In this document: positions 1 to 64,000 of the stretch, piece after piece
How positions within the stretch are numbered: position 1 is the stretch's first letter
Layout: every line of letters starts with the position of its first letter
Assembly (NCBI GenBank): GCA_902794395.1
Contig: CADBHB010000018.1
Span: 32,174 to 96,173 of the forward strand
Direction of reading: 5' to 3'
Length of the DNA: 64,000 bases
From: an uncultured Ruminococcus sp.
Lineage (GTDB): Bacteria; Bacillota; Clostridia; Oscillospirales; Acutalibacteraceae
Made by a program: the position numbers and the translations under genes
The notes under the pieces: generated by a model
Database searches by the model: none
Seen by the model: the letters and a program-made list of their open reading frames with translations, nothing else
Told to the model about the DNA's origin: nothing

Positions 1-191
1 CAGTGATGCTCGATGTACTCTCTGAGCTTTGATACGTCTTCTTCTGTCAAATCTCTGACACGAGTGTCAGGATTTACGCCTGTTGCAGCAATAATGTCTG
101 TTGCAGTCTTGCGGCCGATGCCGAAAATATAAGTTAAACCGATTTCAACTCTTTTATCTCTCGGCAAGTCAACACCTGCTATACGAGCCAT
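1..191 (-). CDS. rpsM: 30S ribosomal protein S13, partial (C-terminus outside window)
   Basis: The reverse strand from 191 reads [19 protein letters not shown] and continues through the helix-two-turn-helix motif [10 protein letters not shown], which is the N-terminus of S13. S13 lies at the head of the 30S subunit and contacts the P-site tRNA and L5. About 63 codons are present; the rest runs off the left edge. It follows rpmJ in the usual Firmicutes order infA-rpmJ-rpsM, and a purine-rich ribosome binding site precedes the ATG. Confidence 0.97.
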
Positions 192-248
192 TCAGTTGCA
201 CCTCCAAAATATTTTATAAATAGTAGTTGTTAAAGCTGTGTGCGAAAC

Positions 249-362
249 TTAACCCTGACGCTGCTTATGCTTGGGGTTGTCGCAGATAACGAGGATCTTG
301 CCCTTTCTCTTGATTACCTTGCACTTGTCGCACATTTTCTTTACTGAAGGTCTGACTTTCAC
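249..362 (-). CDS. rpmJ: 50S ribosomal protein L36, zinc-binding form
   Basis: A 37-residue ORF that starts with GTG ([13 protein letters not shown]...) and ends HKQRQG. Cys11, Cys14, Cys27 and His32 form the zinc site of the C+ type of L36. The protein is a small late-assembling piece of the 50S subunit. It sits between infA and rpsM, the normal place. The GTG start is chosen because it gives the standard L36 N-terminus. Confidence 0.96.
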
Positions 363-408
363 TTACAATCATTCCTTTCCAAAAATAAGAATAGTGTGTT
401 GCCTTGGA

Positions 409-627
409 TTATTTGGATCTCCAAGTGATCCTTCCTCTTGTCAGGTCATAGGGAGACATCTCCACAGTAACCTTGTCGCCCGGCAAAATGCGGATGAAGT
501 TCATTCTCAATTTGCCTGAAATGACAGCTAATATCACGTGACCGTTTTGAAGCTCCACCTTGAACTGTGCGTTGGGCAGCGCTTCTCTTACAATGCCTTC
601 AACTTCAATTACGTCTTGCTTTGACAT
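409..627 (-). CDS. infA: Translation initiation factor IF-1
   Basis: 72 residues beginning [11 protein letters not shown], the full length of IF-1. It is a single S1-type OB fold that binds the ribosomal A site during initiation. Conserved parts visible are [15 protein letters not shown] and the C-terminal [10 protein letters not shown] longer in-frame ORF exists upstream, but the ATG at 627 gives the family N-terminus and follows an AGGTTAACTTTT-like leader, so the shorter start is preferred. It lies between the KOW gene and rpmJ. Confidence 0.96.
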
Positions 628-632
628 AAAAG

Positions 633-872
633 TTAACCTCCGATAAATTCTCTTAACACTTTTTTGATTTGCGGATTGGTTTGCGGCGATGCCTTGCAAA
701 CAGCATTAGTCGGCGCAAGGTGCTTAAGGTTTTTCCGTTTGGGAGCCTGCACCCTTCGCCTCTTTCCGTCTGCTATCATCGCATAGGAACCGTCTGTTTC
801 GAGCACTACAAACCAGCCTTCTTTGTCGCGACCCGCAGTTGCCTTTACAATACTTCCCTTTTGTATGTTCAT
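633..872 (-). CDS. KOW-domain RNA-binding protein (L14e-like)
   Basis: 79 residues. The N-terminal part ([23 protein letters not shown]) is a KOW-type motif like that of eukaryotic/archaeal L14e; the C-terminal half is basic ([16 protein letters not shown]). Genes of this type sit between map and infA in many Clostridia and are annotated as RNA-binding or ribosome-associated, but their exact role is unsettled. Nine bases separate it from map and five from infA, so it is translated as part of the ribosomal operon. Confidence 0.85.
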
Positions 873-881
873 AAAATCACC

Positions 882-1634
882 CTAATCGCATACAGTGAGT
901 ATTTTAGGGCCGTCGTGGGTGACGGCGACGGTGTGTTCAAAGTGAGCCGAAAGCTTACCGTCGGCTGTGACGACAGTCCAGCTGTCACCCAGAACACGGG
1001 TGTAATGTGTGCCCTCGTTTACCATTGGTTCGATGGCAATTGTCATTCCGGGCAAAAGCTTTACGCCCCTGCCCCTTGTGCCGTAATTCGGCACGCTTGG
1101 GTCCTCGTGAAGTTTCGTACCTACGCCGTGGCCGACGTAATTTCGTACCACCGAGTAACTACGAGCTTCGACATACTCCTGAACCGCCGAGCCTATGTCT
1201 CCGATGCGGTTCAACACCTGCGCCTGTTTAATTCCCTCATACAGGCTTTCCCGGGTGGCGTAGAGCAGCCGTTTGGCGCTTTCGCTGACGCTGCCGCAAG
1301 GGAAGGTAAAGGCGTTGTCGCCGTGGAATCCCTTGTAGTAAGCGCCTACGTCTACGCTGACGATGTCGCCGTCCCTGAGAATGGTGGTTTTTTTGGGTAT
1401 GCCATGGATAACCACGTTGTTTACGGAAATGCACGCACTCGCGGGAAAGCCGCCGTATCCGAGAAACGAGGGGGAAGCCCCCTGTTTCTCGATATACCTG
1501 CGGACTGTTTCATCGATTTCATAAGTGGAAATCCCGGGCCTTACGGCCTCTCCCGCAACACGCAACGCCTCAGCGGAAATTCTGCAGGCGTCTTTCATTA
1601 AAGAAAGTTCCCGTGCTGTCTTGAGTGATACCAT
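882..1634 (-). CDS. map: Methionine aminopeptidase, type I
   Basis: 250 residues, the usual length of bacterial type Ia enzymes. It removes the initiator methionine from new proteins. The pita-bread fold ligands are all visible: His77 (VIHGIP), Asp95 and Asp106 (SVDVG, HGDNAF), His169 (YVGHGVG), Glu202 (TIAIEPM) and Glu233 (AHFEHT). It lies in the adk-map-KOW-infA stretch of the spc operon; only two bases separate it from adk. Confidence 0.97.
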   Translation of the reverse strand: MVSLKTARELSLMKDACRISAEALRVAGEAVRPGISTYEIDETVRRYIEKQGASPSFLGYGGFPASACISVNNVVIHGIPKKTTILRDGDIVSVDVGAYYKGFHGDNAFTFPCGSVSESAKRLLYATRESLYEGIKQAQVLNRIGDIGSAVQEYVEARSYSVVRNYVGHGVGTKLHEDPSVPNYGTRGRGVKLLPGMTIAIEPMVNEGTHYTRVLGDSWTVVTADGKLSAHFEHTVAVTHDGPKILTVCD

Positions 1635-1636
1635 GC

Positions 1637-2269
1637 TTACGCCTTGATCGCCTCGAGCACGGCCGCCGTGGTAGCTTCCACGGTGTCCATACCCTTTACG
1701 TTAACAAGCTTGCCCTGCTTGCCGTAGAACTTGACAAGGGGCTCGGTCTCTTTGTGATAAACCTCGAGACGCGCCTGCACAGTGTCGGGGTGGTCGTCCT
1801 TGCGCTGAACAAGGGTGCCGCCGCAGTCGTCGCACACGCCTTCCACCTGAGGCTTGAGGCTCTCGATGTGGTAGGGTCTGCCGCACTGCTCGCAAACACG
1901 GCGTCCGGACATACGCTTGGTGATGACACTGTCGGGTACGTCGATGTTGATGACGTACTGGATGTCAACGCCCATGGTGTCCAGAGCCTCGGCCTGAGGA
2001 ATGGTTCTGGGGAAGCCGTCAAGGATGAAGCCCTTTTTGCAGTCATCGTTGCTAAGTCTTTCCTTAACTATGCCGATAACTACCTCGTCGGGGACAAGCT
2101 TGCCGTCGTCCATATAGGACTTTGCTTTCAGACCCATTTCAGTGCCGTTTTTCAGCGCTTCACGAATCATGTTTCCGGTTGAAATTGTGGGAATACCAAA
2201 GTGCTCACAAAGTACAGCGGCTTGAGTGCCTTTACCTGCACCGGGAGCGCCTAACATGATAATGTTCAT
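1637..2269 (-). CDS. adk: Adenylate kinase, zinc-LID type
   Basis: 210 residues starting MNIIMLGAPGAGKGTQ, with the P-loop GAPGAGKGT at residues 7-15. It interconverts ATP+AMP and 2 ADP. The LID carries a Cys4 zinc site (CEQC...CDDC), typical of Gram-positive enzymes. An ATG eight codons upstream is in frame, but the ATG at 2269 has a GAGGT ribosome binding site at good distance, and that motif overlaps the upstream ATG, so the inner start is preferred. It follows secY in the standard order. Confidence 0.96.
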   Translation of the reverse strand: MNIIMLGAPGAGKGTQAAVLCEHFGIPTISTGNMIREALKNGTEMGLKAKSYMDDGKLVPDEVVIGIVKERLSNDDCKKGFILDGFPRTIPQAEALDTMGVDIQYVINIDVPDSVITKRMSGRRVCEQCGRPYHIESLKPQVEGVCDDCGGTLVQRKDDHPDTVQARLEVYHKETEPLVKFYGKQGKLVNVKGMDTVEATTAAVLEAIKA

Positions 2270-2293
2270 AATATTATACCTCATTTTTTTCAA

Positions 2294-3649
2294 TTAGTCA
2301 AGAAAACCTTTGTAATGACGCATCATCATCTGGCTTTCAAGCTGCTTCACGGTTTCGAGAGCAACACCGACGACGATGATGATAGAGGTACCGCCCAGGG
2401 ACAGGCCCGACATATGGGTGAGCTTGCCGTAGAGCAGGGGAACCAGCGCGATCACAGACAGGAACAGTGCGCCGATCAGGGTAATCCTGGAGAGGATCTT
2501 CTTGATGTAGGCTGCCGTGGGAGCGCCCGGACGGATGCCGGGAACTGTTCCGTTGTTGGATTTCAGGTTGTTAGCCATTTCAACGGGGTTGTACTGAATG
2601 GTCGTGTAGAAATACGCGAACATCAGGATAAGAATGAAGTATAAACCGATGTAAACCCAGCTGTCAGAGTTGAACAAGCTGAAGAACTTGCCCCAGAATG
2701 TTGACTTGTCAACCTTAGCAAAGAGGTTGATGGTGCTGGGGATAGAAAGGATGGAGCTGGCGAAGATGATGGGGAGAACGCCGCCCAGCGCTACCTTGAT
2801 GGGAAGGTGACTGGACTGGCCGCCGTACATCTTTCTGCCGACCACACGCTTTGCGTACTGGATGGGGATCCTTCTTTCGCTGTCCTGCATAAAGGTGATG
2901 ATCCAGATAACAGCCAGGAAGATAACTACCCAAAGAATAACAAACGCGAAGTATTTCGGCTGAGCGGAGCCTTCCTCGCCGGTGCCCAGACCCTGCTTCC
3001 AGTACTCGGTGAGCATGGTGACAGTGAAGGGAAGTCTGGCGATAATACCTGCGAACAGGAGGATGGAAATACCGTTGCCGATACCGTATTTGTTGATCTG
3101 CTCGCCGAGCCACATCATCAGCGCGGTGCCTGCGGTGAATACCAGTACGATGACGATTGCGGCAAATACCATGGAGAAGCCCTTGTTGTAGGACGTCAGT
3201 GCGGTGCCGTGCTCATCGGTGGAGTTCTTCAGATAGAAGAAGTACGCCGTACCCTGGATAAGACCCAGACCAACCGTTACATAACGGGTGATGGTACCGA
3301 TCTTTCTTCTGCCCGCCTCGCCCTCTTTGGAAAGCTTTTCCAGAGCGGGGATGGCAACGCAGAGAAGCTGGATGATAATGGAGCTGTTGATGTAGGGTGT
3401 GATACCCATGGCGAACAGGGTCGCGTTGGAGAACGCACCGCCCGAAAGGGTGTTGAGATAAGCGATCATGTTGTTGTTTGTGCTGTCAGCCGCGGCGGAA
3501 GCCTGCATAACATTCTGCAGCGCCGTGGTGTTGACGAACGGAACAGGGATGACCGAACCTACTCTGAACACAACGATGATCAAAAGAGTGAACAGGATCT
3601 TCTTTCTCAGATCGGGGATGGTCCACGCGTTTCTGATTGTCTTAAACAA
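2294..3649 (-). CDS. secY: Preprotein translocase subunit SecY
   Basis: 451 residues with about ten hydrophobic segments, the pore subunit of the SecYEG channel in the inner membrane. The N-terminal cytosolic stretch IPDLRKKILFTLLI and the later PGIRPGAPTAAYIKKIL and conserved end loop are typical. It abuts rplO (stop and start adjoin) and precedes adk, as in most Firmicutes. It is the insertion site for many secreted and lipoprotein products seen in this window. Confidence 0.97.
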   Translation of the reverse strand: MFKTIRNAWTIPDLRKKILFTLLIIVVFRVGSVIPVPFVNTTALQNVMQASAAADSTNNNMIAYLNTLSGGAFSNATLFAMGITPYINSSIIIQLLCVAIPALEKLSKEGEAGRRKIGTITRYVTVGLGLIQGTAYFFYLKNSTDEHGTALTSYNKGFSMVFAAIVIVLVFTAGTALMMWLGEQINKYGIGNGISILLFAGIIARLPFTVTMLTEYWKQGLGTGEEGSAQPKYFAFVILWVVIFLAVIWIITFMQDSERRIPIQYAKRVVGRKMYGGQSSHLPIKVALGGVLPIIFASSILSIPSTINLFAKVDKSTFWGKFFSLFNSDSWVYIGLYFILILMFAYFYTTIQYNPVEMANNLKSNNGTVPGIRPGAPTAAYIKKILSRITLIGALFLSVIALVPLLYGKLTHMSGLSLGGTSIIIVVGVALETVKQLESQMMMRHYKGFLD

Positions 3650-4093
3650 TTAGATCACCTCTGCCTTTCCGCCCGCAGCCTCGATAGCGGCTTTGGCTGA
3701 TTCGGAAAAAGCAGAAACCTTAACAGTGAGTTTTTTCTCGAGCTTGCCGTTGCCGAGCACCTTGATCGCGTCAAAGCCGTTCTTGACAACGCCTGCTGCC
3801 TTAAGTGATTCAGCGTCAACGGTGTCGCCGTCGTTAAACTTTCTGTTTAGTGTGCTGAGGTTAATAGCAACTACGTTTTTCGCAAAGATGTTGTTGAAAC
3901 CTCTTTTAGGGATACGACGCTGCAGAGGCATCTGACCGCCCTCGAAACCGGGACGGATGCTGCCGCCTGAGCGGGCCTTCTGACCCTTGTGTCCCTTGCC
4001 GGCTGTTTTGCCCCAACCGGAACCGTGACCTCTACCGATTCTCTTGGAGCTTTTCTTGGAGCCCTCGACCGGTGAAAGTTCATGTAACTTCAT
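3650..4093 (-). CDS. rplO: 50S ribosomal protein L15
   Basis: 147 residues, the usual length. The N-terminal signature [22 protein letters not shown] followed by a glycine/lysine/arginine-rich extension ([21 protein letters not shown]) is characteristic of L15, a 23S rRNA-binding late assembly protein. It is between rpmD and secY in standard order. Confidence 0.97.
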
Positions 4094-4111
4094 AAGTTCG
4101 CACCTCCTTGC

Positions 4112-4282
4112 TTACGCTTCACTAACCTCTACGAGGTGGATGATTTTTGCTACCTTGCCCTTGGTCTGTGCGTTATCGGGCTGATTGGTGGTATCGCCGA
4201 TTTTCTTCAGACCTAAAGCGTGAGCGGTTGCAATCTGATCCTTTTTGGAGCCGATGAGGCTCTTAACCAACTTAATTGTCAT
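4112..4282 (-). CDS. rpmD: 50S ribosomal protein L30
   Basis: 56 residues from an ATG at 4282, translated by hand: MTIKLVKSLIGSKKDQ through KIGDTTNQPDNAQTKGK to LVEVSEA. This is a complete short bacterial L30, with the usual invariant helix (TAHALGLKKIG). It lies between rpsE and rplO, as expected. Confidence 0.95.
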   Translation of the reverse strand: MTIKLVKSLIGSKKDQIATAHALGLKKIGDTTNQPDNAQTKGKVAKIIHLVEVSEA

Positions 4283-4300
4283 AATATGCAACCTCCCTTA

Positions 4301-4798
4301 TTATAAGATTTCCTTAACGGACTTGCCGCGGACAGCCGCGACCTCTTCGGCGGTTCTGAGCGCCGAAAGACCTGCCAGAGTCGCGCGGACTACGTTGCAG
4401 GGGTTGTTGGAGCGGAGCGCCTTTGTACGGATATCCTTGATGCCGACAGCCTCAACGACCGCACGCACGGGACCGCCCGCGATAACACCGGTACCGGGAG
4501 CGGCAGGCTTCATCAAAACTCTGCCGGCGCCGAATTCGCCGATGATCTCGTGAGGAATGGTGGTTCCTCTGAGCGATACCTTCATAAGGTTCTTCTTCGC
4601 GTCCTCAATGCCCTTGCGGATAGCGTCGGGAACTTCGCCCGCTTTACCGATGCCGAAGCCCACGGTGCCGTTGCCGTCGCCGACAACTACCAGAGCCGCA
4701 AACTTGAAGATACGACCACCCTTGACCGTTTTGGATACACGGTTGATGGTAACAACTCTTTCTTTCAATTCGCCTGTTGCTTCTACTTTATTAGCCAA
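4301..4798 (-). CDS. rpsE: 30S ribosomal protein S5
   Basis: 165 residues with the double-stranded RNA-binding N-terminal part ([20 protein letters not shown]) and the conserved [20 protein letters not shown] loop region. S5 is in the 30S body and contributes to translational accuracy and mRNA entry. It is between rplR and rpmD. Confidence 0.97.
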
Positions 4799-4816
4799 AG
4801 TGATTCCTCCTCTTCC

Positions 4817-5167
4817 TTAGAAATTGAGGCCGCCCTCGCGAGCGCCTTCGGCCAATTCTTTCACACGGCCGTGATAAATGTTACCGCCTCTGTCGAAAAC
4901 AACGTCAACGATGTTTTTCTCCTTTGCACGCTCTGCTACGAGCTTGCCGACAGCTCTTGCTGCCTCTTTGTTTCCGCCATTGTCCATTTTAAGGCTGTTC
5001 GCTGAAACCAGCGTTACACCGGCTACGTCGTCAATGATCTGAGCGTAGATGTTGTTGGTGGAGCGGAATACGCACAAACGGGGACACTCAGCGGTGCCGC
5101 TGATCTTGCCGCGGACTCTCTTATGGCGTCTTGCGCGTGCCTTTTTAGTATCAGGTCTGCTTACCAT
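4817..5167 (-). CDS. rplR: 50S ribosomal protein L18
   Basis: 116 residues, slightly shorter than the usual 117-122 at the N-terminus. The basic start ([24 protein letters not shown]) and the C-terminal [23 protein letters not shown] are diagnostic. L18 binds 5S rRNA with L5. A GGAGTG ribosome binding site precedes the ATG. Confidence 0.97.
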
Positions 5168-5184
5168 GTTTTTTCACTCCTTAA

Positions 5185-5727
5185 TTATTTACCCTTACCG
5201 GCCTTGCCTTCCTTGCGGCGGATATACTCGTCAACGTACTTGATACCTTTGCCCTTATAGGGTTCGGGCGGACGTTTCTCTCTGATTTCGGCAGCAAACT
5301 GACCAACTTTTTGCTTATCGATGCCGACAACGATGATTCTGTTGGGATCGGGGACCTCAAGCTTGATGTCCTCGGTGTCCTCAACGATCACCTGATGGGA
5401 GTAGCCCAGGTTCATAACGCACTTGTTGCCCTGCTTCTGAACACGATAGCCTACGCCGTTAACCAGCAGCTCCTTCTTGTAGCCCTCGGTAACGCCGACC
5501 ACCATATTGTGGATGAGCGTTCTTGTCAGGCCGTGGAGCGAGCGGTTTTCTTTTTTGTCGTCAGGACGGCTTACGGTGATCTCTGCGCCCTGCACTTCCA
5601 CTGTCATGTTGGGGTTGTAGGCGTAGCTGAGCTCGCCCTTGGGTCCCTTGACGGTGATAACACCGTTGTCAACCTTAACGTCGACGCCGGCGGGAATATT
5701 TATCGGTTTTCTTCCAATTCGAGACAT
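5185..5727 (-). CDS. rplF: 50S ribosomal protein L6
   Basis: 180 residues from the ATG at 5727 (MSRIGRKPINIPAGV). An in-frame extension upstream is rejected because GGAGGTG lies just before this ATG. The two-fold repeated L6 domains are present and the C-terminal motif RPPEPYKGKGIKY is the family signature. L6 lies near the factor-binding site of the 50S. Confidence 0.97.
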   Translation of the reverse strand: MSRIGRKPINIPAGVDVKVDNGVITVKGPKGELSYAYNPNMTVEVQGAEITVSRPDDKKENRSLHGLTRTLIHNMVVGVTEGYKKELLVNGVGYRVQKQGNKCVMNLGYSHQVIVEDTEDIKLEVPDPNRIIVVGIDKQKVGQFAAEIREKRPPEPYKGKGIKYVDEYIRRKEGKAGKGK

Positions 5728-5741
5728 TTTCGCACCTCCTC

Positions 5742-6140
5742 TTACCAAATGTAAGCGAGAACCTCGCCGCCAACGTGCTGGCGTCTTGCCTCGCGATCAG
5801 TCATAACACCCTTGGAGGTGGAGATGATCGCGACGCCGAGTCCCTTCATTACCTTCGGCATATCCTCTGCATTACTGTAAATACGCAGGCCGGGCTTAGA
5901 CACGCGGCGCAGACCTGTGATAACGGGGGTCTTGCCCTCGAGGTATCTCAGCGTCACCTTGATGATGCCCTGCTTGCCGTCTTCAATCACATTGAATCCC
6001 TTGATGTAACCTTCGTCTGCAAGAATCTGACAAATAGACTTCTTGAGGTTGGAAGCGGGGATTTCAACGGAATCATGCTTCGCTGCGTTTGCGTTACGAA
6101 TTCTTGTCAGCAAATCAGCGATAGTATCTGTAATCTGCAT
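5742..6140 (-). CDS. rpsH: 30S ribosomal protein S8
   Basis: 132 residues ([25 protein letters not shown]). The C-terminal signature [21 protein letters not shown] is intact. S8 binds 16S rRNA in the central domain and, in E. coli, represses the spc operon. It follows the damaged rpsN. Confidence 0.97.
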
Positions 6141-6158
6141 AACCTTTTTCCTCCTTGC

Positions 6159-6304
6159 TTACCAGCTTGCTTTCTTTACGCCCGGGATTTCGCCCTTGTA
6201 AGCGAGCTCACGGAAGCAAATACGACAAATACCATACTTGAGTACTCTCTGGTGGAGAACTTCTGCTTTCTCTGCTGCTTTACTTTCATAGCTGTTTTAG
6301 CCAC
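6159..6304 (-). pseudogene. rpsN: 30S ribosomal protein S14 (zinc type), internal deletion and frameshift
   Basis: A GTG start at 6304 behind AGGAGGG begins [21 protein letters not shown], the normal N-terminus. The frame then changes: two bases (6240-6241) separate the TAC codon from [16 protein letters not shown], which continues in another frame to the correct end GVKKASW (stop 6159-6161). The usual 61-residue protein needs about 14 more residues here, including the first CxxC of the zinc site, so about 40 nt are missing. Read literally, it gives a 43-residue truncated product. As S14 is essential, an assembly or sequencing deletion is the simplest explanation; a second S14 gene elsewhere is possible. 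The junction holds the palindrome GAGTACTC. Confidence 0.9.
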
Positions 6305-6316
6305 AACAATCCCTCC

Positions 6317-6856
6317 TTACTTAGAAAACGGTGCGCCCATCAGCGTTAAAAGCTCACGAGCCTCTTCGTCTGTCTTCGCGGTGGTTACAAAGCAGATGTC
6401 CATACCGCGAACCTTGTCAATCTTGTCATAGTCGATCTCAGGGAAAATGAGCTGTTCCTTCAGACCCATGTTGTAGTTGCCTCTGCCGTCGAAAGAGTTG
6501 GGGTTGATACCTCTGAAGTCTCTTACGCGGGGAAGGGCGATGTTGAAGAATCTGTCGAGGAACTCATACATTCTCTCGCCGCGCAGTGTTACCTTCACGC
6601 CGATGGGCATGCCCTCTCTGAGCTTGAAGTTCGCAACTGACTTTCTGGCGTGGCAAACCAGGGGCTTCTGACCCGTGATAGCCGCGAGATCCTTGCTGAT
6701 GGCGTCGATCGCCTTGGAATTCTCTCTTGCTTCACCTGCGCCCACGTTGACAACGATCTTGTCAAGCTTGGGGATCTGCATTGTGCTCTTGTAGGAGAAC
6801 TTAGTCATAAGAGCAGGTGCAACTTCCTTGAGATAGTAATCTTTCAGTCTTGCCAT
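6317..6856 (-). CDS. rplE: 50S ribosomal protein L5
   Basis: 179 residues, full length. The N-terminal [20 protein letters not shown] and the internal [19 protein letters not shown] signature identify it. L5 binds 5S rRNA and the P-site tRNA. It is between rplX and rpsN. Confidence 0.97.
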
Positions 6857-6870
6857 TTCTTATTTCCTCC

Positions 6871-7188
6871 TTAAAGCGCTTCGCCGCATTTGGCGCAGAT
6901 TCTGCCCTTGGAGCCGTCCTCATAGAGCTTATGAGCGACTCTGGTAGGCTTTTTGCAGCGGGGGCAAACGATCTGGACCTTGCAGGCGTACATTGCGCCC
7001 TCAGCCTTGATGATGCCGCCCTGCTCGCCCATTCTTCTGGGCTTAACGTGCTTGGATACCATATTTACTTTCTCTACGATAACCTTGCCTTCTGTGGGGC
7101 TTACGGCCATGACCTGACCCTTTTTGCCCTTATCCTTACCGCTGATAACGATAACGGTGTCGCCTGTTTTAACATGAACTTTACTCAT
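6871..7188 (-). CDS. rplX: 50S ribosomal protein L24 with C-terminal zinc ribbon
   Basis: 105 residues from the ATG at 7188 (MSKVHVKTGDTVIVISG), preceded by GGAGGTG; an upstream in-frame ATG is rejected. The KOW motif (ISGKDKGKKGQV) is at residues 13-24. The C-terminal part has CPRC and CAKC pairs, a zinc-ribbon tail seen in many clostridial L24 proteins. L24 starts 50S assembly. Confidence 0.96.
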   Translation of the reverse strand: MSKVHVKTGDTVIVISGKDKGKKGQVMAVSPTEGKVIVEKVNMVSKHVKPRRMGEQGGIIKAEGAMYACKVQIVCPRCKKPTRVAHKLYEDGSKGRICAKCGEAL

Positions 7189-7201
7189 TGTGACACCTCC
7201 A

Positions 7202-7570
7202 TTAAAGTACTTCCGGAGCAAGGGACAAAATCTTCATGTAATCCTTATCACGAAGCTCTCTTGCTACGGGTCCGAAGATACGAGTACCGCGGGGGTTCTT
7301 ATCTTCCTTGATGATAACAGCCGCGTTTTCATCGAAGCGGATGTAAGTGCCGTCCTCACGTCTTACGCCCTTTGCGGAGCGAACGACAACAGCCTTTACA
7401 ACGTCACCCTTCTTAACAACGCCGCCGGGTGCTGCTTTTTTAACGGAAGCAACGATAACGTCGCCAATATTGGCATATCTCCTTCTGGTACCGCCGAGTA
7501 CACGAATGCACATAAGTTCTTTTGCGCCGGTGTTGTCGGCAACCTTGAGGATGGTTTGCTGCTGAATCAC
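7202..7570 (-). CDS. rplN: 50S ribosomal protein L14
   Basis: 122 residues, the standard length. It begins [19 protein letters not shown] and contains the conserved segment [20 protein letters not shown]14 is at the subunit interface and binds RsfS. It is between rpsQ and rplX. Confidence 0.97.
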
Positions 7571-7606
7571 AGTTATTCCTCCTTAATTCAAAGTCGCTAA
7601 AATCAC

Positions 7607-7864
7607 TTATTTAGCTTTCTCAATGATCTCGACGAGTCTCCATCTTTTATCCTTAGAAAGAGGACGGGTCTCCATAATCTTTACACGGTCGCCGACGCCG
7701 CACTCGTTGTTTTCATCGTGTGCTTTGAAGCGAACGGTTCGCTTAACAATTTTGTTATAGAGCTTGTGCTTTACGCTGTCTTCGACCGCAACAACGATCG
7801 TCTTGTCCATTTTGTCGCTGACGACCTTGCCGATAACGGTCTTTCTCATGTTTCTTTCACTCAC
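7607..7864 (-). CDS. rpsQ: 30S ribosomal protein S17
   Basis: 85 residues with the OB-fold signature [20 protein letters not shown] and the conserved [19 protein letters not shown] near the end. S17 is a primary binder of the 5' domain of 16S rRNA. It is between rpmC and rplN. Confidence 0.97.
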
Positions 7865-7881
7865 TGTTAAGTCCTCCTCTC

Positions 7882-8082
7882 TTATTCTTCACCCGCGATC
7901 TCGCGCTGACGAAGGATGGTGGATACTCTGGCGATGTCCTTCTTTACTGCGCCGATGCGGTTTGAGTTATCGAGCTGATTAACAGCAAGCTGAAAACGAA
8001 GGTTGAACAGCTCTTCCTTGAGGGAAGCGAGCTTGGTCTGAAGCTCTTCCATGGACAATTCTTTCAATTCTGACGCTTTCAT
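7882..8082 (-). CDS. rpmC: 50S ribosomal protein L29
   Basis: 66 residues ([25 protein letters not shown]), two long helices with the L29 signature [16 protein letters not shown]. Its ATG overlaps the rplP stop by one base (TAATG), which implies translational coupling. L29 lies by the exit tunnel beside L23. Confidence 0.97.
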
Positions 8083-8501
8083 TACTGCTCACCCTCCTCT
8101 TTCTTCACGAATTTGCACTTAACGGGAAGCTTGTTGGCGGCAAGACGCATAGCTTCTCTGGCAGTCGCCTCGTCGACGCCGCCGAGCTCAAACATAACTC
8201 TGCCGGGCTTAACAACAGCTACCCAGTACTCGACATTACCTTTACCTTTACCCATACGGGTCTCAGCGGGTCTTGCGGTGATGGGCTTGTCGGGGAAAAT
8301 TTTGATCCAAACCTTACCGAATCTCTTGCAGTAACGTGTCATGGCGATACGCGCTGCCTCGATCTGGTTGGAAGTGATCCATGCGGGCTCGGTAGCCTGA
8401 AGGCCGAACTCACCGTAGGTGACCTTGTTGCCTCTGAGCGCCTTACCGGTCATTCTGCCGCGATGGACTCTTCTGTATTTCACTCTTTTGGGCATTAACA
8501 T
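8082..8501 (-). CDS. rplP: 50S ribosomal protein L16
   Basis: 139 residues from the ATG at 8501 ([19 protein letters not shown]), which overlaps the rpsC stop by one base and follows GGAGG at good spacing. A 27-codon longer frame lies inside rpsC and is rejected. L16 organises the A-site region of the 50S. One-base overlaps on both sides show tight coupling of rpsC-rplP-rpmC. Confidence 0.96.
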
Positions 8502-9181
8502 TATTTTCTGCCTCCTTCTCTGCGGGGACGTCTTGCGGGCTTCGCCTCGTTGACGTTGAGGACCTCGCCCTTGTAGAGCCATACCTTTACGCCTACCTTG
8601 CCGTAGGTGGTATTTGCCTCTGCAAAGCCGTAGTCGATGTCGGCACGAAGTGTCTGAAGCGGGATAGTACCCTCGTGATACTGCTCGCTGCGAGCTATCT
8701 CAGCACCGCCGAGACGGCCTGAACACATAATCTTGATACCCTTAGCACCGCGGCGCATAGCGTTGCCGATGCTCTGCTTCATAGCGCGGCGGAAGGAGAT
8801 TCTCTTCTCGAGCTGCTGCGCGATGTTTTCTGCGACGAGCTGTGCGTCGAGCTCGGGAGCCTTTACCTCAACAATGTTGATGGCAACGGGCTTTTGGAGC
8901 ATTTTTTCGCACTGTGCTTTCAGCTTCTCGATCTCGGCGCCGCCCTTACCGATTACCAGGCCGGGCTTTGCGCAGTGGATGCTGATGCGCACTCTTTTGC
9001 CGTCTCTCTCGATTTCGATTTTAGAGATTCCGAAGTTGTAAAGCTGCTTCTTAAGTGTTTTACGGAGGTTGTAGTCCTCAACCAGTGTCGCACCGAAGTC
9101 CTTCTTGTTGGCGAACCAACGGGAATCCCAGTCTTTGATAACACCGACTCTAAGTCCGTGCGGATTTACTTTCTGTCCCAT
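8501..9181 (-). CDS. rpsC: 30S ribosomal protein S3
   Basis: 226 residues. The N-terminus [15 protein letters not shown] and the KH domain loop [12 protein letters not shown] are clear, and the C-terminal domain ([12 protein letters not shown]) is complete. S3 forms part of the mRNA entry helicase site of the 30S. The tail ([11 protein letters not shown]) is basic. Confidence 0.97.
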
Positions 9182-9196
9182 AATTCAAACCTCCCC

Positions 9197-9535
9197 TTAG
9201 TCTTCTTTTTCCTTGAGAACGAGGGTGATGTGAGAGGTCCTCTTGTTGATGCGGAACGCTCTGCCCTGTGCTCTCGGACGAATTCTTTTAAGGATGGGGC
9301 CTGCTGTGGCGTTGCACTCGGCAACATACAGCGTGGATACATCCATGTCATGGTTGTTCTCAGCGTTTGCCATAGCTGACTTAAGCAGCTTGAGCAGCGG
9401 CTCGCAAGCGGCCTTGGGAGTGTGCTTGAGAACAGCTTCCGCGTACTTGACGTCTTTGCCTCTGATGAGGTCCAGAACAACGCCTACTTTGCGGGGTGAA
9501 ACGCGAACAAATTTCGCAATTGCCTTAGCTTCCAT
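9197..9535 (-). CDS. rplV: 50S ribosomal protein L22
   Basis: 112 residues from the ATG at 9535 ([17 protein letters not shown]). A TTG two codons upstream would add MQ, but the ATG has better distance from the GGAG site. The beta-hairpin that lines the exit tunnel ([20 protein letters not shown]) is intact. Confidence 0.96.
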
Positions 9536-9555
9536 TTGCAATACTCTCCTTCCGC

Positions 9556-9828
9556 TTATTTGCTTGTCTTTGAACCGGCGTGACCCTTGAAGGTTCTTGT
9601 GGGGGCAAACTCACCGAGCTTGTGACCAACCATATCTTCTGTAACGTATACCGGAACATGCTTGCGGCCGTCGTGGACCGCGAATGTGTGACCGACGAAT
9701 TCGGGGAAAATAGTTGAGCTTCTGGACCAGGTCTTAAGAATTCTCTTTTCGCCCTTTTCGTTCATTTCAAGGACTCTTTTGAGCAGGACAGGCTGAACAA
9801 AAGGACCCTTTTTCGTACTTCTACTCAT
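9556..9828 (-). CDS. rpsS: 30S ribosomal protein S19
   Basis: 90 residues ([19 protein letters not shown]) with the conserved [20 protein letters not shown] and [18 protein letters not shown]19 is in the 30S head near S13. It is between rplB and rplV. Confidence 0.97.
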
Positions 9829-9850
9829 AATTTAAGCTCCTTTCTCAACC

Positions 9851-10684
9851 TTACTTACCGTTTCTTCTTCTTACGATAAGCTTATCGCTCTGCTTGTTGT
9901 GCTTGCGGGTCTTGTAACCCAGAGCGGGCTTGCCCCACGGGGTTACAGGGCCGGGACGGCCGACGGGGGATTTACCCTCACCACCGCCGTGCGGGTGGTC
10001 GTTCGGGTTCATAACGGAACCGCGTACAGTCGGGCGCCAACCCATGTTTCTCTTGCGGCCGGCTTTACCGATCTTTACGTTGAAGTGGTCGGGGTTGGAA
10101 ACCTGACCAACGGTAGCCATGCACTTCTCGGGGACCTTTCTCAGCTCGTTGGAGGGAAGTCTGAGCAGCGCGTAGCCGTCCTCTCTAGCCATAAGCTGAG
10201 CCATGTTGCCGGCGGAACGCGCCAGCTGACCGCCTCTGCCGGGATAGAGCTCGATGTTGTGTACGAAGGTACCGACGGGGATGGAGGTAAGGGGAAGGGC
10301 GTTGCCGGGCCAGATGTCAACATTCTCGCCGGCGATTACCTTGTAACCGACCTTGAGTCCCTCGGGAGCCAGGATGTATGACTTGTCGCCGTCTGCGTAC
10401 TCAACAAGAGCGATGAACGCGGAGCGGTTGGGATCATACTCGATAGTTTTTACGATGCCCTCGACGTCAAACTTGTTGCGCTTGAAGTCGATGATACGAT
10501 ATTTTCTTCTGTTGCCGCCGCCTCTGTGACGAACCGTGATTCTGCCGTAGCTGTTACGGCCGGCTTTCTTGTTCAGGGGAGCAAGCAAGCTCTTTTCGGG
10601 GGCAACCTTTGAAAGACCTGAATAGTCAATTACCGACATATTTCTTCTGGAGTTGATCGTCGGCTTATATACTTTAATTGCCAT
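9851..10684 (-). CDS. rplB: 50S ribosomal protein L2
   Basis: 277 residues, the full length. The C-terminal signature [19 protein letters not shown], which includes the histidine near the peptidyl-transferase centre, is intact. L2 is needed for subunit association. It is preceded by GAGGAG and by an unusually long spacer after rplW that folds well on paper (see 10716-10833). Confidence 0.97.
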
Positions 10685-10715
10685 TTTGGTTTCACTCTCC
10701 TCATGATGGTTTTGC

Positions 10716-10833
10716 GGGAGTGGCGTCTCCCATAACTACTAACAGTCCGAATGATGTCAAGTCTTGCGGCGCTTCTCATTCAGCGGCTTCCGCTTGGGCA
10801 GCCGTTGATGGCTAGGCGCCGAGACCCTTCGGA
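10716..10833 (-). ncRNA. Structured spacer RNA upstream of rplB (candidate cis-regulatory element)
   Basis: Other gaps in this operon are about 0-40 bases, but 149 bases separate rplW from rplB. Read on the minus strand from just after the rplW stop, nested complementary segments are seen: TCCGAA (10828-10833) with TTCGGA (10746-10751); GTCT/AGAC (10822-10825 with 10761-10764) and GGCGC/GCGCC (10816-10820 with 10768-10772); two inner hairpins AGCC/GGCT (10800-10813) and AGCGG/CCGCT (10782-10794); then a GGGAG/CTCCC hairpin (10716-10731) shortly before the rplB ribosome binding site. This looks like a branched RNA that could tune rplB translation. Pairing was judged by eye; no known family was recognised. 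Confidence 0.55.
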
Positions 10834-11127
10834 TTACATCATGCCTTCAAAGAATTCGATAGGCTTGCTGTCCTCGGTCAGGGTAACGATGGCTTTCTTC
10901 CAGCTCTTGGTGTAGCCGCCGTTGTTTCTGCCCTGACGGCGGAATCTGCCGCGGACGGAAACGGTGTTTACCTTAGCAACCTTTACCTTAAAGACCTCTT
11001 CGCAAGCTTTTGCTATTTCGATTTTGTTAGCTGTTTTCGCAACTTCAAAGGTATATACCTTGTTTACCGCGCCGAGCATGCTTTTTTCGGTGATGATCGG
11101 GCGAATTACAATATCATGAGCGATCAT
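10834..11127 (-). CDS. rplW: 50S ribosomal protein L23
   Basis: 97 residues ([17 protein letters not shown]) with the loop [22 protein letters not shown]23 is at the exit tunnel and docks trigger factor and SRP. Its start overlaps the rplD stop by four bases. Confidence 0.97.
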
Positions 11128-11747
11128 GCGTATACCTCCTCGATTTTGCTTACCGCGTCCTTGGCGATAACAAGCTTGTCAGCGTTGAGAATGTCGTACA
11201 CGTTGATGGTGTTGACCTGCGCTGTCTTGACGCCGGGGATGTTGTTCGCGGACTTGATGACTTTGTCGTCTACCTCGGGAAGCACAATGAGTGTCTTCTT
11301 GTTCGCCTCGATGGCGTTGAGCATAGCGACCATTTTCTTTGTTTTGTACTCATCGGTGGTGATAGCGTCTACCACGATGATGTCAGACTCCGCAGCCTTG
11401 ACGGAAAGCGCCGACTTAAGAGCCAGTCTTCTTTCCTTCTTGTTAACAGTAAATCTGTAATCTCTGGGCTTGGGAGCGAATACGATACCGCCGTGTGTCC
11501 ACTGCGGAGCGCGTGTTGAGCCCTGTCTCGCGCGGCCGGTGCCCTTCTGACGCCACGGCTTTCTGCCGCCGCCGGAAACCTCGGAACGTGTGAGAGCGGA
11601 CTGTGTGCCCTGACGCTGCGCTGCCAGATAGCTGAGGACCACCTGGTGCATGACCGCCGCGTTGGGTTCAATACCGAAGATGGAATCGCTGAGGTCAACG
11701 GTGCCGACCTGCTTGCCTTCCATATCTACAACTGCAATACTAGGCAT
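11124..11747 (-). CDS. rplD: 50S ribosomal protein L4
   Basis: 207 residues. The long tunnel loop is visible ([23 protein letters not shown] in two parts), followed by [18 protein letters not shown]. In E. coli L4 also represses the S10 operon through its leader; whether this holds here is unknown, but the operon does have a structured leader. Confidence 0.97.
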
Positions 11748-11763
11748 TTATAATCCCCCTTCC

Positions 11764-12396
11764 TTAAGCCTTTACGGAATCTTTGAGAACAACGATTCCT
11801 TTGTTGGGACCGGGAACAGCGCCCTTTACAGCGATGAGGTTGTTTTCAACGTCAACCTTAACAACTGTGAGGTTCTGCACTGTAACCTGCTCCGCGCCGA
11901 GGTGACCTGCCATCTTCTTGCCCTTCCAAACTCTTGAGGGGCTGGAGCAGGCACCGATCGAGCCGCCGTGACGAACACAGGGGCCGGTACCGTGGGTCTC
12001 TTTAAGACGATGGAAGTTCCATCTCTTGATAACGCCTGCGGTTCCCTTACCCTTGCTCTTGCCGGTAACGTCGATCTTATCGCCGGGGGTGAATACATCC
12101 GCCTTTACCAGATCGCCTACATTGTAAGCGTCGGTGTCGGCGAAGCGGAACTCTTTGAGAGTTTTCTTGGGCGCCACGCCTGCCTTGTCAAAGAAACCCT
12201 TCATAGGCTTGTTTACCTTGTGGGCTTTCATATCGCCAAAGCCGAGCTGCACTGACGCATAGCCGTCATTTTCAACTGTTTTCTTCGCGGTGACCACGCA
12301 AGGGCCTGCCTCAACAACAGTGACGGGAACGACTCTTCCCTTTTCATCGAAAATCTGTGTCATACCGATTTTCTTGCCGATGATTGCTTTCTGCAT
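11764..12396 (-). CDS. rplC: 50S ribosomal protein L3
   Basis: 210 residues from the ATG at 12396 ([20 protein letters not shown]), preceded by AAGGAGG. A longer ORF that reaches 12483 is rejected. The conserved loop with the methylated glutamine region ([19 protein letters not shown]) is intact. L3 is an early assembly protein. It is preceded by a long structured spacer. Confidence 0.97.
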
Positions 12397-12568
12397 GAAT
12401 TTATCCTCCTTATAGGTTATTGGTTGGCTGTGCCAACATGACCCTGTCTGCTTGTAGGTTGGTATCAGAAATCTCGTTGTCACGCTTTGTTGTCCTTCGC
12501 TGTTCCGAAAATAACTTCCACTCGTCTAACGCCGGTCGTTGTTTTCGGGCTGCGGACCTCAGCGCTTC
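12397..12568 (-). ncRNA. Structured spacer RNA between rpsJ and rplC
   Basis: 172 bases separate the rpsJ stop from the rplC start, much more than elsewhere in this operon. On the minus strand the following segments could pair: GCGCT with AGCGT, GTCC with GGAC, CCGAAAA with TTTTCGG, a small AACG/CGTT hairpin inside, and then a GTTGGC/GCCAAC hairpin some 30 bases before the rplC start. The arrangement parallels the spacer before rplB. It may be a translational control element for L3 and downstream genes; this is inference from hand folding. Confidence 0.4.
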
Positions 12569-12822
12569 TTACAGCTTGATTTCAATATCAACGCCGGCAG
12601 GGAGCTCTAAGCTCATAAGAGCCTCGACTGTCTTGTTTGACGGTCTTAAAATGTCGATAAGACGCTTGTGAGTTCTGTCTGCTTCTCGGTGGGGAGCGGG
12701 ACAGGACCCGAAACTCTCGCGCCGGTGCGCTTTGCCGTTGCCACGATCCTCTCGGCGGACTGATCCACCAAAGAGTGGTCATAACTCTTTAATCTTATCC
12801 TGATTTTTTCCTTGACTGCCAT
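12569..12822 (-). pseudogene. rpsJ: 30S ribosomal protein S10, internal deletion and frameshift
   Basis: The ATG at 12822 follows AAGGAGG and begins [19 protein letters not shown], normal S10, through GPVPLPTEK. The next conserved part, [18 protein letters not shown] to GVDIEIKL (stop at 12569), is in another frame. Five bases (12677-12681) lie between the last normal Lys codon and the Arg codon, where B. subtilis and E. coli S10 both have 21 residues, so about 58 nt are missing. Read literally the product stops after about 58 residues. As S10 is essential and single-copy, an assembly deletion is more likely than a true mutation. Together with rpsN it is the second such lesion in this operon. 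Confidence 0.9.
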
Positions 12823-12910
12823 TATCGTCGCCTCCTTAAAAATTTGTGAGACGGGCGCCTGCTTTTGAAAAACTTTTCTTTCCACTCTGCCGGGTGTTTC
12901 CTCACCCTGC

Positions 12911-12943
12911 ATTAAAAAAGCCGTTAAACTATGCAGTTAACGG
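12911..12943 (-). terminator. Attenuator-like hairpin in the S10 operon leader
   Basis: On the minus strand CCGTTAA (12937-12943) pairs perfectly with TTAACGG (12921-12927) and is followed at once by CTTTTTTAAT. This is an intrinsic-terminator shape placed about 90 bases before rpsJ, inside the operon leader, so it probably acts as an attenuator rather than an end of transcription. Confidence 0.65.
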
Positions 12944-13118
12944 GGCCATTCAAAAGCGCAGAGCATACCTATGGCTAAGCAACCCAAAAAGTTAGCCGCA
13001 GTTATCCTCTATGTTTCATTGTGATCGCCCGGTTTAAAATCGGACATACTCCACGGAAAAACCGGCTGTAACAAGCCGCAACCTCCCGCTTCATCGCATA
13101 TCTATGTGCAGTCACGCA
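12944..13118 (-). promoter_or_regulatory. S10 operon 5' leader
   Basis: The leader of the ribosomal operon runs from the promoter near 13125 to the terminator-like hairpin. Two other stem-loops can be drawn on the minus strand: CCGGTTT with AAACCGG (13059-13065 with 13029-13035), and GGCTAA with TTAGCC (12992-12997 with 12973-12978). The order stem-stem-terminator suggests feedback control by a ribosomal protein, as L4 does in E. coli, but no specific binding site is recognised. Confidence 0.5.
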
Positions 13119-13124
13119 GGTATT

Positions 13125-13153
13125 ATTATACTATCAAAGGGACTGAAAAGCAA
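13125..13153 (-). promoter_or_regulatory. SigA-type promoter for the S10 operon
   Basis: Minus strand: TTGCTT (13148-13153), 17-base spacer, TATAAT (13125-13130). It faces rpsJ and gives a leader of about 295 bases. A divergent promoter for cobO lies about 80 bases away. Confidence 0.75.
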
Positions 13154-13235
13154 GGTTTTGGACGATTTTTCCCGCAAATTTCTCGTGTAGAACTTTTGTA
13201 GCTTTTTTAGCTAATTTTTGTACAAGTTGCTGATA

Positions 13236-13264
13236 TTGCGAAATGGCATGATAGGGTTTATAAT
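13236..13264 (+). promoter_or_regulatory. SigA-type promoter for cobO
   Basis: TTGCGA (13236-13241), 17-base spacer, TATAAT (13259-13264), about 57 bases before the cobO start. The leader is too short for a cobalamin riboswitch. Confidence 0.7.
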
Positions 13265-13320
13265 AAAATCGGGATGAGAGCGGCTCTGTTCCGCTCATCG
13301 CACCGAAAGGGAGGCTTGTT

Positions 13321-13836
13321 ATGGTACACATCTATTACGGCGACGGCAAGGGCAAGACCACGGCGGCTGTCGGCTTGGCGGTACGCGCCGCGGGCAGCAA
13401 AATGAAGGTGCTTTTTGTCCAGTTTTTGAAAACCGAGTTCTCGGGCGAGCGCAGCGCGCTGAATCTGCTTGAGAACGTCACCCTAACCTCTTGTCCGTTG
13501 GATTTGAAATTCACCTTTGAAATGACCGAATCCGAGCGCCAACAGACAGCGGTACTGTTTCGGGGCATTTTTGAGCGAAGCGCTTCTACCGCGCTGTCGG
13601 AGCGCTACGATATGATAGTGCTCGACGAGATATTCGACGTTATGAACGAGGGCATGCTAAGCGAGGCAGAGGTGTTTGAATTCATAGCGAACGCGCCCAA
13701 CAGCATTGAGATAGTTATGACGGGTCATGCCCCTTCGCAGCGTTTTTTGGACGAGGCCGACTACATCACCGAGATGAAGAAGATAAAACACCCCTTTGAC
13801 AGGGGCTTGCAGGGCAGGATAGGCATTGAGTTTTAA
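13321..13836 (+). CDS. cobO: Cob(I)yrinic acid a,c-diamide adenosyltransferase (CobO/BtuR type)
   Basis: 171 residues with the P-loop GDGKGKTT at residues 7-14, the RAAGSKMKVLFVQFLK strand and the MIVLDEIFDVMNEG Walker B region typical of BtuR/CobO/CobP. The enzyme transfers the adenosyl group of ATP to cob(I)alamin, making coenzyme B12. The family often ends with more sequence after TEMKKIKHPFDRG; this protein is near the short end (usually 170-200). No other cobalamin gene is nearby, although the window encodes a B12-dependent MetH. A GAAAGGGAGG site precedes the ATG. Confidence 0.9.
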   Translation: MVHIYYGDGKGKTTAAVGLAVRAAGSKMKVLFVQFLKTEFSGERSALNLLENVTLTSCPLDLKFTFEMTESERQQTAVLFRGIFERSASTALSERYDMIVLDEIFDVMNEGMLSEAEVFEFIANAPNSIEIVMTGHAPSQRFLDEADYITEMKKIKHPFDRGLQGRIGIEF

Positions 13837-13880
13837 CGCCCTCTCCGCCATACATATATAATAAGGAAAAGGAAAGAAAA

Positions 13881-14327
13881 ATGAAAAGACTATGGATAAT
13901 CCCCGCGGCGGCGGTGCTCGGCGCTTCCCTGCTGTTTGCCGGCTGCGGACAAAAGAAATCCTCTGCCCCGCCTTCGGAAAGCAGCGCGGCGGTCGGCAAC
14001 ACCGACGCATTTTCCATCAGCGAGGAACAGCTTAGCTCCACGCTCGGCGGCGCGTGGGTGGATCAAAACAGCGAAACCAACAAGCTGCAATTCACGGACG
14101 GGCTGTCTTTCACGCATGAATTCGACGGCGAATCCCACACCGGCAAGGCGACGCTCAACGGGCAAAGCGGTATGCTTACCTTTACCTACGATGACGGCTG
14201 GCGTGCCGAGAAATCCTATATCTGGGTGGACAGCCTGCAAAACGCGGGCGCCAACACCTGGTATATCGACGGCGGCACCTTTGCCTGCGGCGGCACCATC
14301 TATATACGCGACAACAGCTCATTATAA
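13881..14327 (+). CDS. Small lipoprotein of unknown function
   Basis: 148 residues. The N-terminus (MKRLWIIPAAAVLGASLLFAGC) is a signal peptide with lipobox FAGC, so the mature protein should be lipid-anchored at the outer face of the membrane. A short Ser-rich linker is followed by a roughly 90-residue beta-rich domain (GGAWVDQNSETNKLQF ... FTYDDGWRAEKSYIWV) which resembles lipocalin-like stress domains in outline only. No named family is recognised. It follows cobO by about 45 bases and is followed by another lipoprotein gene on the same strand. Confidence 0.75.
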   Translation: MKRLWIIPAAAVLGASLLFAGCGQKKSSAPPSESSAAVGNTDAFSISEEQLSSTLGGAWVDQNSETNKLQFTDGLSFTHEFDGESHTGKATLNGQSGMLTFTYDDGWRAEKSYIWVDSLQNAGANTWYIDGGTFACGGTIYIRDNSSL

Positions 14328-14346
14328 TTTTGGAAGGAAAATGATC

Positions 14347-15006
14347 ATGAAAAAAACAACAGCCATTTTACTAATCATTTTATTCACCCTTGGCCTGTGC
14401 GCCTGCAACAATCAGTCAAAAAACAAAACGGAATCACAGACAGAAGCCGCCTCGGCGACAGAGGGTACTACCGTCGTAGCCACACAGGATCAAGCTTCAA
14501 CTGAAACAAGCAGTTCTGATTCATCTACAAGCACAAGCTCTTCCGAAATCACAGATTACCAAGATAATGGGATCAGTGAATACATCGATGAAAAAATCAT
14601 TCCCGTTTTCAGTAACCTTTTGACTGACTCTGATTACAACAATCGGCAGAAGCAAGTCGGGGAATACGCGTATGTCCAGCTTGACAGCGGCGAAATGTGG
14701 ATCGCGACACCGGAATACACAATGATCGATGAAAACTCCACGGGCAAGGACGGAAAGAAGGGCGGCGACCAGTATAAAACCTGGTACATCTATAACGAAG
14801 ACGGCGATGTTTGCTTCGTGTTGGTAAACAACTCAACAAACACATATCGCTACTATATCTACAACGACGAGATAATCCGCTACACAGTCGGCAGTGCATA
14901 CGAGGGCAATCAGGTCTCGTATGACCAGGGCGACAGCCACATCCCCGATTCAACCCCGATCGTTGAAGAAGCGTATACCGCTTATAGAACAGTCAAACAA
15001 CAATAA
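14347..15006 (+). CDS. Lipoprotein sharing its C-terminal domain with a Ser/Thr kinase
   Basis: 219 residues from the ATG at 14347; an ATG two codons upstream is closer to the AAGGAAA site than is usual. Signal peptide with lipobox LCAC. After a Thr/Ser-rich linker (to about residue 75) comes a roughly 140-residue domain (WIATPEYTMIDEN, GKKGGDQYKTWYIYNEDGDV, YRYYIYNDEIIRYTVGS) that is nearly the same as the extracellular end of the kinase at 30596-32581. DNA at 14743-14951 matches 32315-32523 at about 201 of 209 positions by hand count. The shared domain probably senses something outside the cell. Its function is unknown. Confidence 0.8.
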   Translation: MKKTTAILLIILFTLGLCACNNQSKNKTESQTEAASATEGTTVVATQDQASTETSSSDSSTSTSSSEITDYQDNGISEYIDEKIIPVFSNLLTDSDYNNRQKQVGEYAYVQLDSGEMWIATPEYTMIDENSTGKDGKKGGDQYKTWYIYNEDGDVCFVLVNNSTNTYRYYIYNDEIIRYTVGSAYEGNQVSYDQGDSHIPDSTPIVEEAYTAYRTVKQQ

Positions 15007-15017
15007 ACGTCCCGAAA

Positions 15018-15046
15018 CGCCCGAGAAAACACCTCGGGCGTTTTTT
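15018..15046 (+). terminator. Intrinsic terminator after the lipoprotein gene
   Basis: CGCCCGAG pairs with CTCGGGCG around an AAAACAC loop, followed by TTTTTT. It ends the transcript of the upstream lipoprotein genes. Confidence 0.9.
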
Positions 15047-15047
15047 G

Positions 15048-15076
15048 TTGACAAGATACCTACGCTGTGATACGAT
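15048..15076 (+). promoter_or_regulatory. SigA-type promoter for the third lipoprotein
   Basis: TTGACA (15048-15053), 17-base spacer, TACGAT (15071-15076). It starts directly after the preceding terminator, about 35 bases before the ORF at 15112. Confidence 0.75.
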
Positions 15077-15111
15077 AATGCTGTGAGAACAAAACCAAAG
15101 GAGCCATCACG

Positions 15112-15654
15112 ATGAAAAAACCGATTAGCCTTATCCTTGCCGCGCTGTTTTTGCTTTCGCTGTGCGCCTGCGGCAGCAGTAAAAAAAAGGCGTCCTCTAA
15201 GGCAAAGCCATCAGCGACCCCGTCGGAAGCATCCGCGACCGAGGCGCAAACCGAGACGCCGACCGAGGCGCCGACCACAGTTGCGCCGAAGGCGTCCGCT
15301 GCACCCGAGGATTTCTACGGCACCTGGGTAGGTGTTGAGTTTCCGGAAATCGACTATTACCTCATGGTAGACGCGCAGCTGGGAGCGACGATCGAGTTCA
15401 AAGCGGACAACACCTTTCAAATGACCGACACCGTTACCATCAACACCAGCGAGGAGTCGGAGACCCTGACGGGCACCTACACAACCGACGGCGCCGCGGT
15501 GACGCTTAAAGGCACGCACGCCACCGTGACCCAGAACGGCGAGACCAAGACGGTCGATCAGGAGCTGACCATTTCCGCCGTACTGCAGATCGACGACAGG
15601 CTGGCGCTGACGACCACCGATAACCGAACGATTTTTTTTGAGAAGAAAACCTAA
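15112..15654 (+). CDS. Lipoprotein of unknown function with Thr/Pro linker
   Basis: 180 residues. Signal peptide with lipobox LCAC, a Lys/Ser then Thr/Glu/Pro-rich linker to about residue 65, then a compact beta-rich domain that starts DFYGTWVGVEF and has repeated T-rich strands ending TTTDNRTIFFEKK. The G-T-W start is common in lipocalin-like and META-like lipoproteins, but no family can be named with confidence. It has its own promoter and terminator. Confidence 0.75.
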   Translation: MKKPISLILAALFLLSLCACGSSKKKASSKAKPSATPSEASATEAQTETPTEAPTTVAPKASAAPEDFYGTWVGVEFPEIDYYLMVDAQLGATIEFKADNTFQMTDTVTINTSEESETLTGTYTTDGAAVTLKGTHATVTQNGETKTVDQELTISAVLQIDDRLALTTTDNRTIFFEKKT

Positions 15655-15662
15655 TAAAACCA

Positions 15663-15697
15663 AACCACCCGACCGCGAAAGCGATCGGGTGGTTTTT
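15663..15697. terminator. Bidirectional terminator between convergent genes
   Basis: AACCACCCGA pairs with TCGGGTGGTT around a short GC-rich loop. It is followed by T runs on the plus strand and preceded by A-rich sequence that gives a weak T run on the minus strand, between the lipoprotein (plus) and the aminotransferase (minus). Confidence 0.8.
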
Positions 15698-15718
15698 GCT
15701 TATTCATTATTTATTGCA

Positions 15719-16978
15719 TCAAGCCTTGGCCAAAGCCTCTTTCACTGCCTTTTTAACGACTGCCAAGCCCTTTTCAAGCAGCTCGTCCTCGATCACCAGC
15801 GGCGGCATTATCTTGAACACCGCGCCGTTTCTGCCGGCACATTCGCAGATGACCTTTTCGTCGAAGCACTTCTCGATGACTACCTCGGAAAGCGCGGGAT
15901 CGATATTGCCGAAGTCGATGCCCCAGATCAAGCCCATGCCGCGGATCTCAAGGCGGCTGTCGAGGGGAGCGATCTCGGTTTCAAGGAACTCCCTGACTAT
16001 CTCGCCCTTGCGGCGGGTCTCGGCTTCCACGTTGTGCTCGAGCAGGTAGTCAAAACTTGCGGCGCCCGCCACAAAGCTGAGCTGGTTGCCGCGGAAGGTG
16101 CCGTTGTGCTCACCGGGCTTCCAGCAGTCGAGCTCTTCCTTGAGCAGCACTATAGCCAGAGGCATGCCCATGCCGCCGATTGATTTTGACATAACGACCA
16201 TGTCGGGCACGATGCCGGCGCGCTCAAAGGAGAAGAAGGTGCCGGTGCGGCAGCAGCCCACCTGAACATCGTCGATGATAAGCAGGATGTCGTTTCTGTC
16301 GCAGAAGGCGCGCACATCGCGGAGGAACTCGTCGGAGAAGGGACGGATGCCGCCCTCCGCCTGAAGGGTCTCCATCACGACCGCCGCGGGCTTATCGGTA
16401 GCGGAGTGGTCGTCGTCGATGAGGGTCTGCATATATTCGATAACATCAAGTCCCTCAAACATATAGGGAGCGGGGATGTGAGTAACGTCGCCGAGAGTAG
16501 CGCCGCAGCCGTTGCGCGCGTACATTTCGGAGGTGAGCGACAGCGCGCCGAGGGTCATGCCGTGGAAGCAGCCCATGAACGCGAACACGTTGCGTCTGCC
16601 GGTTTTTTTGCGGGCGAGCTTGAGCGCCGCCTCGATGGCGTTGGTGCCCGTGGGACCGCAGAACTGGATCTTGTATTTCAGTCCGCGCGGCTCGATAATC
16701 TTCTTTTCCAGCGCCTCGATAAACTCGCGCTTGGGCGCGGTGTACATATCCAGCGCGTGGATGATGCCGTCGGTAGACAGATAATCAACTAACTTCTGCT
16801 TGATGTAGGGGTTGTTGTGACCGTAGTTCACGGCGCCCGCACCGCAGAAAAAGTCTATGTAGTCGTTGCCGTCCTCGTCGGTCAGAGTCGCGCCCAGCGC
16901 GTTGGTAAACACCTTGGGAAAGTGTCTGCAATAGGAGCGTACCTCGGACTCGTACTTCTCAAATGTGCTTGTGTTCAT
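15719..16978 (-). CDS. Class III aminotransferase, diaminobutyrate--2-oxoglutarate (EctB-like)
   Basis: 419 residues. The N-terminus (KYESEVRSYCRHFPKVFTNA, then GNDYIDFFCGAGAVNYGHNN) and the helix DMYTAPKREFIEAL match the EctB branch of PLP class III aminotransferases. The PLP lysine is in MSKSIGGMG and the cofactor-binding Asp in LLIIDDVQVG. EctB makes L-2,4-diaminobutyrate from aspartate semialdehyde and glutamate. No ectA or ectC is beside it, so ectoine synthesis is not indicated; diaminobutyrate for a polyamine or peptide product is an alternative. A related omega-aminotransferase activity cannot be excluded. Confidence 0.8.
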   Translation of the reverse strand: MNTSTFEKYESEVRSYCRHFPKVFTNALGATLTDEDGNDYIDFFCGAGAVNYGHNNPYIKQKLVDYLSTDGIIHALDMYTAPKREFIEALEKKIIEPRGLKYKIQFCGPTGTNAIEAALKLARKKTGRRNVFAFMGCFHGMTLGALSLTSEMYARNGCGATLGDVTHIPAPYMFEGLDVIEYMQTLIDDDHSATDKPAAVVMETLQAEGGIRPFSDEFLRDVRAFCDRNDILLIIDDVQVGCCRTGTFFSFERAGIVPDMVVMSKSIGGMGMPLAIVLLKEELDCWKPGEHNGTFRGNQLSFVAGAASFDYLLEHNVEAETRRKGEIVREFLETEIAPLDSRLEIRGMGLIWGIDFGNIDPALSEVVIEKCFDEKVICECAGRNGAVFKIMPPLVIEDELLEKGLAVVKKAVKEALAKA

Positions 16979-17015
16979 AGTAATTACCTCGCAATATCAT
17001 TAATTTGCTTACATA

Positions 17016-17417
17016 TTACAAATTCTTTATAAACTCCGTCAGCGCGCCGCGCGTCATGGCTTCTATCTGCGCGGGCTCGTCGGGAAGCATAACCAGCGCC
17101 TGTCTGCCCGCGCGGATCAAATATCCGTCGTCGCCGCTGTCGTTTTTGAGCCTGCGGCACAGCGCGGGATCGCTGCCTGCCGCCGCCTGCGATACGATGT
17201 CGCGTATGCTGCGGTTGTCCTCAAATCCCAATCCGCCCACCGTGAACACCACGTCGCTGTTTTCAAACGCCCGCATAAGCGCGTCGCCCAGCGCTTCCTT
17301 ACCGGTGGCAAACACCGCCGAGGAAAGGTTTAGCCCCATTTCCGCGAAGCTTTTTTTAAGCGTTTTTTCGCAAAAGGAGGTCTTGCGCGCCGAGTAAAAA
17401 ACAATGCTGCAATTCAT
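17016..17417 (-). CDS. Small MoCF/CinA-like domain protein
   Basis: 133 residues. The segment NSDVVFTVGGLGFEDNRSIRDIV and the later strand QALVMLPDEPAQIEAM resemble the molybdopterin-binding (MoaB/MogA/CinA N-terminal) fold, but the usual GGTG motif reads GGLG, so classical molybdopterin binding is doubtful. The adjacent sortase has an N-terminal domain with a similar layout (NKPDVVIVTGALKSKDNSSF ... LRVAAVPKYELTGKDF). The two genes are 12 bases apart and likely cotranscribed. Its function is unknown; a role linked to the sortase is inferred from position. Confidence 0.6.
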   Translation of the reverse strand: MNCSIVFYSARKTSFCEKTLKKSFAEMGLNLSSAVFATGKEALGDALMRAFENSDVVFTVGGLGFEDNRSIRDIVSQAAAGSDPALCRRLKNDSGDDGYLIRAGRQALVMLPDEPAQIEAMTRGALTEFIKNL

Positions 17418-17429
17418 AGCTGTCCTCCG

Positions 17430-19421
17430 TTATGACGCCCGATACTGCGGTTTGAGCTGAGGCTCGAATATCGGGGCGATCACCATATCGCTGGTGACCT
17501 TCTTGAAGTCCAGACCCCAGCCCTTGAAAATGTAATCATAGTACTCGTCGCTGGGCTTGACCGGATCCTTCGGCGCCTTTGCCGCCTTGCCGTATTCCAC
17601 CGTCTGGTTTTCGATAAAGGAACCGTCGTAGTTGATGAAGGTCACGCTGCACAGCACCACGGGCTTCGTGGTAGGCTCGGTGGAGGCGGCGCTGCTGGAA
17701 GGCTTTTTAGGCGCCTGTGTAGTCGTTGAACCCGCGGTAGAAGGCTGGGTGACTACCTGCTGCTTGATCTCGGTGAACTTGTTTGGATCGCCGTCGTACC
17801 AGTCGATCTGCTGCTTTTCATAGGCGGTGCAGAAGTCCGTCACCGTGGGACGGGTGCCTCCGCGCGAGGAGTAGTACACCTGCGGCCAAACCGGGTTGTT
17901 GTTCAGACTTGCCTTAGAGACGTCCACATTGGGATCCTCGCCCAGGCGCACCTTGCGCGCCACCACTACCGTGCGGAAGTTGGTGTACTCATAGGAGCAG
18001 GTGGAAAGGGTGAGTATCTCATCATTTTCGTTGATGTCAACAGGGCAGTTGATGAGCGAACGTATGCGAACGTTGTAAACGTAGTTCATAAAATCCTTGT
18101 CGTTCTGGAAATCTCCCACCATATAATTGAAAAATTCGCCGTGAGCCGACAGGGTGTTGGTTTTATATACGGAGATTATCTTGTAGACGCCGTCGCTCTG
18201 CGGGGTGTCGAACTTGATGGTGGGCGCACCCTTGTAGAAATCGAGATCGCCCGTAGTGCCGCCGTATTTCATCAGGTTGCCGAACATGGAGCCGTCGTTC
18301 ATGTGATGGCCGTGCAGCACGATGTTTTTGCTGTCCATGCCGTTGGTGCAGCGGTAATCAAGGAAGATACAGCCGTAGGAGTCGTAATCGCCCTTGTAGT
18401 TGTGGTTAAGATAATACTGGCCGGTGGCGTCGTCGCCCTTGTGCCACAAAACGGGATAGTCGATCTTGGTGTCCTTTATTTGGATCCATCCCACTATCTC
18501 CTTGTTGATCTTCTTAAGGTCAGCCCAGTTTATCTCGCTGCCGCTGCCCTTGTCGGGCGCGTTGCCGCCGCTGCCGCCGTCCTTGTCGGTGCTGTGGGCT
18601 ATGCGCTGGATCTCACCGTTGAGCTGAGCGTTTTTGATGCTGAGAAAAACCATGTTGTAGTAGAGCATCCACAGCGCTCCCAAAAAGACAAAGAGCGAAG
18701 CGATGACCACGCACTTGCGGGCGATCTCCCTTTTGCCGTCGCCCGGCAGGGGGATGAAACGGTTGACAAAGCCCGTTTTGGCGGGAACATAGGGCACATC
18801 GGAGAAGCCGTCGGGGAACTCGTTTTCGGTGTTTTCAAACACCTCGGTGGTGCGCTCTGCCGCGATAGCCGCTACCTCGGAAAAATCCTTGCCGGTTAGC
18901 TCATACTTGGGCACAGCCGCCACGCGCAGACCCTTGTACATGAAGGCGTAGCCCTTGTAGCCGTTGCCGAAATCGCCCAGCGAAAAGACCTTTGCCTTTT
19001 TTCGGGTAAGCTCAAACTCCTGCTCAAGCTCGCGCATCTCCTCTTCGCCTGCCTTGCGCTTGCGGGCTTCGCGGAACGCCTTGTTGCGGCGCTTCCAGTA
19101 ATCCTTGGGCGCCGGCTCGTTGACCTCGCGCTCGGCGCTGACGATGGTTTCCACAAAGTACTTTTTGAACGAGGAGTTATCCTTGGACTTCAGCGCTCCG
19201 GTGACGATGACCACGTCGGGCTTATTTTCCTGTTTGGCAACGGAATTGAGCGTCGCTTTGACGGCGGCGGACTGCATAAGCGTCTTTTTTATGCTTTGCA
19301 GCGTATAGCCGTGCTCGCCCAGGTGCTTTTTTAGCTCGTTTTCCTGCCACGAGATTTCGTCTGTTTCCTGTTTTTTACATACGGATATAATTTCTACGAA
19401 CACGCAAGACCTTCCTTTCAT
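17430..19421 (-). CDS. Class B sortase with N-terminal MoCF-like domain and C-terminal repeat-like domain
   Basis: 663 residues. Residues 1 to about 195 form a cytosolic domain that resembles a degenerate MoaB/CinA fold (DVVIVTGALKSKDNSSF near residue 69). A transmembrane segment follows at about 237-261. The sortase B domain is at about 297-492 with catalytic His372 (VLHGHHM), Cys475 (LSTCSYE) and Arg483 (FRTVVVA). A Thr/Ser/Pro linker leads to a short beta domain near 600-655 (VTFINYDGSFIENQTVEYGK) like the extracellular repeats of internalin B. Sortases join surface proteins to the cell wall or to each other. Fusion with a cytosolic enzyme-like domain is unusual. No sortase substrate with a sorting signal is seen nearby. 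Confidence 0.85.
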   Translation of the reverse strand: MKGRSCVFVEIISVCKKQETDEISWQENELKKHLGEHGYTLQSIKKTLMQSAAVKATLNSVAKQENKPDVVIVTGALKSKDNSSFKKYFVETIVSAEREVNEPAPKDYWKRRNKAFREARKRKAGEEEMRELEQEFELTRKKAKVFSLGDFGNGYKGYAFMYKGLRVAAVPKYELTGKDFSEVAAIAAERTTEVFENTENEFPDGFSDVPYVPAKTGFVNRFIPLPGDGKREIARKCVVIASLFVFLGALWMLYYNMVFLSIKNAQLNGEIQRIAHSTDKDGGSGGNAPDKGSGSEINWADLKKINKEIVGWIQIKDTKIDYPVLWHKGDDATGQYYLNHNYKGDYDSYGCIFLDYRCTNGMDSKNIVLHGHHMNDGSMFGNLMKYGGTTGDLDFYKGAPTIKFDTPQSDGVYKIISVYKTNTLSAHGEFFNYMVGDFQNDKDFMNYVYNVRIRSLINCPVDINENDEILTLSTCSYEYTNFRTVVVARKVRLGEDPNVDVSKASLNNNPVWPQVYYSSRGGTRPTVTDFCTAYEKQQIDWYDGDPNKFTEIKQQVVTQPSTAGSTTTQAPKKPSSSAASTEPTTKPVVLCSVTFINYDGSFIENQTVEYGKAAKAPKDPVKPSDEYYDYIFKGWGLDFKKVTSDMVIAPIFEPQLKPQYRAS

Positions 19422-19434
19422 GCGGTTTCCGATG

Positions 19435-20616
19435 TCAATCCTCGGATTGGATTTGCGTTATCTTGAGATTTTGAAGCGCTTCTTCTATCAGCGGCTCAAA
19501 GCCCGCGCGCTGCTGCGCTTCCTTTACAAATTTCAAAATCGGCTTGGTGCGGGGATGCCGCGGAGTGAACACCGTGCAGCAGTCCTCGTATGGCTCGATA
19601 GAGGTCTCATAAGTATCTATTTTATAGGAGATGTCGATTATCTCCTGTTTGTCCATACCTATCAGCGGGCGGAACACCACCATGTCCGCCGCCTCGTCGG
19701 TGCAGTTCAGGGCGCCGATGGTCTGGCTTGCCACCTGACCCAGGCTCTCCCCCGTTATGAGCGCCGCACAGTCGTTGTCGCGGGCTATACGCTGAGAGAT
19801 CTCCATCATCAGACGGCGCATTATTATGGTAAACAGCTCCTCGGGGCAGTCGTCCCTGAGCTTTTCCTGCAATTTTGTGAAGGGCACGGTTATCATTTTT
19901 ATCGGACCCGCGTAACGGCTGACCTTTTGCAGCAGACGCACCACCTTTTCCTCGGCGCGGAGGCTGGTGTAGGGCGGGCTGGCAAAATGCACCGCCGTAA
20001 GGCGCAGACCGCGTTTTGCCATCATGTACGCCGCAACGGGTGAGTCGATACCTCCGCTGATGAGGATGACGGCTTTGCCGCCCGTGCCTACGGGTATACC
20101 GCCGGCACCGCGGATGGGATCGGCGTGAACATACGCGCCGAAGTCGCGGATCTCCACATACACCGTCACGTCGGGATGGTGCACATCCACTCGCAAATGG
20201 GGATAGCGGCTGAGGATCGTTCCGCCCAGCTCACGGCAGATCTCGGGTGATTTCAGCGGGAATTTTTTATCGCTGCGCTTTGCCTCCACCTTGAAGGTCT
20301 TTGCCGCGCGAAGCTGTTTTTCAAGGTAGGCAGGCGCGGTTTCGAGCACCGACGCCATTGTTTTTTCCTCGCACAGCGCCGCGCGCGAATAGCTGACGAT
20401 GCCGAACACGCGGCCTATGCGTTCGCAAGCCTCGTCGAGGTCTGTATCTTCGCTGAGCGGACGCACGCAGATGGTGGACTGCGCCGAGGTTATCTCAAAC
20501 CTGCCCAGCGGCTGCAGCGTGGTGCGGATGTTCTTTTTGAGGACATCCTCAAATTGACGGCGGTTCAGCCCCTTGAGGACGATCTCGCCGTCCTTCAGTA
20601 ATAATATCTCTTTCAT
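19435..20616 (-). CDS. thiI: tRNA 4-thiouridine synthase ThiI
   Basis: 393 residues. The ferredoxin-like and THUMP domains cover roughly residues 1-165; the PP-loop motif ISGGIDSPVA is at about residue 184, and the later FTPRHPRTK is typical of ThiI. The rhodanese domain of the E. coli enzyme is absent, as in most Firmicutes. It adds sulfur to U8 of tRNA and supplies sulfur for the thiamine thiazole. The next gene upstream is a cysteine desulfurase, its expected sulfur donor; the pair is a common operon. Confidence 0.95.
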   Translation of the reverse strand: MKEILLLKDGEIVLKGLNRRQFEDVLKKNIRTTLQPLGRFEITSAQSTICVRPLSEDTDLDEACERIGRVFGIVSYSRAALCEEKTMASVLETAPAYLEKQLRAAKTFKVEAKRSDKKFPLKSPEICRELGGTILSRYPHLRVDVHHPDVTVYVEIRDFGAYVHADPIRGAGGIPVGTGGKAVILISGGIDSPVAAYMMAKRGLRLTAVHFASPPYTSLRAEEKVVRLLQKVSRYAGPIKMITVPFTKLQEKLRDDCPEELFTIIMRRLMMEISQRIARDNDCAALITGESLGQVASQTIGALNCTDEAADMVVFRPLIGMDKQEIIDISYKIDTYETSIEPYEDCCTVFTPRHPRTKPILKFVKEAQQRAGFEPLIEEALQNLKITQIQSED

Positions 20617-20669
20617 AATACCTCTATGGTGTCGGTTGTTTGTTGTCAGTCGTAACTCTCAACTCGAAG

Positions 20670-21812
20670 TCATCTATGCGCGAGCACGCGCAGACCCATG
20701 GCGACGCCGTCGCAGAGCGCGTCGATGTCCGCCTTGGTGTTGTGCTTGCAAAAGCTGATTCGCAGCGCGCTGTCGGCGCGCTCACGCGAAAGCCCCAGCG
20801 CGGACAGCACATGGCTGGGTTTGCCCTTGGCGCAGGCGCTTCCCGAGGACACGAACACGTCCTGCTCCTCCAGGAAGTGGAGCATAGTTTCGCTGCGCAC
20901 CCTGCCCGCGGAAATGTTGAGCACATAGGGCAGCGCGTCCTTGGGCGAGTTGAGCGAAACGCCCTCGATCTGCAGCAGCCTCTCCGCAGCGTAGCGGTTC
21001 AGCTCACTTACAACGGCAAGATTGCCGTCCGGGTCAAACTCCTCGCAGGCGACTCCGAAAGCCGCGATAGCGGGAAGATTCTCGGTGCCGGGACGCACGC
21101 GCTTTTCCTGCTCGCCTCCGTATTGACGGGGCACGAGCCGAACGCCCTTTTTTATATACAGCGCTCCCACGCCCTTGGGCGCGTGGACCTTGTGACCGCT
21201 GACGGTTATCAGGTCGGCGCCCAGCACCCTTGCCCTGACGGGCAGCTTGCCAAACGCCTGCACCGCGTCGGTGTGACAAACGGTCTGCGGATTTTTTTCT
21301 TTTACGGCGGCGAAGATGTCCCTAACGGGCATCACCGCGCCTGTTTCGTTATTTACGAGCATGACGGACACCAGAGCGGTGCCGCCGTTCACTGCCGCGG
21401 CAACGTCGTCGGGATGCACCCTGCCGTCCGAACGCGGATCGACCCGCGTTACCGAAAAGCCCTCCGCCTCAAGCCGCTTTGCGGCCTCGAGCACACTGCT
21501 GTGCTCCACAGAGGACAAAACGATGTGTTTTCGCTGCCGCTGCGACGCGTACGCCGCGCCGAACAGCGCGAGGTTGTTGGCTTCGGTGCCGCCCGAGGTG
21601 AAGGTGATCTCCTCGGCGCCCGCCTTGAGCTGCGCGGCGACCGACTTTCGCGCCTGCGTAAGTTCGCGCTCGGCTTCCAGACCCTTTAAATGAAGGGATG
21701 AGGGGTTGCCGTAAACCTTGGTCATTATCTGAAACGCCTTGTCTGCCGCCGCTGCGGACACCGCAGTGGTAGCGCTGTTATCCAAATAATGCTCCAAGTC
21801 CTTCACCCCCAT
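20670..21812 (-). CDS. Cysteine desulfurase (NifS/IscS-like)
   Basis: About 380 residues. PLP-dependent class V fold: YLDNSATT start, HTDAVQAFGK, the lysine in SGHKVHAPKGVG, and the active-site cysteine in FVSSGSACAKGKPSHVL. It takes sulfur from cysteine and passes it to ThiI, whose gene is 53 bases downstream. The start is uncertain: ATG at 21812 (MGVKDLEHYLD) is used here, but a TTG at 21797 (giving MEHYLDNSATT) has a better GGGGGTG site, and a TATAAT at 21830-21835 leaves only a short leader. Confidence 0.92.
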   Translation of the reverse strand: MGVKDLEHYLDNSATTAVSAAAADKAFQIMTKVYGNPSSLHLKGLEAERELTQARKSVAAQLKAGAEEITFTSGGTEANNLALFGAAYASQRQRKHIVLSSVEHSSVLEAAKRLEAEGFSVTRVDPRSDGRVHPDDVAAAVNGGTALVSVMLVNNETGAVMPVRDIFAAVKEKNPQTVCHTDAVQAFGKLPVRARVLGADLITVSGHKVHAPKGVGALYIKKGVRLVPRQYGGEQEKRVRPGTENLPAIAAFGVACEEFDPDGNLAVVSELNRYAAERLLQIEGVSLNSPKDALPYVLNISAGRVRSETMLHFLEEQDVFVSSGSACAKGKPSHVLSALGLSRERADSALRISFCKHNTKADIDALCDGVAMGLRVLAHR

Positions 21813-21991
21813 TATGCACATATATGCATATTATACAACATCACGAAAAAAAAATAAAGTGATAAATTTCACATAATTCGGTGGTTTCAAAAAATAATAT
21901 TGGTACAAGCGTTTTTACGCCTGCGTCAAAGGGCGGTTTTCCGCCAAGGACAACATCACACCAGCAGCTATATAAAAAGGCGGGATAACAA

Positions 21992-22444
21992 ATGACAACT
22001 CGGGAATACGCGAAAATAGTTGAAAAAAACGCACCGAAAAGCAAGCTCGCGCTCAACTGCCTGCGAGCCTTTTTGACGGGCGGCGGCATCTGCGCCGCGG
22101 GACAGCTGATTTTTATGCTGTTTCGCACGGCGGGCTTGGACGAGCTGATGTCAAGGACGCTCACCTCGGCGACACTGATAGCCGTCGGCATCCTGCTTAC
22201 CGCCGTCGGCGTTTACGACAAGCTGGCACGTAAAGCGGGAGCCGGCACGCTTGTGCCGATAACGGGCTTTGCCAACGCTATGTCCGCTCCCGCTATAGAA
22301 TTCAAGACCGAGGGGCTTGTAACGGGCACAGGCGCCAAAATGTTCATCATAGCGGGACCGGTGCTGGTATACGGCGTTTCAGCCTCTGTGGTTTACGGCG
22401 CGGTGCTGTGGGTACTGCATCTGTTCGGCATAACACTGTTTTAG
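21992..22444 (+). CDS. spoVAC: Stage V sporulation protein AC
   Basis: 150 residues with about four membrane segments. The N-terminal EYAKIVEKNAPKSKLALNCLRAFLTGGGICAAGQ and the later VPITGFANAMSAPAIEFKTEG region, rich in small residues, are typical of SpoVAC. SpoVA proteins form the channel that moves dipicolinic acid into and out of the spore core. spoVAD and spoVAE usually follow but are not here: the next gene is on the other strand. Confidence 0.85.
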   Translation: MTTREYAKIVEKNAPKSKLALNCLRAFLTGGGICAAGQLIFMLFRTAGLDELMSRTLTSATLIAVGILLTAVGVYDKLARKAGAGTLVPITGFANAMSAPAIEFKTEGLVTGTGAKMFIIAGPVLVYGVSASVVYGAVLWVLHLFGITLF

Positions 22445-22502
22445 CGCCCGTGGCGCTCTGCCGTCCGTAAAACACCAAACGGCGGAAAGGGCGTTTTCTA
22501 TA

Positions 22503-22540
22503 CAAAAAGGCTGACCGCACTTTAAGTGGGTCAGCCCTTT
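22503..22540 (-). terminator. Terminator after the zinc-ribbon Yip1-like gene
   Basis: On the minus strand GGCTGACC and GGTCAGCC pair around a CACTTAAAGTG centre, followed by TTTTT. It could also end spoVAC transcription from the other side, since the hairpin is symmetrical and CTTTG follows on the plus strand. Confidence 0.8.
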
Positions 22541-22556
22541 GTTATGCTGTTGTTAA

Positions 22557-23459
22557 TCAGTTTTTGGGGTACTTCATTTTGAGGTAAGCCTTTCTTATAC
22601 CCAGGCAATCCTCAACAGTCTTGCCGCCCATGCTCATGTAGCACATCAGTTTGTACATCATGATATAGCCAAACGCTGCCAGAGCGACGATGCCGACGAC
22701 TGCGATATAGAAGCCGAAGTTCTTTTTCTCCGCGGGGACCTCGTCAAAGGTCTCGATAAGGAAGGCAAATATATACCAAATAAGGGCAAAGCCGAAGAAC
22801 ACCTGTCCCAAAGCGCCCAGAGCCATGTAGAACAATCCGCCGACTACCATAGCGCTGAGTGGAACGATGGAATTGACGCCGAAGGAAATGAGGGCATCAA
22901 AGAAGAATTTGCCGGGGTCGATGGGCTTGACGAAAATAAGAGCTACCAGGAACTTGGCGCCGATGTAGCAAGCTGCCATAGTCAGGGTCTCGATAAGAGA
23001 AGCGAGAATGACGAAACCGAAGTTGAACTTGTAGATATCCTCGGCCTTCTTGGTGCCGGTCGCAAGTCCGTCAGCAATAGAGAAGTTGTTTATCTTGGTG
23101 TGAGCTACAACAGCGGTGTTGCCGTAGATGCAGCTGTTGACACCCCAAAGCAGCATGAAGATGGTGCCCAGAATAATAAGGGGGGTGATAAAATCCTTTG
23201 CGCGCTGTCTGTCCCTTACGGTTCTGAGGGGGGACTTGAAGTAACCCGAGAGAGCCGCCGCCAAACCGCTCATGGGGTTGGGACCCGCCTGACGGGGAGC
23301 GCCGTACATAGGCTGCTGATAGCCGCCCTGAGGATAGCCCTGCTGCTGATATCCCTGCTGCTGATAGCCGCCCTGCGACTGACGCTCGGCTACCGCGCCG
23401 GGGCAGTTGCATACAGCGTTATCAGGGATCTGATTGCCGCAATGTTTACAAAATTTCAT
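22557..23459 (-). CDS. Zinc-ribbon membrane protein, Yip1-like
   Basis: 300 residues. The N-terminus has a small zinc ribbon (MKFCKHCGNQIPDNAVCNC), followed by a Gln/Gly/Tyr-rich linker (QQQGYQQQGYPQGGYQQ) to about residue 55. From about residue 85 there are five hydrophobic segments in a Yip1-like arrangement (FITPLIILGTIFMLLWG ... IVALAAFGYIMMYKLMCYM). The function is unknown. Proteins that join a zinc ribbon, a flexible linker and membrane segments occur in a run here (22557 to 32581), which suggests a common theme. A GGAG site precedes the ATG. Confidence 0.75.
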   Translation of the reverse strand: MKFCKHCGNQIPDNAVCNCPGAVAERQSQGGYQQQGYQQQGYPQGGYQQPMYGAPRQAGPNPMSGLAAALSGYFKSPLRTVRDRQRAKDFITPLIILGTIFMLLWGVNSCIYGNTAVVAHTKINNFSIADGLATGTKKAEDIYKFNFGFVILASLIETLTMAACYIGAKFLVALIFVKPIDPGKFFFDALISFGVNSIVPLSAMVVGGLFYMALGALGQVFFGFALIWYIFAFLIETFDEVPAEKKNFGFYIAVVGIVALAAFGYIMMYKLMCYMSMGGKTVEDCLGIRKAYLKMKYPKN

Positions 23460-23542
23460 AATGCAATCTCCTTTTCAATAGATTAAAGAAATTTGTCAAA
23501 GGTCGCTAAGCCGCGGACAAGTGTCCGATCATGCAAAGAAAA

Positions 23543-24565
23543 TCACCAGTCCGAATCGCTGTTGTAATATCCGGCGTTTCTGGAAAAGCTTCCGTACTTT
23601 CCGAAGATGGATTGCAACTTTTCATAATCCAACCGACTGGTATCTATATTGGAAAAATACCAACTGTTGTTTTCTTTGACAAAATCTGCTTGAAGCTCAC
23701 CTACATTTATATTACCAAAATACAGCTCACCTGTCAAGGTGGATTTTGAATCCGAAGTGCTGTTCTCAGTTACATTTTTGTATGAAATCTTACAATCGTA
23801 TTTCTTATGCGCCAGTTTTAAGGCGGAGTTAGCGGCGTCATACACTTCAGGCTCGGGATTGTCGTTGGAATCAAAAAGCAAGCCCCTGTAGCCGTCCGGC
23901 ATACCGAAATACAATACCATTTTTATCATTGACGGTGAAAAACACTTGTATGCTTCTTTGGAATTCTCGTTGTTAAGCGCGTTGACCAGCGACTGCGCCG
24001 TAGCCTTCGGGGTGCTCCTGTCGTAGTTGGTGTTCTTTGATTTGCCCTTACAGCCCTTTAGCCCCAGAATAACGCCCAGCGCGCCGCCCGCGGCGATAAG
24101 TACGCACAGGGCGACAACGATAATCACCACCGGCGCCTTGCTCTTTTTGGGAGGCTGCGTTGTCGGCGCGTACTGCATCTGCTCCGGCTGCGACGTCGGC
24201 GCGTATTGCATCGGCTCCGGCTGCGACGTCGGCGCGTACTGCATCTGCTCGGGCTGCGTTGTCGGCGCGTACTGCATCGGCTCCGGCTGCGACGTCGGCG
24301 CATACTGCATTTGCTCGGGCTGCGTTGTCGGCGCGTATTGCATCGGCTCCGGCTGCGTTGTCGGCGCATACTGCATCTGCTCGGGCTGCGACGTCGGCGC
24401 ATACTGCATCTGCTCCGGCTGCGTTGTCGGCGCGTATTGCATCTGCTCGGGCTGCGACGTCGGCGCATACTGCATCTGCTCCGGCTGCGACGACTGAACC
24501 GCTCCGCAGTACTGACAGAATTGAGCGCCGTCAACAATCTGCTGCCCGCAATTTGTACATTTCAT
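23543..24565 (-). CDS. Zinc-ribbon, repeat-linker, single-TM protein
   Basis: 340 residues from the ATG at 24565, eight bases after GGGG; an ATG two codons upstream is too close. Zinc ribbon CTNC...CQYC at residues 3-20, then ten 11-residue repeats of QPE(Q/P)MQYAPT(S/T) (residues 27-136), one membrane segment (VVIIVVALCVLIAAGGALGV), and an outside domain that starts KATAQSLVNALNNENSKEAYKC. That start resembles NTF2-like DUF4878 domains. The ribbon and linker are expected inside, the last domain outside. No enzyme motif is seen. It is 13 bases after the CobW gene. Confidence 0.75.
   Translation of the reverse strand: MKCTNCGQQIVDGAQFCQYCGAVQSSQPEQMQYAPTSQPEQMQYAPTTQPEQMQYAPTSQPEQMQYAPTTQPEPMQYAPTTQPEQMQYAPTSQPEPMQYAPTTQPEQMQYAPTSQPEPMQYAPTSQPEQMQYAPTTQPPKKSKAPVVIIVVALCVLIAAGGALGVILGLKGCKGKSKNTNYDRSTPKATAQSLVNALNNENSKEAYKCFSPSMIKMVLYFGMPDGYRGLLFDSNDNPEPEVYDAANSALKLAHKKYDCKISYKNVTENSTSDSKSTLTGELYFGNINVGELQADFVKENNSWYFSNIDTSRLDYEKLQSIFGKYGSFSRNAGYYNSDSDW
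24158..24487 (-). repeat. Ten in-frame 33-bp repeats in the linker of the zinc-ribbon protein
   Basis: The units encode QPEQMQYAPTS or variants (Q/P at position 4, S/T at position 11). The near-perfect DNA repetition on one strand points to recent expansion and probably varies between strains. It is protein-coding and has no spacers, so it is not a CRISPR array. Confidence 0.9.
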
Positions 24566-24578
24566 TTTCATATCCCCT

Positions 24579-25508
24579 TTATTCAAAGTATTCCGCGACG
24601 GCGGAAGCGTTGAGCTCCTCACCTATCACGATTATGATCTCCTGCCCTGCGGATACCCGCCGCACACTGACGCTTTGACGGGTGGCGTTGAGCTCGATCC
24701 AGCCCTCGCCTTCCCTGACAAAACCCTTTACGCGAAAGACCCTGCCGCAGGAGGGATCCTTAAAAACCGCTTCCGCTTTACTGCGCAGCGCGTCGGCGGT
24801 AAATTTTTTATTAAGATAATACAGCGAGGAAAAGCCGCTGTCGTCGGTGGTGCCGCGTTTGACATAGTTTTCGGCGACATAGCCGCTGTCTCGGATGCGC
24901 TCAAAATCGCTGTCGGTCAGGCTGTCCCAGTCCTTTGCGATCACCGCGCCGCGCACACTGCGGCTGCATCCTATGTGACGCAGCGCCCTGTCGATGTGCT
25001 CCACGGTAGCGTCAGCTTCCTTAGCGCCGCAAAGTCCTGCCTTGCTAAGCAAAACCGCGCCGGCGTTAGCCGCCTGAGAAGCCAAAAGGTACTCGGCGCT
25101 TTCGCTGAGGTCTTCCTCCAAATCGGCGTCTACCACCGCGATAACACTGCCTATCTCATACCAGCGGTCGAGCGGCTCCTCGTAGAGCACGTCGAAGAAC
25201 TCGTCTATATCAAACACGCCCGAAGGCTCGATAAGCACGCGGTCATAGCCGCTCATGCCCATGGCTATCAGTTTGGTTTTGAAGCGTCGGCGGTGACAGT
25301 CGGCGTCGCACGCGCCCGCCACCATATCCAGGCCGCAGTTCTCGCCCTCCAGCTCATGCAGGAACATCATGTCAACATTCACCGCGCCGTGGTCGTTTTC
25401 GAGGATGCCTATCCGCTGCCCGTGAGCTGTCAGATATGCGGCGTAGCGCTTGAGAAAGGTGGTCTTGCCCGAGCCGAGGAAGCCCGTTATAAGGTCGACC
25501 TTAATCAT
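24579..25508 (-). CDS. CobW/P47K-type metal-handling GTPase (COG0523)
   Basis: 309 residues. Walker A is GFLGSGKTT (residues 9-17), and the Walker B-like stretch is VLIEPSGVFDID. Members deliver metals (zinc, cobalt, iron) to target proteins and usually carry a CxCC motif; here the matching place reads GACDADC (Cys67, Cys71), a looser C-x3-C spacing. The C-terminal CobW_C-like part (GRVFRVKGFVREGEGW) is present. It overlaps the flavodoxin gene by eight bases and precedes the zinc-ribbon protein, so metal supply to the ribbons is conceivable, though only by position. Confidence 0.85.
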   Translation of the reverse strand: MIKVDLITGFLGSGKTTFLKRYAAYLTAHGQRIGILENDHGAVNVDMMFLHELEGENCGLDMVAGACDADCHRRRFKTKLIAMGMSGYDRVLIEPSGVFDIDEFFDVLYEEPLDRWYEIGSVIAVVDADLEEDLSESAEYLLASQAANAGAVLLSKAGLCGAKEADATVEHIDRALRHIGCSRSVRGAVIAKDWDSLTDSDFERIRDSGYVAENYVKRGTTDDSGFSSLYYLNKKFTADALRSKAEAVFKDPSCGRVFRVKGFVREGEGWIELNATRQSVSVRRVSAGQEIIIVIGEELNASAVAEYFE

Positions 25509-26001
25509 CAGCTGTCACGCCCAGCTCTCTGCAGAACGCGAAAATCCGCGCGTCGTTTTCTTCCTTCGACTTTTCCTTCGGCTCCAGCAGCGTCATTTCA
25601 GCGTCAAGCTGTTCGATTTGCAGCAGCTTTTTCAGCTTTTTCAGGGCGCGCTTGTCGCCGCTGCCCATATAACACACAAAGGCGGAAAATCTTTTGCCCG
25701 CCAGCGCCTCGCGGTGCTCCTCGACGAAGGTGCGCAAAGGCGGCGCAAAGCTGCTTGCCCAGACAGGCGTGCCGAATATTATCGTGTCGTATTTGTCGGC
25801 GTTGAAAATGGCGGGCTGCAGCCGCGGCTTGTCGCCCATCAAGGCGCTTTTGCCTCCCCACAGGAACTTTTTCGCGCCCTTGTCAGGGTACGCCTTAACG
25901 GGATGCAGTGCAAGCAGGTCCGCGCCGGTGATCTGAGCGATCCTTTCGGCGGTCTGTTTTACATTTCCGCTCATAGAATAATATACGATCAACGCTTTCA
26001 T
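25501..26001 (-). CDS. Flavodoxin
   Basis: 166 residues from the ATG at 26001 (MKALIVYYSMSGNVKQTAERI), the FMN phosphate loop YYSMSGNVKQTA being typical. The upstream in-frame extension is rejected because it runs across the promoter region. The 'WGG' after KFLWGGKSALMGDKP and the NADKYDTIIFGTPVWASSFAPPL segment mark the flavodoxin-like NAD(P)H or electron-transfer fold. It probably carries electrons in the cytoplasm. Start of a three-gene minus-strand operon. Confidence 0.9.
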   Translation of the reverse strand: MKALIVYYSMSGNVKQTAERIAQITGADLLALHPVKAYPDKGAKKFLWGGKSALMGDKPRLQPAIFNADKYDTIIFGTPVWASSFAPPLRTFVEEHREALAGKRFSAFVCYMGSGDKRALKKLKKLLQIEQLDAEMTLLEPKEKSKEENDARIFAFCRELGVTADD

Positions 26002-26032
26002 TTTTTGCCTCCTGAACAAATTGTATAAAAGT

Positions 26033-26061
26033 ATTATATACACTTTTTTGAAAAATGTAAA
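26033..26061 (-). promoter_or_regulatory. SigA-type promoter for the flavodoxin operon
   Basis: Minus strand: TTTACA (26056-26061), 17-base spacer, TATAAT (26033-26038). Confidence 0.75.
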
Positions 26062-26099
26062 TATTATCTCAGACATTTTCAAAATTATTCTTCTTTGGA

Positions 26100-26128
26100 T
26101 TGACAAAAAACGCAAAAGCATATACAAT
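26100..26128 (+). promoter_or_regulatory. SigA-type promoter for the PASTA/kinase cluster
   Basis: TTGACA (26100-26105), 17-base spacer, TACAAT (26123-26128). It is divergent from the flavodoxin promoter and starts a leader of about 180 bases before the ORF at 26314. Confidence 0.8.
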
Positions 26129-26151
26129 ATACTCGGGAGAATGGATGTTTT

Positions 26152-26283
26152 ATACCGATCATCAATAAACAAGCTCTGTAATGCACATGAAAAGCGCTGA
26201 AAGGAGCCGCTTTACGCGGCTGCCGGCATTGGGGCTTGCCGAGTATCGGTATGATGAAAAGGCGCTGCTTCGGCGTACCGAAG
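26152..26283 (+). ncRNA. Foldable leader RNA of the PASTA/kinase cluster
   Basis: An 8-base outer pairing ATACCGAT (26152-26159) with ATCGGTAT (26245-26252) encloses hairpins AGCCGC/GCGGCT (26205-26221) and CGGCA/TGCCG (26224-26241). Then a CTTCGG/CCGAAG hairpin (26268-26283) lies before the AGGAG site. This is a branched structure with a possible expression-platform hairpin. No known riboswitch consensus was recognised. Found by eye, not by covariance. Confidence 0.5.
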
Positions 26284-26313
26284 ACGCGGTGTTTTCTTTA
26301 GGAGACGATACCC

Positions 26314-27342
26314 ATGAAAGACAAAGATCATCAAAATAGTACCATTGGCGCCTATAACACTCCTCCCGCAAGCAACGGCGCTCCGCCCCGGAGAAATGTT
26401 ACGCAGCCAAACCGACCTCCCGCTCAAGGCGAGGAGCGCTTTAGGTCTTGGCAGGATATGCAGAGGATGGCGCAGCAGCAGCCCATAGCTCCGCCTCAGG
26501 CGGATCGACAACTTCCGCCGCAGCCCTATCCCTCCGGCGATTTTCCCGAGGGACCCGAGGACAAAAACAGTGTCGGCGCGCCGATGATAATCGCGATAAT
26601 CCTTGCGGCGCTCGCCGTACTGGGCGCCGCGGGCTTTTTCGGATACGTTTTCTTTTTCAGCGACAAAGAGGACTCGGGCGGCACGCAGGTCTCCGCTGTG
26701 GCGACACAGGCAGAGACCGAAGCTACGACTGCCACCGCGCCTACGAGCGCCGAAAGCAAAGCGGCGACTATGCTTACCATGCCCGACATTTCCGGCATGA
26801 GCGAATCCGACGCCTATCAGACGCTGAACGAAGCGGGCGTGAAATACAAGGTGACCCGCGCAAACAGCGAAGACGTCGCCATCAATTATGTCATCACTCA
26901 GGAACCTGCCGCCGGAGAAAGCATCTCCTCAAGCGAGCAGGCGACCATATACATATCAAAGGGGCCGCAAAACGCCGTATACACCACACCAACGTCACCC
27001 GCGACCACCGAAGCGCCGAGCAGCAAGCCGCCTCAGCGCTCTCAAACAAGCAGCGGCGACAAGGACGACGATTATCTGCTGCCTGATTCCGACAGCGAGT
27101 ATGTCACGGCGGACGATTTGGAAGACTTTGACCGCGAAACGCTTAATCTCGCGCTAAATGAGATATACGCGCGCCACGGCAGAAAATTCAGCGACCCCGC
27201 GATAAACGCCTATTTCAAGTCCAAAAGCTGGTACCACGGAACGATTTCTCCGTCGCAGTTCGACTCAGGGGTCCTAAACCAATATGAAGCTTATAACGTC
27301 GGTTTCATAAGCGAGTACCAGGCGGCAAAAGGCTATAGGTGA
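26314..27342 (+). CDS. Membrane protein with PASTA and YARHG domains
   Basis: 342 residues. A Pro/Gln-rich cytosolic part runs to about residue 86, a membrane segment (IIAIILAALAVLGAAGFFGYVFFF) lies at about 90-114, then a Thr/Ala linker. One PASTA domain (MPDISGMSESDAYQTLNEAG ... EPAAGESI) spans roughly 155-217. The C-terminal YARHG domain contains LNEIYARHGRKFSDP. PASTA domains in PrkC/PknB-type kinases bind muropeptides or beta-lactams; here the sensor is separate from a kinase, and a kinase gene follows 43 bases later. It may be a wall sensor partner of that kinase, which is an inference. Confidence 0.85.
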   Translation: MKDKDHQNSTIGAYNTPPASNGAPPRRNVTQPNRPPAQGEERFRSWQDMQRMAQQQPIAPPQADRQLPPQPYPSGDFPEGPEDKNSVGAPMIIAIILAALAVLGAAGFFGYVFFFSDKEDSGGTQVSAVATQAETEATTATAPTSAESKAATMLTMPDISGMSESDAYQTLNEAGVKYKVTRANSEDVAINYVITQEPAAGESISSSEQATIYISKGPQNAVYTTPTSPATTEAPSSKPPQRSQTSSGDKDDDYLLPDSDSEYVTADDLEDFDRETLNLALNEIYARHGRKFSDPAINAYFKSKSWYHGTISPSQFDSGVLNQYEAYNVGFISEYQAAKGYR

Positions 27343-27385
27343 TTTTATTCATATGTTCATCATCATTTGACAGGGAGATATATTC

Positions 27386-29506
27386 ATGCAACAATACTGC
27401 TATAACTGTATGCAAAAGCTGGGCGATTCACCCGTTTGCGGAAGCTGCGGCTACGACAACAATAACCCCTCAGAGGTTTCTCCGTACCACATGCTTCCCG
27501 GAAGCGTGCTCGCCAACAAATATCTCGTCGGCAACGTTCTCGGCGAAGGCGGCTTCGGCATCACCTACATAGGTCTGGACACCGTGCTGAGCAAGCGCGT
27601 CGCGATAAAGGAGTTTTATCCCTCGGGCGCTGCCAACCGCACCAACTCCGTATCCGAAAAGGTCATCGTCACCAAAGGCAAGGAGAGTTTTTTCACCAAG
27701 GGCGTTCAGCGCTTCCTGTTTGAAGCCAAAAATGTCGCCGCCTTTTATGACGAGGAGGGCGTGGTAGACGTTCTGGACTACTTCCAGGCAAACGGCACCG
27801 CCTACATCGTTATGGAATATGTCGACGGCGAAACCCTGAAACACCACGTAAACACCGAAGGACGTTTTGAAGCCGATAAGCTTATCACCTTGCTGCTGCC
27901 GGTGATGAAATCTCTGTCCTATATGCACACTAAGGGCATTATCCACCGCGACATCAGCCCCGATAATATCATGCTGACAAAGCGCGGCAAGATGAAGCTG
28001 ATGGACTTCGGCTCCGCCCGTTATTATACCAATGAAGAGCGCGAGATGTCCGTCATCCTCAAGCAGGGCTTCGCGCCCGAGGAACAGTACCGCCGCAACG
28101 GCGAGCAGGGTCCCTACACAGACGTTTACGCGCTGTGCGCCACCATCTACGCCTGCATAACGGGAAGCATCCCCGACGACAGCCTTGACCGCCTGGCAAA
28201 CGATACGCTCAAGCCGCCCTCCAAGCTGGGCGTGCAGATGCTCCCCCATCAGGAGCGTGCGCTCATGCACGGTCTGGCGCTGCGGTCAAAGGATCGCACA
28301 CCCGACATGGACACGCTTATCAAGGAATTCACCACCCCCGTCAGGGGCTATCAGACTACACCTAATCCCGCCGCGCGGCCGCAGCAGCCTATTAAAACGA
28401 CACCTTCCTACCGTCCCACGCAGCAGCAGCCCGTGAAAACGACGCCTTCCTACCGTCCCACGCAGCAGCAGCCCGTGAAAGTGACGCCTTCTTACCGTCC
28501 CACGCAGCAGCAGCCCGTGAAAACGACGCCTTCTTACCGTCCCGCGCGGCCCGCCGGCTCGGCTCCTGTTGACAAAACCGTACAGCAGCCCGCTAAACCG
28601 GTGACCTCTTACCGTCCCGCGCAGCCCGCCGGCACGGCTCCTGTTGACAAAACCGTACAGCAGCCTGCTAAACCGGTGACCTCTTACCGTCCCGCGCAGC
28701 CCGCCGGCACGGCTCCTGTTGAAAAAACAGTGCAGCAGCCCGTTAAACCGGTGACCTCTTACCGTCCCGCGCAGCCCGCCGGCTCGGCTCCTGTTGAAAA
28801 AACAGTGCAGCAGCCAGCTAATCCGGTGACCTCTTACCGTCCCGCACAACCCGCCGGCTCGGCTCCTGTTGACAAAACCGTACAGCAGCCAGCTAATCCG
28901 GTGACCTCTTACCGTCCCGCGCAGCCGCAGCAGCCGGCTCAGGCAAAACCTGCCTATCAGCCCTCGAACCCCTCGGCGTCATCCGGAAACAAAAAGCCTT
29001 TGATTATCATAGCCGTCGTTTTGGCAGTCCTGGTGATCGCGGGCATCGTGACCGGCATAGTTATTTCAGCCAACAGCAAGGGTTCTAAAAGCAGTTCCGG
29101 CAGCAGCGCCTCCGCCTCTAACATCCACACGATCACAGGAAACACCGGCGTCAAGCTGATAGAGGACAACGCCATTGACACCTCGGACAGCAGCGCGCAA
29201 GTAAAAATACAAGAATACATCACGGCGCATCCGGAGGCAAAAACCTCCATGAACTCCTCGATGAACGGAAACGGTGAAGGAGATATTTACGCTCGCGGTA
29301 ACGCGATGGTTTACGAGGTTAAAGTCAGCACGGATGTGACCGATGAACAAAAAAGCACGCTAAGCTCCTATCTGGAGTCCATGAAAAGCTCGCTTTCCTC
29401 TTCGCTGAGCCAGGCAAAGTCGGAATCCGGAGTTTCTAACATGGTCATCGTCATCGCATATATCGACAATACCAACGCCTTGCTCGCAAGCACCATAGTA
29501 AAATAA
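27386..29506 (+). CDS. Zinc-ribbon Hanks-type Ser/Thr protein kinase 1
   Basis: 706 residues. A zinc ribbon (Cys5, Cys8, Cys18, Cys21) is followed by a complete kinase domain, about 44-310: glycine loop LGEGGFG, VAIKE Lys75, HRD at 187-189 (HRDISPDN, with Ser in place of the usual Lys), DFG at 207-209 and APEE. Then come Pro/Gln-rich tandem repeats (about 335-515), a membrane segment near 533-557 (LIIIAVVLAVLVIAGIVTG), and an outside domain of about 140 residues. All catalytic residues are there, so it should be active. A second, similar kinase is at 30596. No cognate PPM phosphatase is in the window. Confidence 0.9.
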   Translation: MQQYCYNCMQKLGDSPVCGSCGYDNNNPSEVSPYHMLPGSVLANKYLVGNVLGEGGFGITYIGLDTVLSKRVAIKEFYPSGAANRTNSVSEKVIVTKGKESFFTKGVQRFLFEAKNVAAFYDEEGVVDVLDYFQANGTAYIVMEYVDGETLKHHVNTEGRFEADKLITLLLPVMKSLSYMHTKGIIHRDISPDNIMLTKRGKMKLMDFGSARYYTNEEREMSVILKQGFAPEEQYRRNGEQGPYTDVYALCATIYACITGSIPDDSLDRLANDTLKPPSKLGVQMLPHQERALMHGLALRSKDRTPDMDTLIKEFTTPVRGYQTTPNPAARPQQPIKTTPSYRPTQQQPVKTTPSYRPTQQQPVKVTPSYRPTQQQPVKTTPSYRPARPAGSAPVDKTVQQPAKPVTSYRPAQPAGTAPVDKTVQQPAKPVTSYRPAQPAGTAPVEKTVQQPVKPVTSYRPAQPAGSAPVEKTVQQPANPVTSYRPAQPAGSAPVDKTVQQPANPVTSYRPAQPQQPAQAKPAYQPSNPSASSGNKKPLIIIAVVLAVLVIAGIVTGIVISANSKGSKSSSGSSASASNIHTITGNTGVKLIEDNAIDTSDSSAQVKIQEYITAHPEAKTSMNSSMNGNGEGDIYARGNAMVYEVKVSTDVTDEQKSTLSSYLESMKSSLSSSLSQAKSESGVSNMVIVIAYIDNTNALLASTIVK
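28381..28930 (+). repeat. Tandem repeats in the linker of kinase 1
   Basis: About three units of 42 bp (TQQQPVKTTPSYRP) are followed by about five of 75 bp (AQPAGTAPVDKTVQQPAKPVTSYRP, varied at a few positions). They are in frame and share the SYRP end, so the long unit may have grown from the short one. Likely variable in length between strains. Confidence 0.85.
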
Positions 29507-29515
29507 ACATCTAAA

Positions 29516-29546
29516 AAAGCACAACAAAATCGTTGTGCTTTTTTTC
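29516..29546 (+). terminator. Terminator after kinase 1
   Basis: AGCACAAC pairs with GTTGTGCT around AAAATC, then a run of eight T. The stem is 8-10 bp. Confidence 0.9.
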
Positions 29547-29555
29547 ATTTATTTG

Positions 29556-29584
29556 TTGCAAATCACCACAAGATGGGTTATAAT
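29556..29584 (+). promoter_or_regulatory. SigA-type promoter for the second zinc-ribbon/kinase pair
   Basis: TTGCAA (29556-29561), 17-base spacer, TATAAT (29579-29584), about 33 bases before the ORF at 29617, which follows an AGGAGG site. Confidence 0.8.
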
Positions 29585-29616
29585 AGTATTATTCTATATA
29601 ATAGGAGGTACAATGT

Positions 29617-30564
29617 ATGAATTGTCCTAATTGTAACAGCCCTTTACAGCCAAATCAAAAATTCTGTGACACCTGCGGTTACAGCGTCGGCAGCGAAGCT
29701 TTTTCCGATAGTCCCACTATGGCGGTAGATCCTTACAACGCTCCCGCCGGTAATGCGCCTCAGCCTTCCGAGTATTATCCTCAGGAGCCTGCCCCTCAGC
29801 AGCCCTATTATCAGGAACCCGCTCAGCAGCCTTACTATCAGGATCCGGTTCCCCAGCAGCCCTATTATCCCGACAACAATCAGCAGTACTACGGCGGCGG
29901 CTCTTCACAGCCTCCCAAAAAGAACAATATGGTACTGATTATCGTTATCATCGCTTTAGCGGTGCTGTTGGTCGGCGGCGGTATCGCCACCGCTATCATC
30001 CTCCTGAACAACAAGGACGATAAGAAGAAAGATGAATCAAGCAATCCCAGCACTCTCAGCGCTACTCTTTCAACCGGATCAAAAGATGATTCCAGCAGCG
30101 ACGATGATTACTCAAGCTCCCGCAGCGAATCCTCCCGTGAGTCTTCGCGTGAATCTTCGCGTGAATCTTCGCGTGAATCCTCCAGCTCCAGCTCGTCCAA
30201 AGGCATCACGCTTTCCGAGGCAAAGAGCCACGCCTATGAGATAAAGTCCGGCTTTGTTGAGAAGATCCTTGACAATGACGACCGCGCTAAGGACGGCGAT
30301 ACCGTTGTGACCAAGCAGATCTATTACTGCTCCGACGGCGACGATCAGGGCGATTACTATCTCGCTTACATTTACTACAACCAGACTCAAGATTACTACT
30401 ACGCGCTTTACGACTTCAACTATGAGTTCTCGATCGTAAACGGCAAGGTTGAATACGATTCCTCTTATCTGCTGCGCGGCGACTACTCCTCCTCTGAAAA
30501 GGACGCTACCAACAGCTGCTGGTTCATGTCCAGCTCTTCTTACACCTGCACACCGCTTCTGTAA
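29617..30564 (+). CDS. Zinc-ribbon single-TM protein with Ser-rich linker
   Basis: 315 residues. Zinc ribbon (CPNC...CDTC) at residues 3-20, a Pro/Gln/Tyr linker (QQPYYQEPAQQPYYQ) to about 100, a membrane segment (VLIIVIIALAVLLVGGGIATAII), then a Ser/Arg/Glu stretch (four RESS repeats) and an outside domain of about 120 residues rich in Tyr and Asp. Domain order matches the zinc-ribbon protein at 23543. It probably forms an operon with kinase 2 (31 bases apart). Function unknown. Confidence 0.75.
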   Translation: MNCPNCNSPLQPNQKFCDTCGYSVGSEAFSDSPTMAVDPYNAPAGNAPQPSEYYPQEPAPQQPYYQEPAQQPYYQDPVPQQPYYPDNNQQYYGGGSSQPPKKNNMVLIIVIIALAVLLVGGGIATAIILLNNKDDKKKDESSNPSTLSATLSTGSKDDSSSDDDYSSSRSESSRESSRESSRESSRESSSSSSSKGITLSEAKSHAYEIKSGFVEKILDNDDRAKDGDTVVTKQIYYCSDGDDQGDYYLAYIYYNQTQDYYYALYDFNYEFSIVNGKVEYDSSYLLRGDYSSSEKDATNSCWFMSSSSYTCTPLL

Positions 30565-30595
30565 GGTGATAAACATAACTCTGGGATGATATTAT

Positions 30596-32581
30596 ATGCA
30601 AAACATCTGTTTTCACTGTATGAAACCGCTGAAGGACGCGGCGCCGTTTTGCCCGCGCTGCGGTCATAAAACAGGCAATCGAACCGCATCCGCGCCCTAT
30701 CATCTGAACCCCGGCACCATACTGGCGGAGCGTTATTTGGTCGGCGACGTTTTGGGAGAAGGCGGCTTCGGCATAACCTATATCGGTCTGGACACCACGC
30801 TCAGCAAGCGCGTCGCCATCAAGGAATTCTACCCCTCGGGCGCGGCTAACCGCTACAACGAGAATTCCGCCAACGTGCTGGTTACCCAGGGAAAGGAAGA
30901 TTTCTTCCGCAAAGGCGTGGAACGCTTTCTGGTCGAAGCCAAAGCTATTGCCGCGTTCTCGTCCGAAGACGGTATCGTAGACGTTTTGGATTATTTCCAG
31001 GCAAATGAAACAGCATACATCGTCATGGAATTCCTCGACGGTGATAATCTCAAGGATCATGTGACCAACCACGGAGTGTTTGAGGCGCACAAGCTCATTG
31101 AAATGATGCTTCCGGTAATGAGATCCCTCAAAACCATCCATGCGCAGGGCATTATCCACCGCGACATCAGCCCCGATAATCTTATGCTGACCAAAAGCGG
31201 CAAGCTCAAGCTGATGGATTTCGGCTCCGCGCGCTACTACACCAACGAGGAACGGCAGATGTCGGTGGTGCTCAAGCAGGGCTTCGCCCCCGAGGAACAG
31301 TACCGCCGCAACGGCAAGCAGGGTCCCTTTACCGACGTTTACGCGCTTTGTGCCACCATCTACTCCTGCATAACGGGAAAGGTGCCTGCCGACAGCCTGG
31401 CGCGTCTGGCGGGCGAACCGCTGAAAAGCCCCTCTGTGCTGGGAATATCCATTTCGGACAGCGAGGAAAACGCGCTGCTGCACGGCTTGGCGCTGCTCGC
31501 GGAAAACCGCACGCCCGACATGGACACCCTTATAAAGGAGTTCACCGCCAAAGGCAAAACAAATGTGACCCTTGACGCCAACACCCTTTCCGAAAGCTAC
31601 TTCGGAAAGACAGCGCATCGCACAGAACAGCAGCGGCAGGAACAACCTCCAACGCCGCAGCAGCCGGCGCAAGCTCCGTTTTCTCAGCCGCCTATGCAAA
31701 ACACGGGCTATCAGCAAACCCCCTGGCAGCAACAGCCGATCCAGCCCAATGTTCCGCCATATTCCACACAGCCTTATCCGCAAACTATGATGAACAATAT
31801 GCCGCAGAAAAAATCAAACAGCGGAGTCATCATAGCTATCGTGGTAACGGTCATCGCGATTTTGGCGGTGCTGGGCGTCATAGGCTTCCTCTTCTTCTCC
31901 AATCAGAACAAGGACGATAACGAGGAGAGCTCCGCTTCCGCCGAGCAAACCTCTGTTTCACAGTCGGATAAGACGCCGGGAGGCGCCACCGGAGGCTCGG
32001 GCACTGAAACGGGTCCCTCCGCGGAATCCAGTATCCCCCCGATTTCCCGCACCTCCTCCGGCACTTCATCCTCTTCGTCGTCCTCGTCATCCTCGTCTTC
32101 TTCGTCTGCGCCTGTCACTAATCCTCCGATGAGCCATGAGGAGATCTCCTCTGTCATCAACTCGGATATAGTGCCGGTCTACACAGAGTGCCTGACCGAA
32201 TCGAATTACAACACCGCACAGCGCAAAACCGGCAATTACGCCTATGTTTCGCTGAGCGACGGCAACACCTGGATAGCCACTCCGGATTACACGATGATTG
32301 ACGAATACGCCACCGGCAAGGACGGAAAGAAGGGCGGCGACCAGTATAAAACCTGGTACTTCTATAACGAAGACGGCGATGTATGCTTCGTGTTGGTAAA
32401 CAACTCGACAAATGCATATCGCTACTATATCTACAACGATGAGATAATCCGCTACACAGTCGGCAGTCAATACGAGGGCAATCAGGTCTCGTATGACCAG
32501 GGCGACAGCCACATCCCCGATTCTTCAGGGATCGTTTCCGAAGCCCGCAGCGCCTACAACTACGTAGCCACCCATCAATAA
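30596..32581 (+). CDS. Zinc-ribbon Hanks-type Ser/Thr protein kinase 2
   Basis: 661 residues. Zinc ribbon Cys5, Cys8, Cys19, Cys22; kinase domain about 45-312 with LGEGGFG, VAIKE Lys76, HRDISPDN near 188 and DFG near 208. Linker is Gln/Pro rich, membrane segment is near 404-430 (GVIIAIVVTVIAILAVLGVIGF), then a serine run. The last 140 residues (SLSDGNTWIATPDYTMIDE ... YDQGDSHIPDS) match the C-terminal domain of the lipoprotein at 14347-15006. The kinase domain is close to that of kinase 1 (for example, both have HRDISPDN and FAPEEQYRRNG), so the two arose by duplication. It likely senses an outside signal through that domain. Confidence 0.9.
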   Translation: MQNICFHCMKPLKDAAPFCPRCGHKTGNRTASAPYHLNPGTILAERYLVGDVLGEGGFGITYIGLDTTLSKRVAIKEFYPSGAANRYNENSANVLVTQGKEDFFRKGVERFLVEAKAIAAFSSEDGIVDVLDYFQANETAYIVMEFLDGDNLKDHVTNHGVFEAHKLIEMMLPVMRSLKTIHAQGIIHRDISPDNLMLTKSGKLKLMDFGSARYYTNEERQMSVVLKQGFAPEEQYRRNGKQGPFTDVYALCATIYSCITGKVPADSLARLAGEPLKSPSVLGISISDSEENALLHGLALLAENRTPDMDTLIKEFTAKGKTNVTLDANTLSESYFGKTAHRTEQQRQEQPPTPQQPAQAPFSQPPMQNTGYQQTPWQQQPIQPNVPPYSTQPYPQTMMNNMPQKKSNSGVIIAIVVTVIAILAVLGVIGFLFFSNQNKDDNEESSASAEQTSVSQSDKTPGGATGGSGTETGPSAESSIPPISRTSSGTSSSSSSSSSSSSSSAPVTNPPMSHEEISSVINSDIVPVYTECLTESNYNTAQRKTGNYAYVSLSDGNTWIATPDYTMIDEYATGKDGKKGGDQYKTWYFYNEDGDVCFVLVNNSTNAYRYYIYNDEIIRYTVGSQYEGNQVSYDQGDSHIPDSSGIVSEARSAYNYVATHQ

Positions 32582-32590
32582 AACATACAA

Positions 32591-32615
32591 GCGGCAGCCG
32601 ATTGGCTGCCGCTTT
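32591..32615 (+). terminator. Terminator after kinase 2
   Basis: GCGGCAGCC pairs with GGCTGCCGC around GATT, followed by TTTG. The stem is strong but the T run is short. Confidence 0.75.
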
Positions 32616-32623
32616 GTGCCGGT

Positions 32624-32759
32624 GGGGTATGCGAGCATACTTTCTCCGCCTTTGGAAAGCTTTCATCTAAAATAAAACTTCATCAACGGCGGGGGTATGC
32701 AAGCATACATTCTCCGCCTTTGGAAAGCTTTCATCTAAAATAAAACTTCATCAACGGCG
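32624..32759. repeat. Two tandem 68-bp repeats
   Basis: Two near-identical units start at 32624 and 32692 (GGGGTATGC...CATC AACGGCG), and the start of a third (GGGGCATGCC) follows at about 32759. No ORF is present. It is part of a 450-base gene-free stretch between the kinase and amylase genes. Confidence 0.85.
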
Positions 32760-32776
32760 GGGCATGCCATGCAGTA

Positions 32777-32911
32777 ATACTAATCTCAGATAAAAAGTGG
32801 ACAAAGATTTGCGAGGATATTTTTCGCAAGACGAGGCGAAGGACGCCGCAAGGCTGGCGCCTTGCAAGGACGAATCGCAAAGATTGTCTAATTTTTATTT
32901 GAGTTTAGTAT
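32777..32911. repeat. Palindromic 135-bp element, MITE-like
   Basis: The ends are imperfect inverted repeats of about 37 bp: ATACTAATCTCAGATAAAAAG at the left matches the complement of the right end (ATACTAAACTCAAATAAAAAT), and both continue into a GACAA...TTTGCGA part. The middle holds GC-rich shorter inverted repeats (CGCCGCAAGGCTGGCGCCTTGC is split across the centre). No ORF is found. It resembles a miniature inverted-repeat element or a dispersed palindromic repeat; a family cannot be named. Confidence 0.65.
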
Positions 32912-32985
32912 AAGTCCCGCCGTCGTCTTTTCTGAAACAACAGGTATGCAAGCAGATTTTCGCTGCTTGCTGCCGTTTGGACTCA

Positions 32986-33018
32986 CATAAAAACGCCTCC
33001 GCTTTTCGCGGAGGCGTT
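32986..33018 (-). terminator. Terminator after the amylase gene
   Basis: AACGCCTCCGC pairs with GCGGAGGCGTT around GAAAA, followed on the minus strand by TTTATG. The stem is 11 bp, perfect. Confidence 0.9.
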
Positions 33019-33035
33019 AAATCTATAATGTCTTA

Positions 33036-35303
33036 TCACTTCAAATAGGTGCCGTTGGTACCGATCTTTCCGTTGATGCCCTTGAAACCGGAAGCGCAGC
33101 ATACATACACACGCATGTTGCCCTTTCCAATGCTGGGAACAGAGAGTGTGCCGTTAGTAACGTTCTGAGATGCGCCTGTAACAGCGTCGATATATGTGCC
33201 GTTGGGCAGACCCGTAAAGGTCGCACCGCCCGAGATAGCGACACAAGCGAGGCTGTCAACACCGTTCTTGGTATAGCGGCGGGTGAACGCCATGTTGCTG
33301 TTGCTGACATTAGAGGTGGAATACTGACCCTTTTGCAGCGCAGGCACCGCACGTCTGATTTGGTTGAGCTGCTGCAAGTGCTTGGCAAGCGGCTTATTCA
33401 GCGTTGTAGCCACATTTCCGTTGGCGCTTGAGTAAGTGCCGAAGCCTGTGGTATTCACGTTGCCCGTGATGTTGTTGCCGAAGTAAGCTCGTCCTGAGCT
33501 TTCAAGGGAGATATTGGTGCCCTCGTCAATGGTAGCGCCCTTCTTAAACTCGATCTCCGAGCCGTAATACAGGCAGGGGATTCCGCGGAAGGTCCACATA
33601 AGATCCATGTTTTCAGCCCATGCCTGCTCGCCCGCGTTATAGCGCACCTTTTGACAGTCGTTAGGAGAATAGTCATGCGAGTCTACGTATACAACGTTCC
33701 AGGTAGAGTCGTTGAAAGCGTGGTCCTCGCCGAGCGCTACGTTGAACGCGCTGTTTGCGGTGTAGAAGTTCCAGTGCATCGTAAAGTCGATAACACCGGT
33801 GCCGTTCGCCTGCGAATAATCGGGCGAATGATAGGTTACGCCGTTGAGCTTGGCGTTGGTGCTGTTATAGGAAACACTGCCCTGATAGGCTGTGTAATGG
33901 TTCTTGGAATTGGTGAAGTTTGTTGACCAGTCGCTGAAGCTGTTGCCCCAGTTGTTCTTCCATGCGCTGTCGGTTTCCTTCCAGGTGTAGAAGAACGGCG
34001 AGTCGGACGGGCCGCCCTCGTTGATATACTGGTTCCATCTGGCGCAAACCTCGCCAAAGATGTAGAAGTTCTGATAGCTTGAGAATTTGGGGAAGAACGC
34101 GCTGTTGAGCGTCCAGCGGTTGATGTGCTTTTCGGTGTCAAGACGGAAAGCATCAACGCCCATATCCACATATTCCTTGTAGGTGTTGGTGATATACTCC
34201 GCAACAACGGGGTTCTCGGTGTTGGTATCGCGGCAGTCGCCCTCAATGGAGCCGTACTGCTCGATCATCTGACCGTAGGTAACGCCGTTGAGCTCACGGT
34301 GATAGGCTTCGGTGGAGTTGTGACCGTGACCCGTGGTATCCTGCATGATGTCCAGACGCGCCTGGAACTGGGCGCCGCCGTCCATATTGTCATAGTTGGG
34401 ATAAGACTCGGCAAGCTCGCTGCCGGGAATTACCTTCATACAGCTGGGGGACGCAAGATCCTGGATTGTGTCGTATTCCTTGGTGAACATCGGGCAGAGG
34501 TTAGCCTCGCCGAAGTTGCCGGTGTGGTTCCACACAACGTCCTGAACTATCTTCATGTCCTTTTCGTGCGCCGCGTCGATCAGATCCTGGAAGGTGGCGT
34601 CGTCGCTTTCATAGCGCACGTCAACGGTGGAGAAATCCATCGCGTGATAGCCGTGGTAGTCATAACCGCCGCCGTTGGTGACAACCGGGGTGATCCAAAT
34701 AGCGGAGAAACCCAGAGCCTTTATGTAGTCGAGCTTTTCGATAAGACCCTTGAAATCGCCGCGCCAAGCGGGGTCGCTGTCGGGATTGTTAGCCTTGCTG
34801 TCGTCCCAACAATGTACGTTGTTGCCGGTGTCGCCGTCATAAAAACGGGTGGTGATGACAAAGTAGATCGAATCCTCGCGAAGATCGGTCCTGTCCCAGT
34901 CGGTTATCTGGCTGGGATCGTGGTTGTACCATCTTTCGTTCTTGTACCACCACTCACCGGTTTTGCGGGTCAGTTCTTTGCTCTGCACACCGTTGACGAT
35001 GAACAGCATATTGATTTTTGTCACGTCGCTGAAGGTGTATTTATAGTAGTTGTTGCCCTCGGCAGTCATGGTCCTGCCGGGGTAGCTCGCCATGGCGATG
35101 TTGGTCGGCAAGCTGTTCCACCAGTAGATGCTGGGGGTGCCGCTTTCGCAGTAGTAGTGCACGATAACACCCGTGCCTGTGGCGCCGACAGCTTCCGCTT
35201 CACCGTTTTCGTCTGTTTCTGCCGCGTTTGCGACCAACACACACGAGGTGACCAGCAAACAAACCGTCAAAAGCAGCGCCAGCGCTTTTTTGAATTGTGA
35301 CAT
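33036..35303 (-). CDS. Secreted GH13 alpha-amylase with N-terminal starch-binding module
   Basis: 755 residues from the ATG at 35303, preceded by AAGGAGGAG. Signal peptide (FKKALALLLTVCLLVTSCVLVANA); VTSC at 18-21 could also be a lipobox. Residues about 45-125 (IVHYYCESGTPSIYWWNS) look like a CBM26-type starch-binding module. GH13 motifs: region I DVVWNH (255-260), region II GVDAFRLDTEKH with nucleophile Asp389, region III acid Glu418 (IFGEV), region IV VDSHD (Asp544), plus the C-terminal beta domain. It probably attacks starch outside the cell. No dockerin or sorting signal is on it. Confidence 0.92.
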   Translation of the reverse strand: MSQFKKALALLLTVCLLVTSCVLVANAAETDENGEAEAVGATGTGVIVHYYCESGTPSIYWWNSLPTNIAMASYPGRTMTAEGNNYYKYTFSDVTKINMLFIVNGVQSKELTRKTGEWWYKNERWYNHDPSQITDWDRTDLREDSIYFVITTRFYDGDTGNNVHCWDDSKANNPDSDPAWRGDFKGLIEKLDYIKALGFSAIWITPVVTNGGGYDYHGYHAMDFSTVDVRYESDDATFQDLIDAAHEKDMKIVQDVVWNHTGNFGEANLCPMFTKEYDTIQDLASPSCMKVIPGSELAESYPNYDNMDGGAQFQARLDIMQDTTGHGHNSTEAYHRELNGVTYGQMIEQYGSIEGDCRDTNTENPVVAEYITNTYKEYVDMGVDAFRLDTEKHINRWTLNSAFFPKFSSYQNFYIFGEVCARWNQYINEGGPSDSPFFYTWKETDSAWKNNWGNSFSDWSTNFTNSKNHYTAYQGSVSYNSTNAKLNGVTYHSPDYSQANGTGVIDFTMHWNFYTANSAFNVALGEDHAFNDSTWNVVYVDSHDYSPNDCQKVRYNAGEQAWAENMDLMWTFRGIPCLYYGSEIEFKKGATIDEGTNISLESSGRAYFGNNITGNVNTTGFGTYSSANGNVATTLNKPLAKHLQQLNQIRRAVPALQKGQYSTSNVSNSNMAFTRRYTKNGVDSLACVAISGGATFTGLPNGTYIDAVTGASQNVTNGTLSVPSIGKGNMRVYVCCASGFKGINGKIGTNGTYLK

Positions 35304-35477
35304 GATACTCCTCCTTATACAAAGATAATCATACAATTTATATTATAGAGGAACACAAGTTTTTTATTTTTCCGAATCGGAATTAAGCGCACTTCTCACC
35401 TGCCAAAAATCGACCCCGTAAATTAGATAAAATGCCCAAAAAGCGTCGGTGGCATGCAAGCGTGTTTTCAAGCAAAG

Positions 35478-35502
35478 AAAAAGGCACGGAAAAAACCGTG
35501 CC
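35478..35502 (-). terminator. Terminator after serA
   Basis: GGCACGG pairs with CCGTGCC around a T-rich loop; on the minus strand it is followed by TTTTTC. It ends the serC-serA transcript. Confidence 0.85.
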
Positions 35503-35524
35503 TCAAGTTTTCTCTTTTAAATCA

Positions 35525-36655
35525 TCAACCGATGAATCTAACCTTGATAACGCCCTCAACAGCCTCAAGCTGCTTTGCCTCGTCCTCGGTGGCTCCGTCG
35601 ATGATGGTGTAGGCTACGTCGCCGCGGGTCTTGGTGTTGAAGCCTGTCATGCCCGCGATAGCTACCGACTTCACATCGGCGTCAGCCTTGCTGATAACGG
35701 TAACGCGGCTGCCGTTTCTCTCGACCGAAAGAGCGGGGAGGTTGACGGAGTTGACGATGTTGCCGTTCTCGATGAAATACTTGATCTGGTTGCACGCCAT
35801 TACAGCGCAGTTGTCCTCAGACTCGGGAGTGGAAGCGCCGAGGTGCGGGATAACGATAACGTTCTCCTCGCCGAGGATCTTATCGTTGCCGAAGTCGGTG
35901 ACATACTTGGCGACCTTGCCGCTCTTGAGCGCGTCAAGCAGGGCGTCGCAGTTTACCAGACCGTCGCGGCTGTAGTTGAGGATGCGCACGCCGTCGCGCA
36001 TTTTGGCGATCATATCCGCGTCCACCATATCCTTGGTGTCGGGAAGGAGCGGAACGTGGATGGAGAGGTAGTCGCAGTTGACCATTACCTCTTCGTTGCT
36101 GCCCATGATCTTAACAGCGGGATCGAGCTTAGCCTTGTTAGCTTCGCTGAGGAAGGGATCGTAACCGATAACGTCCATGCCGACCGCTACCGCAACGTTA
36201 GCTACGAGGATGCCGATGGCGCCCAGACCTACAACGCCGAGGGTCTTGCCGGTGATTTCGGGACCTACGAACTGGCTCTTGCCCTTTTCGACCTTTTTGC
36301 CCATTTCATCGCCTGTGCCCTTGAGGGTCTTTGCCCACTCGATGCCCTCTACTACCTTACGGGAAGCGAGCAGCAGACCGGTGAGGACCAGCTCCTTAAC
36401 AGCGTTCGCGTTAGCGCCGGGGGTGTTGAACACGCAGATGCCCAGCTCGGTGCACTTGTCCTTGGGGATGTTGTTGGTGCCGGCGCCGGCTCTCGCGATA
36501 GCGAGGAGGTTGTCGCCGAACTCCATGTCATGCATAGCAGCGGAGCGTACCAGAATAGCGTCGGGATCGGCGATGTCTTCGCCGCAGGTATAGTTGTCGC
36601 CGAGGCGGTCGGTGCCGACGGCGGCGATCTTGTTTAATTTGAGTACATTATACAT
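35525..36655 (-). CDS. serA: D-3-phosphoglycerate dehydrogenase
   Basis: 376 residues. NAD-binding GxGxxG is in VVGLGAIGILVAN; catalytic positions are in IARAGAGTNNI (Arg), YSRDGLVN in place of the more common N-A-R-G-x, and IPHLGAST (His). A short C-terminal ACT-like part (ADVKSVAIAGMTGF ... GVIKVRFIG) is kept. It oxidises 3-phosphoglycerate, the first step of serine synthesis. It follows serC, which makes the next reaction; 75 bases separate them. Confidence 0.93.
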   Translation of the reverse strand: MYNVLKLNKIAAVGTDRLGDNYTCGEDIADPDAILVRSAAMHDMEFGDNLLAIARAGAGTNNIPKDKCTELGICVFNTPGANANAVKELVLTGLLLASRKVVEGIEWAKTLKGTGDEMGKKVEKGKSQFVGPEITGKTLGVVGLGAIGILVANVAVAVGMDVIGYDPFLSEANKAKLDPAVKIMGSNEEVMVNCDYLSIHVPLLPDTKDMVDADMIAKMRDGVRILNYSRDGLVNCDALLDALKSGKVAKYVTDFGNDKILGEENVIVIPHLGASTPESEDNCAVMACNQIKYFIENGNIVNSVNLPALSVERNGSRVTVISKADADVKSVAIAGMTGFNTKTRGDVAYTIIDGATEDEAKQLEAVEGVIKVRFIG

Positions 36656-36730
36656 AAGTGTGACAAACCTTTCTTAAAATAGCGGGCGAGCAAAGCCCGC
36701 CCCTAAGATTTCGTGTTACTGATTACGAAT

Positions 36731-37816
36731 TTATTTGTTCTCCGCCTCAAACTTCTTCATAAAGTCAACCAGCGCCACAACGCCCTCATAAGGCATAGCG
36801 TTGTAGATGGAAGCTCTCATGCCGCCGACGGTGCGGTGACCCTTGAGGTTTACCAGCCCCGCCTCGGTGGACTCCTTGACGAACTTCGCGTCGAGGTCGG
36901 CGTCGCCGGTAACGAAGGGAACGTTCATCAGAGAACGGTCCTCGGGAACAACAGTGCCCTTGAACAGCTCGGAGCTGTCGAGGAAGTCGTAAAGCAGCTT
37001 TGCCTTCTTCTCGTTGAGCTCCTTCATCTTCTCCAGACCGCCGATTTCGTTCTTGATCCACTCGAGAACGAGCTTTGCGATGTAGATGGAGTAGCAGGGA
37101 GGAGTGTTATAGAGAGACTGCGCGTCCGCGTGAGTCTTGTAGTTGAGCATTGTGGGAGTGATGTCCATAGCGTTGCCGAGGAGATCCTCACGAACGATGG
37201 CGATGGTCACGCCCGCGCCGGACATATTCTTCTGAGCACCCGCGAACAGCGCGCCGAACTTGGTGATGTCGAGCGGGATAGAGCAGATGTTGGAGGAGAT
37301 GTCCGCGATCAGCGGGATGTCACCGGTATCGGGCAGCTCGTGGTAAACGGTGCCGTAGATGGTGTTGTTCATGCAGATGTAAACATAGTCCGCGTCCTCA
37401 CGGAACATGGATCTGTCGGTCTTGGGAATGTAGGAGAAGGTCTTGTCGGCAGAAGAAGCTACCGCCTGAGCGTCGCCGTAGCGCTGCGCCTCCTGAAGCG
37501 CCTTCTTAGCCCACTGACCGGTAACAATGTAGTCAGCCTTGTTGTTCTTGTTCATAAAGTTGAGGGCTACCATCGCAAACTGGGTGGAACCGCCGCCCTG
37601 CAGGAACATTACCTTGTAGTTGTCGGGGATGTTCATGACTTCTCTGAGCAGTGCCTCGGCGTCCTTGATGATCTTGTCAAACGCCTTGCTGCGGTGTGAC
37701 ATTTCCAGTACGCTCTGGCCGGTGCCCTCGTAGTCGAGCATCTCAGCTGCGGCTTTCTTCAACACTGCCTCGGGCAGCATGGAGGGGCCTGCGGAAAAAT
37801 TGTAAACTCTTGCCAT
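36731..37816 (-). CDS. serC: Phosphoserine aminotransferase
   Basis: 361 residues. Class V PLP fold: FSAGPSMLPEAVL start, FLQGGGSTQFAMV, the PLP lysine in FAGAQKNMSGAG and the substrate-binding GHRTVGGMRAS at the end. It converts 3-phosphohydroxypyruvate and glutamate into phosphoserine and 2-oxoglutarate. With serA it forms a two-gene serine operon under the strong promoter at 37895; serB is not in the window. Confidence 0.96.
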   Translation of the reverse strand: MARVYNFSAGPSMLPEAVLKKAAAEMLDYEGTGQSVLEMSHRSKAFDKIIKDAEALLREVMNIPDNYKVMFLQGGGSTQFAMVALNFMNKNNKADYIVTGQWAKKALQEAQRYGDAQAVASSADKTFSYIPKTDRSMFREDADYVYICMNNTIYGTVYHELPDTGDIPLIADISSNICSIPLDITKFGALFAGAQKNMSGAGVTIAIVREDLLGNAMDITPTMLNYKTHADAQSLYNTPPCYSIYIAKLVLEWIKNEIGGLEKMKELNEKKAKLLYDFLDSSELFKGTVVPEDRSLMNVPFVTGDADLDAKFVKESTEAGLVNLKGHRTVGGMRASIYNAMPYEGVVALVDFMKKFEAENK

Positions 37817-37894
37817 TTGTTAAAACTCCCTTTCTGATTTTGGGTGTTGATTACTCAAAACTACCCCATTTTTTAATCTACCATAACATTAGCT

Positions 37895-37923
37895 ATTATA
37901 CGCTTTTTATCGGGCGATGTCAA
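37895..37923 (-). promoter_or_regulatory. Consensus SigA promoter for serC-serA with overlapping palindrome
   Basis: Minus strand: TTGACA (37918-37923), 17-base spacer, TATAAT (37895-37900), both perfect. An 8-bp inverted repeat ATCGGGCG/CGCCCGAT (37929-37936 with 37909-37916) spans the -35 box, so it may be an operator. Alternatively it could be a weak hairpin ending pyrF, but no T run follows it. Confidence 0.85.
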
Positions 37924-37969
37924 TACACCGCCCGATAATTAGTTAAATATTTAACAATTCAAGCGACAC

Positions 37970-38902
37970 TCACGCCTTTATTTCACCAACGACAGACAAT
38001 ATATCCTCTTTCATGCGGATAGCTTCGTTTCTCGCGGCAGCCGCGAAGTCCTCCTCGGTGAGGCCTTGTTTTTTCCACGCGCACATAATGCCGCGCGACG
38101 AGTTGATAACCGCGCCCAAGCCGTTTTGGTCAAAGGCGTTTTTCGCGTCGTTCGCACCGCCGCCCTGCGCGCCGTAGCCCGGCACCAAAAAGAAGGTGTG
38201 CGGCGCTTTTTGCCGCATTTCGGCAAGCTGCTCGGGATAGGTAGCGCCCACTACGGCGCCTACGCCCGAATAGCCGTATTTACCGGGAAGCTCCTCGCCC
38301 CAGCGCTCGCACATCCTGCCCATCTGCTCATAAACTGACGCGCCGTTGATGAGCTGCAGATCCTGCAGCTCGCCCGAGCTGGGATTAGAGGTCTTAACAA
38401 GCACAAAAATGCCCTTGTCCTGCGCCTTGCAGATGCTTAGCAGCGGCTTGATGCCGTCGCTGCCGAGATAGCCGTTGACGGTCAGCGCGTCCGCGCCGAA
38501 GGCGTCTATGCTCTCGCCCGCCACATCGGTGGTGCCGAGGTGAGCGGTGGCGTATGCCTCCATGGTGGTGCCGATGTCGTTGCGCTTGCCGTCGGTGATG
38601 ACGAACATGCCCTTCTCCTTGGCGTAAGCGATGGTCTCCGTCAGCGCCTTAACGCCCTGCCAGCTGTACATCTCATAATACGCCGCCTGTGGCTTTATTG
38701 CGGGCACGATGTCGTATATGCGGTCGATTATAGCCTTGTTGAAGGCAAGCAGCGCCGCCGCCGCGCCCTCAAGGGTCTTGCCGTACTGCTCAAAGCAGGC
38801 GTTCTTGACGGAAGCGGGCACATAGTCGAGCTTCGGGTCAAGTCCCGCCACGGTGGGGTTCTGCTTTTCAATGATATTTTCGATCAGTCTGTCAAATGCC
38901 AT
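37970..38902 (-). CDS. pyrF: Orotidine 5'-phosphate decarboxylase, type 2
   Basis: 310 residues, the length of the longer type 2 enzymes. TVAGLDPKLDYVP is at the N-terminus, and the catalytic Lys/Asp region is FVITDGKRNDIG. PGYGAQGGGANDAK is near the phosphate site. It makes UMP from OMP, the last step of pyrimidine synthesis. pyrC is in the same run of minus-strand genes. Confidence 0.94.
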   Translation of the reverse strand: MAFDRLIENIIEKQNPTVAGLDPKLDYVPASVKNACFEQYGKTLEGAAAALLAFNKAIIDRIYDIVPAIKPQAAYYEMYSWQGVKALTETIAYAKEKGMFVITDGKRNDIGTTMEAYATAHLGTTDVAGESIDAFGADALTVNGYLGSDGIKPLLSICKAQDKGIFVLVKTSNPSSGELQDLQLINGASVYEQMGRMCERWGEELPGKYGYSGVGAVVGATYPEQLAEMRQKAPHTFFLVPGYGAQGGGANDAKNAFDQNGLGAVINSSRGIMCAWKKQGLTEEDFAAAARNEAIRMKEDILSVVGEIKA

Positions 38903-39005
38903 TTGAAACCTCCGTTTTATCTAATTGAAGCGGAAAAGTGAAAACCGGCGCGGAAGTAACGGATCACAGCGCAGCTTGATGATTTTCGTTTTCCGTCGTC
39001 TGTTA

Positions 39006-39986
39006 TCAGGAATTGATGATATCATACAAATCGTTAGCGAACTTGTAGTAGTCCTTTCTGCCGTCCTGGATGAACTGTATAGCGGGACGGGGATGGGTGT
39101 TGTACTGACCCGTGAGCATATAGGGAACGTCATAACCCCACTTGACGCCCTCCTCACGGAGCTTAGTCATGTGGTTCTGCATCATTTTTATGATGGGGTT
39201 GACCTTGTATTTCGGGTTTTTCAGGAAGCCGAGCAGCAGCTCAAGCGCGCAGTTGCCCGCGCCTCTGCCCATGCCGTCAACGGTCGCGTCGAGGTAGCTG
39301 GCGCCGTAAGCCATCGCGTCGATGGTGTTGGCGAAGGCGAGCTGCTGGTTGTTGTGGGCGTGGATACCCGTAAGCTTGCCGAATTTATCGGCTATCTCGC
39401 CGTACATCTCGGCATAGCGACGCGCCTCCTCGGGGTAGAGCGAGCCGTAGCTGTCTACGATGTAGAAGCAGGAAACGGGGGTCTGTCCCAAAATCTCCAG
39501 CGCGGTGCGAAGGTCCTCGGTACGCGCTTTGGAGATAGCCATTATATTGATGGTGGTTTCATAGCCCTGCTTGGCGCAGTACTCGATCATTTCCACCGCC
39601 GCGGGGATGGTGTTGATGTAGGTAGCTATACGCACCAGATCGATGGGGCTTTCGTTTTTGGGGATGATGTCCTCCTCAAAGTCGGTCCTGCCCACGTCCG
39701 CCATTACCGCTATCTTCATTTTTGTGTTGTTCTCTCCGACAATGGCGCGGATGTCGTCGTCGTTGCAGAACTTCCACTTGCCAAAGTCGTCCTCGTCAAA
39801 GATCTCCTTGCTCGCCTTGTAGCCGAACTCCATATAGTCGACGCCCGCCTTGAGGTTCGCCTTGTAAAGATCCCGTACAAATTCGTCGGAAAAGCGGAAG
39901 TCGTTGCACAGACCTCCGTCACGGATGGTCGCGTCTACGACCCGTATGTCCTGTCTGACGGACAGAAGATTACCTTTTTGTGCCAT
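39006..39986 (-). CDS. DRE-TIM (HMGL-like) aldolase
   Basis: 326 residues. Motif VVDATIRDGGLCNDF near residue 16 is the HMGL-type signature (D-x-T-x-R-D-G), and the metal-binding HAHNNQQLAF is at about 218. A C-terminal part follows the barrel (KYKVNPIIKMMQNHM). Relatives are HMG-CoA lyase, homocitrate synthase and 4-hydroxy-2-oxovalerate aldolase. Proteins of this kind are common in gut Clostridia as 'aldolase catalytic domain' proteins; the substrate is not known. It lies between pyrC and pyrF. Confidence 0.75.
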   Translation of the reverse strand: MAQKGNLLSVRQDIRVVDATIRDGGLCNDFRFSDEFVRDLYKANLKAGVDYMEFGYKASKEIFDEDDFGKWKFCNDDDIRAIVGENNTKMKIAVMADVGRTDFEEDIIPKNESPIDLVRIATYINTIPAAVEMIEYCAKQGYETTINIMAISKARTEDLRTALEILGQTPVSCFYIVDSYGSLYPEEARRYAEMYGEIADKFGKLTGIHAHNNQQLAFANTIDAMAYGASYLDATVDGMGRGAGNCALELLLGFLKNPKYKVNPIIKMMQNHMTKLREEGVKWGYDVPYMLTGQYNTHPRPAIQFIQDGRKDYYKFANDLYDIINS

Positions 39987-40101
39987 AATTACTCACTCCA
40001 TATTTTACGCGCCTTTGTTGCCTTCGGGCGTTCGCAAATATCCCGAAGCGGCGCGCCTGTTTTTTTGATCCGGAAAACCGCAAACGCCTTCTCCCGATCA
40101 G

Positions 40102-41367
40102 TTACGCACTATAAACCGTTACGCCGTCCAGCAGCGTCATTTTGACTCTGCCCGTCAGGGTCATGCCCTTGAACGGCGTGTTTTTGCTTTTGCCGTGCAG
40201 CTTGTCCGCGTCCACTGTCCACTGCTCGTTCAAATCGACCAGCGCTATGTCGGCGGGCGCGCCGACAGACAGGGTGCCCGCGTTGATACCCAGTATTCTT
40301 GCGGGGTTAACGGACATTTTCATCACCAGCTCGTCAAGGGTCAGCAAGCCTGTTTTCACCAGGTAGGTCAAGGCGACCGCCAGCGAGGTCTCCATGCCGA
40401 TGGAGCCGTTGGGCGCTTTTTCAAAATCCGCCTTGTCCTCGACTGTATGCGGAGCGTGGTCGGTGGCTATGCAGTCCAGCGTGCCGTCGCGCAAGCCCTC
40501 GATGATCGCTTCAACATCCGAAGGGGTGCGCAGCGGCGGGTTCATGCGGTAGTCCGCGTCGCGCTTTAAAAGCGCCTGTTCGGTCAGGGAGAAATAGTGC
40601 GGCGCGGTTTCCGCCGTCACCTTTACCCCCCTGCGCTTGGCGTCACGCACCAGCGCCACCGAGGTTTTGGTGCTGACGTGACAGATGTGGATAGGAACGT
40701 TTTCCGCTGCCGCCAGCGCTATCTCTCTGGCGGTACCGCAGTCCTCGGCGGCGGCGGGTATGCCTTTGACGCCGAGCGCACGGCTGACCTCTCCCTCGTT
40801 GATCTTGCCGCCGTCCGCGAGGAACAGATCCTCGCAGTGCGCCGCTACGGTCATGCCCAGCTTTGGCGCCTGACGCATGGCCGCGCGAAGAAAAGCGGTG
40901 TTTTCAACAGGTCTGCCGTCGTCGCTGAGCGCTATGGCGCCCGCTTCACGCAGCGCATTGATGTCCGTAGGCGCTTCGCTTTTCAAGCCCTTTGTGATGC
41001 TCGCGCACACATAGACCTTCGCCTTGGCGCCCTTTGCTTTTTCGAGGATATAGCGAACGGTTTCAGCGCTGTCCGTTGTCGGGACAGTGTTCGGCATACA
41101 CAGCAGACCGGTCACGCCGCCCGCCGCAGCCGCGGCGCAGCCCGTGAGGATGTCCTCCTTCTGCGTCTGTCCGGGGTCGCGCAGGTGGACGTGCATATCC
41201 ACCAGCCCCGGGATGGCACAGAGTCCCGCCGCGTCGATGACCTCTCCGTCACAGGAAAGTCCCTGCTCCACGGCGGCGATTTTGCCGTCGCGGATAAGTA
41301 TATCTGCGGTTTTATCTGTTTTGTCCGTGGGAGAAACCACGCGGGCGTTTTTTATCAAAAGCTCCAT
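40102..41367 (-). CDS. pyrC: Dihydroorotase
   Basis: 421 residues, type I/III class. The metal-binding HVHLRDPG is near residue 60, the next His-rich site is VAAHCEDLFLADG, then IHICHVSTKTSV and IATDHAPHT. The enzyme closes carbamoyl-aspartate to dihydroorotate. Two bases separate it from the gene at 41370-43595. The ORF ends GVTVYSA, a normal C-terminus. pyrF is two genes downstream. Confidence 0.95.
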   Translation of the reverse strand: MELLIKNARVVSPTDKTDKTADILIRDGKIAAVEQGLSCDGEVIDAAGLCAIPGLVDMHVHLRDPGQTQKEDILTGCAAAAAGGVTGLLCMPNTVPTTDSAETVRYILEKAKGAKAKVYVCASITKGLKSEAPTDINALREAGAIALSDDGRPVENTAFLRAAMRQAPKLGMTVAAHCEDLFLADGGKINEGEVSRALGVKGIPAAAEDCGTAREIALAAAENVPIHICHVSTKTSVALVRDAKRRGVKVTAETAPHYFSLTEQALLKRDADYRMNPPLRTPSDVEAIIEGLRDGTLDCIATDHAPHTVEDKADFEKAPNGSIGMETSLAVALTYLVKTGLLTLDELVMKMSVNPARILGINAGTLSVGAPADIALVDLNEQWTVDADKLHGKSKNTPFKGMTLTGRVKMTLLDGVTVYSA

Positions 41368-41369
41368 GC

Positions 41370-43595
41370 TTACCTCCTGTCGTCCGGCGGACGGCGGTCG
41401 TCGCGGCGGTGCACCTGCACCAAACCGTTTTTGTCGCGCTGACGCTCTCTTACGGCTCGCTCCTGAGCGCGGCGCTCGATTTGACGGCGGCGGCGCTCCT
41501 CTTCCGCCTTTTTGCGCTTTTTAATGGCGCGCTTGCGTTTTACGGAGCGTTTTACATTGGTCGCGAAATATCCGCAGTGGATGCCAAAGCTTTTCAGACC
41601 CGCGCCAACCTTTTTCATAACGCCGGCAAAGCCTTCACCCTTTGGCTTGGGCTTTGCCTCCAGCGCTTCGGCGCGCTGCTCCACCTCGCCGATGACGTCA
41701 TATTCCTCGGCTTCCTCGATCTCCTTGCTGCTGATGACGCCCATAACCTTTTTGGGCGCCTCCTCAAAGAAGTCGCTGCTCTTTTTGAATTTTTCCTGGT
41801 TGGATTCCTCGCGCGCCAAAACCTCGTCGTTTACAAACTCCTGAAACTCCTCGTCGGCTTCTTCCTCGGGATCGCCGTTGTCGCCTTGCTCGGCTTCGTC
41901 GTCAGACTCCCCTTCGCCGTCCCCGTCGTCTTGACTTTCATCGACGCTGTCCGAGTCATCCTCCGCCGACCCTTCATCGGCAGTTTCCTCGCCGCTCACT
42001 TCCGCGGCGGTTTCTTCCTCCGTCGGCGCTTCCTCAACGGGCGTTTCCTCAACGGGCGCTTCCGGATATGTTTCCTCCGAAGGTTCGTCCTCTACGGCTT
42101 CCTCAAAATAAGCCTCGTCCAAGGGTTCTTCAAAGGGATCGTCGAACACTTCTTCTCCGACGGGCGCTTCAAGCTCCTCATCAAGCGGCTCCTCAAAGGG
42201 GTCGTCGAACACTTCTTCTCCGACGGGCACTTCAAGCTCCTCATCAAGCGGCTCCTCAAACGGGTCGTCAAACACTTCTTCTCCGACGGGCGCTTCAAGC
42301 TCCTCATCAAGCGGCTCCTCAAACGGGTCGTCAAATACTTCTTCTCCGACGGGCGCTTCGGTATCCGCCTCAGGCGCCGTGTCGTCCTCGGGATAGGCTG
42401 ATGCGGCTTGCTCTGCCGCGTACCCCGCTGCGATCTCCTCGGGTACGTCCTCATATGACCCGTAGATCGCCTCGGCTTCATTTATCACACTGTCCCTAAC
42501 CTCCGCGTCATCCGCGAAGTCAGCCTCTGTTGCGGGCAGTGCGTCATTAAAATTTCCGTCGTCCTCCCAGTCGCCCAACAGCCGTTCAATATCGGCGTCG
42601 GAATACTTTCTTCCGGGCACGTCGTCATAGAGGTCGTCATTTTCGACATACTCGTCGCGACCATCCGAATAAGCTTCCTCGGGCAGGTCGTCCTCATAGG
42701 CGGCTTGATGGCGCGGCGCCGGAGCGTATTGCTCCTCGTCCGCGAGCTGACGGCGCGGCGCTGCCTTAGGCGCTGCCGACACATCCTCGGAATAGGAGGG
42801 AGTAGCGGCGCGGCGCGTTTGATACTTGCCCGAAAGCTCCTTTAATATCTTTTCGTTGTCCGTAGCCTGTCTGCGGCGTTTGGAGCTTTTTGCCACGGCG
42901 ATCAAAACTATGACCAAAACAACCGCCAGCGCAGCGGCGCCTATGGCGATATAGAGCATCATTCGGTTATCCTTTTCGCCGCTCGTTTTGGGGAACGTCA
43001 CCGAACCCGCGATGCCCGACAGTATCTCGTAATCCAAAGGCTGCACATCCTCGTCGTTGCGCATCAGCGTCAGGGTAACGATTTTGCCGTTATATACGGT
43101 CTCGGCGCGGTACTGTCTTTGGTTTTCCGCGGTAAAATCAAAAAACATCCATACAACGTTTTTGCCCGCTTCATCAACGGTACCGGCATTGTAGGTGATG
43201 TCGCCGTTTGAAGTGATAAGATAATTGTTCTTTATCCTTTGCAGGTCCGCGTCGGTGAACTTGTTGTAGTTGTCCATCTGGTGCGACAGATCTGTTTCAC
43301 GGTAGGTCAGCGTGACGATGATCTTGTCTATATTATCGGTCGCCTGCAGATAGATGTCCTTTTCCTCAAAGCTGCGCATCACCTCGTTGTAGTCGAGCTG
43401 ATGATTGGCGAAATAGTTGTCGTTCTCCTTCGCGGAGCGCGTTACCGCCGTCATGTTATCCGGCAGGGTGAGCTGCAAAGAGTCGCACTCTTCAACGACG
43501 ATGGGTTCGCTTGACGCAGCTGCGGTCAAGGCGGCGGTTGCGCAGAGCAATAAGCAGATAATAACCGCGCAAAGCCGTTTTGCTGTCTTTTTCAT
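41370..43595 (-). CDS. Acidic repeat-containing single-pass membrane protein
   Basis: 741 residues from the ATG at 43595, eight bases after GGGGGA. Signal peptide (MKKTAKRLCAVIICLLLCATAAL), an outer part of about 190 residues (LPDNMTAVTRSAKENDNYFAN), a membrane segment near 214-235 (LYIAIGAAALAVVLVIVLIAVA) and a long cytosolic tail. The tail is very acidic (EEP, DDD), with four 21-residue repeats (APVGEEVFDDPFEEPLDEELE), and ends in a strongly basic Lys/Arg stretch. The charge split suggests binding to nucleic acid or to the basic tail of another protein. No family is recognised. It is co-oriented with pyrC and likely cotranscribed. Confidence 0.75.
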   Translation of the reverse strand: MKKTAKRLCAVIICLLLCATAALTAAASSEPIVVEECDSLQLTLPDNMTAVTRSAKENDNYFANHQLDYNEVMRSFEEKDIYLQATDNIDKIIVTLTYRETDLSHQMDNYNKFTDADLQRIKNNYLITSNGDITYNAGTVDEAGKNVVWMFFDFTAENQRQYRAETVYNGKIVTLTLMRNDEDVQPLDYEILSGIAGSVTFPKTSGEKDNRMMLYIAIGAAALAVVLVIVLIAVAKSSKRRRQATDNEKILKELSGKYQTRRAATPSYSEDVSAAPKAAPRRQLADEEQYAPAPRHQAAYEDDLPEEAYSDGRDEYVENDDLYDDVPGRKYSDADIERLLGDWEDDGNFNDALPATEADFADDAEVRDSVINEAEAIYGSYEDVPEEIAAGYAAEQAASAYPEDDTAPEADTEAPVGEEVFDDPFEEPLDEELEAPVGEEVFDDPFEEPLDEELEVPVGEEVFDDPFEEPLDEELEAPVGEEVFDDPFEEPLDEAYFEEAVEDEPSEETYPEAPVEETPVEEAPTEEETAAEVSGEETADEGSAEDDSDSVDESQDDGDGEGESDDEAEQGDNGDPEEEADEEFQEFVNDEVLAREESNQEKFKKSSDFFEEAPKKVMGVISSKEIEEAEEYDVIGEVEQRAEALEAKPKPKGEGFAGVMKKVGAGLKSFGIHCGYFATNVKRSVKRKRAIKKRKKAEEERRRRQIERRAQERAVRERQRDKNGLVQVHRRDDRRPPDDRR
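42117..42368 (-). repeat. Four in-frame 63-bp repeats
   Basis: Four near-identical units encode EAPVGEEVFDDPFEEPLDEEL. The repeat lies in the acidic tail of the membrane protein. Unit boundaries at DNA level repeat every 63 bases (for example 42148 and 42211). Confidence 0.9.
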
Positions 43596-43660
43596 TATCA
43601 TTCCCCCATGCGGAGCGCCGCGGCGCCCGCTGTTATGTTGAGATAAATACATACCTTATT

Positions 43661-43689
43661 ATTATACATAATTTGACAGGGAATTACAA
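43661..43689 (-). promoter_or_regulatory. SigA-type promoter for the acidic membrane protein and pyrC
   Basis: Minus strand: TTGTAA (43684-43689), 17-base spacer, TATAAT (43661-43666). It is 66 bases before the ATG at 43595. Confidence 0.7.
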
Positions 43690-43828
43690 GCGGTTTTTTC
43701 AAGAAATACGGTCATACCTAAAAAAGCGCCGGCGGTCGCTTAAAAAAATGTTTCGGCAGCCGCGTTTCATCGGCGGGTCAAAGCCGCGTTGAAAACACAG
43801 GAAATGTCGCGCTTTACTGTAATACAGA

Positions 43829-43864
43829 AGAGCGCTTCTGCCCTAAGTCGGCAGAAACGCTCTT
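43829..43864 (-). terminator. Terminator-like hairpin after glmM
   Basis: AGAGCG(T)TTCTGCC can pair with GGCAGAAGCGCTCT on the minus strand, with one mismatch, about 24 bases after the glmM stop. The T run is weak (TCTTCTGTATT). Confidence 0.6.
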
Positions 43865-43887
43865 GCTTTGATTCGATGGATTATTTA

Positions 43888-45234
43888 TCAGATGATGTGA
43901 CCCTTTGCGCGGATGACCTCGATCACCTGATCTACATACTTCTCGCACTCCTCGTCGGAGCCTGCCTCTACCATGACACGGATAACAGGCTCGGTGCCGG
44001 ACTCTCTGAGCAGGATCCTGCCGTTGTCACCCAGCACCTCGGCGACCTTGGCGACCTCCGCCTGTACATCGGGGTCGTTCTTCGCGTCGGGCTTGGAGTG
44101 AACTCTGACGTTCTTGAGCACCTGGGGATACATGACCATGGGAGCAGCCAGCTCGCTCATGGGCTTCTCCTTGGCGAGCATGACTTCCATCAGCTTGAGG
44201 GAGGTCAAAATGCCGTCGCCCGTGGTGGCATACTTGGAGAAGATGATATGACCGGACTCCTCGCCGCCGAGACGGTTGCCGGTTTGGAGCATATTTTCAT
44301 ACACATATTTATCGCCGACATTGACCTTGTCGTAATCGATGCCGACCTTTTCGAGCGCCTTGAACAGACCGAAGTTGCTCATAATGGTCGCTACGACCTT
44401 GTTGTTGAGCAGCTTGCCTCTTTCCTTCATATAGCAGCCGTACATATAGATGATGTGGTCGCCGGTTACTACGTTGCCCTTTTCGTCAACTGCCAGGCAG
44501 CGGTCAGCGTCGCCATCGTAGGCAAAGCCGACGTCCAGACCGTTGTCCACCACGAACTTCTGCAAATGCTGGATGTGTGTGGAGCCGCAGTCGGTATTGA
44601 TGTTATAGCCGTCGGGCTTGTCGTTGATGACATAGGTCTTGGCGCCCAGCGCGTCGAACACGCCCTTGGCGATCTGCCAGGCAGCGCCGTTGGAAACATC
44701 CAGACCGACCTTAACGCCCTTAAAGCTGTATTTGCTCATCGAGATAAGATAGCCGATGTAGCGGTTTCTGCCCGCCACATAGTCGACGGTCCTGCCGATG
44801 TCCTCACGCTGAGCTACGGGGATCTCGAGCTTGTCGTCGATGTATTCCTCGACCTTCAGCAGGGTCTCCTCCTCCATCTTCTCGCCCTTGCCGTTGAGCA
44901 GCTTGATGCCGTTGTCGTAGAAGGGGTTGTGGGAAGCGGAGATCATAATGCCGCAGTCAAAGTCGTCGATACGGGTGATGTACGCGACGGACGGCGTGGT
45001 GGTGACGTGCATGATATAAGCGTCTGCGCCGCTGGCCATCAAGCCTGTGCACAGCGCGTACTCAAACATATAGGATGAACGGCGGGTGTCCTTGCCGATG
45101 ACTACCTTAGCTTTTTTGCCCATGTTGGCGCCAAAGTACCAGCCGAGGAAACGGCCGATCTTTACCGCGTGCTCAAATGTGAGATTCTTGTTGGCTTCGC
45201 CTCTGAAGCCGTCTGTACCGAAATACTTGCCCAT
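43888..45234 (-). CDS. glmM: Phosphoglucosamine mutase
   Basis: 448 residues. The phosphoserine loop is GIMISASHNPFYDNGI near residue 100, the metal loop is AYDGDADRCL, and the sugar-binding GEESGHII and RESGTEPVIRVMVE are all present. It converts GlcN6P to GlcN1P. Its start overlaps the acetyltransferase stop by one base, and the order nagB-acetyltransferase-glmM on one strand gives a path from fructose-6-P to GlcNAc1P. A ribozyme of the glmS class is upstream of the operon. Confidence 0.95.
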   Translation of the reverse strand: MGKYFGTDGFRGEANKNLTFEHAVKIGRFLGWYFGANMGKKAKVVIGKDTRRSSYMFEYALCTGLMASGADAYIMHVTTTPSVAYITRIDDFDCGIMISASHNPFYDNGIKLLNGKGEKMEEETLLKVEEYIDDKLEIPVAQREDIGRTVDYVAGRNRYIGYLISMSKYSFKGVKVGLDVSNGAAWQIAKGVFDALGAKTYVINDKPDGYNINTDCGSTHIQHLQKFVVDNGLDVGFAYDGDADRCLAVDEKGNVVTGDHIIYMYGCYMKERGKLLNNKVVATIMSNFGLFKALEKVGIDYDKVNVGDKYVYENMLQTGNRLGGEESGHIIFSKYATTGDGILTSLKLMEVMLAKEKPMSELAAPMVMYPQVLKNVRVHSKPDAKNDPDVQAEVAKVAEVLGDNGRILLRESGTEPVIRVMVEAGSDEECEKYVDQVIEVIRAKGHII

Positions 45235-45896
45235 CAGTCAGCCTTCCTTTCTACTATATCGCCGCTGTTCTTAAAGATACAGTTCTCGGGGATAACGCCG
45301 CGCACACATGAGGTGGGATATACGCTGGCGTGTCTGCCGATCACCGTGCCGGGGTTGCAAACCGCGTTGCAGCCGACCTCAACATAGTCGCCCAGCATAG
45401 CGCCGAATTTCTTGATGCCCGTCTCAATGCTCTCGGTGCCGTTGTGGACAACGACGAGCTTTTTGTCGGACTTGACATTTGAGGTGATGGAGCCGGCGCC
45501 CATGTGGGAGAAATAACCCAGGATGGAGTCGCCGACGTAGTTGTAGTGCGGGGTCTGAACGTGGTCAAAGAGGATAACGTTCTTAAGCTCTACGGAGTTG
45601 CCGACCACGCAGTTGGCGCCTACCAGCGCCGAGCCGCGGACAAACGCACCGTGTCTTACCTCGGTCTCGGGACCGATGATGCAGGGAGCGCCCAAATAGG
45701 CTGAGGGGAATACGGTAGCGGTCTTGTGTACCCATACGTTTTCGGATACCTCTTGGTAATCGTCACCGAGAGTGGGACCGAGCTCGAGGATGAAGTCCTT
45801 GATGCCCTTCAGCGCTTCCCACGGATAGGTGAACTGCGAAAGATAATCCTTTGCAAGGGTATGGTCAAGATCATAAAGGTCTTTGATAGTGTACAT
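45234..45896 (-). CDS. GlmU-like left-handed beta-helix acetyltransferase (no uridylyltransferase domain)
   Basis: 220 residues made mostly of hexapeptide repeats (for example FPSAYLGAPCIIGPETEVRH). His117 in PHYNYVGDSILG lines up with the catalytic His363 of E. coli GlmU (HLTYLGDA), and GAGSITSN resembles GAGTITCN. The N-terminal pyrophosphorylase domain of GlmU is missing. It probably acetylates GlcN1P to GlcNAc1P. It overlaps nagB and glmM by one base on each side. Exact substrate is an inference from alignment by eye and from the operon. Confidence 0.8.
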   Translation of the reverse strand: MYTIKDLYDLDHTLAKDYLSQFTYPWEALKGIKDFILELGPTLGDDYQEVSENVWVHKTATVFPSAYLGAPCIIGPETEVRHGAFVRGSALVGANCVVGNSVELKNVILFDHVQTPHYNYVGDSILGYFSHMGAGSITSNVKSDKKLVVVHNGTESIETGIKKFGAMLGDYVEVGCNAVCNPGTVIGRHASVYPTSCVRGVIPENCIFKNSGDIVERKAD

Positions 45897-46687
45897 TAAA
45901 GTCTCTCCTTCTTTTCGATGTCGAGGAAGTATTTGTAGGTGTCAACGGTCAGCTCGCCGCAGGCAGCCTCGTCGCAGGCGATGATGGCGCCGTTGTGCAT
46001 CTGCAGAGCAGAGCAGGTCCACTTGTGGGAAACGCTGCCCTCTACGGTCTCGGCAAGCGCTCTGGCCTTGTTGTGGCCGTTGATGAGGATCAAAACTTCC
46101 TTGGAATCGGTAACGGTGCCTACGCCGACGGAAAGCGCCTGAGCGGGAACCGCCTCGGGATCGTTGCCGAAGAAACGGGAATTGACGATGCGGGTGTCGG
46201 TGGTGAGGTTTCTCACGCCGGTGCGGGACGCAAGGCTGGTGAAGGGCTCGTTGAAGGCGATGTGGCCGTCAACGCCGATGCCGCCCATAAACAGGTCGAT
46301 GCCGCCGTAAGAAGCGATCTTCTCCTCGTAGCGCGCGCACTCACCCTCGGGATCGTCGGTCATTCCGTTTAGGATATTGATGTTTTCGGGTTTCATATCT
46401 ACAAGGTGATCGAAGAAGTTGTCGTGCATAAAGTACCAGTAGCTCTGATCGTGCTCGTGAGGCAGCCCGAGGTATTCGTCCATGTTGAAGGTCACCACGT
46501 TGGCAAAGCTAAGCTCGCCGTTTTGATTCATGGTGTAGAGCTCCTTGTAAACGCCGATGGGCGAAGAACCGGTGGGCAGACCGAGCACGAAGGGACGGTC
46601 CTCTTTGTGAGCCTTGATTTTCTGAGCGATGTAATTTGCCGCCCACTTGCACATTTTTTCATAATTGTCCTGGATAACAACTCTCAT
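45896..46687 (-). CDS. nagB: Glucosamine-6-phosphate deaminase/isomerase
   Basis: 263 residues. Motifs: LGLPTGSSPIGVY (phosphate loop), VTFNMDEYLGLP (Asp base near residue 70), GIGVDGHIAFNEP with catalytic His, and GSVSHKWTCSALQMH at the end. NagB catalyses GlcN6P + water = fructose-6-P + ammonia, reversibly. Here it heads an operon with an acetyltransferase and GlmM and lies behind a glmS-type ribozyme. It may run in the synthetic direction in place of GlmS. Standard catabolic partners (nagA, nagE) are not in the window. Confidence 0.93.
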   Translation of the reverse strand: MRVVIQDNYEKMCKWAANYIAQKIKAHKEDRPFVLGLPTGSSPIGVYKELYTMNQNGELSFANVVTFNMDEYLGLPHEHDQSYWYFMHDNFFDHLVDMKPENINILNGMTDDPEGECARYEEKIASYGGIDLFMGGIGVDGHIAFNEPFTSLASRTGVRNLTTDTRIVNSRFFGNDPEAVPAQALSVGVGTVTDSKEVLILINGHNKARALAETVEGSVSHKWTCSALQMHNGAIIACDEAACGELTVDTYKYFLDIEKKERL

Positions 46688-46780
46688 AATCTATTTACTC
46701 CTTAATAATCTTAATAGTTTTGGTAAAGCGGTGTGGAGAGAACCTTTGTTACAGTGTTGATTCTGCTTTTTCCTTTCTCT

Positions 46781-46912
46781 CTGACGACGCACCCTGGCAG
46801 ACAAAATGATAGGCTAACAGTCTGCGTGTTCGCCGTGGCAGCATCCGCCGAGTCTTTCGATAACTGCCATCCCTCGTCACCCTCTGTGGGGCCTTGGCGC
46901 TAATAGTCCCCG
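46781..46912 (-). ncRNA. glmS-class self-cleaving ribozyme upstream of nagB
   Basis: Read on the minus strand, the conserved core of the glmS ribozyme is seen in order: cleavage site A|GCGCC (between 46901 and 46900), TGACGAGG (46872-46879), stem P3 TGGCAG (46864-46869) with CTGCCA (46836-46841), TTATCGA (46857-46863) and TCGGCGGATG (46842-46851), then stem P4 GCAGAC/GTCTGC (46820-46825 with 46797-46802). B. subtilis and T. tengcongensis ribozymes share these blocks. The known class uses GlcN6P as cofactor and destroys glmS mRNA. Here it lies 94 bases before nagB, not glmS. A weak -10 (TATACT, 46941-46946) is just upstream; no clear -35. Confidence 0.9.
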
Positions 46913-47061
46913 TTACTCCTTTCTGCCGGCGGCTATTTTAAGTATATATCTGACATCGCAGTAAAATGCGTATCATCCCTGATGATAATTGCTCGCACAA
47001 TCAAAAAAATTTTACCATATGAAAAGGCAAAAGTCAAGAAAAAACCGCCTGCGGCAATATA

Positions 47062-47089
47062 TAAAAGGGACACGTAAATAACGCGTCCC
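47062..47089 (-). terminator. Terminator after the CapD-like gene
   Basis: GGGACGCG pairs with CGTGTCCC around TTATTTA, followed on the minus strand by TTTTATAT. It separates the sugar dehydratase gene from the ribozyme leader region. Confidence 0.85.
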
Positions 47090-47095
47090 TGAAAA

Positions 47096-48970
47096 TCATG
47101 ATTCGTGATGGAAGGTAGGTACCAGATCGCTGAGGATCTCCACCGTTTTTTCGCTGTCATTCGCCTGAGCGCTTTCGTGCAGGCGGTTGAGCTTATAGAG
47201 CATTTCGGTGGGGTCGATCTGTATCTGGTTGCCGATAAATATTTTTTTGTTGGCGGTGGATTTAAGCCCTTCCTCGTCCATCAGCAGCTCCTCAAAGAGC
47301 TTCTCGCCCGGACGCAGCCCCGTAAAGACTATCGGGACCTCCTCGTAGGGCACCTTGCCGTACATACGTATCAGGTTTTCCGCCAGCGTGGTGATCTTGA
47401 CAGGCGCGCCCATATCGAGCACGAAGATCTCGCCGCCCTTTGCCATAGCGCCCGCCTCAAGGACCAGCGACACCGCCTCGGGAATGGTCATAAAGTAGCG
47501 GATGATGTCGGGGTGGGTGACGGTGACCGGAGAACCGCTCTCGATCTGACGGCGGAACAGCGGGATGACCGAGCCGTTTGAGCCCAGCACGTTGCCGAAG
47601 CGGGTGGTGACGAACTCAGTGTGCGTAGTGGTCTGCGCCTTGTATTGGATTATCATTTCGCAGGCGCGCTTGGTAGCGCCCATGACATTCGTGGGGTTGA
47701 CCGCCTTGTCGGTGGAGATCATAACAAACTTATCCGCCTTGTAGAACTCGGCGAGCGTGGCAACATTGAAGGTGCCGAAGACGTTGTTTTTCACCGCTTC
47801 CTCGGGAACGGTCTCCATGAGCGGCACATGCTTGTGCGCAGCCGCGTGAAAGACGATCTGCGGGCGGTAGGTCTTGAAGATGCTCTCCATCTTGTCGTAG
47901 TCGCGCACCGAGGCGATAAGCGTAACCAGATCGAGCTCTTCTCCGTACTCCAGCCGCAGCTCCTGCTGGATGTCGTAGGCGTTGTTTTCGTAAATATCTA
48001 CAATTATTATCTGCTTAGGGCTGTACTTAGCAATTTGGCGCACCAGCTCGCTGCCTATCGAACCGCCGCCGCCCGTCACCATGCAGACCTTGTCGCAGAT
48101 GAATTTGGCGATCTTGTTGCGGTTGAATTCTATCGGCTTTCTGCCCAGCAGGTCCTCTATCTTGATCTCCTTTGCCTGTGAGATAAGCTGAGGGTCGTTG
48201 TCCTTGAGCAGCAGCTCGCTTAGGTAAGGCACTACCTTGATGGTGCATTTTGTGGAGGAACAGTAGTCGAGTATGCGGCGCTTTTCCTCCTCCTCGCAGG
48301 AGGGGATGGCTACTATGATGTTGTCGATATTATAATTCCTGCACAGCTCGGGGATCTCAGCGGTGATGCCCGCTACCTCTACGCCGTACAGCCTGGAATG
48401 GAGCTTGGTGGGATCGTCATCTACCAGACACACGGGCAAAAGATTTGAGGAGGGGTTCTTTGCATCGGTCTCGGCATTACGTATCTCGGTGAGGATCATC
48501 CGTCCCGCCTGACCTGCGCCGACTATCATCGTGCGCTGCAGATTTTCCTGTCTGCCTACCTCTGTAAGCCTGAGAAACGTGCGTTTGAAGGCAAAACGGA
48601 ACAGCAGCACGCCCAAGGAAGCGATAATAAAAAACAATCCGAAAAACACCAGGCGTGGTCTGAATCCGATAATGTTCAGTATGGTGAAGCCCAAGCCGAA
48701 GCCCGCTGTCATCGCAGCGCCGCACATCACGTAATCGCGGATGTTAAAATACCGCCACAATCTGGAATACCCGCCGAATATCAGCAGCATAAGCTCACAG
48801 GTAAGCAGGTCTATGATAATATAATAGAGCACAAATCCGTTCGGCTCAAACTGAAAATACTCGCGAAACGGTCTCAGCCCCAAAAAGTAATTAAGCGTGA
48901 TACCGCTAAGCGAAATAATGAGAATATCCGCAAGCATCAAAACAACTTTGCGAGAATTAAACCTACTCAT
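47096..48970 (-). CDS. Membrane-anchored nucleotide-sugar 4,6-dehydratase/epimerase (CapD/PglF/WbpM type)
   Basis: 624 residues from the ATG at 48970, after GGGAGCAGGG; a TTG five codons upstream is less likely. About four N-terminal membrane segments (to ~110), an N-terminal Rossmann-like part (IVGAGQAGRMILTEI), then the SDR domain with VTGGGGSIGSELVRQI and DLVTLIASVRDYDKM. The active-site YxxxK is not in classical form: SDR of this type use STDKAVNPTNVMGATKR (T/S-M-K variant). UDP-GlcNAc is the usual substrate, leading to special amino sugars for surface polysaccharide. It faces the nagB operon, which makes its precursor. Confidence 0.92.
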   Translation of the reverse strand: MSRFNSRKVVLMLADILIISLSGITLNYFLGLRPFREYFQFEPNGFVLYYIIIDLLTCELMLLIFGGYSRLWRYFNIRDYVMCGAAMTAGFGLGFTILNIIGFRPRLVFFGLFFIIASLGVLLFRFAFKRTFLRLTEVGRQENLQRTMIVGAGQAGRMILTEIRNAETDAKNPSSNLLPVCLVDDDPTKLHSRLYGVEVAGITAEIPELCRNYNIDNIIVAIPSCEEEEKRRILDYCSSTKCTIKVVPYLSELLLKDNDPQLISQAKEIKIEDLLGRKPIEFNRNKIAKFICDKVCMVTGGGGSIGSELVRQIAKYSPKQIIIVDIYENNAYDIQQELRLEYGEELDLVTLIASVRDYDKMESIFKTYRPQIVFHAAAHKHVPLMETVPEEAVKNNVFGTFNVATLAEFYKADKFVMISTDKAVNPTNVMGATKRACEMIIQYKAQTTTHTEFVTTRFGNVLGSNGSVIPLFRRQIESGSPVTVTHPDIIRYFMTIPEAVSLVLEAGAMAKGGEIFVLDMGAPVKITTLAENLIRMYGKVPYEEVPIVFTGLRPGEKLFEELLMDEEGLKSTANKKIFIGNQIQIDPTEMLYKLNRLHESAQANDSEKTVEILSDLVPTFHHES

Positions 48971-49033
48971 GTTCCCTGCTCCCAATCTTATATAATCTTA
49001 TATTACCCAAACTACCCTATTATACTAAATGCC

Positions 49034-49062
49034 ATTATAGCTCAAAGCAAGCCAAAAGTCAA
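49034..49062 (-). promoter_or_regulatory. SigA-type promoter for the CapD-like gene
   Basis: Minus strand: TTGACT (49057-49062), 17-base spacer, TATAAT (49034-49039). A second TATAAT is about 15 bases downstream. Confidence 0.8.
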
Positions 49063-49077
49063 ACCCTATCTTTTCCT

Positions 49078-49108
49078 GTAAAAGAAAGCAGGCAGCCGCT
49101 AAGCTGCC
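49078..49108 (-). terminator. Terminator after metH
   Basis: GGCAGC pairs with GCTGCC around TTAGCG, followed on the minus strand by TGCTTTCTTTT. Confidence 0.75.
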
Positions 49109-49114
49109 CGTCGT

Positions 49115-51505
49115 TTATCCTAATACTTTTTTGGCGGTATCTACGCTTTCTTTGGCGTCGCGGCAGTAGTAGTCCGCTCCAATCTTCATGGCGTATTCCT
49201 CGGTAAGCACGGCTCCGCCTACGAATACCACGCATTTGCTGCTGCCGTCGGGATTTTGCAGTTCGGGAGTTTGGCGCACCAGCCTGATGGTATCCTCCAT
49301 GCTTTTGAGAGTGGTGGTCATAAGCGCCGAAAGCCCTATCATACGGATGTCCTGCTCAACAGCGGCGTCGACCACCGCCTGCGGGTCGACGTCCTTGCCC
49401 AGATCCACCACGGTGTAGCCGTAGTTGTCGAGCAGCACCTTTACTATGTTTTTGCCGATGTCGTGGATGTCGCCCTTGACAGTGGCAAGGATTATCTTTC
49501 CCTTGCTGACGCTCTCGTTGCCCGATTTGCCGAGATGCTGTTTGATAACATCAAAGCACTCCTGCGCGGTGTTGGCGCTTTGTATCAGCTGAGGCAGGAA
49601 TATCTTGTTCTTTTCAAAGTCCTCGCCTACCCTGTCCAGCGCGGGTATCAGCATGGTGTTGACCACATCCATCGGGTCTGCGGCCTCGAGCAGCCGTGCG
49701 GTTACCTGCGCCGCCTCGTTCTTCAAGCCGCTGTACACCGCGTCGGCGAGGCTGAGCTCCGCCTTAGCCTGAGGCTGAGGCGCAGAGGGCGCGTCGTTGT
49801 AGCTCGCGATGAATCCGGCGGCGTTCTTATCTATGTTCGCCAGCACCCTGTAGGCACGCACGGCGCCCGTCATAGCGTCGATGTTCGGGTTGATTATAGG
49901 AAGATCCAATCCCTCCTCCAGCGCCATAGTCAAAAACGTGCTGTTGACCAGCTCGCGGTTGGGCAGTCCGAAGGAGATGTTGCTCACGCCCAGACAGGTC
50001 TTGCAGCCCAGCTCGGTTTTTACTCGGTGCAAAGCCTTTAGGGTTTCGCGGCAGGCTTCCTGCTCGGCGGAAACAGTCAGGGTAAGGCAGTCTATGTATA
50101 CGTCGCGCCTGTCGATACCCACTGCCTCGGCGCGCTTTACTATGCGCTCGGCGATCTTGAATCTGCCCTCGGCGGTTTTGGGTATACCGTTTTCATCAAG
50201 CGTCAGACCCACCACCGACGCACCGTATTTTTTCACCAGCGGCAAGACGGCGGAAAGGCTCTTTTCCTCTCCGTTCACTGAGTTGACGATCGGCTTGCCG
50301 TTGTAGCAGCGCAGTCCCGCCTCAAGCACCTCTGGCTTTGTGGCGTCGATCTGCAGGGGCGCGTCGCACACGCTCTGTATTGCCTTGAGCACGCGCACCA
50401 TCATCTTTTTCTCGTCGATCTCGGGGTGTCCTACGTTGACGTCGAGGATCTCGGCGCCGCCGCTGACCTGCGAAAGCGCCTGGGTCAGGATGTAGTCTAT
50501 GTCGTTGTTGACGAGCGCCTGCTTAAAGAGCTTTTTGCCCGTGGGGTTTATGCGCTCGCCGATGATGCGCGGGCCGTTGATCTCCACCGCGGTGCTAGCG
50601 CTGCAAACGGCGGTGTCGGTGCTTTTGGGACAGGGCTGAAAGTGTTCGCCGTCGAGCATGGCTTTCAGCTCTTTGATGTATTCGGGCGTGGTGCCGCAGC
50701 AGCCGCCCGTGAATTTCACACCGTAGGGCAGCAGCGCCTTGACGCACTGCGCGAAGCGGTCGGGAAGGATGTCGTAGGTATTGCTGTTGGGGTCGGGCAG
50801 TCCGGCGTTCGCCTTTACGATAAGAGGCAGGTCGGTGTAGCGGGTCATCTCCGCCACCACCGGCTCCAGCTCGTCGGGTCCCAGCGAGCAGTTGACGCCC
50901 AGCGCGGTCACGCCCAAGCCGCTGAGAGTCAGCGCCGCCGAAGCGGGCGACACTCCCGTAAAGGTGCGGCCGCTGCGCTCGAAGGTCATGGTGGCTATTA
51001 TGGGCAGGTCGCTGTTTTCGCGCGCCGCCAGTATCGCCGCCTTTAACTCATAAAGGTCGGTCATCGTTTCAAAAACTATCAGATCCGCATCCCTGCCGGC
51101 GACTACCTGCTGTTTGAAATAGTCGTAGGCGTCCTCGAACCGCAGAGTGCCCGCGGGTTCGAGCAGCATGCCTACGGGGCCGATGTCCAGCGCCGTAAGC
51201 GCGTCGCTGCCCTCACAGGCTTTTTTCGCGTTGGCGATGCCCGCCGCGATGACCTCCTCCACGCTGCAGCCGCTGCCCTCCAGCTTGTAGGCGTTGGCGC
51301 CGAAGGTATTTGTATAAACAATGTCGGCGCCCGCCTCGATATACGCCTTGTGAAAGGACGTGATAAGCTCGGGCCGCGTGAGGTTGAGCGTTTCGGGCGA
51401 GTGGTCGTAGACAGCGCCGCTCTTTTGGATAAGAGTGCCCATAGCGCCGTCGAGCAGGATGAATTCTTTATTCTTTAACAGTGTTTTCAAATCCACAGTG
51501 TTCAC
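49115..51505 (-). CDS. metH: Cobalamin-dependent methionine synthase, core without activation domain
   Basis: 796 residues, GTG start. Homocysteine-binding zinc domain (VNCSLGPDE with Cys, GGCCGTTPEY), pterin-binding domain (IIGERINPTGKKLFK), helical cap, and B12-binding domain with DIHDIGKN (His ligand) and a GLSALMTTTLKSM region. The C-terminal AdoMet-binding activation domain is absent, being a separate gene that overlaps this one by 38 bases. It transfers methyl from 5-methyl-THF to homocysteine. metF upstream makes that methyl-THF. B12 adenosylation gene cobO is 35 kb away. Confidence 0.95.
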   Translation of the reverse strand: MNTVDLKTLLKNKEFILLDGAMGTLIQKSGAVYDHSPETLNLTRPELITSFHKAYIEAGADIVYTNTFGANAYKLEGSGCSVEEVIAAGIANAKKACEGSDALTALDIGPVGMLLEPAGTLRFEDAYDYFKQQVVAGRDADLIVFETMTDLYELKAAILAARENSDLPIIATMTFERSGRTFTGVSPASAALTLSGLGVTALGVNCSLGPDELEPVVAEMTRYTDLPLIVKANAGLPDPNSNTYDILPDRFAQCVKALLPYGVKFTGGCCGTTPEYIKELKAMLDGEHFQPCPKSTDTAVCSASTAVEINGPRIIGERINPTGKKLFKQALVNNDIDYILTQALSQVSGGAEILDVNVGHPEIDEKKMMVRVLKAIQSVCDAPLQIDATKPEVLEAGLRCYNGKPIVNSVNGEEKSLSAVLPLVKKYGASVVGLTLDENGIPKTAEGRFKIAERIVKRAEAVGIDRRDVYIDCLTLTVSAEQEACRETLKALHRVKTELGCKTCLGVSNISFGLPNRELVNSTFLTMALEEGLDLPIINPNIDAMTGAVRAYRVLANIDKNAAGFIASYNDAPSAPQPQAKAELSLADAVYSGLKNEAAQVTARLLEAADPMDVVNTMLIPALDRVGEDFEKNKIFLPQLIQSANTAQECFDVIKQHLGKSGNESVSKGKIILATVKGDIHDIGKNIVKVLLDNYGYTVVDLGKDVDPQAVVDAAVEQDIRMIGLSALMTTTLKSMEDTIRLVRQTPELQNPDGSSKCVVFVGGAVLTEEYAMKIGADYYCRDAKESVDTAKKVLG

Positions 51506-52130
51506 CGTTCCTTCTGTACTGACAGGTTTCTCTGAGGCTGCACACCGCGCAGCCGCGTCTGCCCCTCGGCACGGGCGACGCAGACAGTCCCGCGACAGCG
51601 GTCACCGACTTTGCGGGGATAAGCAGCAGGCTGTCGCTGACACTCAGTCCGATTTTGCGCTGAGCGTCCAGCAGCCGCAAAAAGGTTTTTTGCAGCGATA
51701 TTGGGTAGTCGCCGTAGCCGGGGCTGAACCGAAAGGTCATAAACCAGCCCGGGTTTTCCGCCATGATGCGTTCGTCCAGCCTTGCGCAGACCTGTTCGAC
51801 CGCTACGCTTGCCATAGCGTCGAGCACCACAGCCTGCGCCATGTCGCGCACCTGCGCGACGCGGATCAAACGGTCGACCTCAGCGCCCAGGGTGGCGCAC
51901 ATCACCACCGCGCGCGAGCATCCCGCCAAATGGCGGCGGATGTCCTCGCCCTCAGTCAGGCTGTCCTGCGGCAGCTCGAGTATTTTATAAAGGTATTTCG
52001 GGCGCGCGCAGGCAAGCAGCTGCTTTTCGCAGTCGTCCATCAGGCGCTCCATTTCCGCGTTCATTTCAACGCCCGCTCCGCCCAGATAGCGAATAGTTTC
52101 GCGGCGGTCCGGCCTTTCCGGCGCTATCAT
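51468..52130 (-). CDS. Methionine synthase activation domain protein
   Basis: 220 residues. The motif RFSPGYGDYPISLQ and the later LLLIPAKSVTAV are the activation-domain signature that binds AdoMet and reductively reactivates B12 in MetH. The Cys-rich tail (CAVCSLRETCQYRR) is common in the stand-alone form. It overlaps metF by four bases and metH by 38, so the three genes are translated as a coupled unit. A stand-alone activation domain is frequent in Clostridia. Confidence 0.9.
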   Translation of the reverse strand: MIAPERPDRRETIRYLGGAGVEMNAEMERLMDDCEKQLLACARPKYLYKILELPQDSLTEGEDIRRHLAGCSRAVVMCATLGAEVDRLIRVAQVRDMAQAVVLDAMASVAVEQVCARLDERIMAENPGWFMTFRFSPGYGDYPISLQKTFLRLLDAQRKIGLSVSDSLLLIPAKSVTAVAGLSASPVPRGRRGCAVCSLRETCQYRRNGEHCGFENTVKE

Positions 52131-52987
52131 AGCAAAGTTTCCACCGCGCGGGTTATCTTTTCCGCCACATAGGGGTTGTTCATCGTGTAAAGGTGTATGC
52201 CGTCAACACCGTTTGATAGCAGGTCGACTATCTGCTCCACCGCGTAAGCTATTCCCGCGTCGCGCAGCGCCTCGGGCTTGCTCTCGTACTTTTGCATCAT
52301 CTTGGTGAATTTGGGCGGCAGGCTGGCGCCGCAGAGCGACACCATGCGCTCGATTTGACGCTTGTTGGTAACGGGCATTATTCCCGCCTCGATCGGCACG
52401 TCGATGCCCGCTATCTCGGTGCGCTCCAAAAAGCGGTAAAACAGGGCGTTGTCAAAAAACAGCTGGCTTATCAGGTGACGCGCGCCTGCGTCCACCTTCT
52501 TTTTGAGGTTGAGCACATCCTCCACGTCGCTTGCGGAATCCACATGGCTCTCGGGATAGCAGGCGCCGCTGAGGTCAAAATCGCCGCGCTCGCGGATGTA
52601 GGCGCACAGCTCGCTGGCATAGCGGAAATCCGTCTGCGGCTCAACGCCCTCCACATAGTCGCCGCGCAGCGCGAGGATGTTTTCGATGCCGTTGCGCTTG
52701 AAATCCTCCAGCGTTTCATCTATCATCTCGCGGGTGCTGTTGACGCAGGTCAAATGTGCCACCGACTCCACGTGAAAGTCGCGCTTGATCTTAGAGGCGA
52801 TCTCGCAGGTGCGGCTGTGCGCGCCCGAACCGCCCGCGCCGTAGGTTACGCTGATGAAATCGGGGCGCAGCGCGCAGATCTCCTCGAGCTTGCCGTAGAC
52901 AGACTCTATAGGAGAGTCCTTTTTTGGCGGAAAGACCTCAAAGGAAAAAACCGCCTTGCCTGTGCCGAAAAGCGAATTTATCTTCAT
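52127..52987 (-). CDS. metF: Methylenetetrahydrofolate reductase
   Basis: 286 residues. FSFEVFPPKKDS at the N-terminus (Glu active site) and ISVTYGAGGSG, with the DSASDVEDVLNLKKKVDAGA flavin region, are typical. It reduces methylene-THF to methyl-THF, the donor for MetH. First gene of the metF-activation-metH operon. The leader has no recognisable S-box riboswitch. Confidence 0.94.
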   Translation of the reverse strand: MKINSLFGTGKAVFSFEVFPPKKDSPIESVYGKLEEICALRPDFISVTYGAGGSGAHSRTCEIASKIKRDFHVESVAHLTCVNSTREMIDETLEDFKRNGIENILALRGDYVEGVEPQTDFRYASELCAYIRERGDFDLSGACYPESHVDSASDVEDVLNLKKKVDAGARHLISQLFFDNALFYRFLERTEIAGIDVPIEAGIMPVTNKRQIERMVSLCGASLPPKFTKMMQKYESKPEALRDAGIAYAVEQIVDLLSNGVDGIHLYTMNNPYVAEKITRAVETLL

Positions 52988-53050
52988 ATCATCATCTCAC
53001 ATCATTGTTATTTGGTTGATTATAGCACATTTCGCAACAAAACACAAGAC

Positions 53051-53087
53051 AAAGAAACAGCGCAAAGCCGAAAAAGCTCTGCGCTGT
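53051..53087 (-). terminator. Terminator after the dockerin gene
   Basis: ACAGCGCAGAGC pairs with GCTTTGCGCTGT around a T-rich loop; on the minus strand TTCTTTG follows. Confidence 0.75.
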
Positions 53088-53144
53088 TATATGCAGTACC
53101 GCATGATACGAACGAGCGCCGCAAATCTTGCGGTGTCGCCTGTA

Positions 53145-54677
53145 TTATTCCACTTCAGCGATAATACGCTGCATCGCCGTTATATCCAAAACATTCACCT
53201 TGCCGTCGCCGGTGACGTCGGCGAGGAGCAGCTGCTCCGGAGTAAGCTCGTCATACTCCGCCAAAAAGCGCAGCAGCACGGTGACATCCTCTACCGTCAG
53301 CACGCCGTCGCCGTCAAGGTCGCCCATTACCGGCTCGGGAACCGGGACAGAGCGCACCGTACATTCGTCGATATATTGCAGCGTGCCTGTTTCGGCGGGA
53401 GACGTCGCCATGACCGCGTACAGCGCGCCGTCGATGATCCTCACGCCGTAGAAGCTCTTTTCGTAGGTATCCTCGGCAAATAAGCTGAACTCGCCCGAAA
53501 CCGTGTCATACACATATATTTCATGCTCGGTGTTCATGTACAGATAGCCGTCAAACTCCTGCAACCCGATAAACGCGTCAATCCATACGCTGCCGCTGCC
53601 TGTAGACCAATACACATTTCCAAAGCTGTGTACCACCTGAAAGCTGTCCGCGGCAAGGTCGTACAGCAACAGTTTCCTTCCGGTGTCGCTTTGGTCGACG
53701 GAATTGTTGTCCACCGCATAGACATCGCTGCCCACGCGGCAGAGCTGAGTATTAATTTTGTGGTAGCCCATATCATCAAAGCGCGTATCGACCGAGGGGA
53801 AATCCGTGGTGTAGCCGTAATGGTGATAGTTTGCGTCTCCGGCGCTTTCGATCGCCGCGTCACTCAGCAGGAAGTAGGTGTGATCTACAAAGCCGGGCTT
53901 ATCGGGAGAGGCGTCGTCCCAGGTGACGTCTACGTGGTAGTAATGTCCGTCTATCTTGACCTTGTTCCACTGGTGGAACATAGGCTCGGACTCGATGATC
54001 TCGCTGTCGATGCCCACCTGCGCCAGAAGATAGGAATATGCCTCCGAGTAGCCGTAGCACTTGCCCTGACCGTTCACCATCAGGTCATAGGTCTCGCCCG
54101 ACAGCAGGTATTCGGAATTAAGCGCCAGCTCGTCGTGCAAAACCAGCGCCTTTTCAAAGTCGGACATATTATCGTCCAGCTTGTTTAGGTACCACTGCGC
54201 CCGCGCGCGGAACTCGGCGCGCATTTGCAGCACCTGCGCGTCGCTGTATGTATCCTCGCCGATCGCCTGACCCGTGCTATCGTCATAAATCACCTTGCCC
54301 CAATGCAGATTGAGATAAGACAAAACCGATCTGCCGTTCATAAATTTTCCGCCCCACGAGAAGCTTCCGCTGACATAAAACAGCTCAGGGTGGGTGTGAA
54401 TAACGGTAGCAAACAGTTTTTTAGCGTTTTCGGGACTATAGGGGATCCCGTATGAGGAAATGTCCACCTGCTTATTGAGGTTATACGCGCCCTCGGCGAT
54501 CGCGTCAGCCGCGCCGGGGTACAAGTCGTTAAAATCCTTGTACTCCGAAATATGCCCAAAGGTCATGTCATCGCCCATTTCGACAGCCGACGCGGGTATC
54601 ACCGCCGCGCCTACTATCATCAACAGAGCCAGCAGCACCGCCGGCAGTCTGATGTATCTGTGTTTTCCCTGTTTCAT
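53145..54677 (-). CDS. Secreted transglutaminase-like protein with C-terminal type I dockerin
   Basis: 510 residues from the ATG at 54677, after GGAGGCAGGAG. Signal peptide (LPAVLLALLMIVGAAVIPASA). The transglutaminase-like core has Cys in GKCYGYSEAYSY, His in HYYHVDVTWDD and following Asp. A beta-rich middle domain is next. The end is a dockerin: DLDGDGVLTVEDVTVLLRF and DVTGDGKVNVLDITAMQ, two calcium loops, which bind a cohesin. It is thus likely to be part of a cellulosome-type or cell-surface assembly. No cohesin is in the window. Confidence 0.88.
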   Translation of the reverse strand: MKQGKHRYIRLPAVLLALLMIVGAAVIPASAVEMGDDMTFGHISEYKDFNDLYPGAADAIAEGAYNLNKQVDISSYGIPYSPENAKKLFATVIHTHPELFYVSGSFSWGGKFMNGRSVLSYLNLHWGKVIYDDSTGQAIGEDTYSDAQVLQMRAEFRARAQWYLNKLDDNMSDFEKALVLHDELALNSEYLLSGETYDLMVNGQGKCYGYSEAYSYLLAQVGIDSEIIESEPMFHQWNKVKIDGHYYHVDVTWDDASPDKPGFVDHTYFLLSDAAIESAGDANYHHYGYTTDFPSVDTRFDDMGYHKINTQLCRVGSDVYAVDNNSVDQSDTGRKLLLYDLAADSFQVVHSFGNVYWSTGSGSVWIDAFIGLQEFDGYLYMNTEHEIYVYDTVSGEFSLFAEDTYEKSFYGVRIIDGALYAVMATSPAETGTLQYIDECTVRSVPVPEPVMGDLDGDGVLTVEDVTVLLRFLAEYDELTPEQLLLADVTGDGKVNVLDITAMQRIIAEVE

Positions 54678-54710
54678 ATCTCCTGCCTCCTTGAAAAACA
54701 ATGTACCATT

Positions 54711-54740
54711 ATTATAGCACGACAGAATCACCCGCTTCAA
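54711..54740 (-). promoter_or_regulatory. SigA-type promoter for the dockerin gene
   Basis: Minus strand: TTGAAG (54735-54740), 18-base spacer, TATAAT (54711-54716). Confidence 0.7.
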
Positions 54741-54853
54741 TTGACAAACTGCCGACTTTAAGGCGGATTATTTGTAACATCACACAATTTTGCGCATACT
54801 TTGTCCACCGTGCCGCATATGATAGAACATCACACCACGCGGGAGGACTGACA

Positions 54854-55111
54854 GTGGATAAAACAGTAGAAGAACGCGCCCTGACGCTGGGCGGATATAT
54901 AGCGGAGGAAGGAGCCACGGTGCGGCAGGCGGCGCAGAAATTCGGCATAAGCAAAAGCACGGTACATAAGGACGTGACAGGTCGGCTGAGCCGTTTGAAC
55001 CCCGCGCTGTACCGACAGGTGCGCGAGATACTCGACCGCAACAAAAGCGAACGCCACCTGCGCGGCGGACTTGCTACCCGCGAAAAGTACCGGCATTTAA
55101 GAAACCACTGA
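54854..55111 (+). CDS. spoIIID: Sporulation transcription factor SpoIIID
   Basis: 85 residues from a GTG at 54854 that follows GGAGGACTGACA; the longer frame upstream is rejected. The helix-turn-helix ATVRQAAQKFGISKSTVHKDVTGRL and the basic RNKSERHLRGGLATREKY tail match SpoIIID, which adjusts mother-cell gene expression together with SigE and SigK. The last codons (HLRNH) and stop lie inside a palindromic repeat element that begins at 55096, so the natural C-terminus may have been replaced. A possible SigE-like box CATATGAT lies upstream. Confidence 0.92.
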   Translation: MDKTVEERALTLGGYIAEEGATVRQAAQKFGISKSTVHKDVTGRLSRLNPALYRQVREILDRNKSERHLRGGLATREKYRHLRNH

Positions 55112-55238
55112 ACCATTCACGCCATCTTGCCCCAAAAATCCCGGCAAGGCGTCAGCCTGACCTCCATGTGTTTGCGCAACCTGACGTAACATCTGACGGC
55201 GCGATCGGCGCACCCGAATGATCCAGCGCTTCCTTAAA
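55096..55238. repeat. Palindromic repeat element in the 3' end of spoIIID
   Basis: The left end TTTAAGAAACCACTGAACCATTCACGCC (split at 55096-55123) is an inverted copy, with mismatches, of the right end (55206-55238, complement TTTAAGGAAGCGCTGGATC then ATTCGGGTGCGCC). A better-kept copy of the same end is at 57067-57147. No transposase is inside. It appears to be a 143-bp MITE-like element; the left end makes up the last codons of spoIIID. Confidence 0.65.
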
Positions 55239-55269
55239 GACCCGGTCTTAGAACAGCGGCAAAAACGCA

Positions 55270-55298
55270 TTGACAATCTCCGACATTTCGATTATGAT
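55270..55298 (+). promoter_or_regulatory. SigA-type promoter for the caspase-like gene
   Basis: TTGACA (55270-55275), 17-base spacer, TATGAT (55293-55298), 75 bases before the ATG at 55374. Confidence 0.75.
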
Positions 55299-55373
55299 AA
55301 TACTTAAGGCAATGTCACAGCCCTTATGCATTGCCTCAAGGTCATGATTTTTTATCAACAAGGAGTGTTTGTC

Positions 55374-57014
55374 ATGCGTTTTCGTTCCATTTTAAAATCC
55401 GCTGCCGCCGTCTTCCTCGCGGCGCTCACCATCCCGCTGACAGGCTGCATATCCGACACCGACACCGGCTCCGGAAGCACCCCTAAGTCCGATGCCGCAC
55501 AGCTGATGGATCCCCAAATAGAAGCGGCATATGCCGGCGTAACCGAAAAATACGTCGACAAAAGCGGTGTGATCGCCACGGAAAAAATTGCCGATTACGT
55601 GGAGGAGCTGTATGCCTCTACCGATGAATTGGCTCAAAAGGGAATCATCAAAAACCGCGAAAAAGGAACTACTTATGTTTATGTTGAAGACAAAAACGGT
55701 ATCGGCTCATTTCTGGCAGCCCCCAACGAGGAATTTGCTGCGGGCGATAACTCGCTGTATTTTTGCTCCTATCAACCCTTTTATTCGGAATTCAATTCAA
55801 ACGCCTCTCATGCTACCGACCTGATGAACAGAGTTGCCAAAGGATATCAACAGCTCTCCGGCTTTGATTCCAAACAAACCATATTGAAGGATGGACAGGT
55901 CACCGCTGAAAGTGCCAAGCAATGGAAGCCCAACAGCGTCATCCTTTGGGACGGTCACGGGTACTATTCCCATTTCACTGGCTCCTGTCTCGCGCTGCCA
56001 CAGGTAATCGACGGATATTCTCAAGCCATCCAACAAGAATTAACAAAAGCGCATTTTACCCTTGTCAAGCTCTACAATAAAAGATATGTCGCACTGACAC
56101 CCAAATTTTTCAGAGATTACTACAGCGAGGGCGATTTAGATAACACGCTGATCTATCTCAGCACCTGCGAAAGCGGAAAGGACATCTTCGTGGATGACAC
56201 ACCCGAGGTGCAGCTGTCCAATGTGCTTTTGGACAAAGGCGCGTCAGCGGTATTTGTGAATTCAGATACTGTCCTGACAAGATACACCCACCAGATGGCA
56301 CACAAATCACTCATCGGCATCGCCTCCGGAAAAACCGCCGGAGAAGCGCTGGAGGATGCCAAAAAAGCATTCGGCGAATCCGACGCTGACGGGTGGAAAG
56401 CCCTGTTCAAGTCAGATGACCCCGCAGCATCCGTTTGGATCATCGGTGATGAAAACTATTCGCTGTCTACCGCAAAGAAAACAGCGTCCGCGACCGACCC
56501 CACCGATCCGCCGACCAAACCTACCACTCCTCCTGCCACCACTGCGCCGCCTGTCACCACCGCGCCGCCCGCCTCCACCGCGCCGCCCAGCCCCGATTAC
56601 ATCGATCCGAACACCTATCACAACAGCGAATACGGCTGGACCGTACAGCTGTCCAAGGAATTCCAACAGTACGGCATCACCGTTGAACACGGCGACAATG
56701 CCGACAGCTTCGTGTACGGCGCCGTCGGCTTCTATTACAAGGAGGCATATGAAGCGGATAAAAACGGTCTGCTGTTCACCATCTATGCCACGCCGATCGG
56801 CAGCGAGATCGACAACCGCACAACGGGCAGCAATCCCAACCGCGGCGGCTATCTGGGTGCGGACAAACAATATGCCTTCTATTGGTCGGGTCCCACCGAC
56901 CTTCAGGTGAACGAGAAAAGCCCCGACTTTGAACGGCAGCTGAAGGAATACCAACAGCTGTCCGAGAAAAACGAATCCACGATCAATTCCTTCGTATTGC
57001 TCGATTCCATCTGA
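55374..57014 (+). CDS. Caspase-like (clan CD) lipoprotein protease
   Basis: 546 residues from the ATG at 55374, after AAGGAG. Signal peptide with lipobox LTGC (Cys25). Residues 187-200 hold SVILWDGHGYYSH with His195; residues 260-268 hold LIYLSTCESG with Cys265. The His-Gly and hydrophobic-strand-Cys pair is the catalytic dyad of clan CD peptidases (caspase, gingipain, clostripain, CHAT). A Thr/Pro linker at about 375-415 leads to a C-terminal domain of about 130 residues (YGWTVQLSKEFQQYGI). It would act outside the membrane. Target unknown. Gene is bracketed by palindromic repeats. Confidence 0.8.
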   Translation: MRFRSILKSAAAVFLAALTIPLTGCISDTDTGSGSTPKSDAAQLMDPQIEAAYAGVTEKYVDKSGVIATEKIADYVEELYASTDELAQKGIIKNREKGTTYVYVEDKNGIGSFLAAPNEEFAAGDNSLYFCSYQPFYSEFNSNASHATDLMNRVAKGYQQLSGFDSKQTILKDGQVTAESAKQWKPNSVILWDGHGYYSHFTGSCLALPQVIDGYSQAIQQELTKAHFTLVKLYNKRYVALTPKFFRDYYSEGDLDNTLIYLSTCESGKDIFVDDTPEVQLSNVLLDKGASAVFVNSDTVLTRYTHQMAHKSLIGIASGKTAGEALEDAKKAFGESDADGWKALFKSDDPAASVWIIGDENYSLSTAKKTASATDPTDPPTKPTTPPATTAPPVTTAPPASTAPPSPDYIDPNTYHNSEYGWTVQLSKEFQQYGITVEHGDNADSFVYGAVGFYYKEAYEADKNGLLFTIYATPIGSEIDNRTTGSNPNRGGYLGADKQYAFYWSGPTDLQVNEKSPDFERQLKEYQQLSEKNESTINSFVLLDSI

Positions 57015-57018
57015 TCAA

Positions 57019-57057
57019 ACAGCGGACTGACTCCCCGTTCAGCCCGCTGTCTTTTTA
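57019..57057 (+). terminator. Terminator after the caspase-like gene
   Basis: ACAGCGG and CCGCTGT pair, with ACTGA and TCAG continuing the stem, followed by CTTTTTATT. Confidence 0.85.
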
Positions 57058-57066
57058 TTTAGAAAC

Positions 57067-57147
57067 GATTTTGGGCAAGATGGCGAAACAGATGTAAGCG
57101 AGTTGCGTGCCCAGTCGTAGGCGTGAATTGTTCAGTGCTTCCTTAAA
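57067..57147. repeat. Single end of the palindromic repeat element
   Basis: Complement reads TTTAAGGAAGCACTGAACAATTCACGCC, then 33 bases, then CGCCATCTTGCCCAAAATC. The same two blocks occur side by side at 55096-55145 (the 33-base part is missing there). It is the better-kept copy of the end and lies just after the caspase-like gene. Confidence 0.65.
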
Positions 57148-57186
57148 CAGGAAATTGCTTGAACCCGCCGTTGAACACGGTTATCG

Positions 57187-58020
57187 TTATCGGTCCGGTT
57201 CAGATAGGCGGGAGAGCGCGCACACCGGCGCATTGTATTCCGCGATCGTGGGGATAAAATTCTCGATAAACTCGGTGTGCTTCTTTCTGCCCTTCAAGTA
57301 GAAAAAGCCCGCCACGTTGAACACCACCGCACCGATGAAATTCACGAACAGATCCTTCATCGTATCGTACAGCCCGATGTCCAGATAGCCGTTGATATTC
57401 ATGCTCTGCCCGTTTACGGCAGTTGTTTTGATATTATCTACGGTCATCTTACCCATCGGCTTTATCAGCGTGTAGGAGTGGATGGTATTGATTACGGTAT
57501 CCTTCTGCATATCGTTGCCGAAGAAATAGTCCATGCCGAACTCAAAAAATTCCCATACCGTGCCGACCGTCATGGAAAAGCAAAACGAAAACAGCACCAC
57601 GAATATCGGCGACAGGTTCATCCTTATGCGGTCGTTACGGTTCAGGATGTCTATCAAGCCGAAGCCCACGCCCGCGCAGATAAAGCCGTTCAGGGTGTGA
57701 AGTATGGTGTCCCACATGGGTATCCTGCCGTAAAACGAGTGTATCTCGCCCAGAATGTTCGCCGCGAACACAAACAGGATCACCACACATTCCAGCACGC
57801 TCGGCAGCGCCACCTGTAGCCGCCGCTCCACAAAGGTCGGGATCAGCATCAAGCTCAGGGTGAGCACGCAAGTGAAGGTGTTTTCCCACTTTCCCCTGAG
57901 GATGCTGGCTACCATCACCCCGACGGTAAAGACGCGGATAATGAAATAGATGGCGGTTTTTACCTTGTGCCGCTTCATTTCCTCAACATTAAGCCGACTC
58001 CTCAGCTTTTCCTTTTCCAT
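57187..58020 (-). CDS. Polytopic membrane protein of unknown function
   Basis: 277 residues from the ATG at 58020, after GAGGGTGATGCT. About seven hydrophobic segments (YFIIRVFTVGVMVASIL, LSLMLIPTFV, VILFVFAANILG, DTILHTLNGFICAGVGFGL). It somewhat resembles the DUF2238/YjdF family (WDTILHTLNGF and TVGTVWEFFEFGMDYF), but that is tentative. It is downstream of the dehydratase gene on the same strand, with a hairpin between. Confidence 0.7.
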   Translation of the reverse strand: MEKEKLRSRLNVEEMKRHKVKTAIYFIIRVFTVGVMVASILRGKWENTFTCVLTLSLMLIPTFVERRLQVALPSVLECVVILFVFAANILGEIHSFYGRIPMWDTILHTLNGFICAGVGFGLIDILNRNDRIRMNLSPIFVVLFSFCFSMTVGTVWEFFEFGMDYFFGNDMQKDTVINTIHSYTLIKPMGKMTVDNIKTTAVNGQSMNINGYLDIGLYDTMKDLFVNFIGAVVFNVAGFFYLKGRKKHTEFIENFIPTIAEYNAPVCALSRLSEPDR

Positions 58021-58067
58021 AGCATCACCCTCTCTGAACAATATATGTGCTTTCCCTTTTATAAATA

Positions 58068-58095
58068 CAGGAGCAGCCGCGCTGCCCCTGATTTT
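58068..58095. terminator. Hairpin between dehydratase and membrane protein genes
   Basis: CAGG(A)GCAGC pairs with GCTGC(C)CCTG around CGC, with six T on the plus side and TATTTAT on the minus side. It may end the dehydratase transcript. Confidence 0.55.
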
Positions 58096-59400
58096 TTATG
58101 CTTCCGCCGACTGAGCGGCTTCCGCTTCGATCTTCTTTTTCAGCTCTTCCTTGCCGACCGCCAGCATCAGCTTGATGCGGTTCTCCTGATTCACCTTCGG
58201 CGCGCCGGGGTCGTAGTCGATAGTCACTATGTTGGCGTTGGGCTTGATCTCCTTGATCTTGCGGATGGCGCCCTTGCCGTTTATGTGGTTGGGCAGACAG
58301 CCGAACGGCTGAGTGCAGACGATGTTTTCGTAGCCTGTTTCGGCAAGCTCAAGCATCTCCGCAGTAAGCAGCCAGCCCTCGCCCATCTTGCTACCGTAGC
58401 CGATGACGCCCTTTACCAGCTCCTTGGTGTGCGAGTACTTGTGAGGCGGCACAAAGTTGAAGCGCTCCGCCGATTCTATCATCAGCGTCTCCAGGCTCGT
58501 CACGTAATCGAGCAGCTTTTTGCAGAACTCATATTTCAGGCGGTTGCCGCCGAACATTTTGTAATCCTCTATGCGGTTGTCAACCTTAAAGGAGGCAAAG
58601 CCCATCAAGCCGGGCAGACAGACCTCGCAGCCCTGCTCCGCCAAAAAGTCCTCCAGTCCGTTGTTAGCCATTTTGGAGTATTTTACGTAGATTTCGCCGA
58701 CGATGCCCACCTTTACCTTCGGCACGCGGTTCAGCTCTATCTTTGAAAAATCCTTGGTCAGCTTGTGGAGGTTTTCGTCGACCTCCTCCAGGGTATAGCC
58801 CCTGCCGTCTAAAAGCATTTTGGAAACCTTGTCGCTCCAGCGCATTACAAGCTCCATCGTTTCGCCCTTATTCACCTCATAGGGCTTGGTCTGGTTAGAC
58901 AGCAGCATAAGCTGGTCGCCGTACACCAAACCGCCCACAAAGCGGCGGATAAGCGGCAGAGTAAGCGCGAAGCCGCTGTTTTTCTCCATGCCGAAGGACA
59001 GCGAAATTACGGGAACAAAGGCAAAGCCCGCCTTTTTCAGCGCCTTTCTCAACAGGTAGATGTAGTTGGAGGCGCGGCAGCCGCCGCCTGTCTGGGTCAT
59101 CATAAGCGCGGTCTTATGCACGTCGTACTTGCCGCTCTGCAAAGCGTTGATGAACTGTCCGATGACCAGCAGCGCCGGATAGCAGGTGTCGTTATGCACG
59201 TATTTCAAGCCGGTCTGCGCGATCTCGGGGCCGGTGGTCTCCAGCAGCTCGCAGTTGTAGCCGTAGCCCTGAAACACACTGCGCAGGATCCTGAAATGGA
59301 TCGGCGCCATATTGGGCATGAGTATCATGTAGCCCTCGCGCTTCATCTGCTTGGTAAACAGCAGTCGTCCCGTTTTTTTGTCGTATTTTAATTCAGCCAT
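58096..59400 (-). CDS. 2-hydroxyacyl-CoA dehydratase-like (double-cubane type) subunit
   Basis: 434 residues. Cysteines in YVHNDTCYPALL, TQTGGGCRASNYI and CTQPFGCLPNHING are the expected iron-sulfur ligands. The segment matches the C-terminal part of the 1400-residue activase-related dehydratase proteins of Clostridia; here it is a separate gene 54 bases after the activase. The family works with an ATP-driven activase to catalyse hard low-potential reductions; the true substrate here is unknown. The end is a Glu/Ala-rich tail. Confidence 0.8.
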   Translation of the reverse strand: MAELKYDKKTGRLLFTKQMKREGYMILMPNMAPIHFRILRSVFQGYGYNCELLETTGPEIAQTGLKYVHNDTCYPALLVIGQFINALQSGKYDVHKTALMMTQTGGGCRASNYIYLLRKALKKAGFAFVPVISLSFGMEKNSGFALTLPLIRRFVGGLVYGDQLMLLSNQTKPYEVNKGETMELVMRWSDKVSKMLLDGRGYTLEEVDENLHKLTKDFSKIELNRVPKVKVGIVGEIYVKYSKMANNGLEDFLAEQGCEVCLPGLMGFASFKVDNRIEDYKMFGGNRLKYEFCKKLLDYVTSLETLMIESAERFNFVPPHKYSHTKELVKGVIGYGSKMGEGWLLTAEMLELAETGYENIVCTQPFGCLPNHINGKGAIRKIKEIKPNANIVTIDYDPGAPKVNQENRIKLMLAVGKEELKKKIEAEAAQSAEA

Positions 59401-59454
59401 AATGACTCCTTAACAATCAGCAGATTTTTCCGGATCTGAGATCCCGCGTTTGAC

Positions 59455-62358
59455 TCAGTCGTTGTCGATAGCCGCCAGCAGACTGCGGATGCGGATCTTT
59501 ACCGCGCCGAGGTTGGTGATCTCGTCTATCTTTATCTGGGTGTATATCTTGTTCTTTTCCTCCAGGATCTCGCGCACCTCGTCGGTGGTGATGGCGTCTA
59601 CGCCGCAGCCGAAGGACACCAGCTGCACCAGCTCCATGTCCTTGCGGGTAGTAACATACTTCGCCGCCGCGTAAAGCCGCGAATGGTAGGTCCACTGGTT
59701 GAGCACGTGGGTGCGGAAGGCGTCCACGCGCGGCGAAACCACGTCCTCGCTGACGATAGCCACGTTAAAGCCCGCGATAAGCTTGTCGATGCCGTGATTG
59801 ATCTCGGGGTCGATGTGATAGGGTCTGCCCGCCAGCACAAAGATCTTCTTGCCCTCTTTTTCGGCGCGCTCGATTATCTCGTCACCCTTGCGGCGCACCT
59901 TTTCCATGTAGGCGTCGTATTCCTCGTACGCCCGCTTCGCCGCGACGCGCACCTCGTTGAGGGTGAGGTCGGGGAAGTAGAACGACAGCCGCTCATACGC
60001 CTTTTTGGGGAAGTCCTTCGGGCGGTGGATGCCCAGATACTCCTTGATGAAGTTGATTTTGCGGACGTCCTTCATATTGTTGCGGATGACCTCGGGATAG
60101 TACGCCACCACGGGGCAGTTGTAGTGGTTGTCGCCGAGGCGCTCGTCAAAGTTGTAAGACAGACAGGGATAGAAGATGTTTTCCATGCCGCTGTCAATAA
60201 GCGTCTGCACATGGCCGTGCATAAGCTTTGCGGGGAAGCAGACGGTGTCGCTGGGGATGGTCTGCTGACCGCGCTGATAAAGCTTGCGCGAGGACGCGGG
60301 CGAATGGTGCACCTCGAACTTGAGCTCGGTGAAGAAGCGGTACCAGAAGGGGTACAGCTCATACATATTGAGTCCCATGGGGATGCCCAGCTTGCCTCTT
60401 ATGCCCTCTATCGGCTGATAACTGTTGATGAGCTTCAGCTTGTAATCATACATATTCATGTCTGAGGACGGTGCTTTTTTGGTAATGGGGCGCTCGCAGC
60501 GGTTGCCCGCGATAAAGCGTCTGCCGCCGCCAAATGAATTGACGGTAAGGCGGCAGTTGTTGTTGCACAGTCCGCAGTTGGTGACCTTTATCTCGTGGAC
60601 AAAGTGGCTGAGATCGTCGGCGTTAGCCAGCTTGCTTTTGCCCTCGCCCTTTGATTTGCGCTTGGCGTAGAGCGCGGCGCCGTACGCGCCCATAAGACCC
60701 GCGATATTCGGGCGCACCACCTGCGCACCCATTTCCATTTCAAAGGCGCGCAGCACCGCGTCGTTGAGGAAGGTGCCGCCCTGCACGACTATGCGCTTGC
60801 CCAGCTCGTCGGGGCTGGAGGCGCGGATGACCTTGTACAGCGCGTTTTTGACGACGCTCAGCGAAAGACCCGCCGAGATGTCCTCGATGGTGGCGCCGTC
60901 CTTCTGCGCCTGCTTTACGCTGGAATTCATAAACACCGTGCAGCGCGAGCCGAGGTCTACGGGGCGCTTGGCAAAAAGCCCCAGCTTTGAAAACTCCTCT
61001 ATCTCATAGCCCAGCGCGTTGGCAAAGGTCTGCAAAAAGCTGCCGCAGCCCGAGGAACACGCCTCGTTTAGGAAGATGTTGTCTATAGCGCCGTTATGTA
61101 TTTTGAAGCACTTGATGTCCTGTCCGCCGATGTCGATGATAAATTCCACATCGGGCATAAAGTATTTAGCCGCCGTGAAGTGGGCGATGGTTTCCACTAT
61201 GCCGTAGTCCACGTCAAAGGCGTTTTTGATTATGTCCTCGCCGTAGCCCGTGACCGCAGAGGACACCACGTCGAGCTCGGGATTGATAGCGTATACTTCT
61301 TCAAGGAAAGCCTTGATTATCTCAACCGGATTGCCCTTTGAGGGGAGGTATTTGGAGTGGAGCAGCTCGCCGGACTCATTGAGCACCACGCCCTTGACCG
61401 TGGTGGAGCCGGCGTCCATGCCGATATACGCCTTGCCGCTGTAGCCCTTGAGCTCCTGCTGGGTAACATTCGCCTTAGCGTGGCGCACGGTAAACGCCTC
61501 GTATTCCGCCTCGCTTTCAAAAAGCGGCGAATTGAAGGCAAAGTTGCCCGACCCGCGGTAGTTTTTGACGTTTTTTATAACCTCGTCAAAGTCGATGACC
61601 TCCTCCGCGCACAGCGCCGCGCCCGCGGCGACATAGTACAGCGAATTATCGGGGCAGATGCCCTTGGTCTTGAGAGTGCGGTCAAAGCAGTTGCGCAGCT
61701 CGCTCATAAAGGTGAGAGGGCCGCCGAGGTAGACTATCTGTCCCTCGATCTCTCTGCCCTGCGCCAAGCCCGCTACCGTCTGGCTGACGACTGCGTTGAA
61801 GATGCTTTCGGCTATATCCGCCTTGCGCGCGCCCTGATTGAGCAGCGGCTGGATGTCGGTTTTTGCAAACACGCCGCAGCGCGAAGCTATGGTGTAGGTC
61901 TTCTCGTACTGCTTAGCGAGATCGTCCATCTCCTCGAGCGGCACGTTGAGCAGGGTAGCCATCTGATCGATGAACGCGCCCGTACCGCCGGCGCAGGTGC
62001 CGTTCATGCGCACCTCGAGTCCGTTGGTCAAAAACAGAATCTTCGCGTCCTCGCCGCCCAGCTCTATGACCACGTCTGTTCCGGGGATGAAGGTGTTCGC
62101 CGCTACTCTGGTGGCGTATACCTCCTGCACAAAGTCGATGCCGCAGTCCTGAGCCACGCCCATACCTGCCGAGCCAGACAGTGCCACGGGACAGTGCTCT
62201 ATCCCCTTGATCTCGCCGCGCACGCGGTTGAGGATCTCGGCGATCTTGTCGGTTATCTGCGACAGATGGCGCTCATATGTCTTATATATCAGTTTGTTTT
62301 CATCGTCAAGCACAACGCACTTTATGGTGGTCGAGCCTATATCCAGTCCTAACTTCAC
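59455..62358 (-). CDS. Acyl-CoA dehydratase activase-like protein with two ASKHA domains
   Basis: 967 residues. First ASKHA domain at about 1-260 (LDIGSTTIKCVVL, GGEDAKIL, NGTCAGGTGAF with the Fe-S cysteine); second at about 310-580 (GMDAGSTTVKGVVL, IGGQDIKCFKIH, NEACSSGCGSF). The rest (CGLCNNNCRLTV, then FYPCLSYNFDERL) belongs to the DUF2229-type dehydratase-like part. Such proteins use ATP to raise electron energy for a partner dehydratase, encoded by the next gene. In many relatives the two are one chain of about 1400 residues (967+434 = 1401), so this is a split version. Confidence 0.88.
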   Translation of the reverse strand: MKLGLDIGSTTIKCVVLDDENKLIYKTYERHLSQITDKIAEILNRVRGEIKGIEHCPVALSGSAGMGVAQDCGIDFVQEVYATRVAANTFIPGTDVVIELGGEDAKILFLTNGLEVRMNGTCAGGTGAFIDQMATLLNVPLEEMDDLAKQYEKTYTIASRCGVFAKTDIQPLLNQGARKADIAESIFNAVVSQTVAGLAQGREIEGQIVYLGGPLTFMSELRNCFDRTLKTKGICPDNSLYYVAAGAALCAEEVIDFDEVIKNVKNYRGSGNFAFNSPLFESEAEYEAFTVRHAKANVTQQELKGYSGKAYIGMDAGSTTVKGVVLNESGELLHSKYLPSKGNPVEIIKAFLEEVYAINPELDVVSSAVTGYGEDIIKNAFDVDYGIVETIAHFTAAKYFMPDVEFIIDIGGQDIKCFKIHNGAIDNIFLNEACSSGCGSFLQTFANALGYEIEEFSKLGLFAKRPVDLGSRCTVFMNSSVKQAQKDGATIEDISAGLSLSVVKNALYKVIRASSPDELGKRIVVQGGTFLNDAVLRAFEMEMGAQVVRPNIAGLMGAYGAALYAKRKSKGEGKSKLANADDLSHFVHEIKVTNCGLCNNNCRLTVNSFGGGRRFIAGNRCERPITKKAPSSDMNMYDYKLKLINSYQPIEGIRGKLGIPMGLNMYELYPFWYRFFTELKFEVHHSPASSRKLYQRGQQTIPSDTVCFPAKLMHGHVQTLIDSGMENIFYPCLSYNFDERLGDNHYNCPVVAYYPEVIRNNMKDVRKINFIKEYLGIHRPKDFPKKAYERLSFYFPDLTLNEVRVAAKRAYEEYDAYMEKVRRKGDEIIERAEKEGKKIFVLAGRPYHIDPEINHGIDKLIAGFNVAIVSEDVVSPRVDAFRTHVLNQWTYHSRLYAAAKYVTTRKDMELVQLVSFGCGVDAITTDEVREILEEKNKIYTQIKIDEITNLGAVKIRIRSLLAAIDND

Positions 62359-62446
62359 AATAAAGCCTCCGTATAAAGCTTTTTCGGTTTTACCTTATGT
62401 TAAACGCCGCACACCTAAATCATGCGGTTTTTCCTTATCTTTATCT

Positions 62447-63619
62447 TTATAACGCGCTGATGTCCGCGCAGATTTTTTCGCGGAGCCGCATCAGTTCGCC
62501 CAGGTCGCCGCAGTTGAGCAGCACCAGTACAAAATCATGATCGGCGGAAACGCACACCGTCGAGCAGTACGGCGGCAAGTTGCCGTCGTGAAATACAAAC
62601 CCGTCGTTGCCGGGCAGCATGCCGTAACCGTAGCTGTAGGAGGGCGCGTTAGGCGTTGACATCATTTGAAACACATTGGCTGAGACAACACGGTGCTCCA
62701 GCAGCTCTCTGCCCCATTTTTCCAGGTCGGAAGCACAGGACATCATATCGGCGCTGCCGCTGCACAAGCCCTTGCAGGCAAACCACGCGCTGCCGTCTCC
62801 GACGATATTCCCGCCCTTGCTCCAGCTGTCGCCAAAGCCCGTCATCGTCATGCCGAGCGGGTCGAGTATGCGCTGACTGATAAACTGCTCATAGGAGGCT
62901 CCGGTTACCTGACCGATGATCTCCGCCAGCAAAAAGTAGTTGGCGCTGCAATAGGTGTACGCCGTTCCGGGAGCAAAATCCAGCTCCTGCGCGAATATCC
63001 ACTGCTTTATAGCCGCGCGGTTCGTCACGGAGTCGTTAGCCGCACTGACAAAGCTGTCGTAGGCGGTCACCAGGTGATCGGGGATGCCCGAGCTCATGCT
63101 AAGCAAATGGTGAATGGTTATTTCGGCGCCGTGCGGGTATTCGGGGAAGTATTTGTCGAGGGTGTCATTGACATCCAGCCTGCCTTCCTCATACAGCATC
63201 AGCACCGCTGCGGCGGTAAACTGCTTGGAAACGGAGCACACGTGATAGATGTCGCCGCAATTGTCGCCGCTGGTATATATGGTCTCGCCGTCCTTTACGG
63301 CAGTCACCGCGCCTGCAAAACCGGCGTCGCTTACGTCGGATGAAACCACCGCTGCCGCGGCGTCGTTGTTGACCGGAGTGGGCGAAACAGAGGGGCTCTG
63401 CGTTTCGTCGGAGGTCTGCGGGCTGTCGGGGGCGTCGGTATCCGCCGCCTGAGTCTGCGGCTCAGCCGTGCCCGCTATTGACTGCGGTACGCTTTGCAAG
63501 CCGGACGCCTGCGCCGATGCCGCGGGCGTGTTTGACTTGCCGCTTTTTTGGCAGCCGCCCAACGCGGCAGCGCTGATCGCCAGTGCGCCGCAAAGTATCA
63601 CAGAAAGGATCCTTTTCAA
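62447..63619 (-). CDS. Beta-lactamase-fold serine hydrolase, lipoprotein
   Basis: 390 residues. Signal peptide with lipobox LGGC, a Thr/Ala/Pro linker to about residue 90, then a class C beta-lactamase/DD-peptidase fold. The SxxK motif is VCSVSKQF; the Tyr-containing motif reads YCSAN where YSN is usual, so the third position is changed. The HxG-type end motif is FHDGNLPPY. Probably a peptidase or esterase on the outer face, not a resistance enzyme. It has a perfect promoter upstream (63687-63715). Confidence 0.85.
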   Translation of the reverse strand: MKRILSVILCGALAISAAALGGCQKSGKSNTPAASAQASGLQSVPQSIAGTAEPQTQAADTDAPDSPQTSDETQSPSVSPTPVNNDAAAAVVSSDVSDAGFAGAVTAVKDGETIYTSGDNCGDIYHVCSVSKQFTAAAVLMLYEEGRLDVNDTLDKYFPEYPHGAEITIHHLLSMSSGIPDHLVTAYDSFVSAANDSVTNRAAIKQWIFAQELDFAPGTAYTYCSANYFLLAEIIGQVTGASYEQFISQRILDPLGMTMTGFGDSWSKGGNIVGDGSAWFACKGLCSGSADMMSCASDLEKWGRELLEHRVVSANVFQMMSTPNAPSYSYGYGMLPGNDGFVFHDGNLPPYCSTVCVSADHDFVLVLLNCGDLGELMRLREKICADISAL

Positions 63620-63686
63620 ATAATCACCGCGCTTTCACGGAATCGCTTTCGGAGCGTATAGCGCCCCAAAATGCACATATCAATTA

Positions 63687-63715
63687 ATTATAATATGTTT
63701 GAAATCTTTTGTCAA
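63687..63715 (-). promoter_or_regulatory. Consensus SigA promoter for the serine hydrolase gene
   Basis: Minus strand: TTGACA (63710-63715), 17-base spacer, TATAAT (63687-63692), both perfect. It gives a leader of about 60 bases. Confidence 0.85.
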
Positions 63716-64000
63716 TCGTCTATTATTCCAAAGCGGAACCGGGAAACCGATAACATTTTTGCACTTTTTCGCTTTGGAGCAAACAAAGCCTCCGAGCCGA
63801 ATGTGTCACCGCGTTTTTTGAGCAAGCACCAAAAACGAACATAGTTTCGAGCATTGTCCCGAAAAACGGACAGTGTTCCGTGTACAATAGAAGTATACCA
63901 TTCCTAAATTGACAAAGTGAAGTTAACGTTTTAAGGGAAAATTTGGCGAGTTAGCGAAAGCTCACTTTGACAAAAGTGCAGGGTATATATTCGGATATTT
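63716..64000. other. Gene-free right end of window
   Basis: No ORF of note. A TACAAT at about 63883 lies near a CGGACAGTGTTCCG imperfect palindrome, and TGACAAAGTGAA with CTCACTTTGAC forms a loose inverted pair near 63910-63970. It may be the upstream region of a plus-strand gene outside the window, but nothing decisive is seen. Confidence 0.4.

Follow-up and report, generated by a model that had tools for sequence, protein, structure and literature searches.

The glmS ribozyme usually lies in front of glmS, and this placement is not part of the definition of the RNA. The closest known counterpart is the RF00234 ribozyme on glmS mRNA, for example that of Bacillus subtilis (PMC6171935). As far as that source describes it, the RNA of the present locus has the same cleavage site, core motifs and helix layout, the same position in the leader, and the same logic of product feedback. 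Unlike the Bacillus subtilis ribozyme (PMC6171935, in the part cited), it lies before nagB or a nagB/act/glmM cluster; its P2 is short, its P4a region strongly conserved and its P3.1 loop variable. The NagB reaction is reversible, and NagB is anabolic in Giardia (the cited part of PMC4281351). The same role as GlcN6P synthase is proposed here, but Giardia lamblia is a eukaryote for which the cited part of that source mentions no ribozyme, whereas the present NagB is bacterial, clustered with glmM, and often accompanied by a retained glmS. Akkermansia muciniphila is also a gut bacterium, and its NagB was the only candidate for GlcN6P synthesis (PMC5902328). The cited part of that study reports that this enzyme is GlcNAc-dependent, has a Km for NH4 of 41 mM, and at physiological levels only deaminates and cannot make GlcN6P; it doubts natural GlcN6P synthesis by bacterial NagB. 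As far as the sources were consulted, the literature describes no glmS ribozyme in front of nagB; the two distribution surveys of McCown and colleagues, in which prior notice is possible, stand outside these sources.

The window is the whole stretch of 64,000 nucleotides analysed here, from an uncultured Ruminococcus sp. Its minus strand probably carries an operon of nagB, act and glmM headed by a glmS ribozyme, in which NagB would be mainly synthetic and GlcN6P would repress NagB through the ribozyme.

The ribozyme and its locus

From its sequence, the element at 46731-46910(-) is confirmed as a ribozyme of the glmS class that precedes nagB. RF00234 matches 46762-46912(-) with 31.4 bits and an E value of 1.2e-5 in the 501 bases searched. 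The gathering score, the curation threshold of the model, is 37 bits, and a scan of the whole window at gathering scores therefore reports no RF00234 here. The original prediction assigned the element to the glmS class and named RF00234 as the check. The class is supported by the core motifs, by RF00234, by R2 and by covariation, while the window's own RF00234 match, in an RNA with a long P3.1 loop, stays under the cut-off. In an RF00234 run on 18 loci, all 14 ribozyme-bearing relatives exceed the cut-off with 40.7-79.4 bits; apart from L056 (Ruminococcaceae bacterium P7), which has 40.7 bits and is also long-looped, they score 55.6-79.4 bits. The other four loci, glmS loci of the window's genus, gave no match. 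R1 gives the window 139.5 bits, but the window is in its training set. R2 avoids this circularity: it comes from 21 named loci of untold genus with NagB 77-95% identical to the window's, and neither the window's genome nor any of the congener loci L024-L053 is among them. With R2, 46731-46910(-) reaches 132.3 bits (E 2.2e-33 after a short calibration) and no other place in the window exceeds 11.8 bits, which together with the RF00234 E value puts the match far beyond chance.

The motifs first named are present on the minus strand: GCGCC preceded by A46901, TGACGAGG, TGGCAG/CTGCCA, TTATCGA, and TCGGCGGATG. The ribozyme core, A|GCGCC, GACGAGG, TTATCGA, and TCGGCGGATG, is there in order; across 38 aligned sequences most of its letters vary little or not at all, those at the start of TTATCGA somewhat more. 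The cleavage site predicted at the outset, between A46901 and G46900, is supported. P3 (46836..46869) pairs TGGCAG at 46869-46864 with CTGCCA at 46841-46836 and encloses TTATCGA and TCGGCGGATG; 100% of its cells are paired in the 38 sequences, and four of its six pairs have two-sided changes. P3.1 (46785..46835) pairs CGGCG at 46835-46831 with CGTCG at 46789-46785, according to alignment A1, the R1 match and the pair counts. Its loop, 46790-46830, has 41 bases in the window versus about 7 in the R1 consensus. P4 and P4a (46737..46781) comprise a conserved AAAAAGC run and GTAACA. The covarying P4 joins about 46781-46775 with 46743-46737 and has two-sided changes in all seven pairs, and P4a joins CAG at 46765-46763 with CTG at 46754-46752 and has them in two of three. 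Two details of the original prediction were not borne out. The P4 it proposed, GCAGAC at 46825-46820 with GTCTGC at 46802-46797, is rejected: it is a hairpin within the P3.1 loop, and covariation places P4 elsewhere; and the element does not end at 46781 but reaches about 46731. The P3.1 loop also contains GTTAGCCTATCATT, which is present in full or nearly so in the leaders L025, L036, L056, and L057, while the P3.1 inserts of other relatives are unrelated to it or absent.

The alignment holds 38 leaders out of 61 different leaders extracted. It shows two-sided changes in 17 of 30 pairs, with 96.8% of cells paired. None of 500 shuffled alignments reached the value of the real one. Relatedness alone can beat shuffles without structure, but a slid control, with 33-47% of cells paired against 96.8% in register, agrees with structure.

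The upstream neighbour is a polysaccharide-synthesis gene (Polysacc_synt_2, 47096-48985(-)), which ends at 47096. Just behind it on the same strand, a consensus scan gives a terminator-like hairpin at 47066..47090, with 10 pairs and then a T-rich tail. A promoter-like site at 47009..47037(-), TTGACT-17-TAAAAT with a TG ahead of its -10 hexamer, has 10 of 12 matches; the scan of both strands of the region found two such sites versus 0.9 expected. The ribozyme starts about 100 bases 3' of this site. Behind it on the minus strand follow a nagB ribosome-binding site recognised by eye (AAGGAG, 46698..46703) and, as had been predicted, nagB itself (45896..46687, ATG at 46687). Its 263-residue product belongs to the glucosamine-6-phosphate deaminase family (TIGR00502 379.6 bits, cut-off 236.9). 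The gene labelled act here (45234..45896(-)) encodes a hexapeptide acyltransferase of 220 residues that resembles the acetyltransferase half of GlmU; its best NCBIfam matches are to the C-terminal portion of GlmU-type models, and none of them reaches its cut-off. The phosphoglucosamine mutase gene glmM lies at 43888..45234(-) (TIGR01455 532.3 bits, cut-off 447.55). The ribozyme, nagB, act, and glmM are presumably co-transcribed as one operon. An S10-Clostridia ribosomal-protein leader is also present in the window, at 13025-13102 with 52 bits.

Linkage to nagB and the distribution of glmS

Among 120 genomes of the genus, 58 have a close NagB and 57 have the ribozyme. In all 57 it lies at most 600 bases upstream of the close nagB and in none before glmS, so the linkage seen in the window holds throughout this sample. 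The 58th genome (G153) has only a NagB fragment of 45 residues, and no ribozyme was found in the 62 genomes without a close NagB. The genus has 66 ribozyme matches, and one further match (G194:C29) lies at a contig edge; long-insert members score 77-83 bits with R1. In a glmS tree of 48 proteins, the 20 rows from nagB genomes fall on one side of one branch. This single clade makes the linkage in the sampled congeners one event or inheritance.

The 80 named NagB loci include some congeners, with five leaders identical to congener leaders. The ribozyme is present in 36 of them, 30 times at most 430 bases before nagB and six times before another member of the cluster, act or glmM; behind it stands nagB or the nagB/act/glmM set, in several gene orders. 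At L068, L072, and L092 the next gene-like open frame after nagB is convergent as judged by eye, which leaves nagB as the only evident target of the ribozyme. At L078 the ribozyme points towards act-nagB-glmM and has glmS on its upstream side.

An order-wide draw gave a ribozyme match in 85 of 394 genomes, and the best 30 of the 85 were inspected. Four of these 30 lie before nagB (135.8-153.2 bits with R1), two of them in another family. The remaining 26 (at most 94.9 bits) comprise 23 before glmS, including one on a short contig (L262), and three between convergent genes. In those three (L237, L239, and L247, about 1500-1650 on the reverse strand, 83-95 bits with R1) the ribozyme precedes neither glmS nor nagB; its neighbours are by eye malQ and a CAAX-protease/hydrolase gene, and a hairpin follows soon after each. 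The orientation of the ribozyme relative to the two flanking genes is opposite in L237 and L239. In the two ribozyme-nagB loci of another family, NagB shares 94% (L235) and 89% (L236) identity with that of the window, which points to horizontal transfer as a likely origin. A family draw with RF00234 gave 12 matches in 11 of 150 genomes; besides the window, nine lie before glmS, one behind glmM, and one at a contig end. At L022:1501-1652 a glmS ribozyme of 61.6 bits follows glmM immediately and is itself followed by a terminator-like hairpin recognised by eye, a position that would suit the 3' untranslated region of act-glmM.

The genome of the window has a glmS of its own, which is unbroken (767.8 bits, no stops). 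Full replacement of glmS in this organism is thus rejected. RF00234 has no match near this gene, and a second ribozyme on it is likewise rejected: the other RF00234 matches have at most 18.7 bits and lie elsewhere, the best (L002) among coding sequence. A regular-expression match to the core in the glmS coding sequence of L141 is ascribed to chance; RF00234 gives no match for L141. A glmS match is kept in 52 of the 58 congeners with a close NagB (broken in one of these), which indicates that NagB is not their sole source of GlcN6P. Loss of glmS is not enriched in this group (6/58 versus 4/55 without glmS, P 0.74). In G182, which is 100% complete and carries ribozyme-nagB, glmS is fragmented, barring an assembly error. 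Among 50 of the 80 named nagB genomes, of unstated completeness, 13 have no glmS match (E 1e-40) versus one without the control gene ligA (P 8e-4); G273 may be the same species as G260, as their leaders look alike.

Seven congeners (L142-L148) have a divergent NagB directly behind glmM, with 36-39% identity and 236 residues in the six translated. No glmS match (E 1e-60) was found in any of the seven, three of which are 97-99% complete, and glmS is absent in 7/7 versus 10/113 of the others (P 3e-7). No ribozyme match was found in these genomes either. This NagB is a second, separate candidate for the replacement of glmS.

In the window's genome an ammonium-transporter/PII gene, recognised by eye, precedes glmS on the same strand at a distance of 198 bases. 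The neighbourhoods of glmS were compared in a subset, to which 20 nagB genomes contributed 21 loci and 25 congeners lacking nagB contributed 28. Such a gene adjoins glmS in 7 of the 21 (three upstream, four downstream), and in none of the 28 upstream and 20 downstream stretches of the congeners without nagB; these counts share ancestry. This suggests that GlmS may serve at low ammonium and NagB at high ammonium.

Direction of the NagB reaction

The residues D140, H142, and E147, presumably the catalytic ones of NagB, are kept in all 65 ribozyme-linked NagBs longer than 240 residues. The segment SRTRIKTLT of four solved homologues reads SRTGVRNLT in the window's NagB, and G stands in the place of R158 in 108 of the 109 NagBs compared, the six divergent ones apart. 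R158, K160, and T161 (E. coli numbering) are taken here to be residues of the allosteric GlcNAc6P site. The apparent loss of residues that align with this site counts for synthesis, as do the cluster partners act and glmM: if NagB is synthetic, the three enzymes would convert fructose-6-P to GlcNAc-1-P. A nagA match (E 1e-20) was found in 0 of the 120 genus genomes; of 14 control genomes the same search detected nagA in eight, but not in Bacillus subtilis, an organism with NagA (PMC6171935, in the part cited), so the absence is suggestive only. It is genus-wide and not special to the nagB clade. The argument that a GlcN6P-dependent off-switch has the wrong sign for a breakdown enzyme and the right one for a synthetic enzyme is supported: the effect of the switch would be product feedback on GlcN6P synthesis. 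The operon partners, the loci with ribozyme and nagB alone, the nagB genomes with a broken glmS or no glmS match and, within the sensitivity of the search, the absence of nagA matches speak for this sign.

The ribozyme could also be a remnant of a lost glmS, or could now serve glmM and act, with a catabolic nagB placed there by chance; this account is unlikely. Two loci elsewhere in the order (L240 and L260) have glmM, ribozyme, and glmS in a row, and glmS is still in the nagB cluster in L082 and L112, both with the ribozyme, and in L097 without it. Against this, the core and pairs look held by selection, L068, L072, and L092 have no other gene of the set behind nagB, and the ribozyme of L078 sits behind glmS and before act-nagB-glmM. 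A changed ligand is still less probable. The fold would be kept and would answer another amine or sugar phosphate, so that the sign could not be read from GlcN6P. The strongly conserved 3' part of the ribozyme is compatible with this, as is the R1 gap in the order draw between the four of nagB type (135.8-153.2 bits) and all others (at most 94.9). Part of that gap, however, follows from the training of R1 on loci of the nagB type, and genus members with long inserts score 77-83 bits. Against a changed ligand, the core motifs match the Rfam consensus, all 14 ribozyme loci exceed the RF00234 cut-off, and the downstream genes handle GlcN6P itself.

The least probable account, and a very improbable one, is that NagB works in both directions to hold the level of GlcN6P, the ribozyme preventing loss of GlcN6P only indirectly. 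The reversibility of the reaction (PMC4281351, in the part cited) and the glmS that most of these genomes also keep are in its favour, but by reasoning GlcN6P would have to induce, not repress, a valve for its own excess.

Proposed mechanism and significance

In the preferred reading, a mainly synthetic NagB under its ribozyme, NagB would form GlcN6P from fructose-6-P and ammonium, and GlmM and the acetyltransferase would pull this product towards GlcNAc-1-P. Accumulated GlcN6P would act as the cofactor of the ribozyme, and the leader would be cleaved between 46901 and 46900. RNase J is present and would degrade the mRNA with its 5'-OH, a route as in Bacillus, and the level of NagB would fall. 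The ribozyme would then exert ordinary product feedback on a GlcN6P synthase, as GlcN6P would lower its own synthase. The unusual part is which enzyme acts as this synthase, not the feedback logic. A wider proposal, tentative and with slightly less than an even chance, is that Clostridia of the rumen and gut possess a second amino-sugar route, dependent on ammonium, in which a feedback-controlled NagB with a captured ribozyme works beside or instead of GlmS. NagB beside GlmS would resemble glutamate dehydrogenase beside GS-GOGAT.

A GlcN6P-sensing off-switch kept on nagB would be testimony from evolution itself as to which way the enzyme runs. If this is true, the catabolic annotation of nagB is wrong in these gut lineages, and their cell-wall sugar synthesis draws on free ammonium. 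Rfam glmS matches with nagB behind them would mark such organisms.
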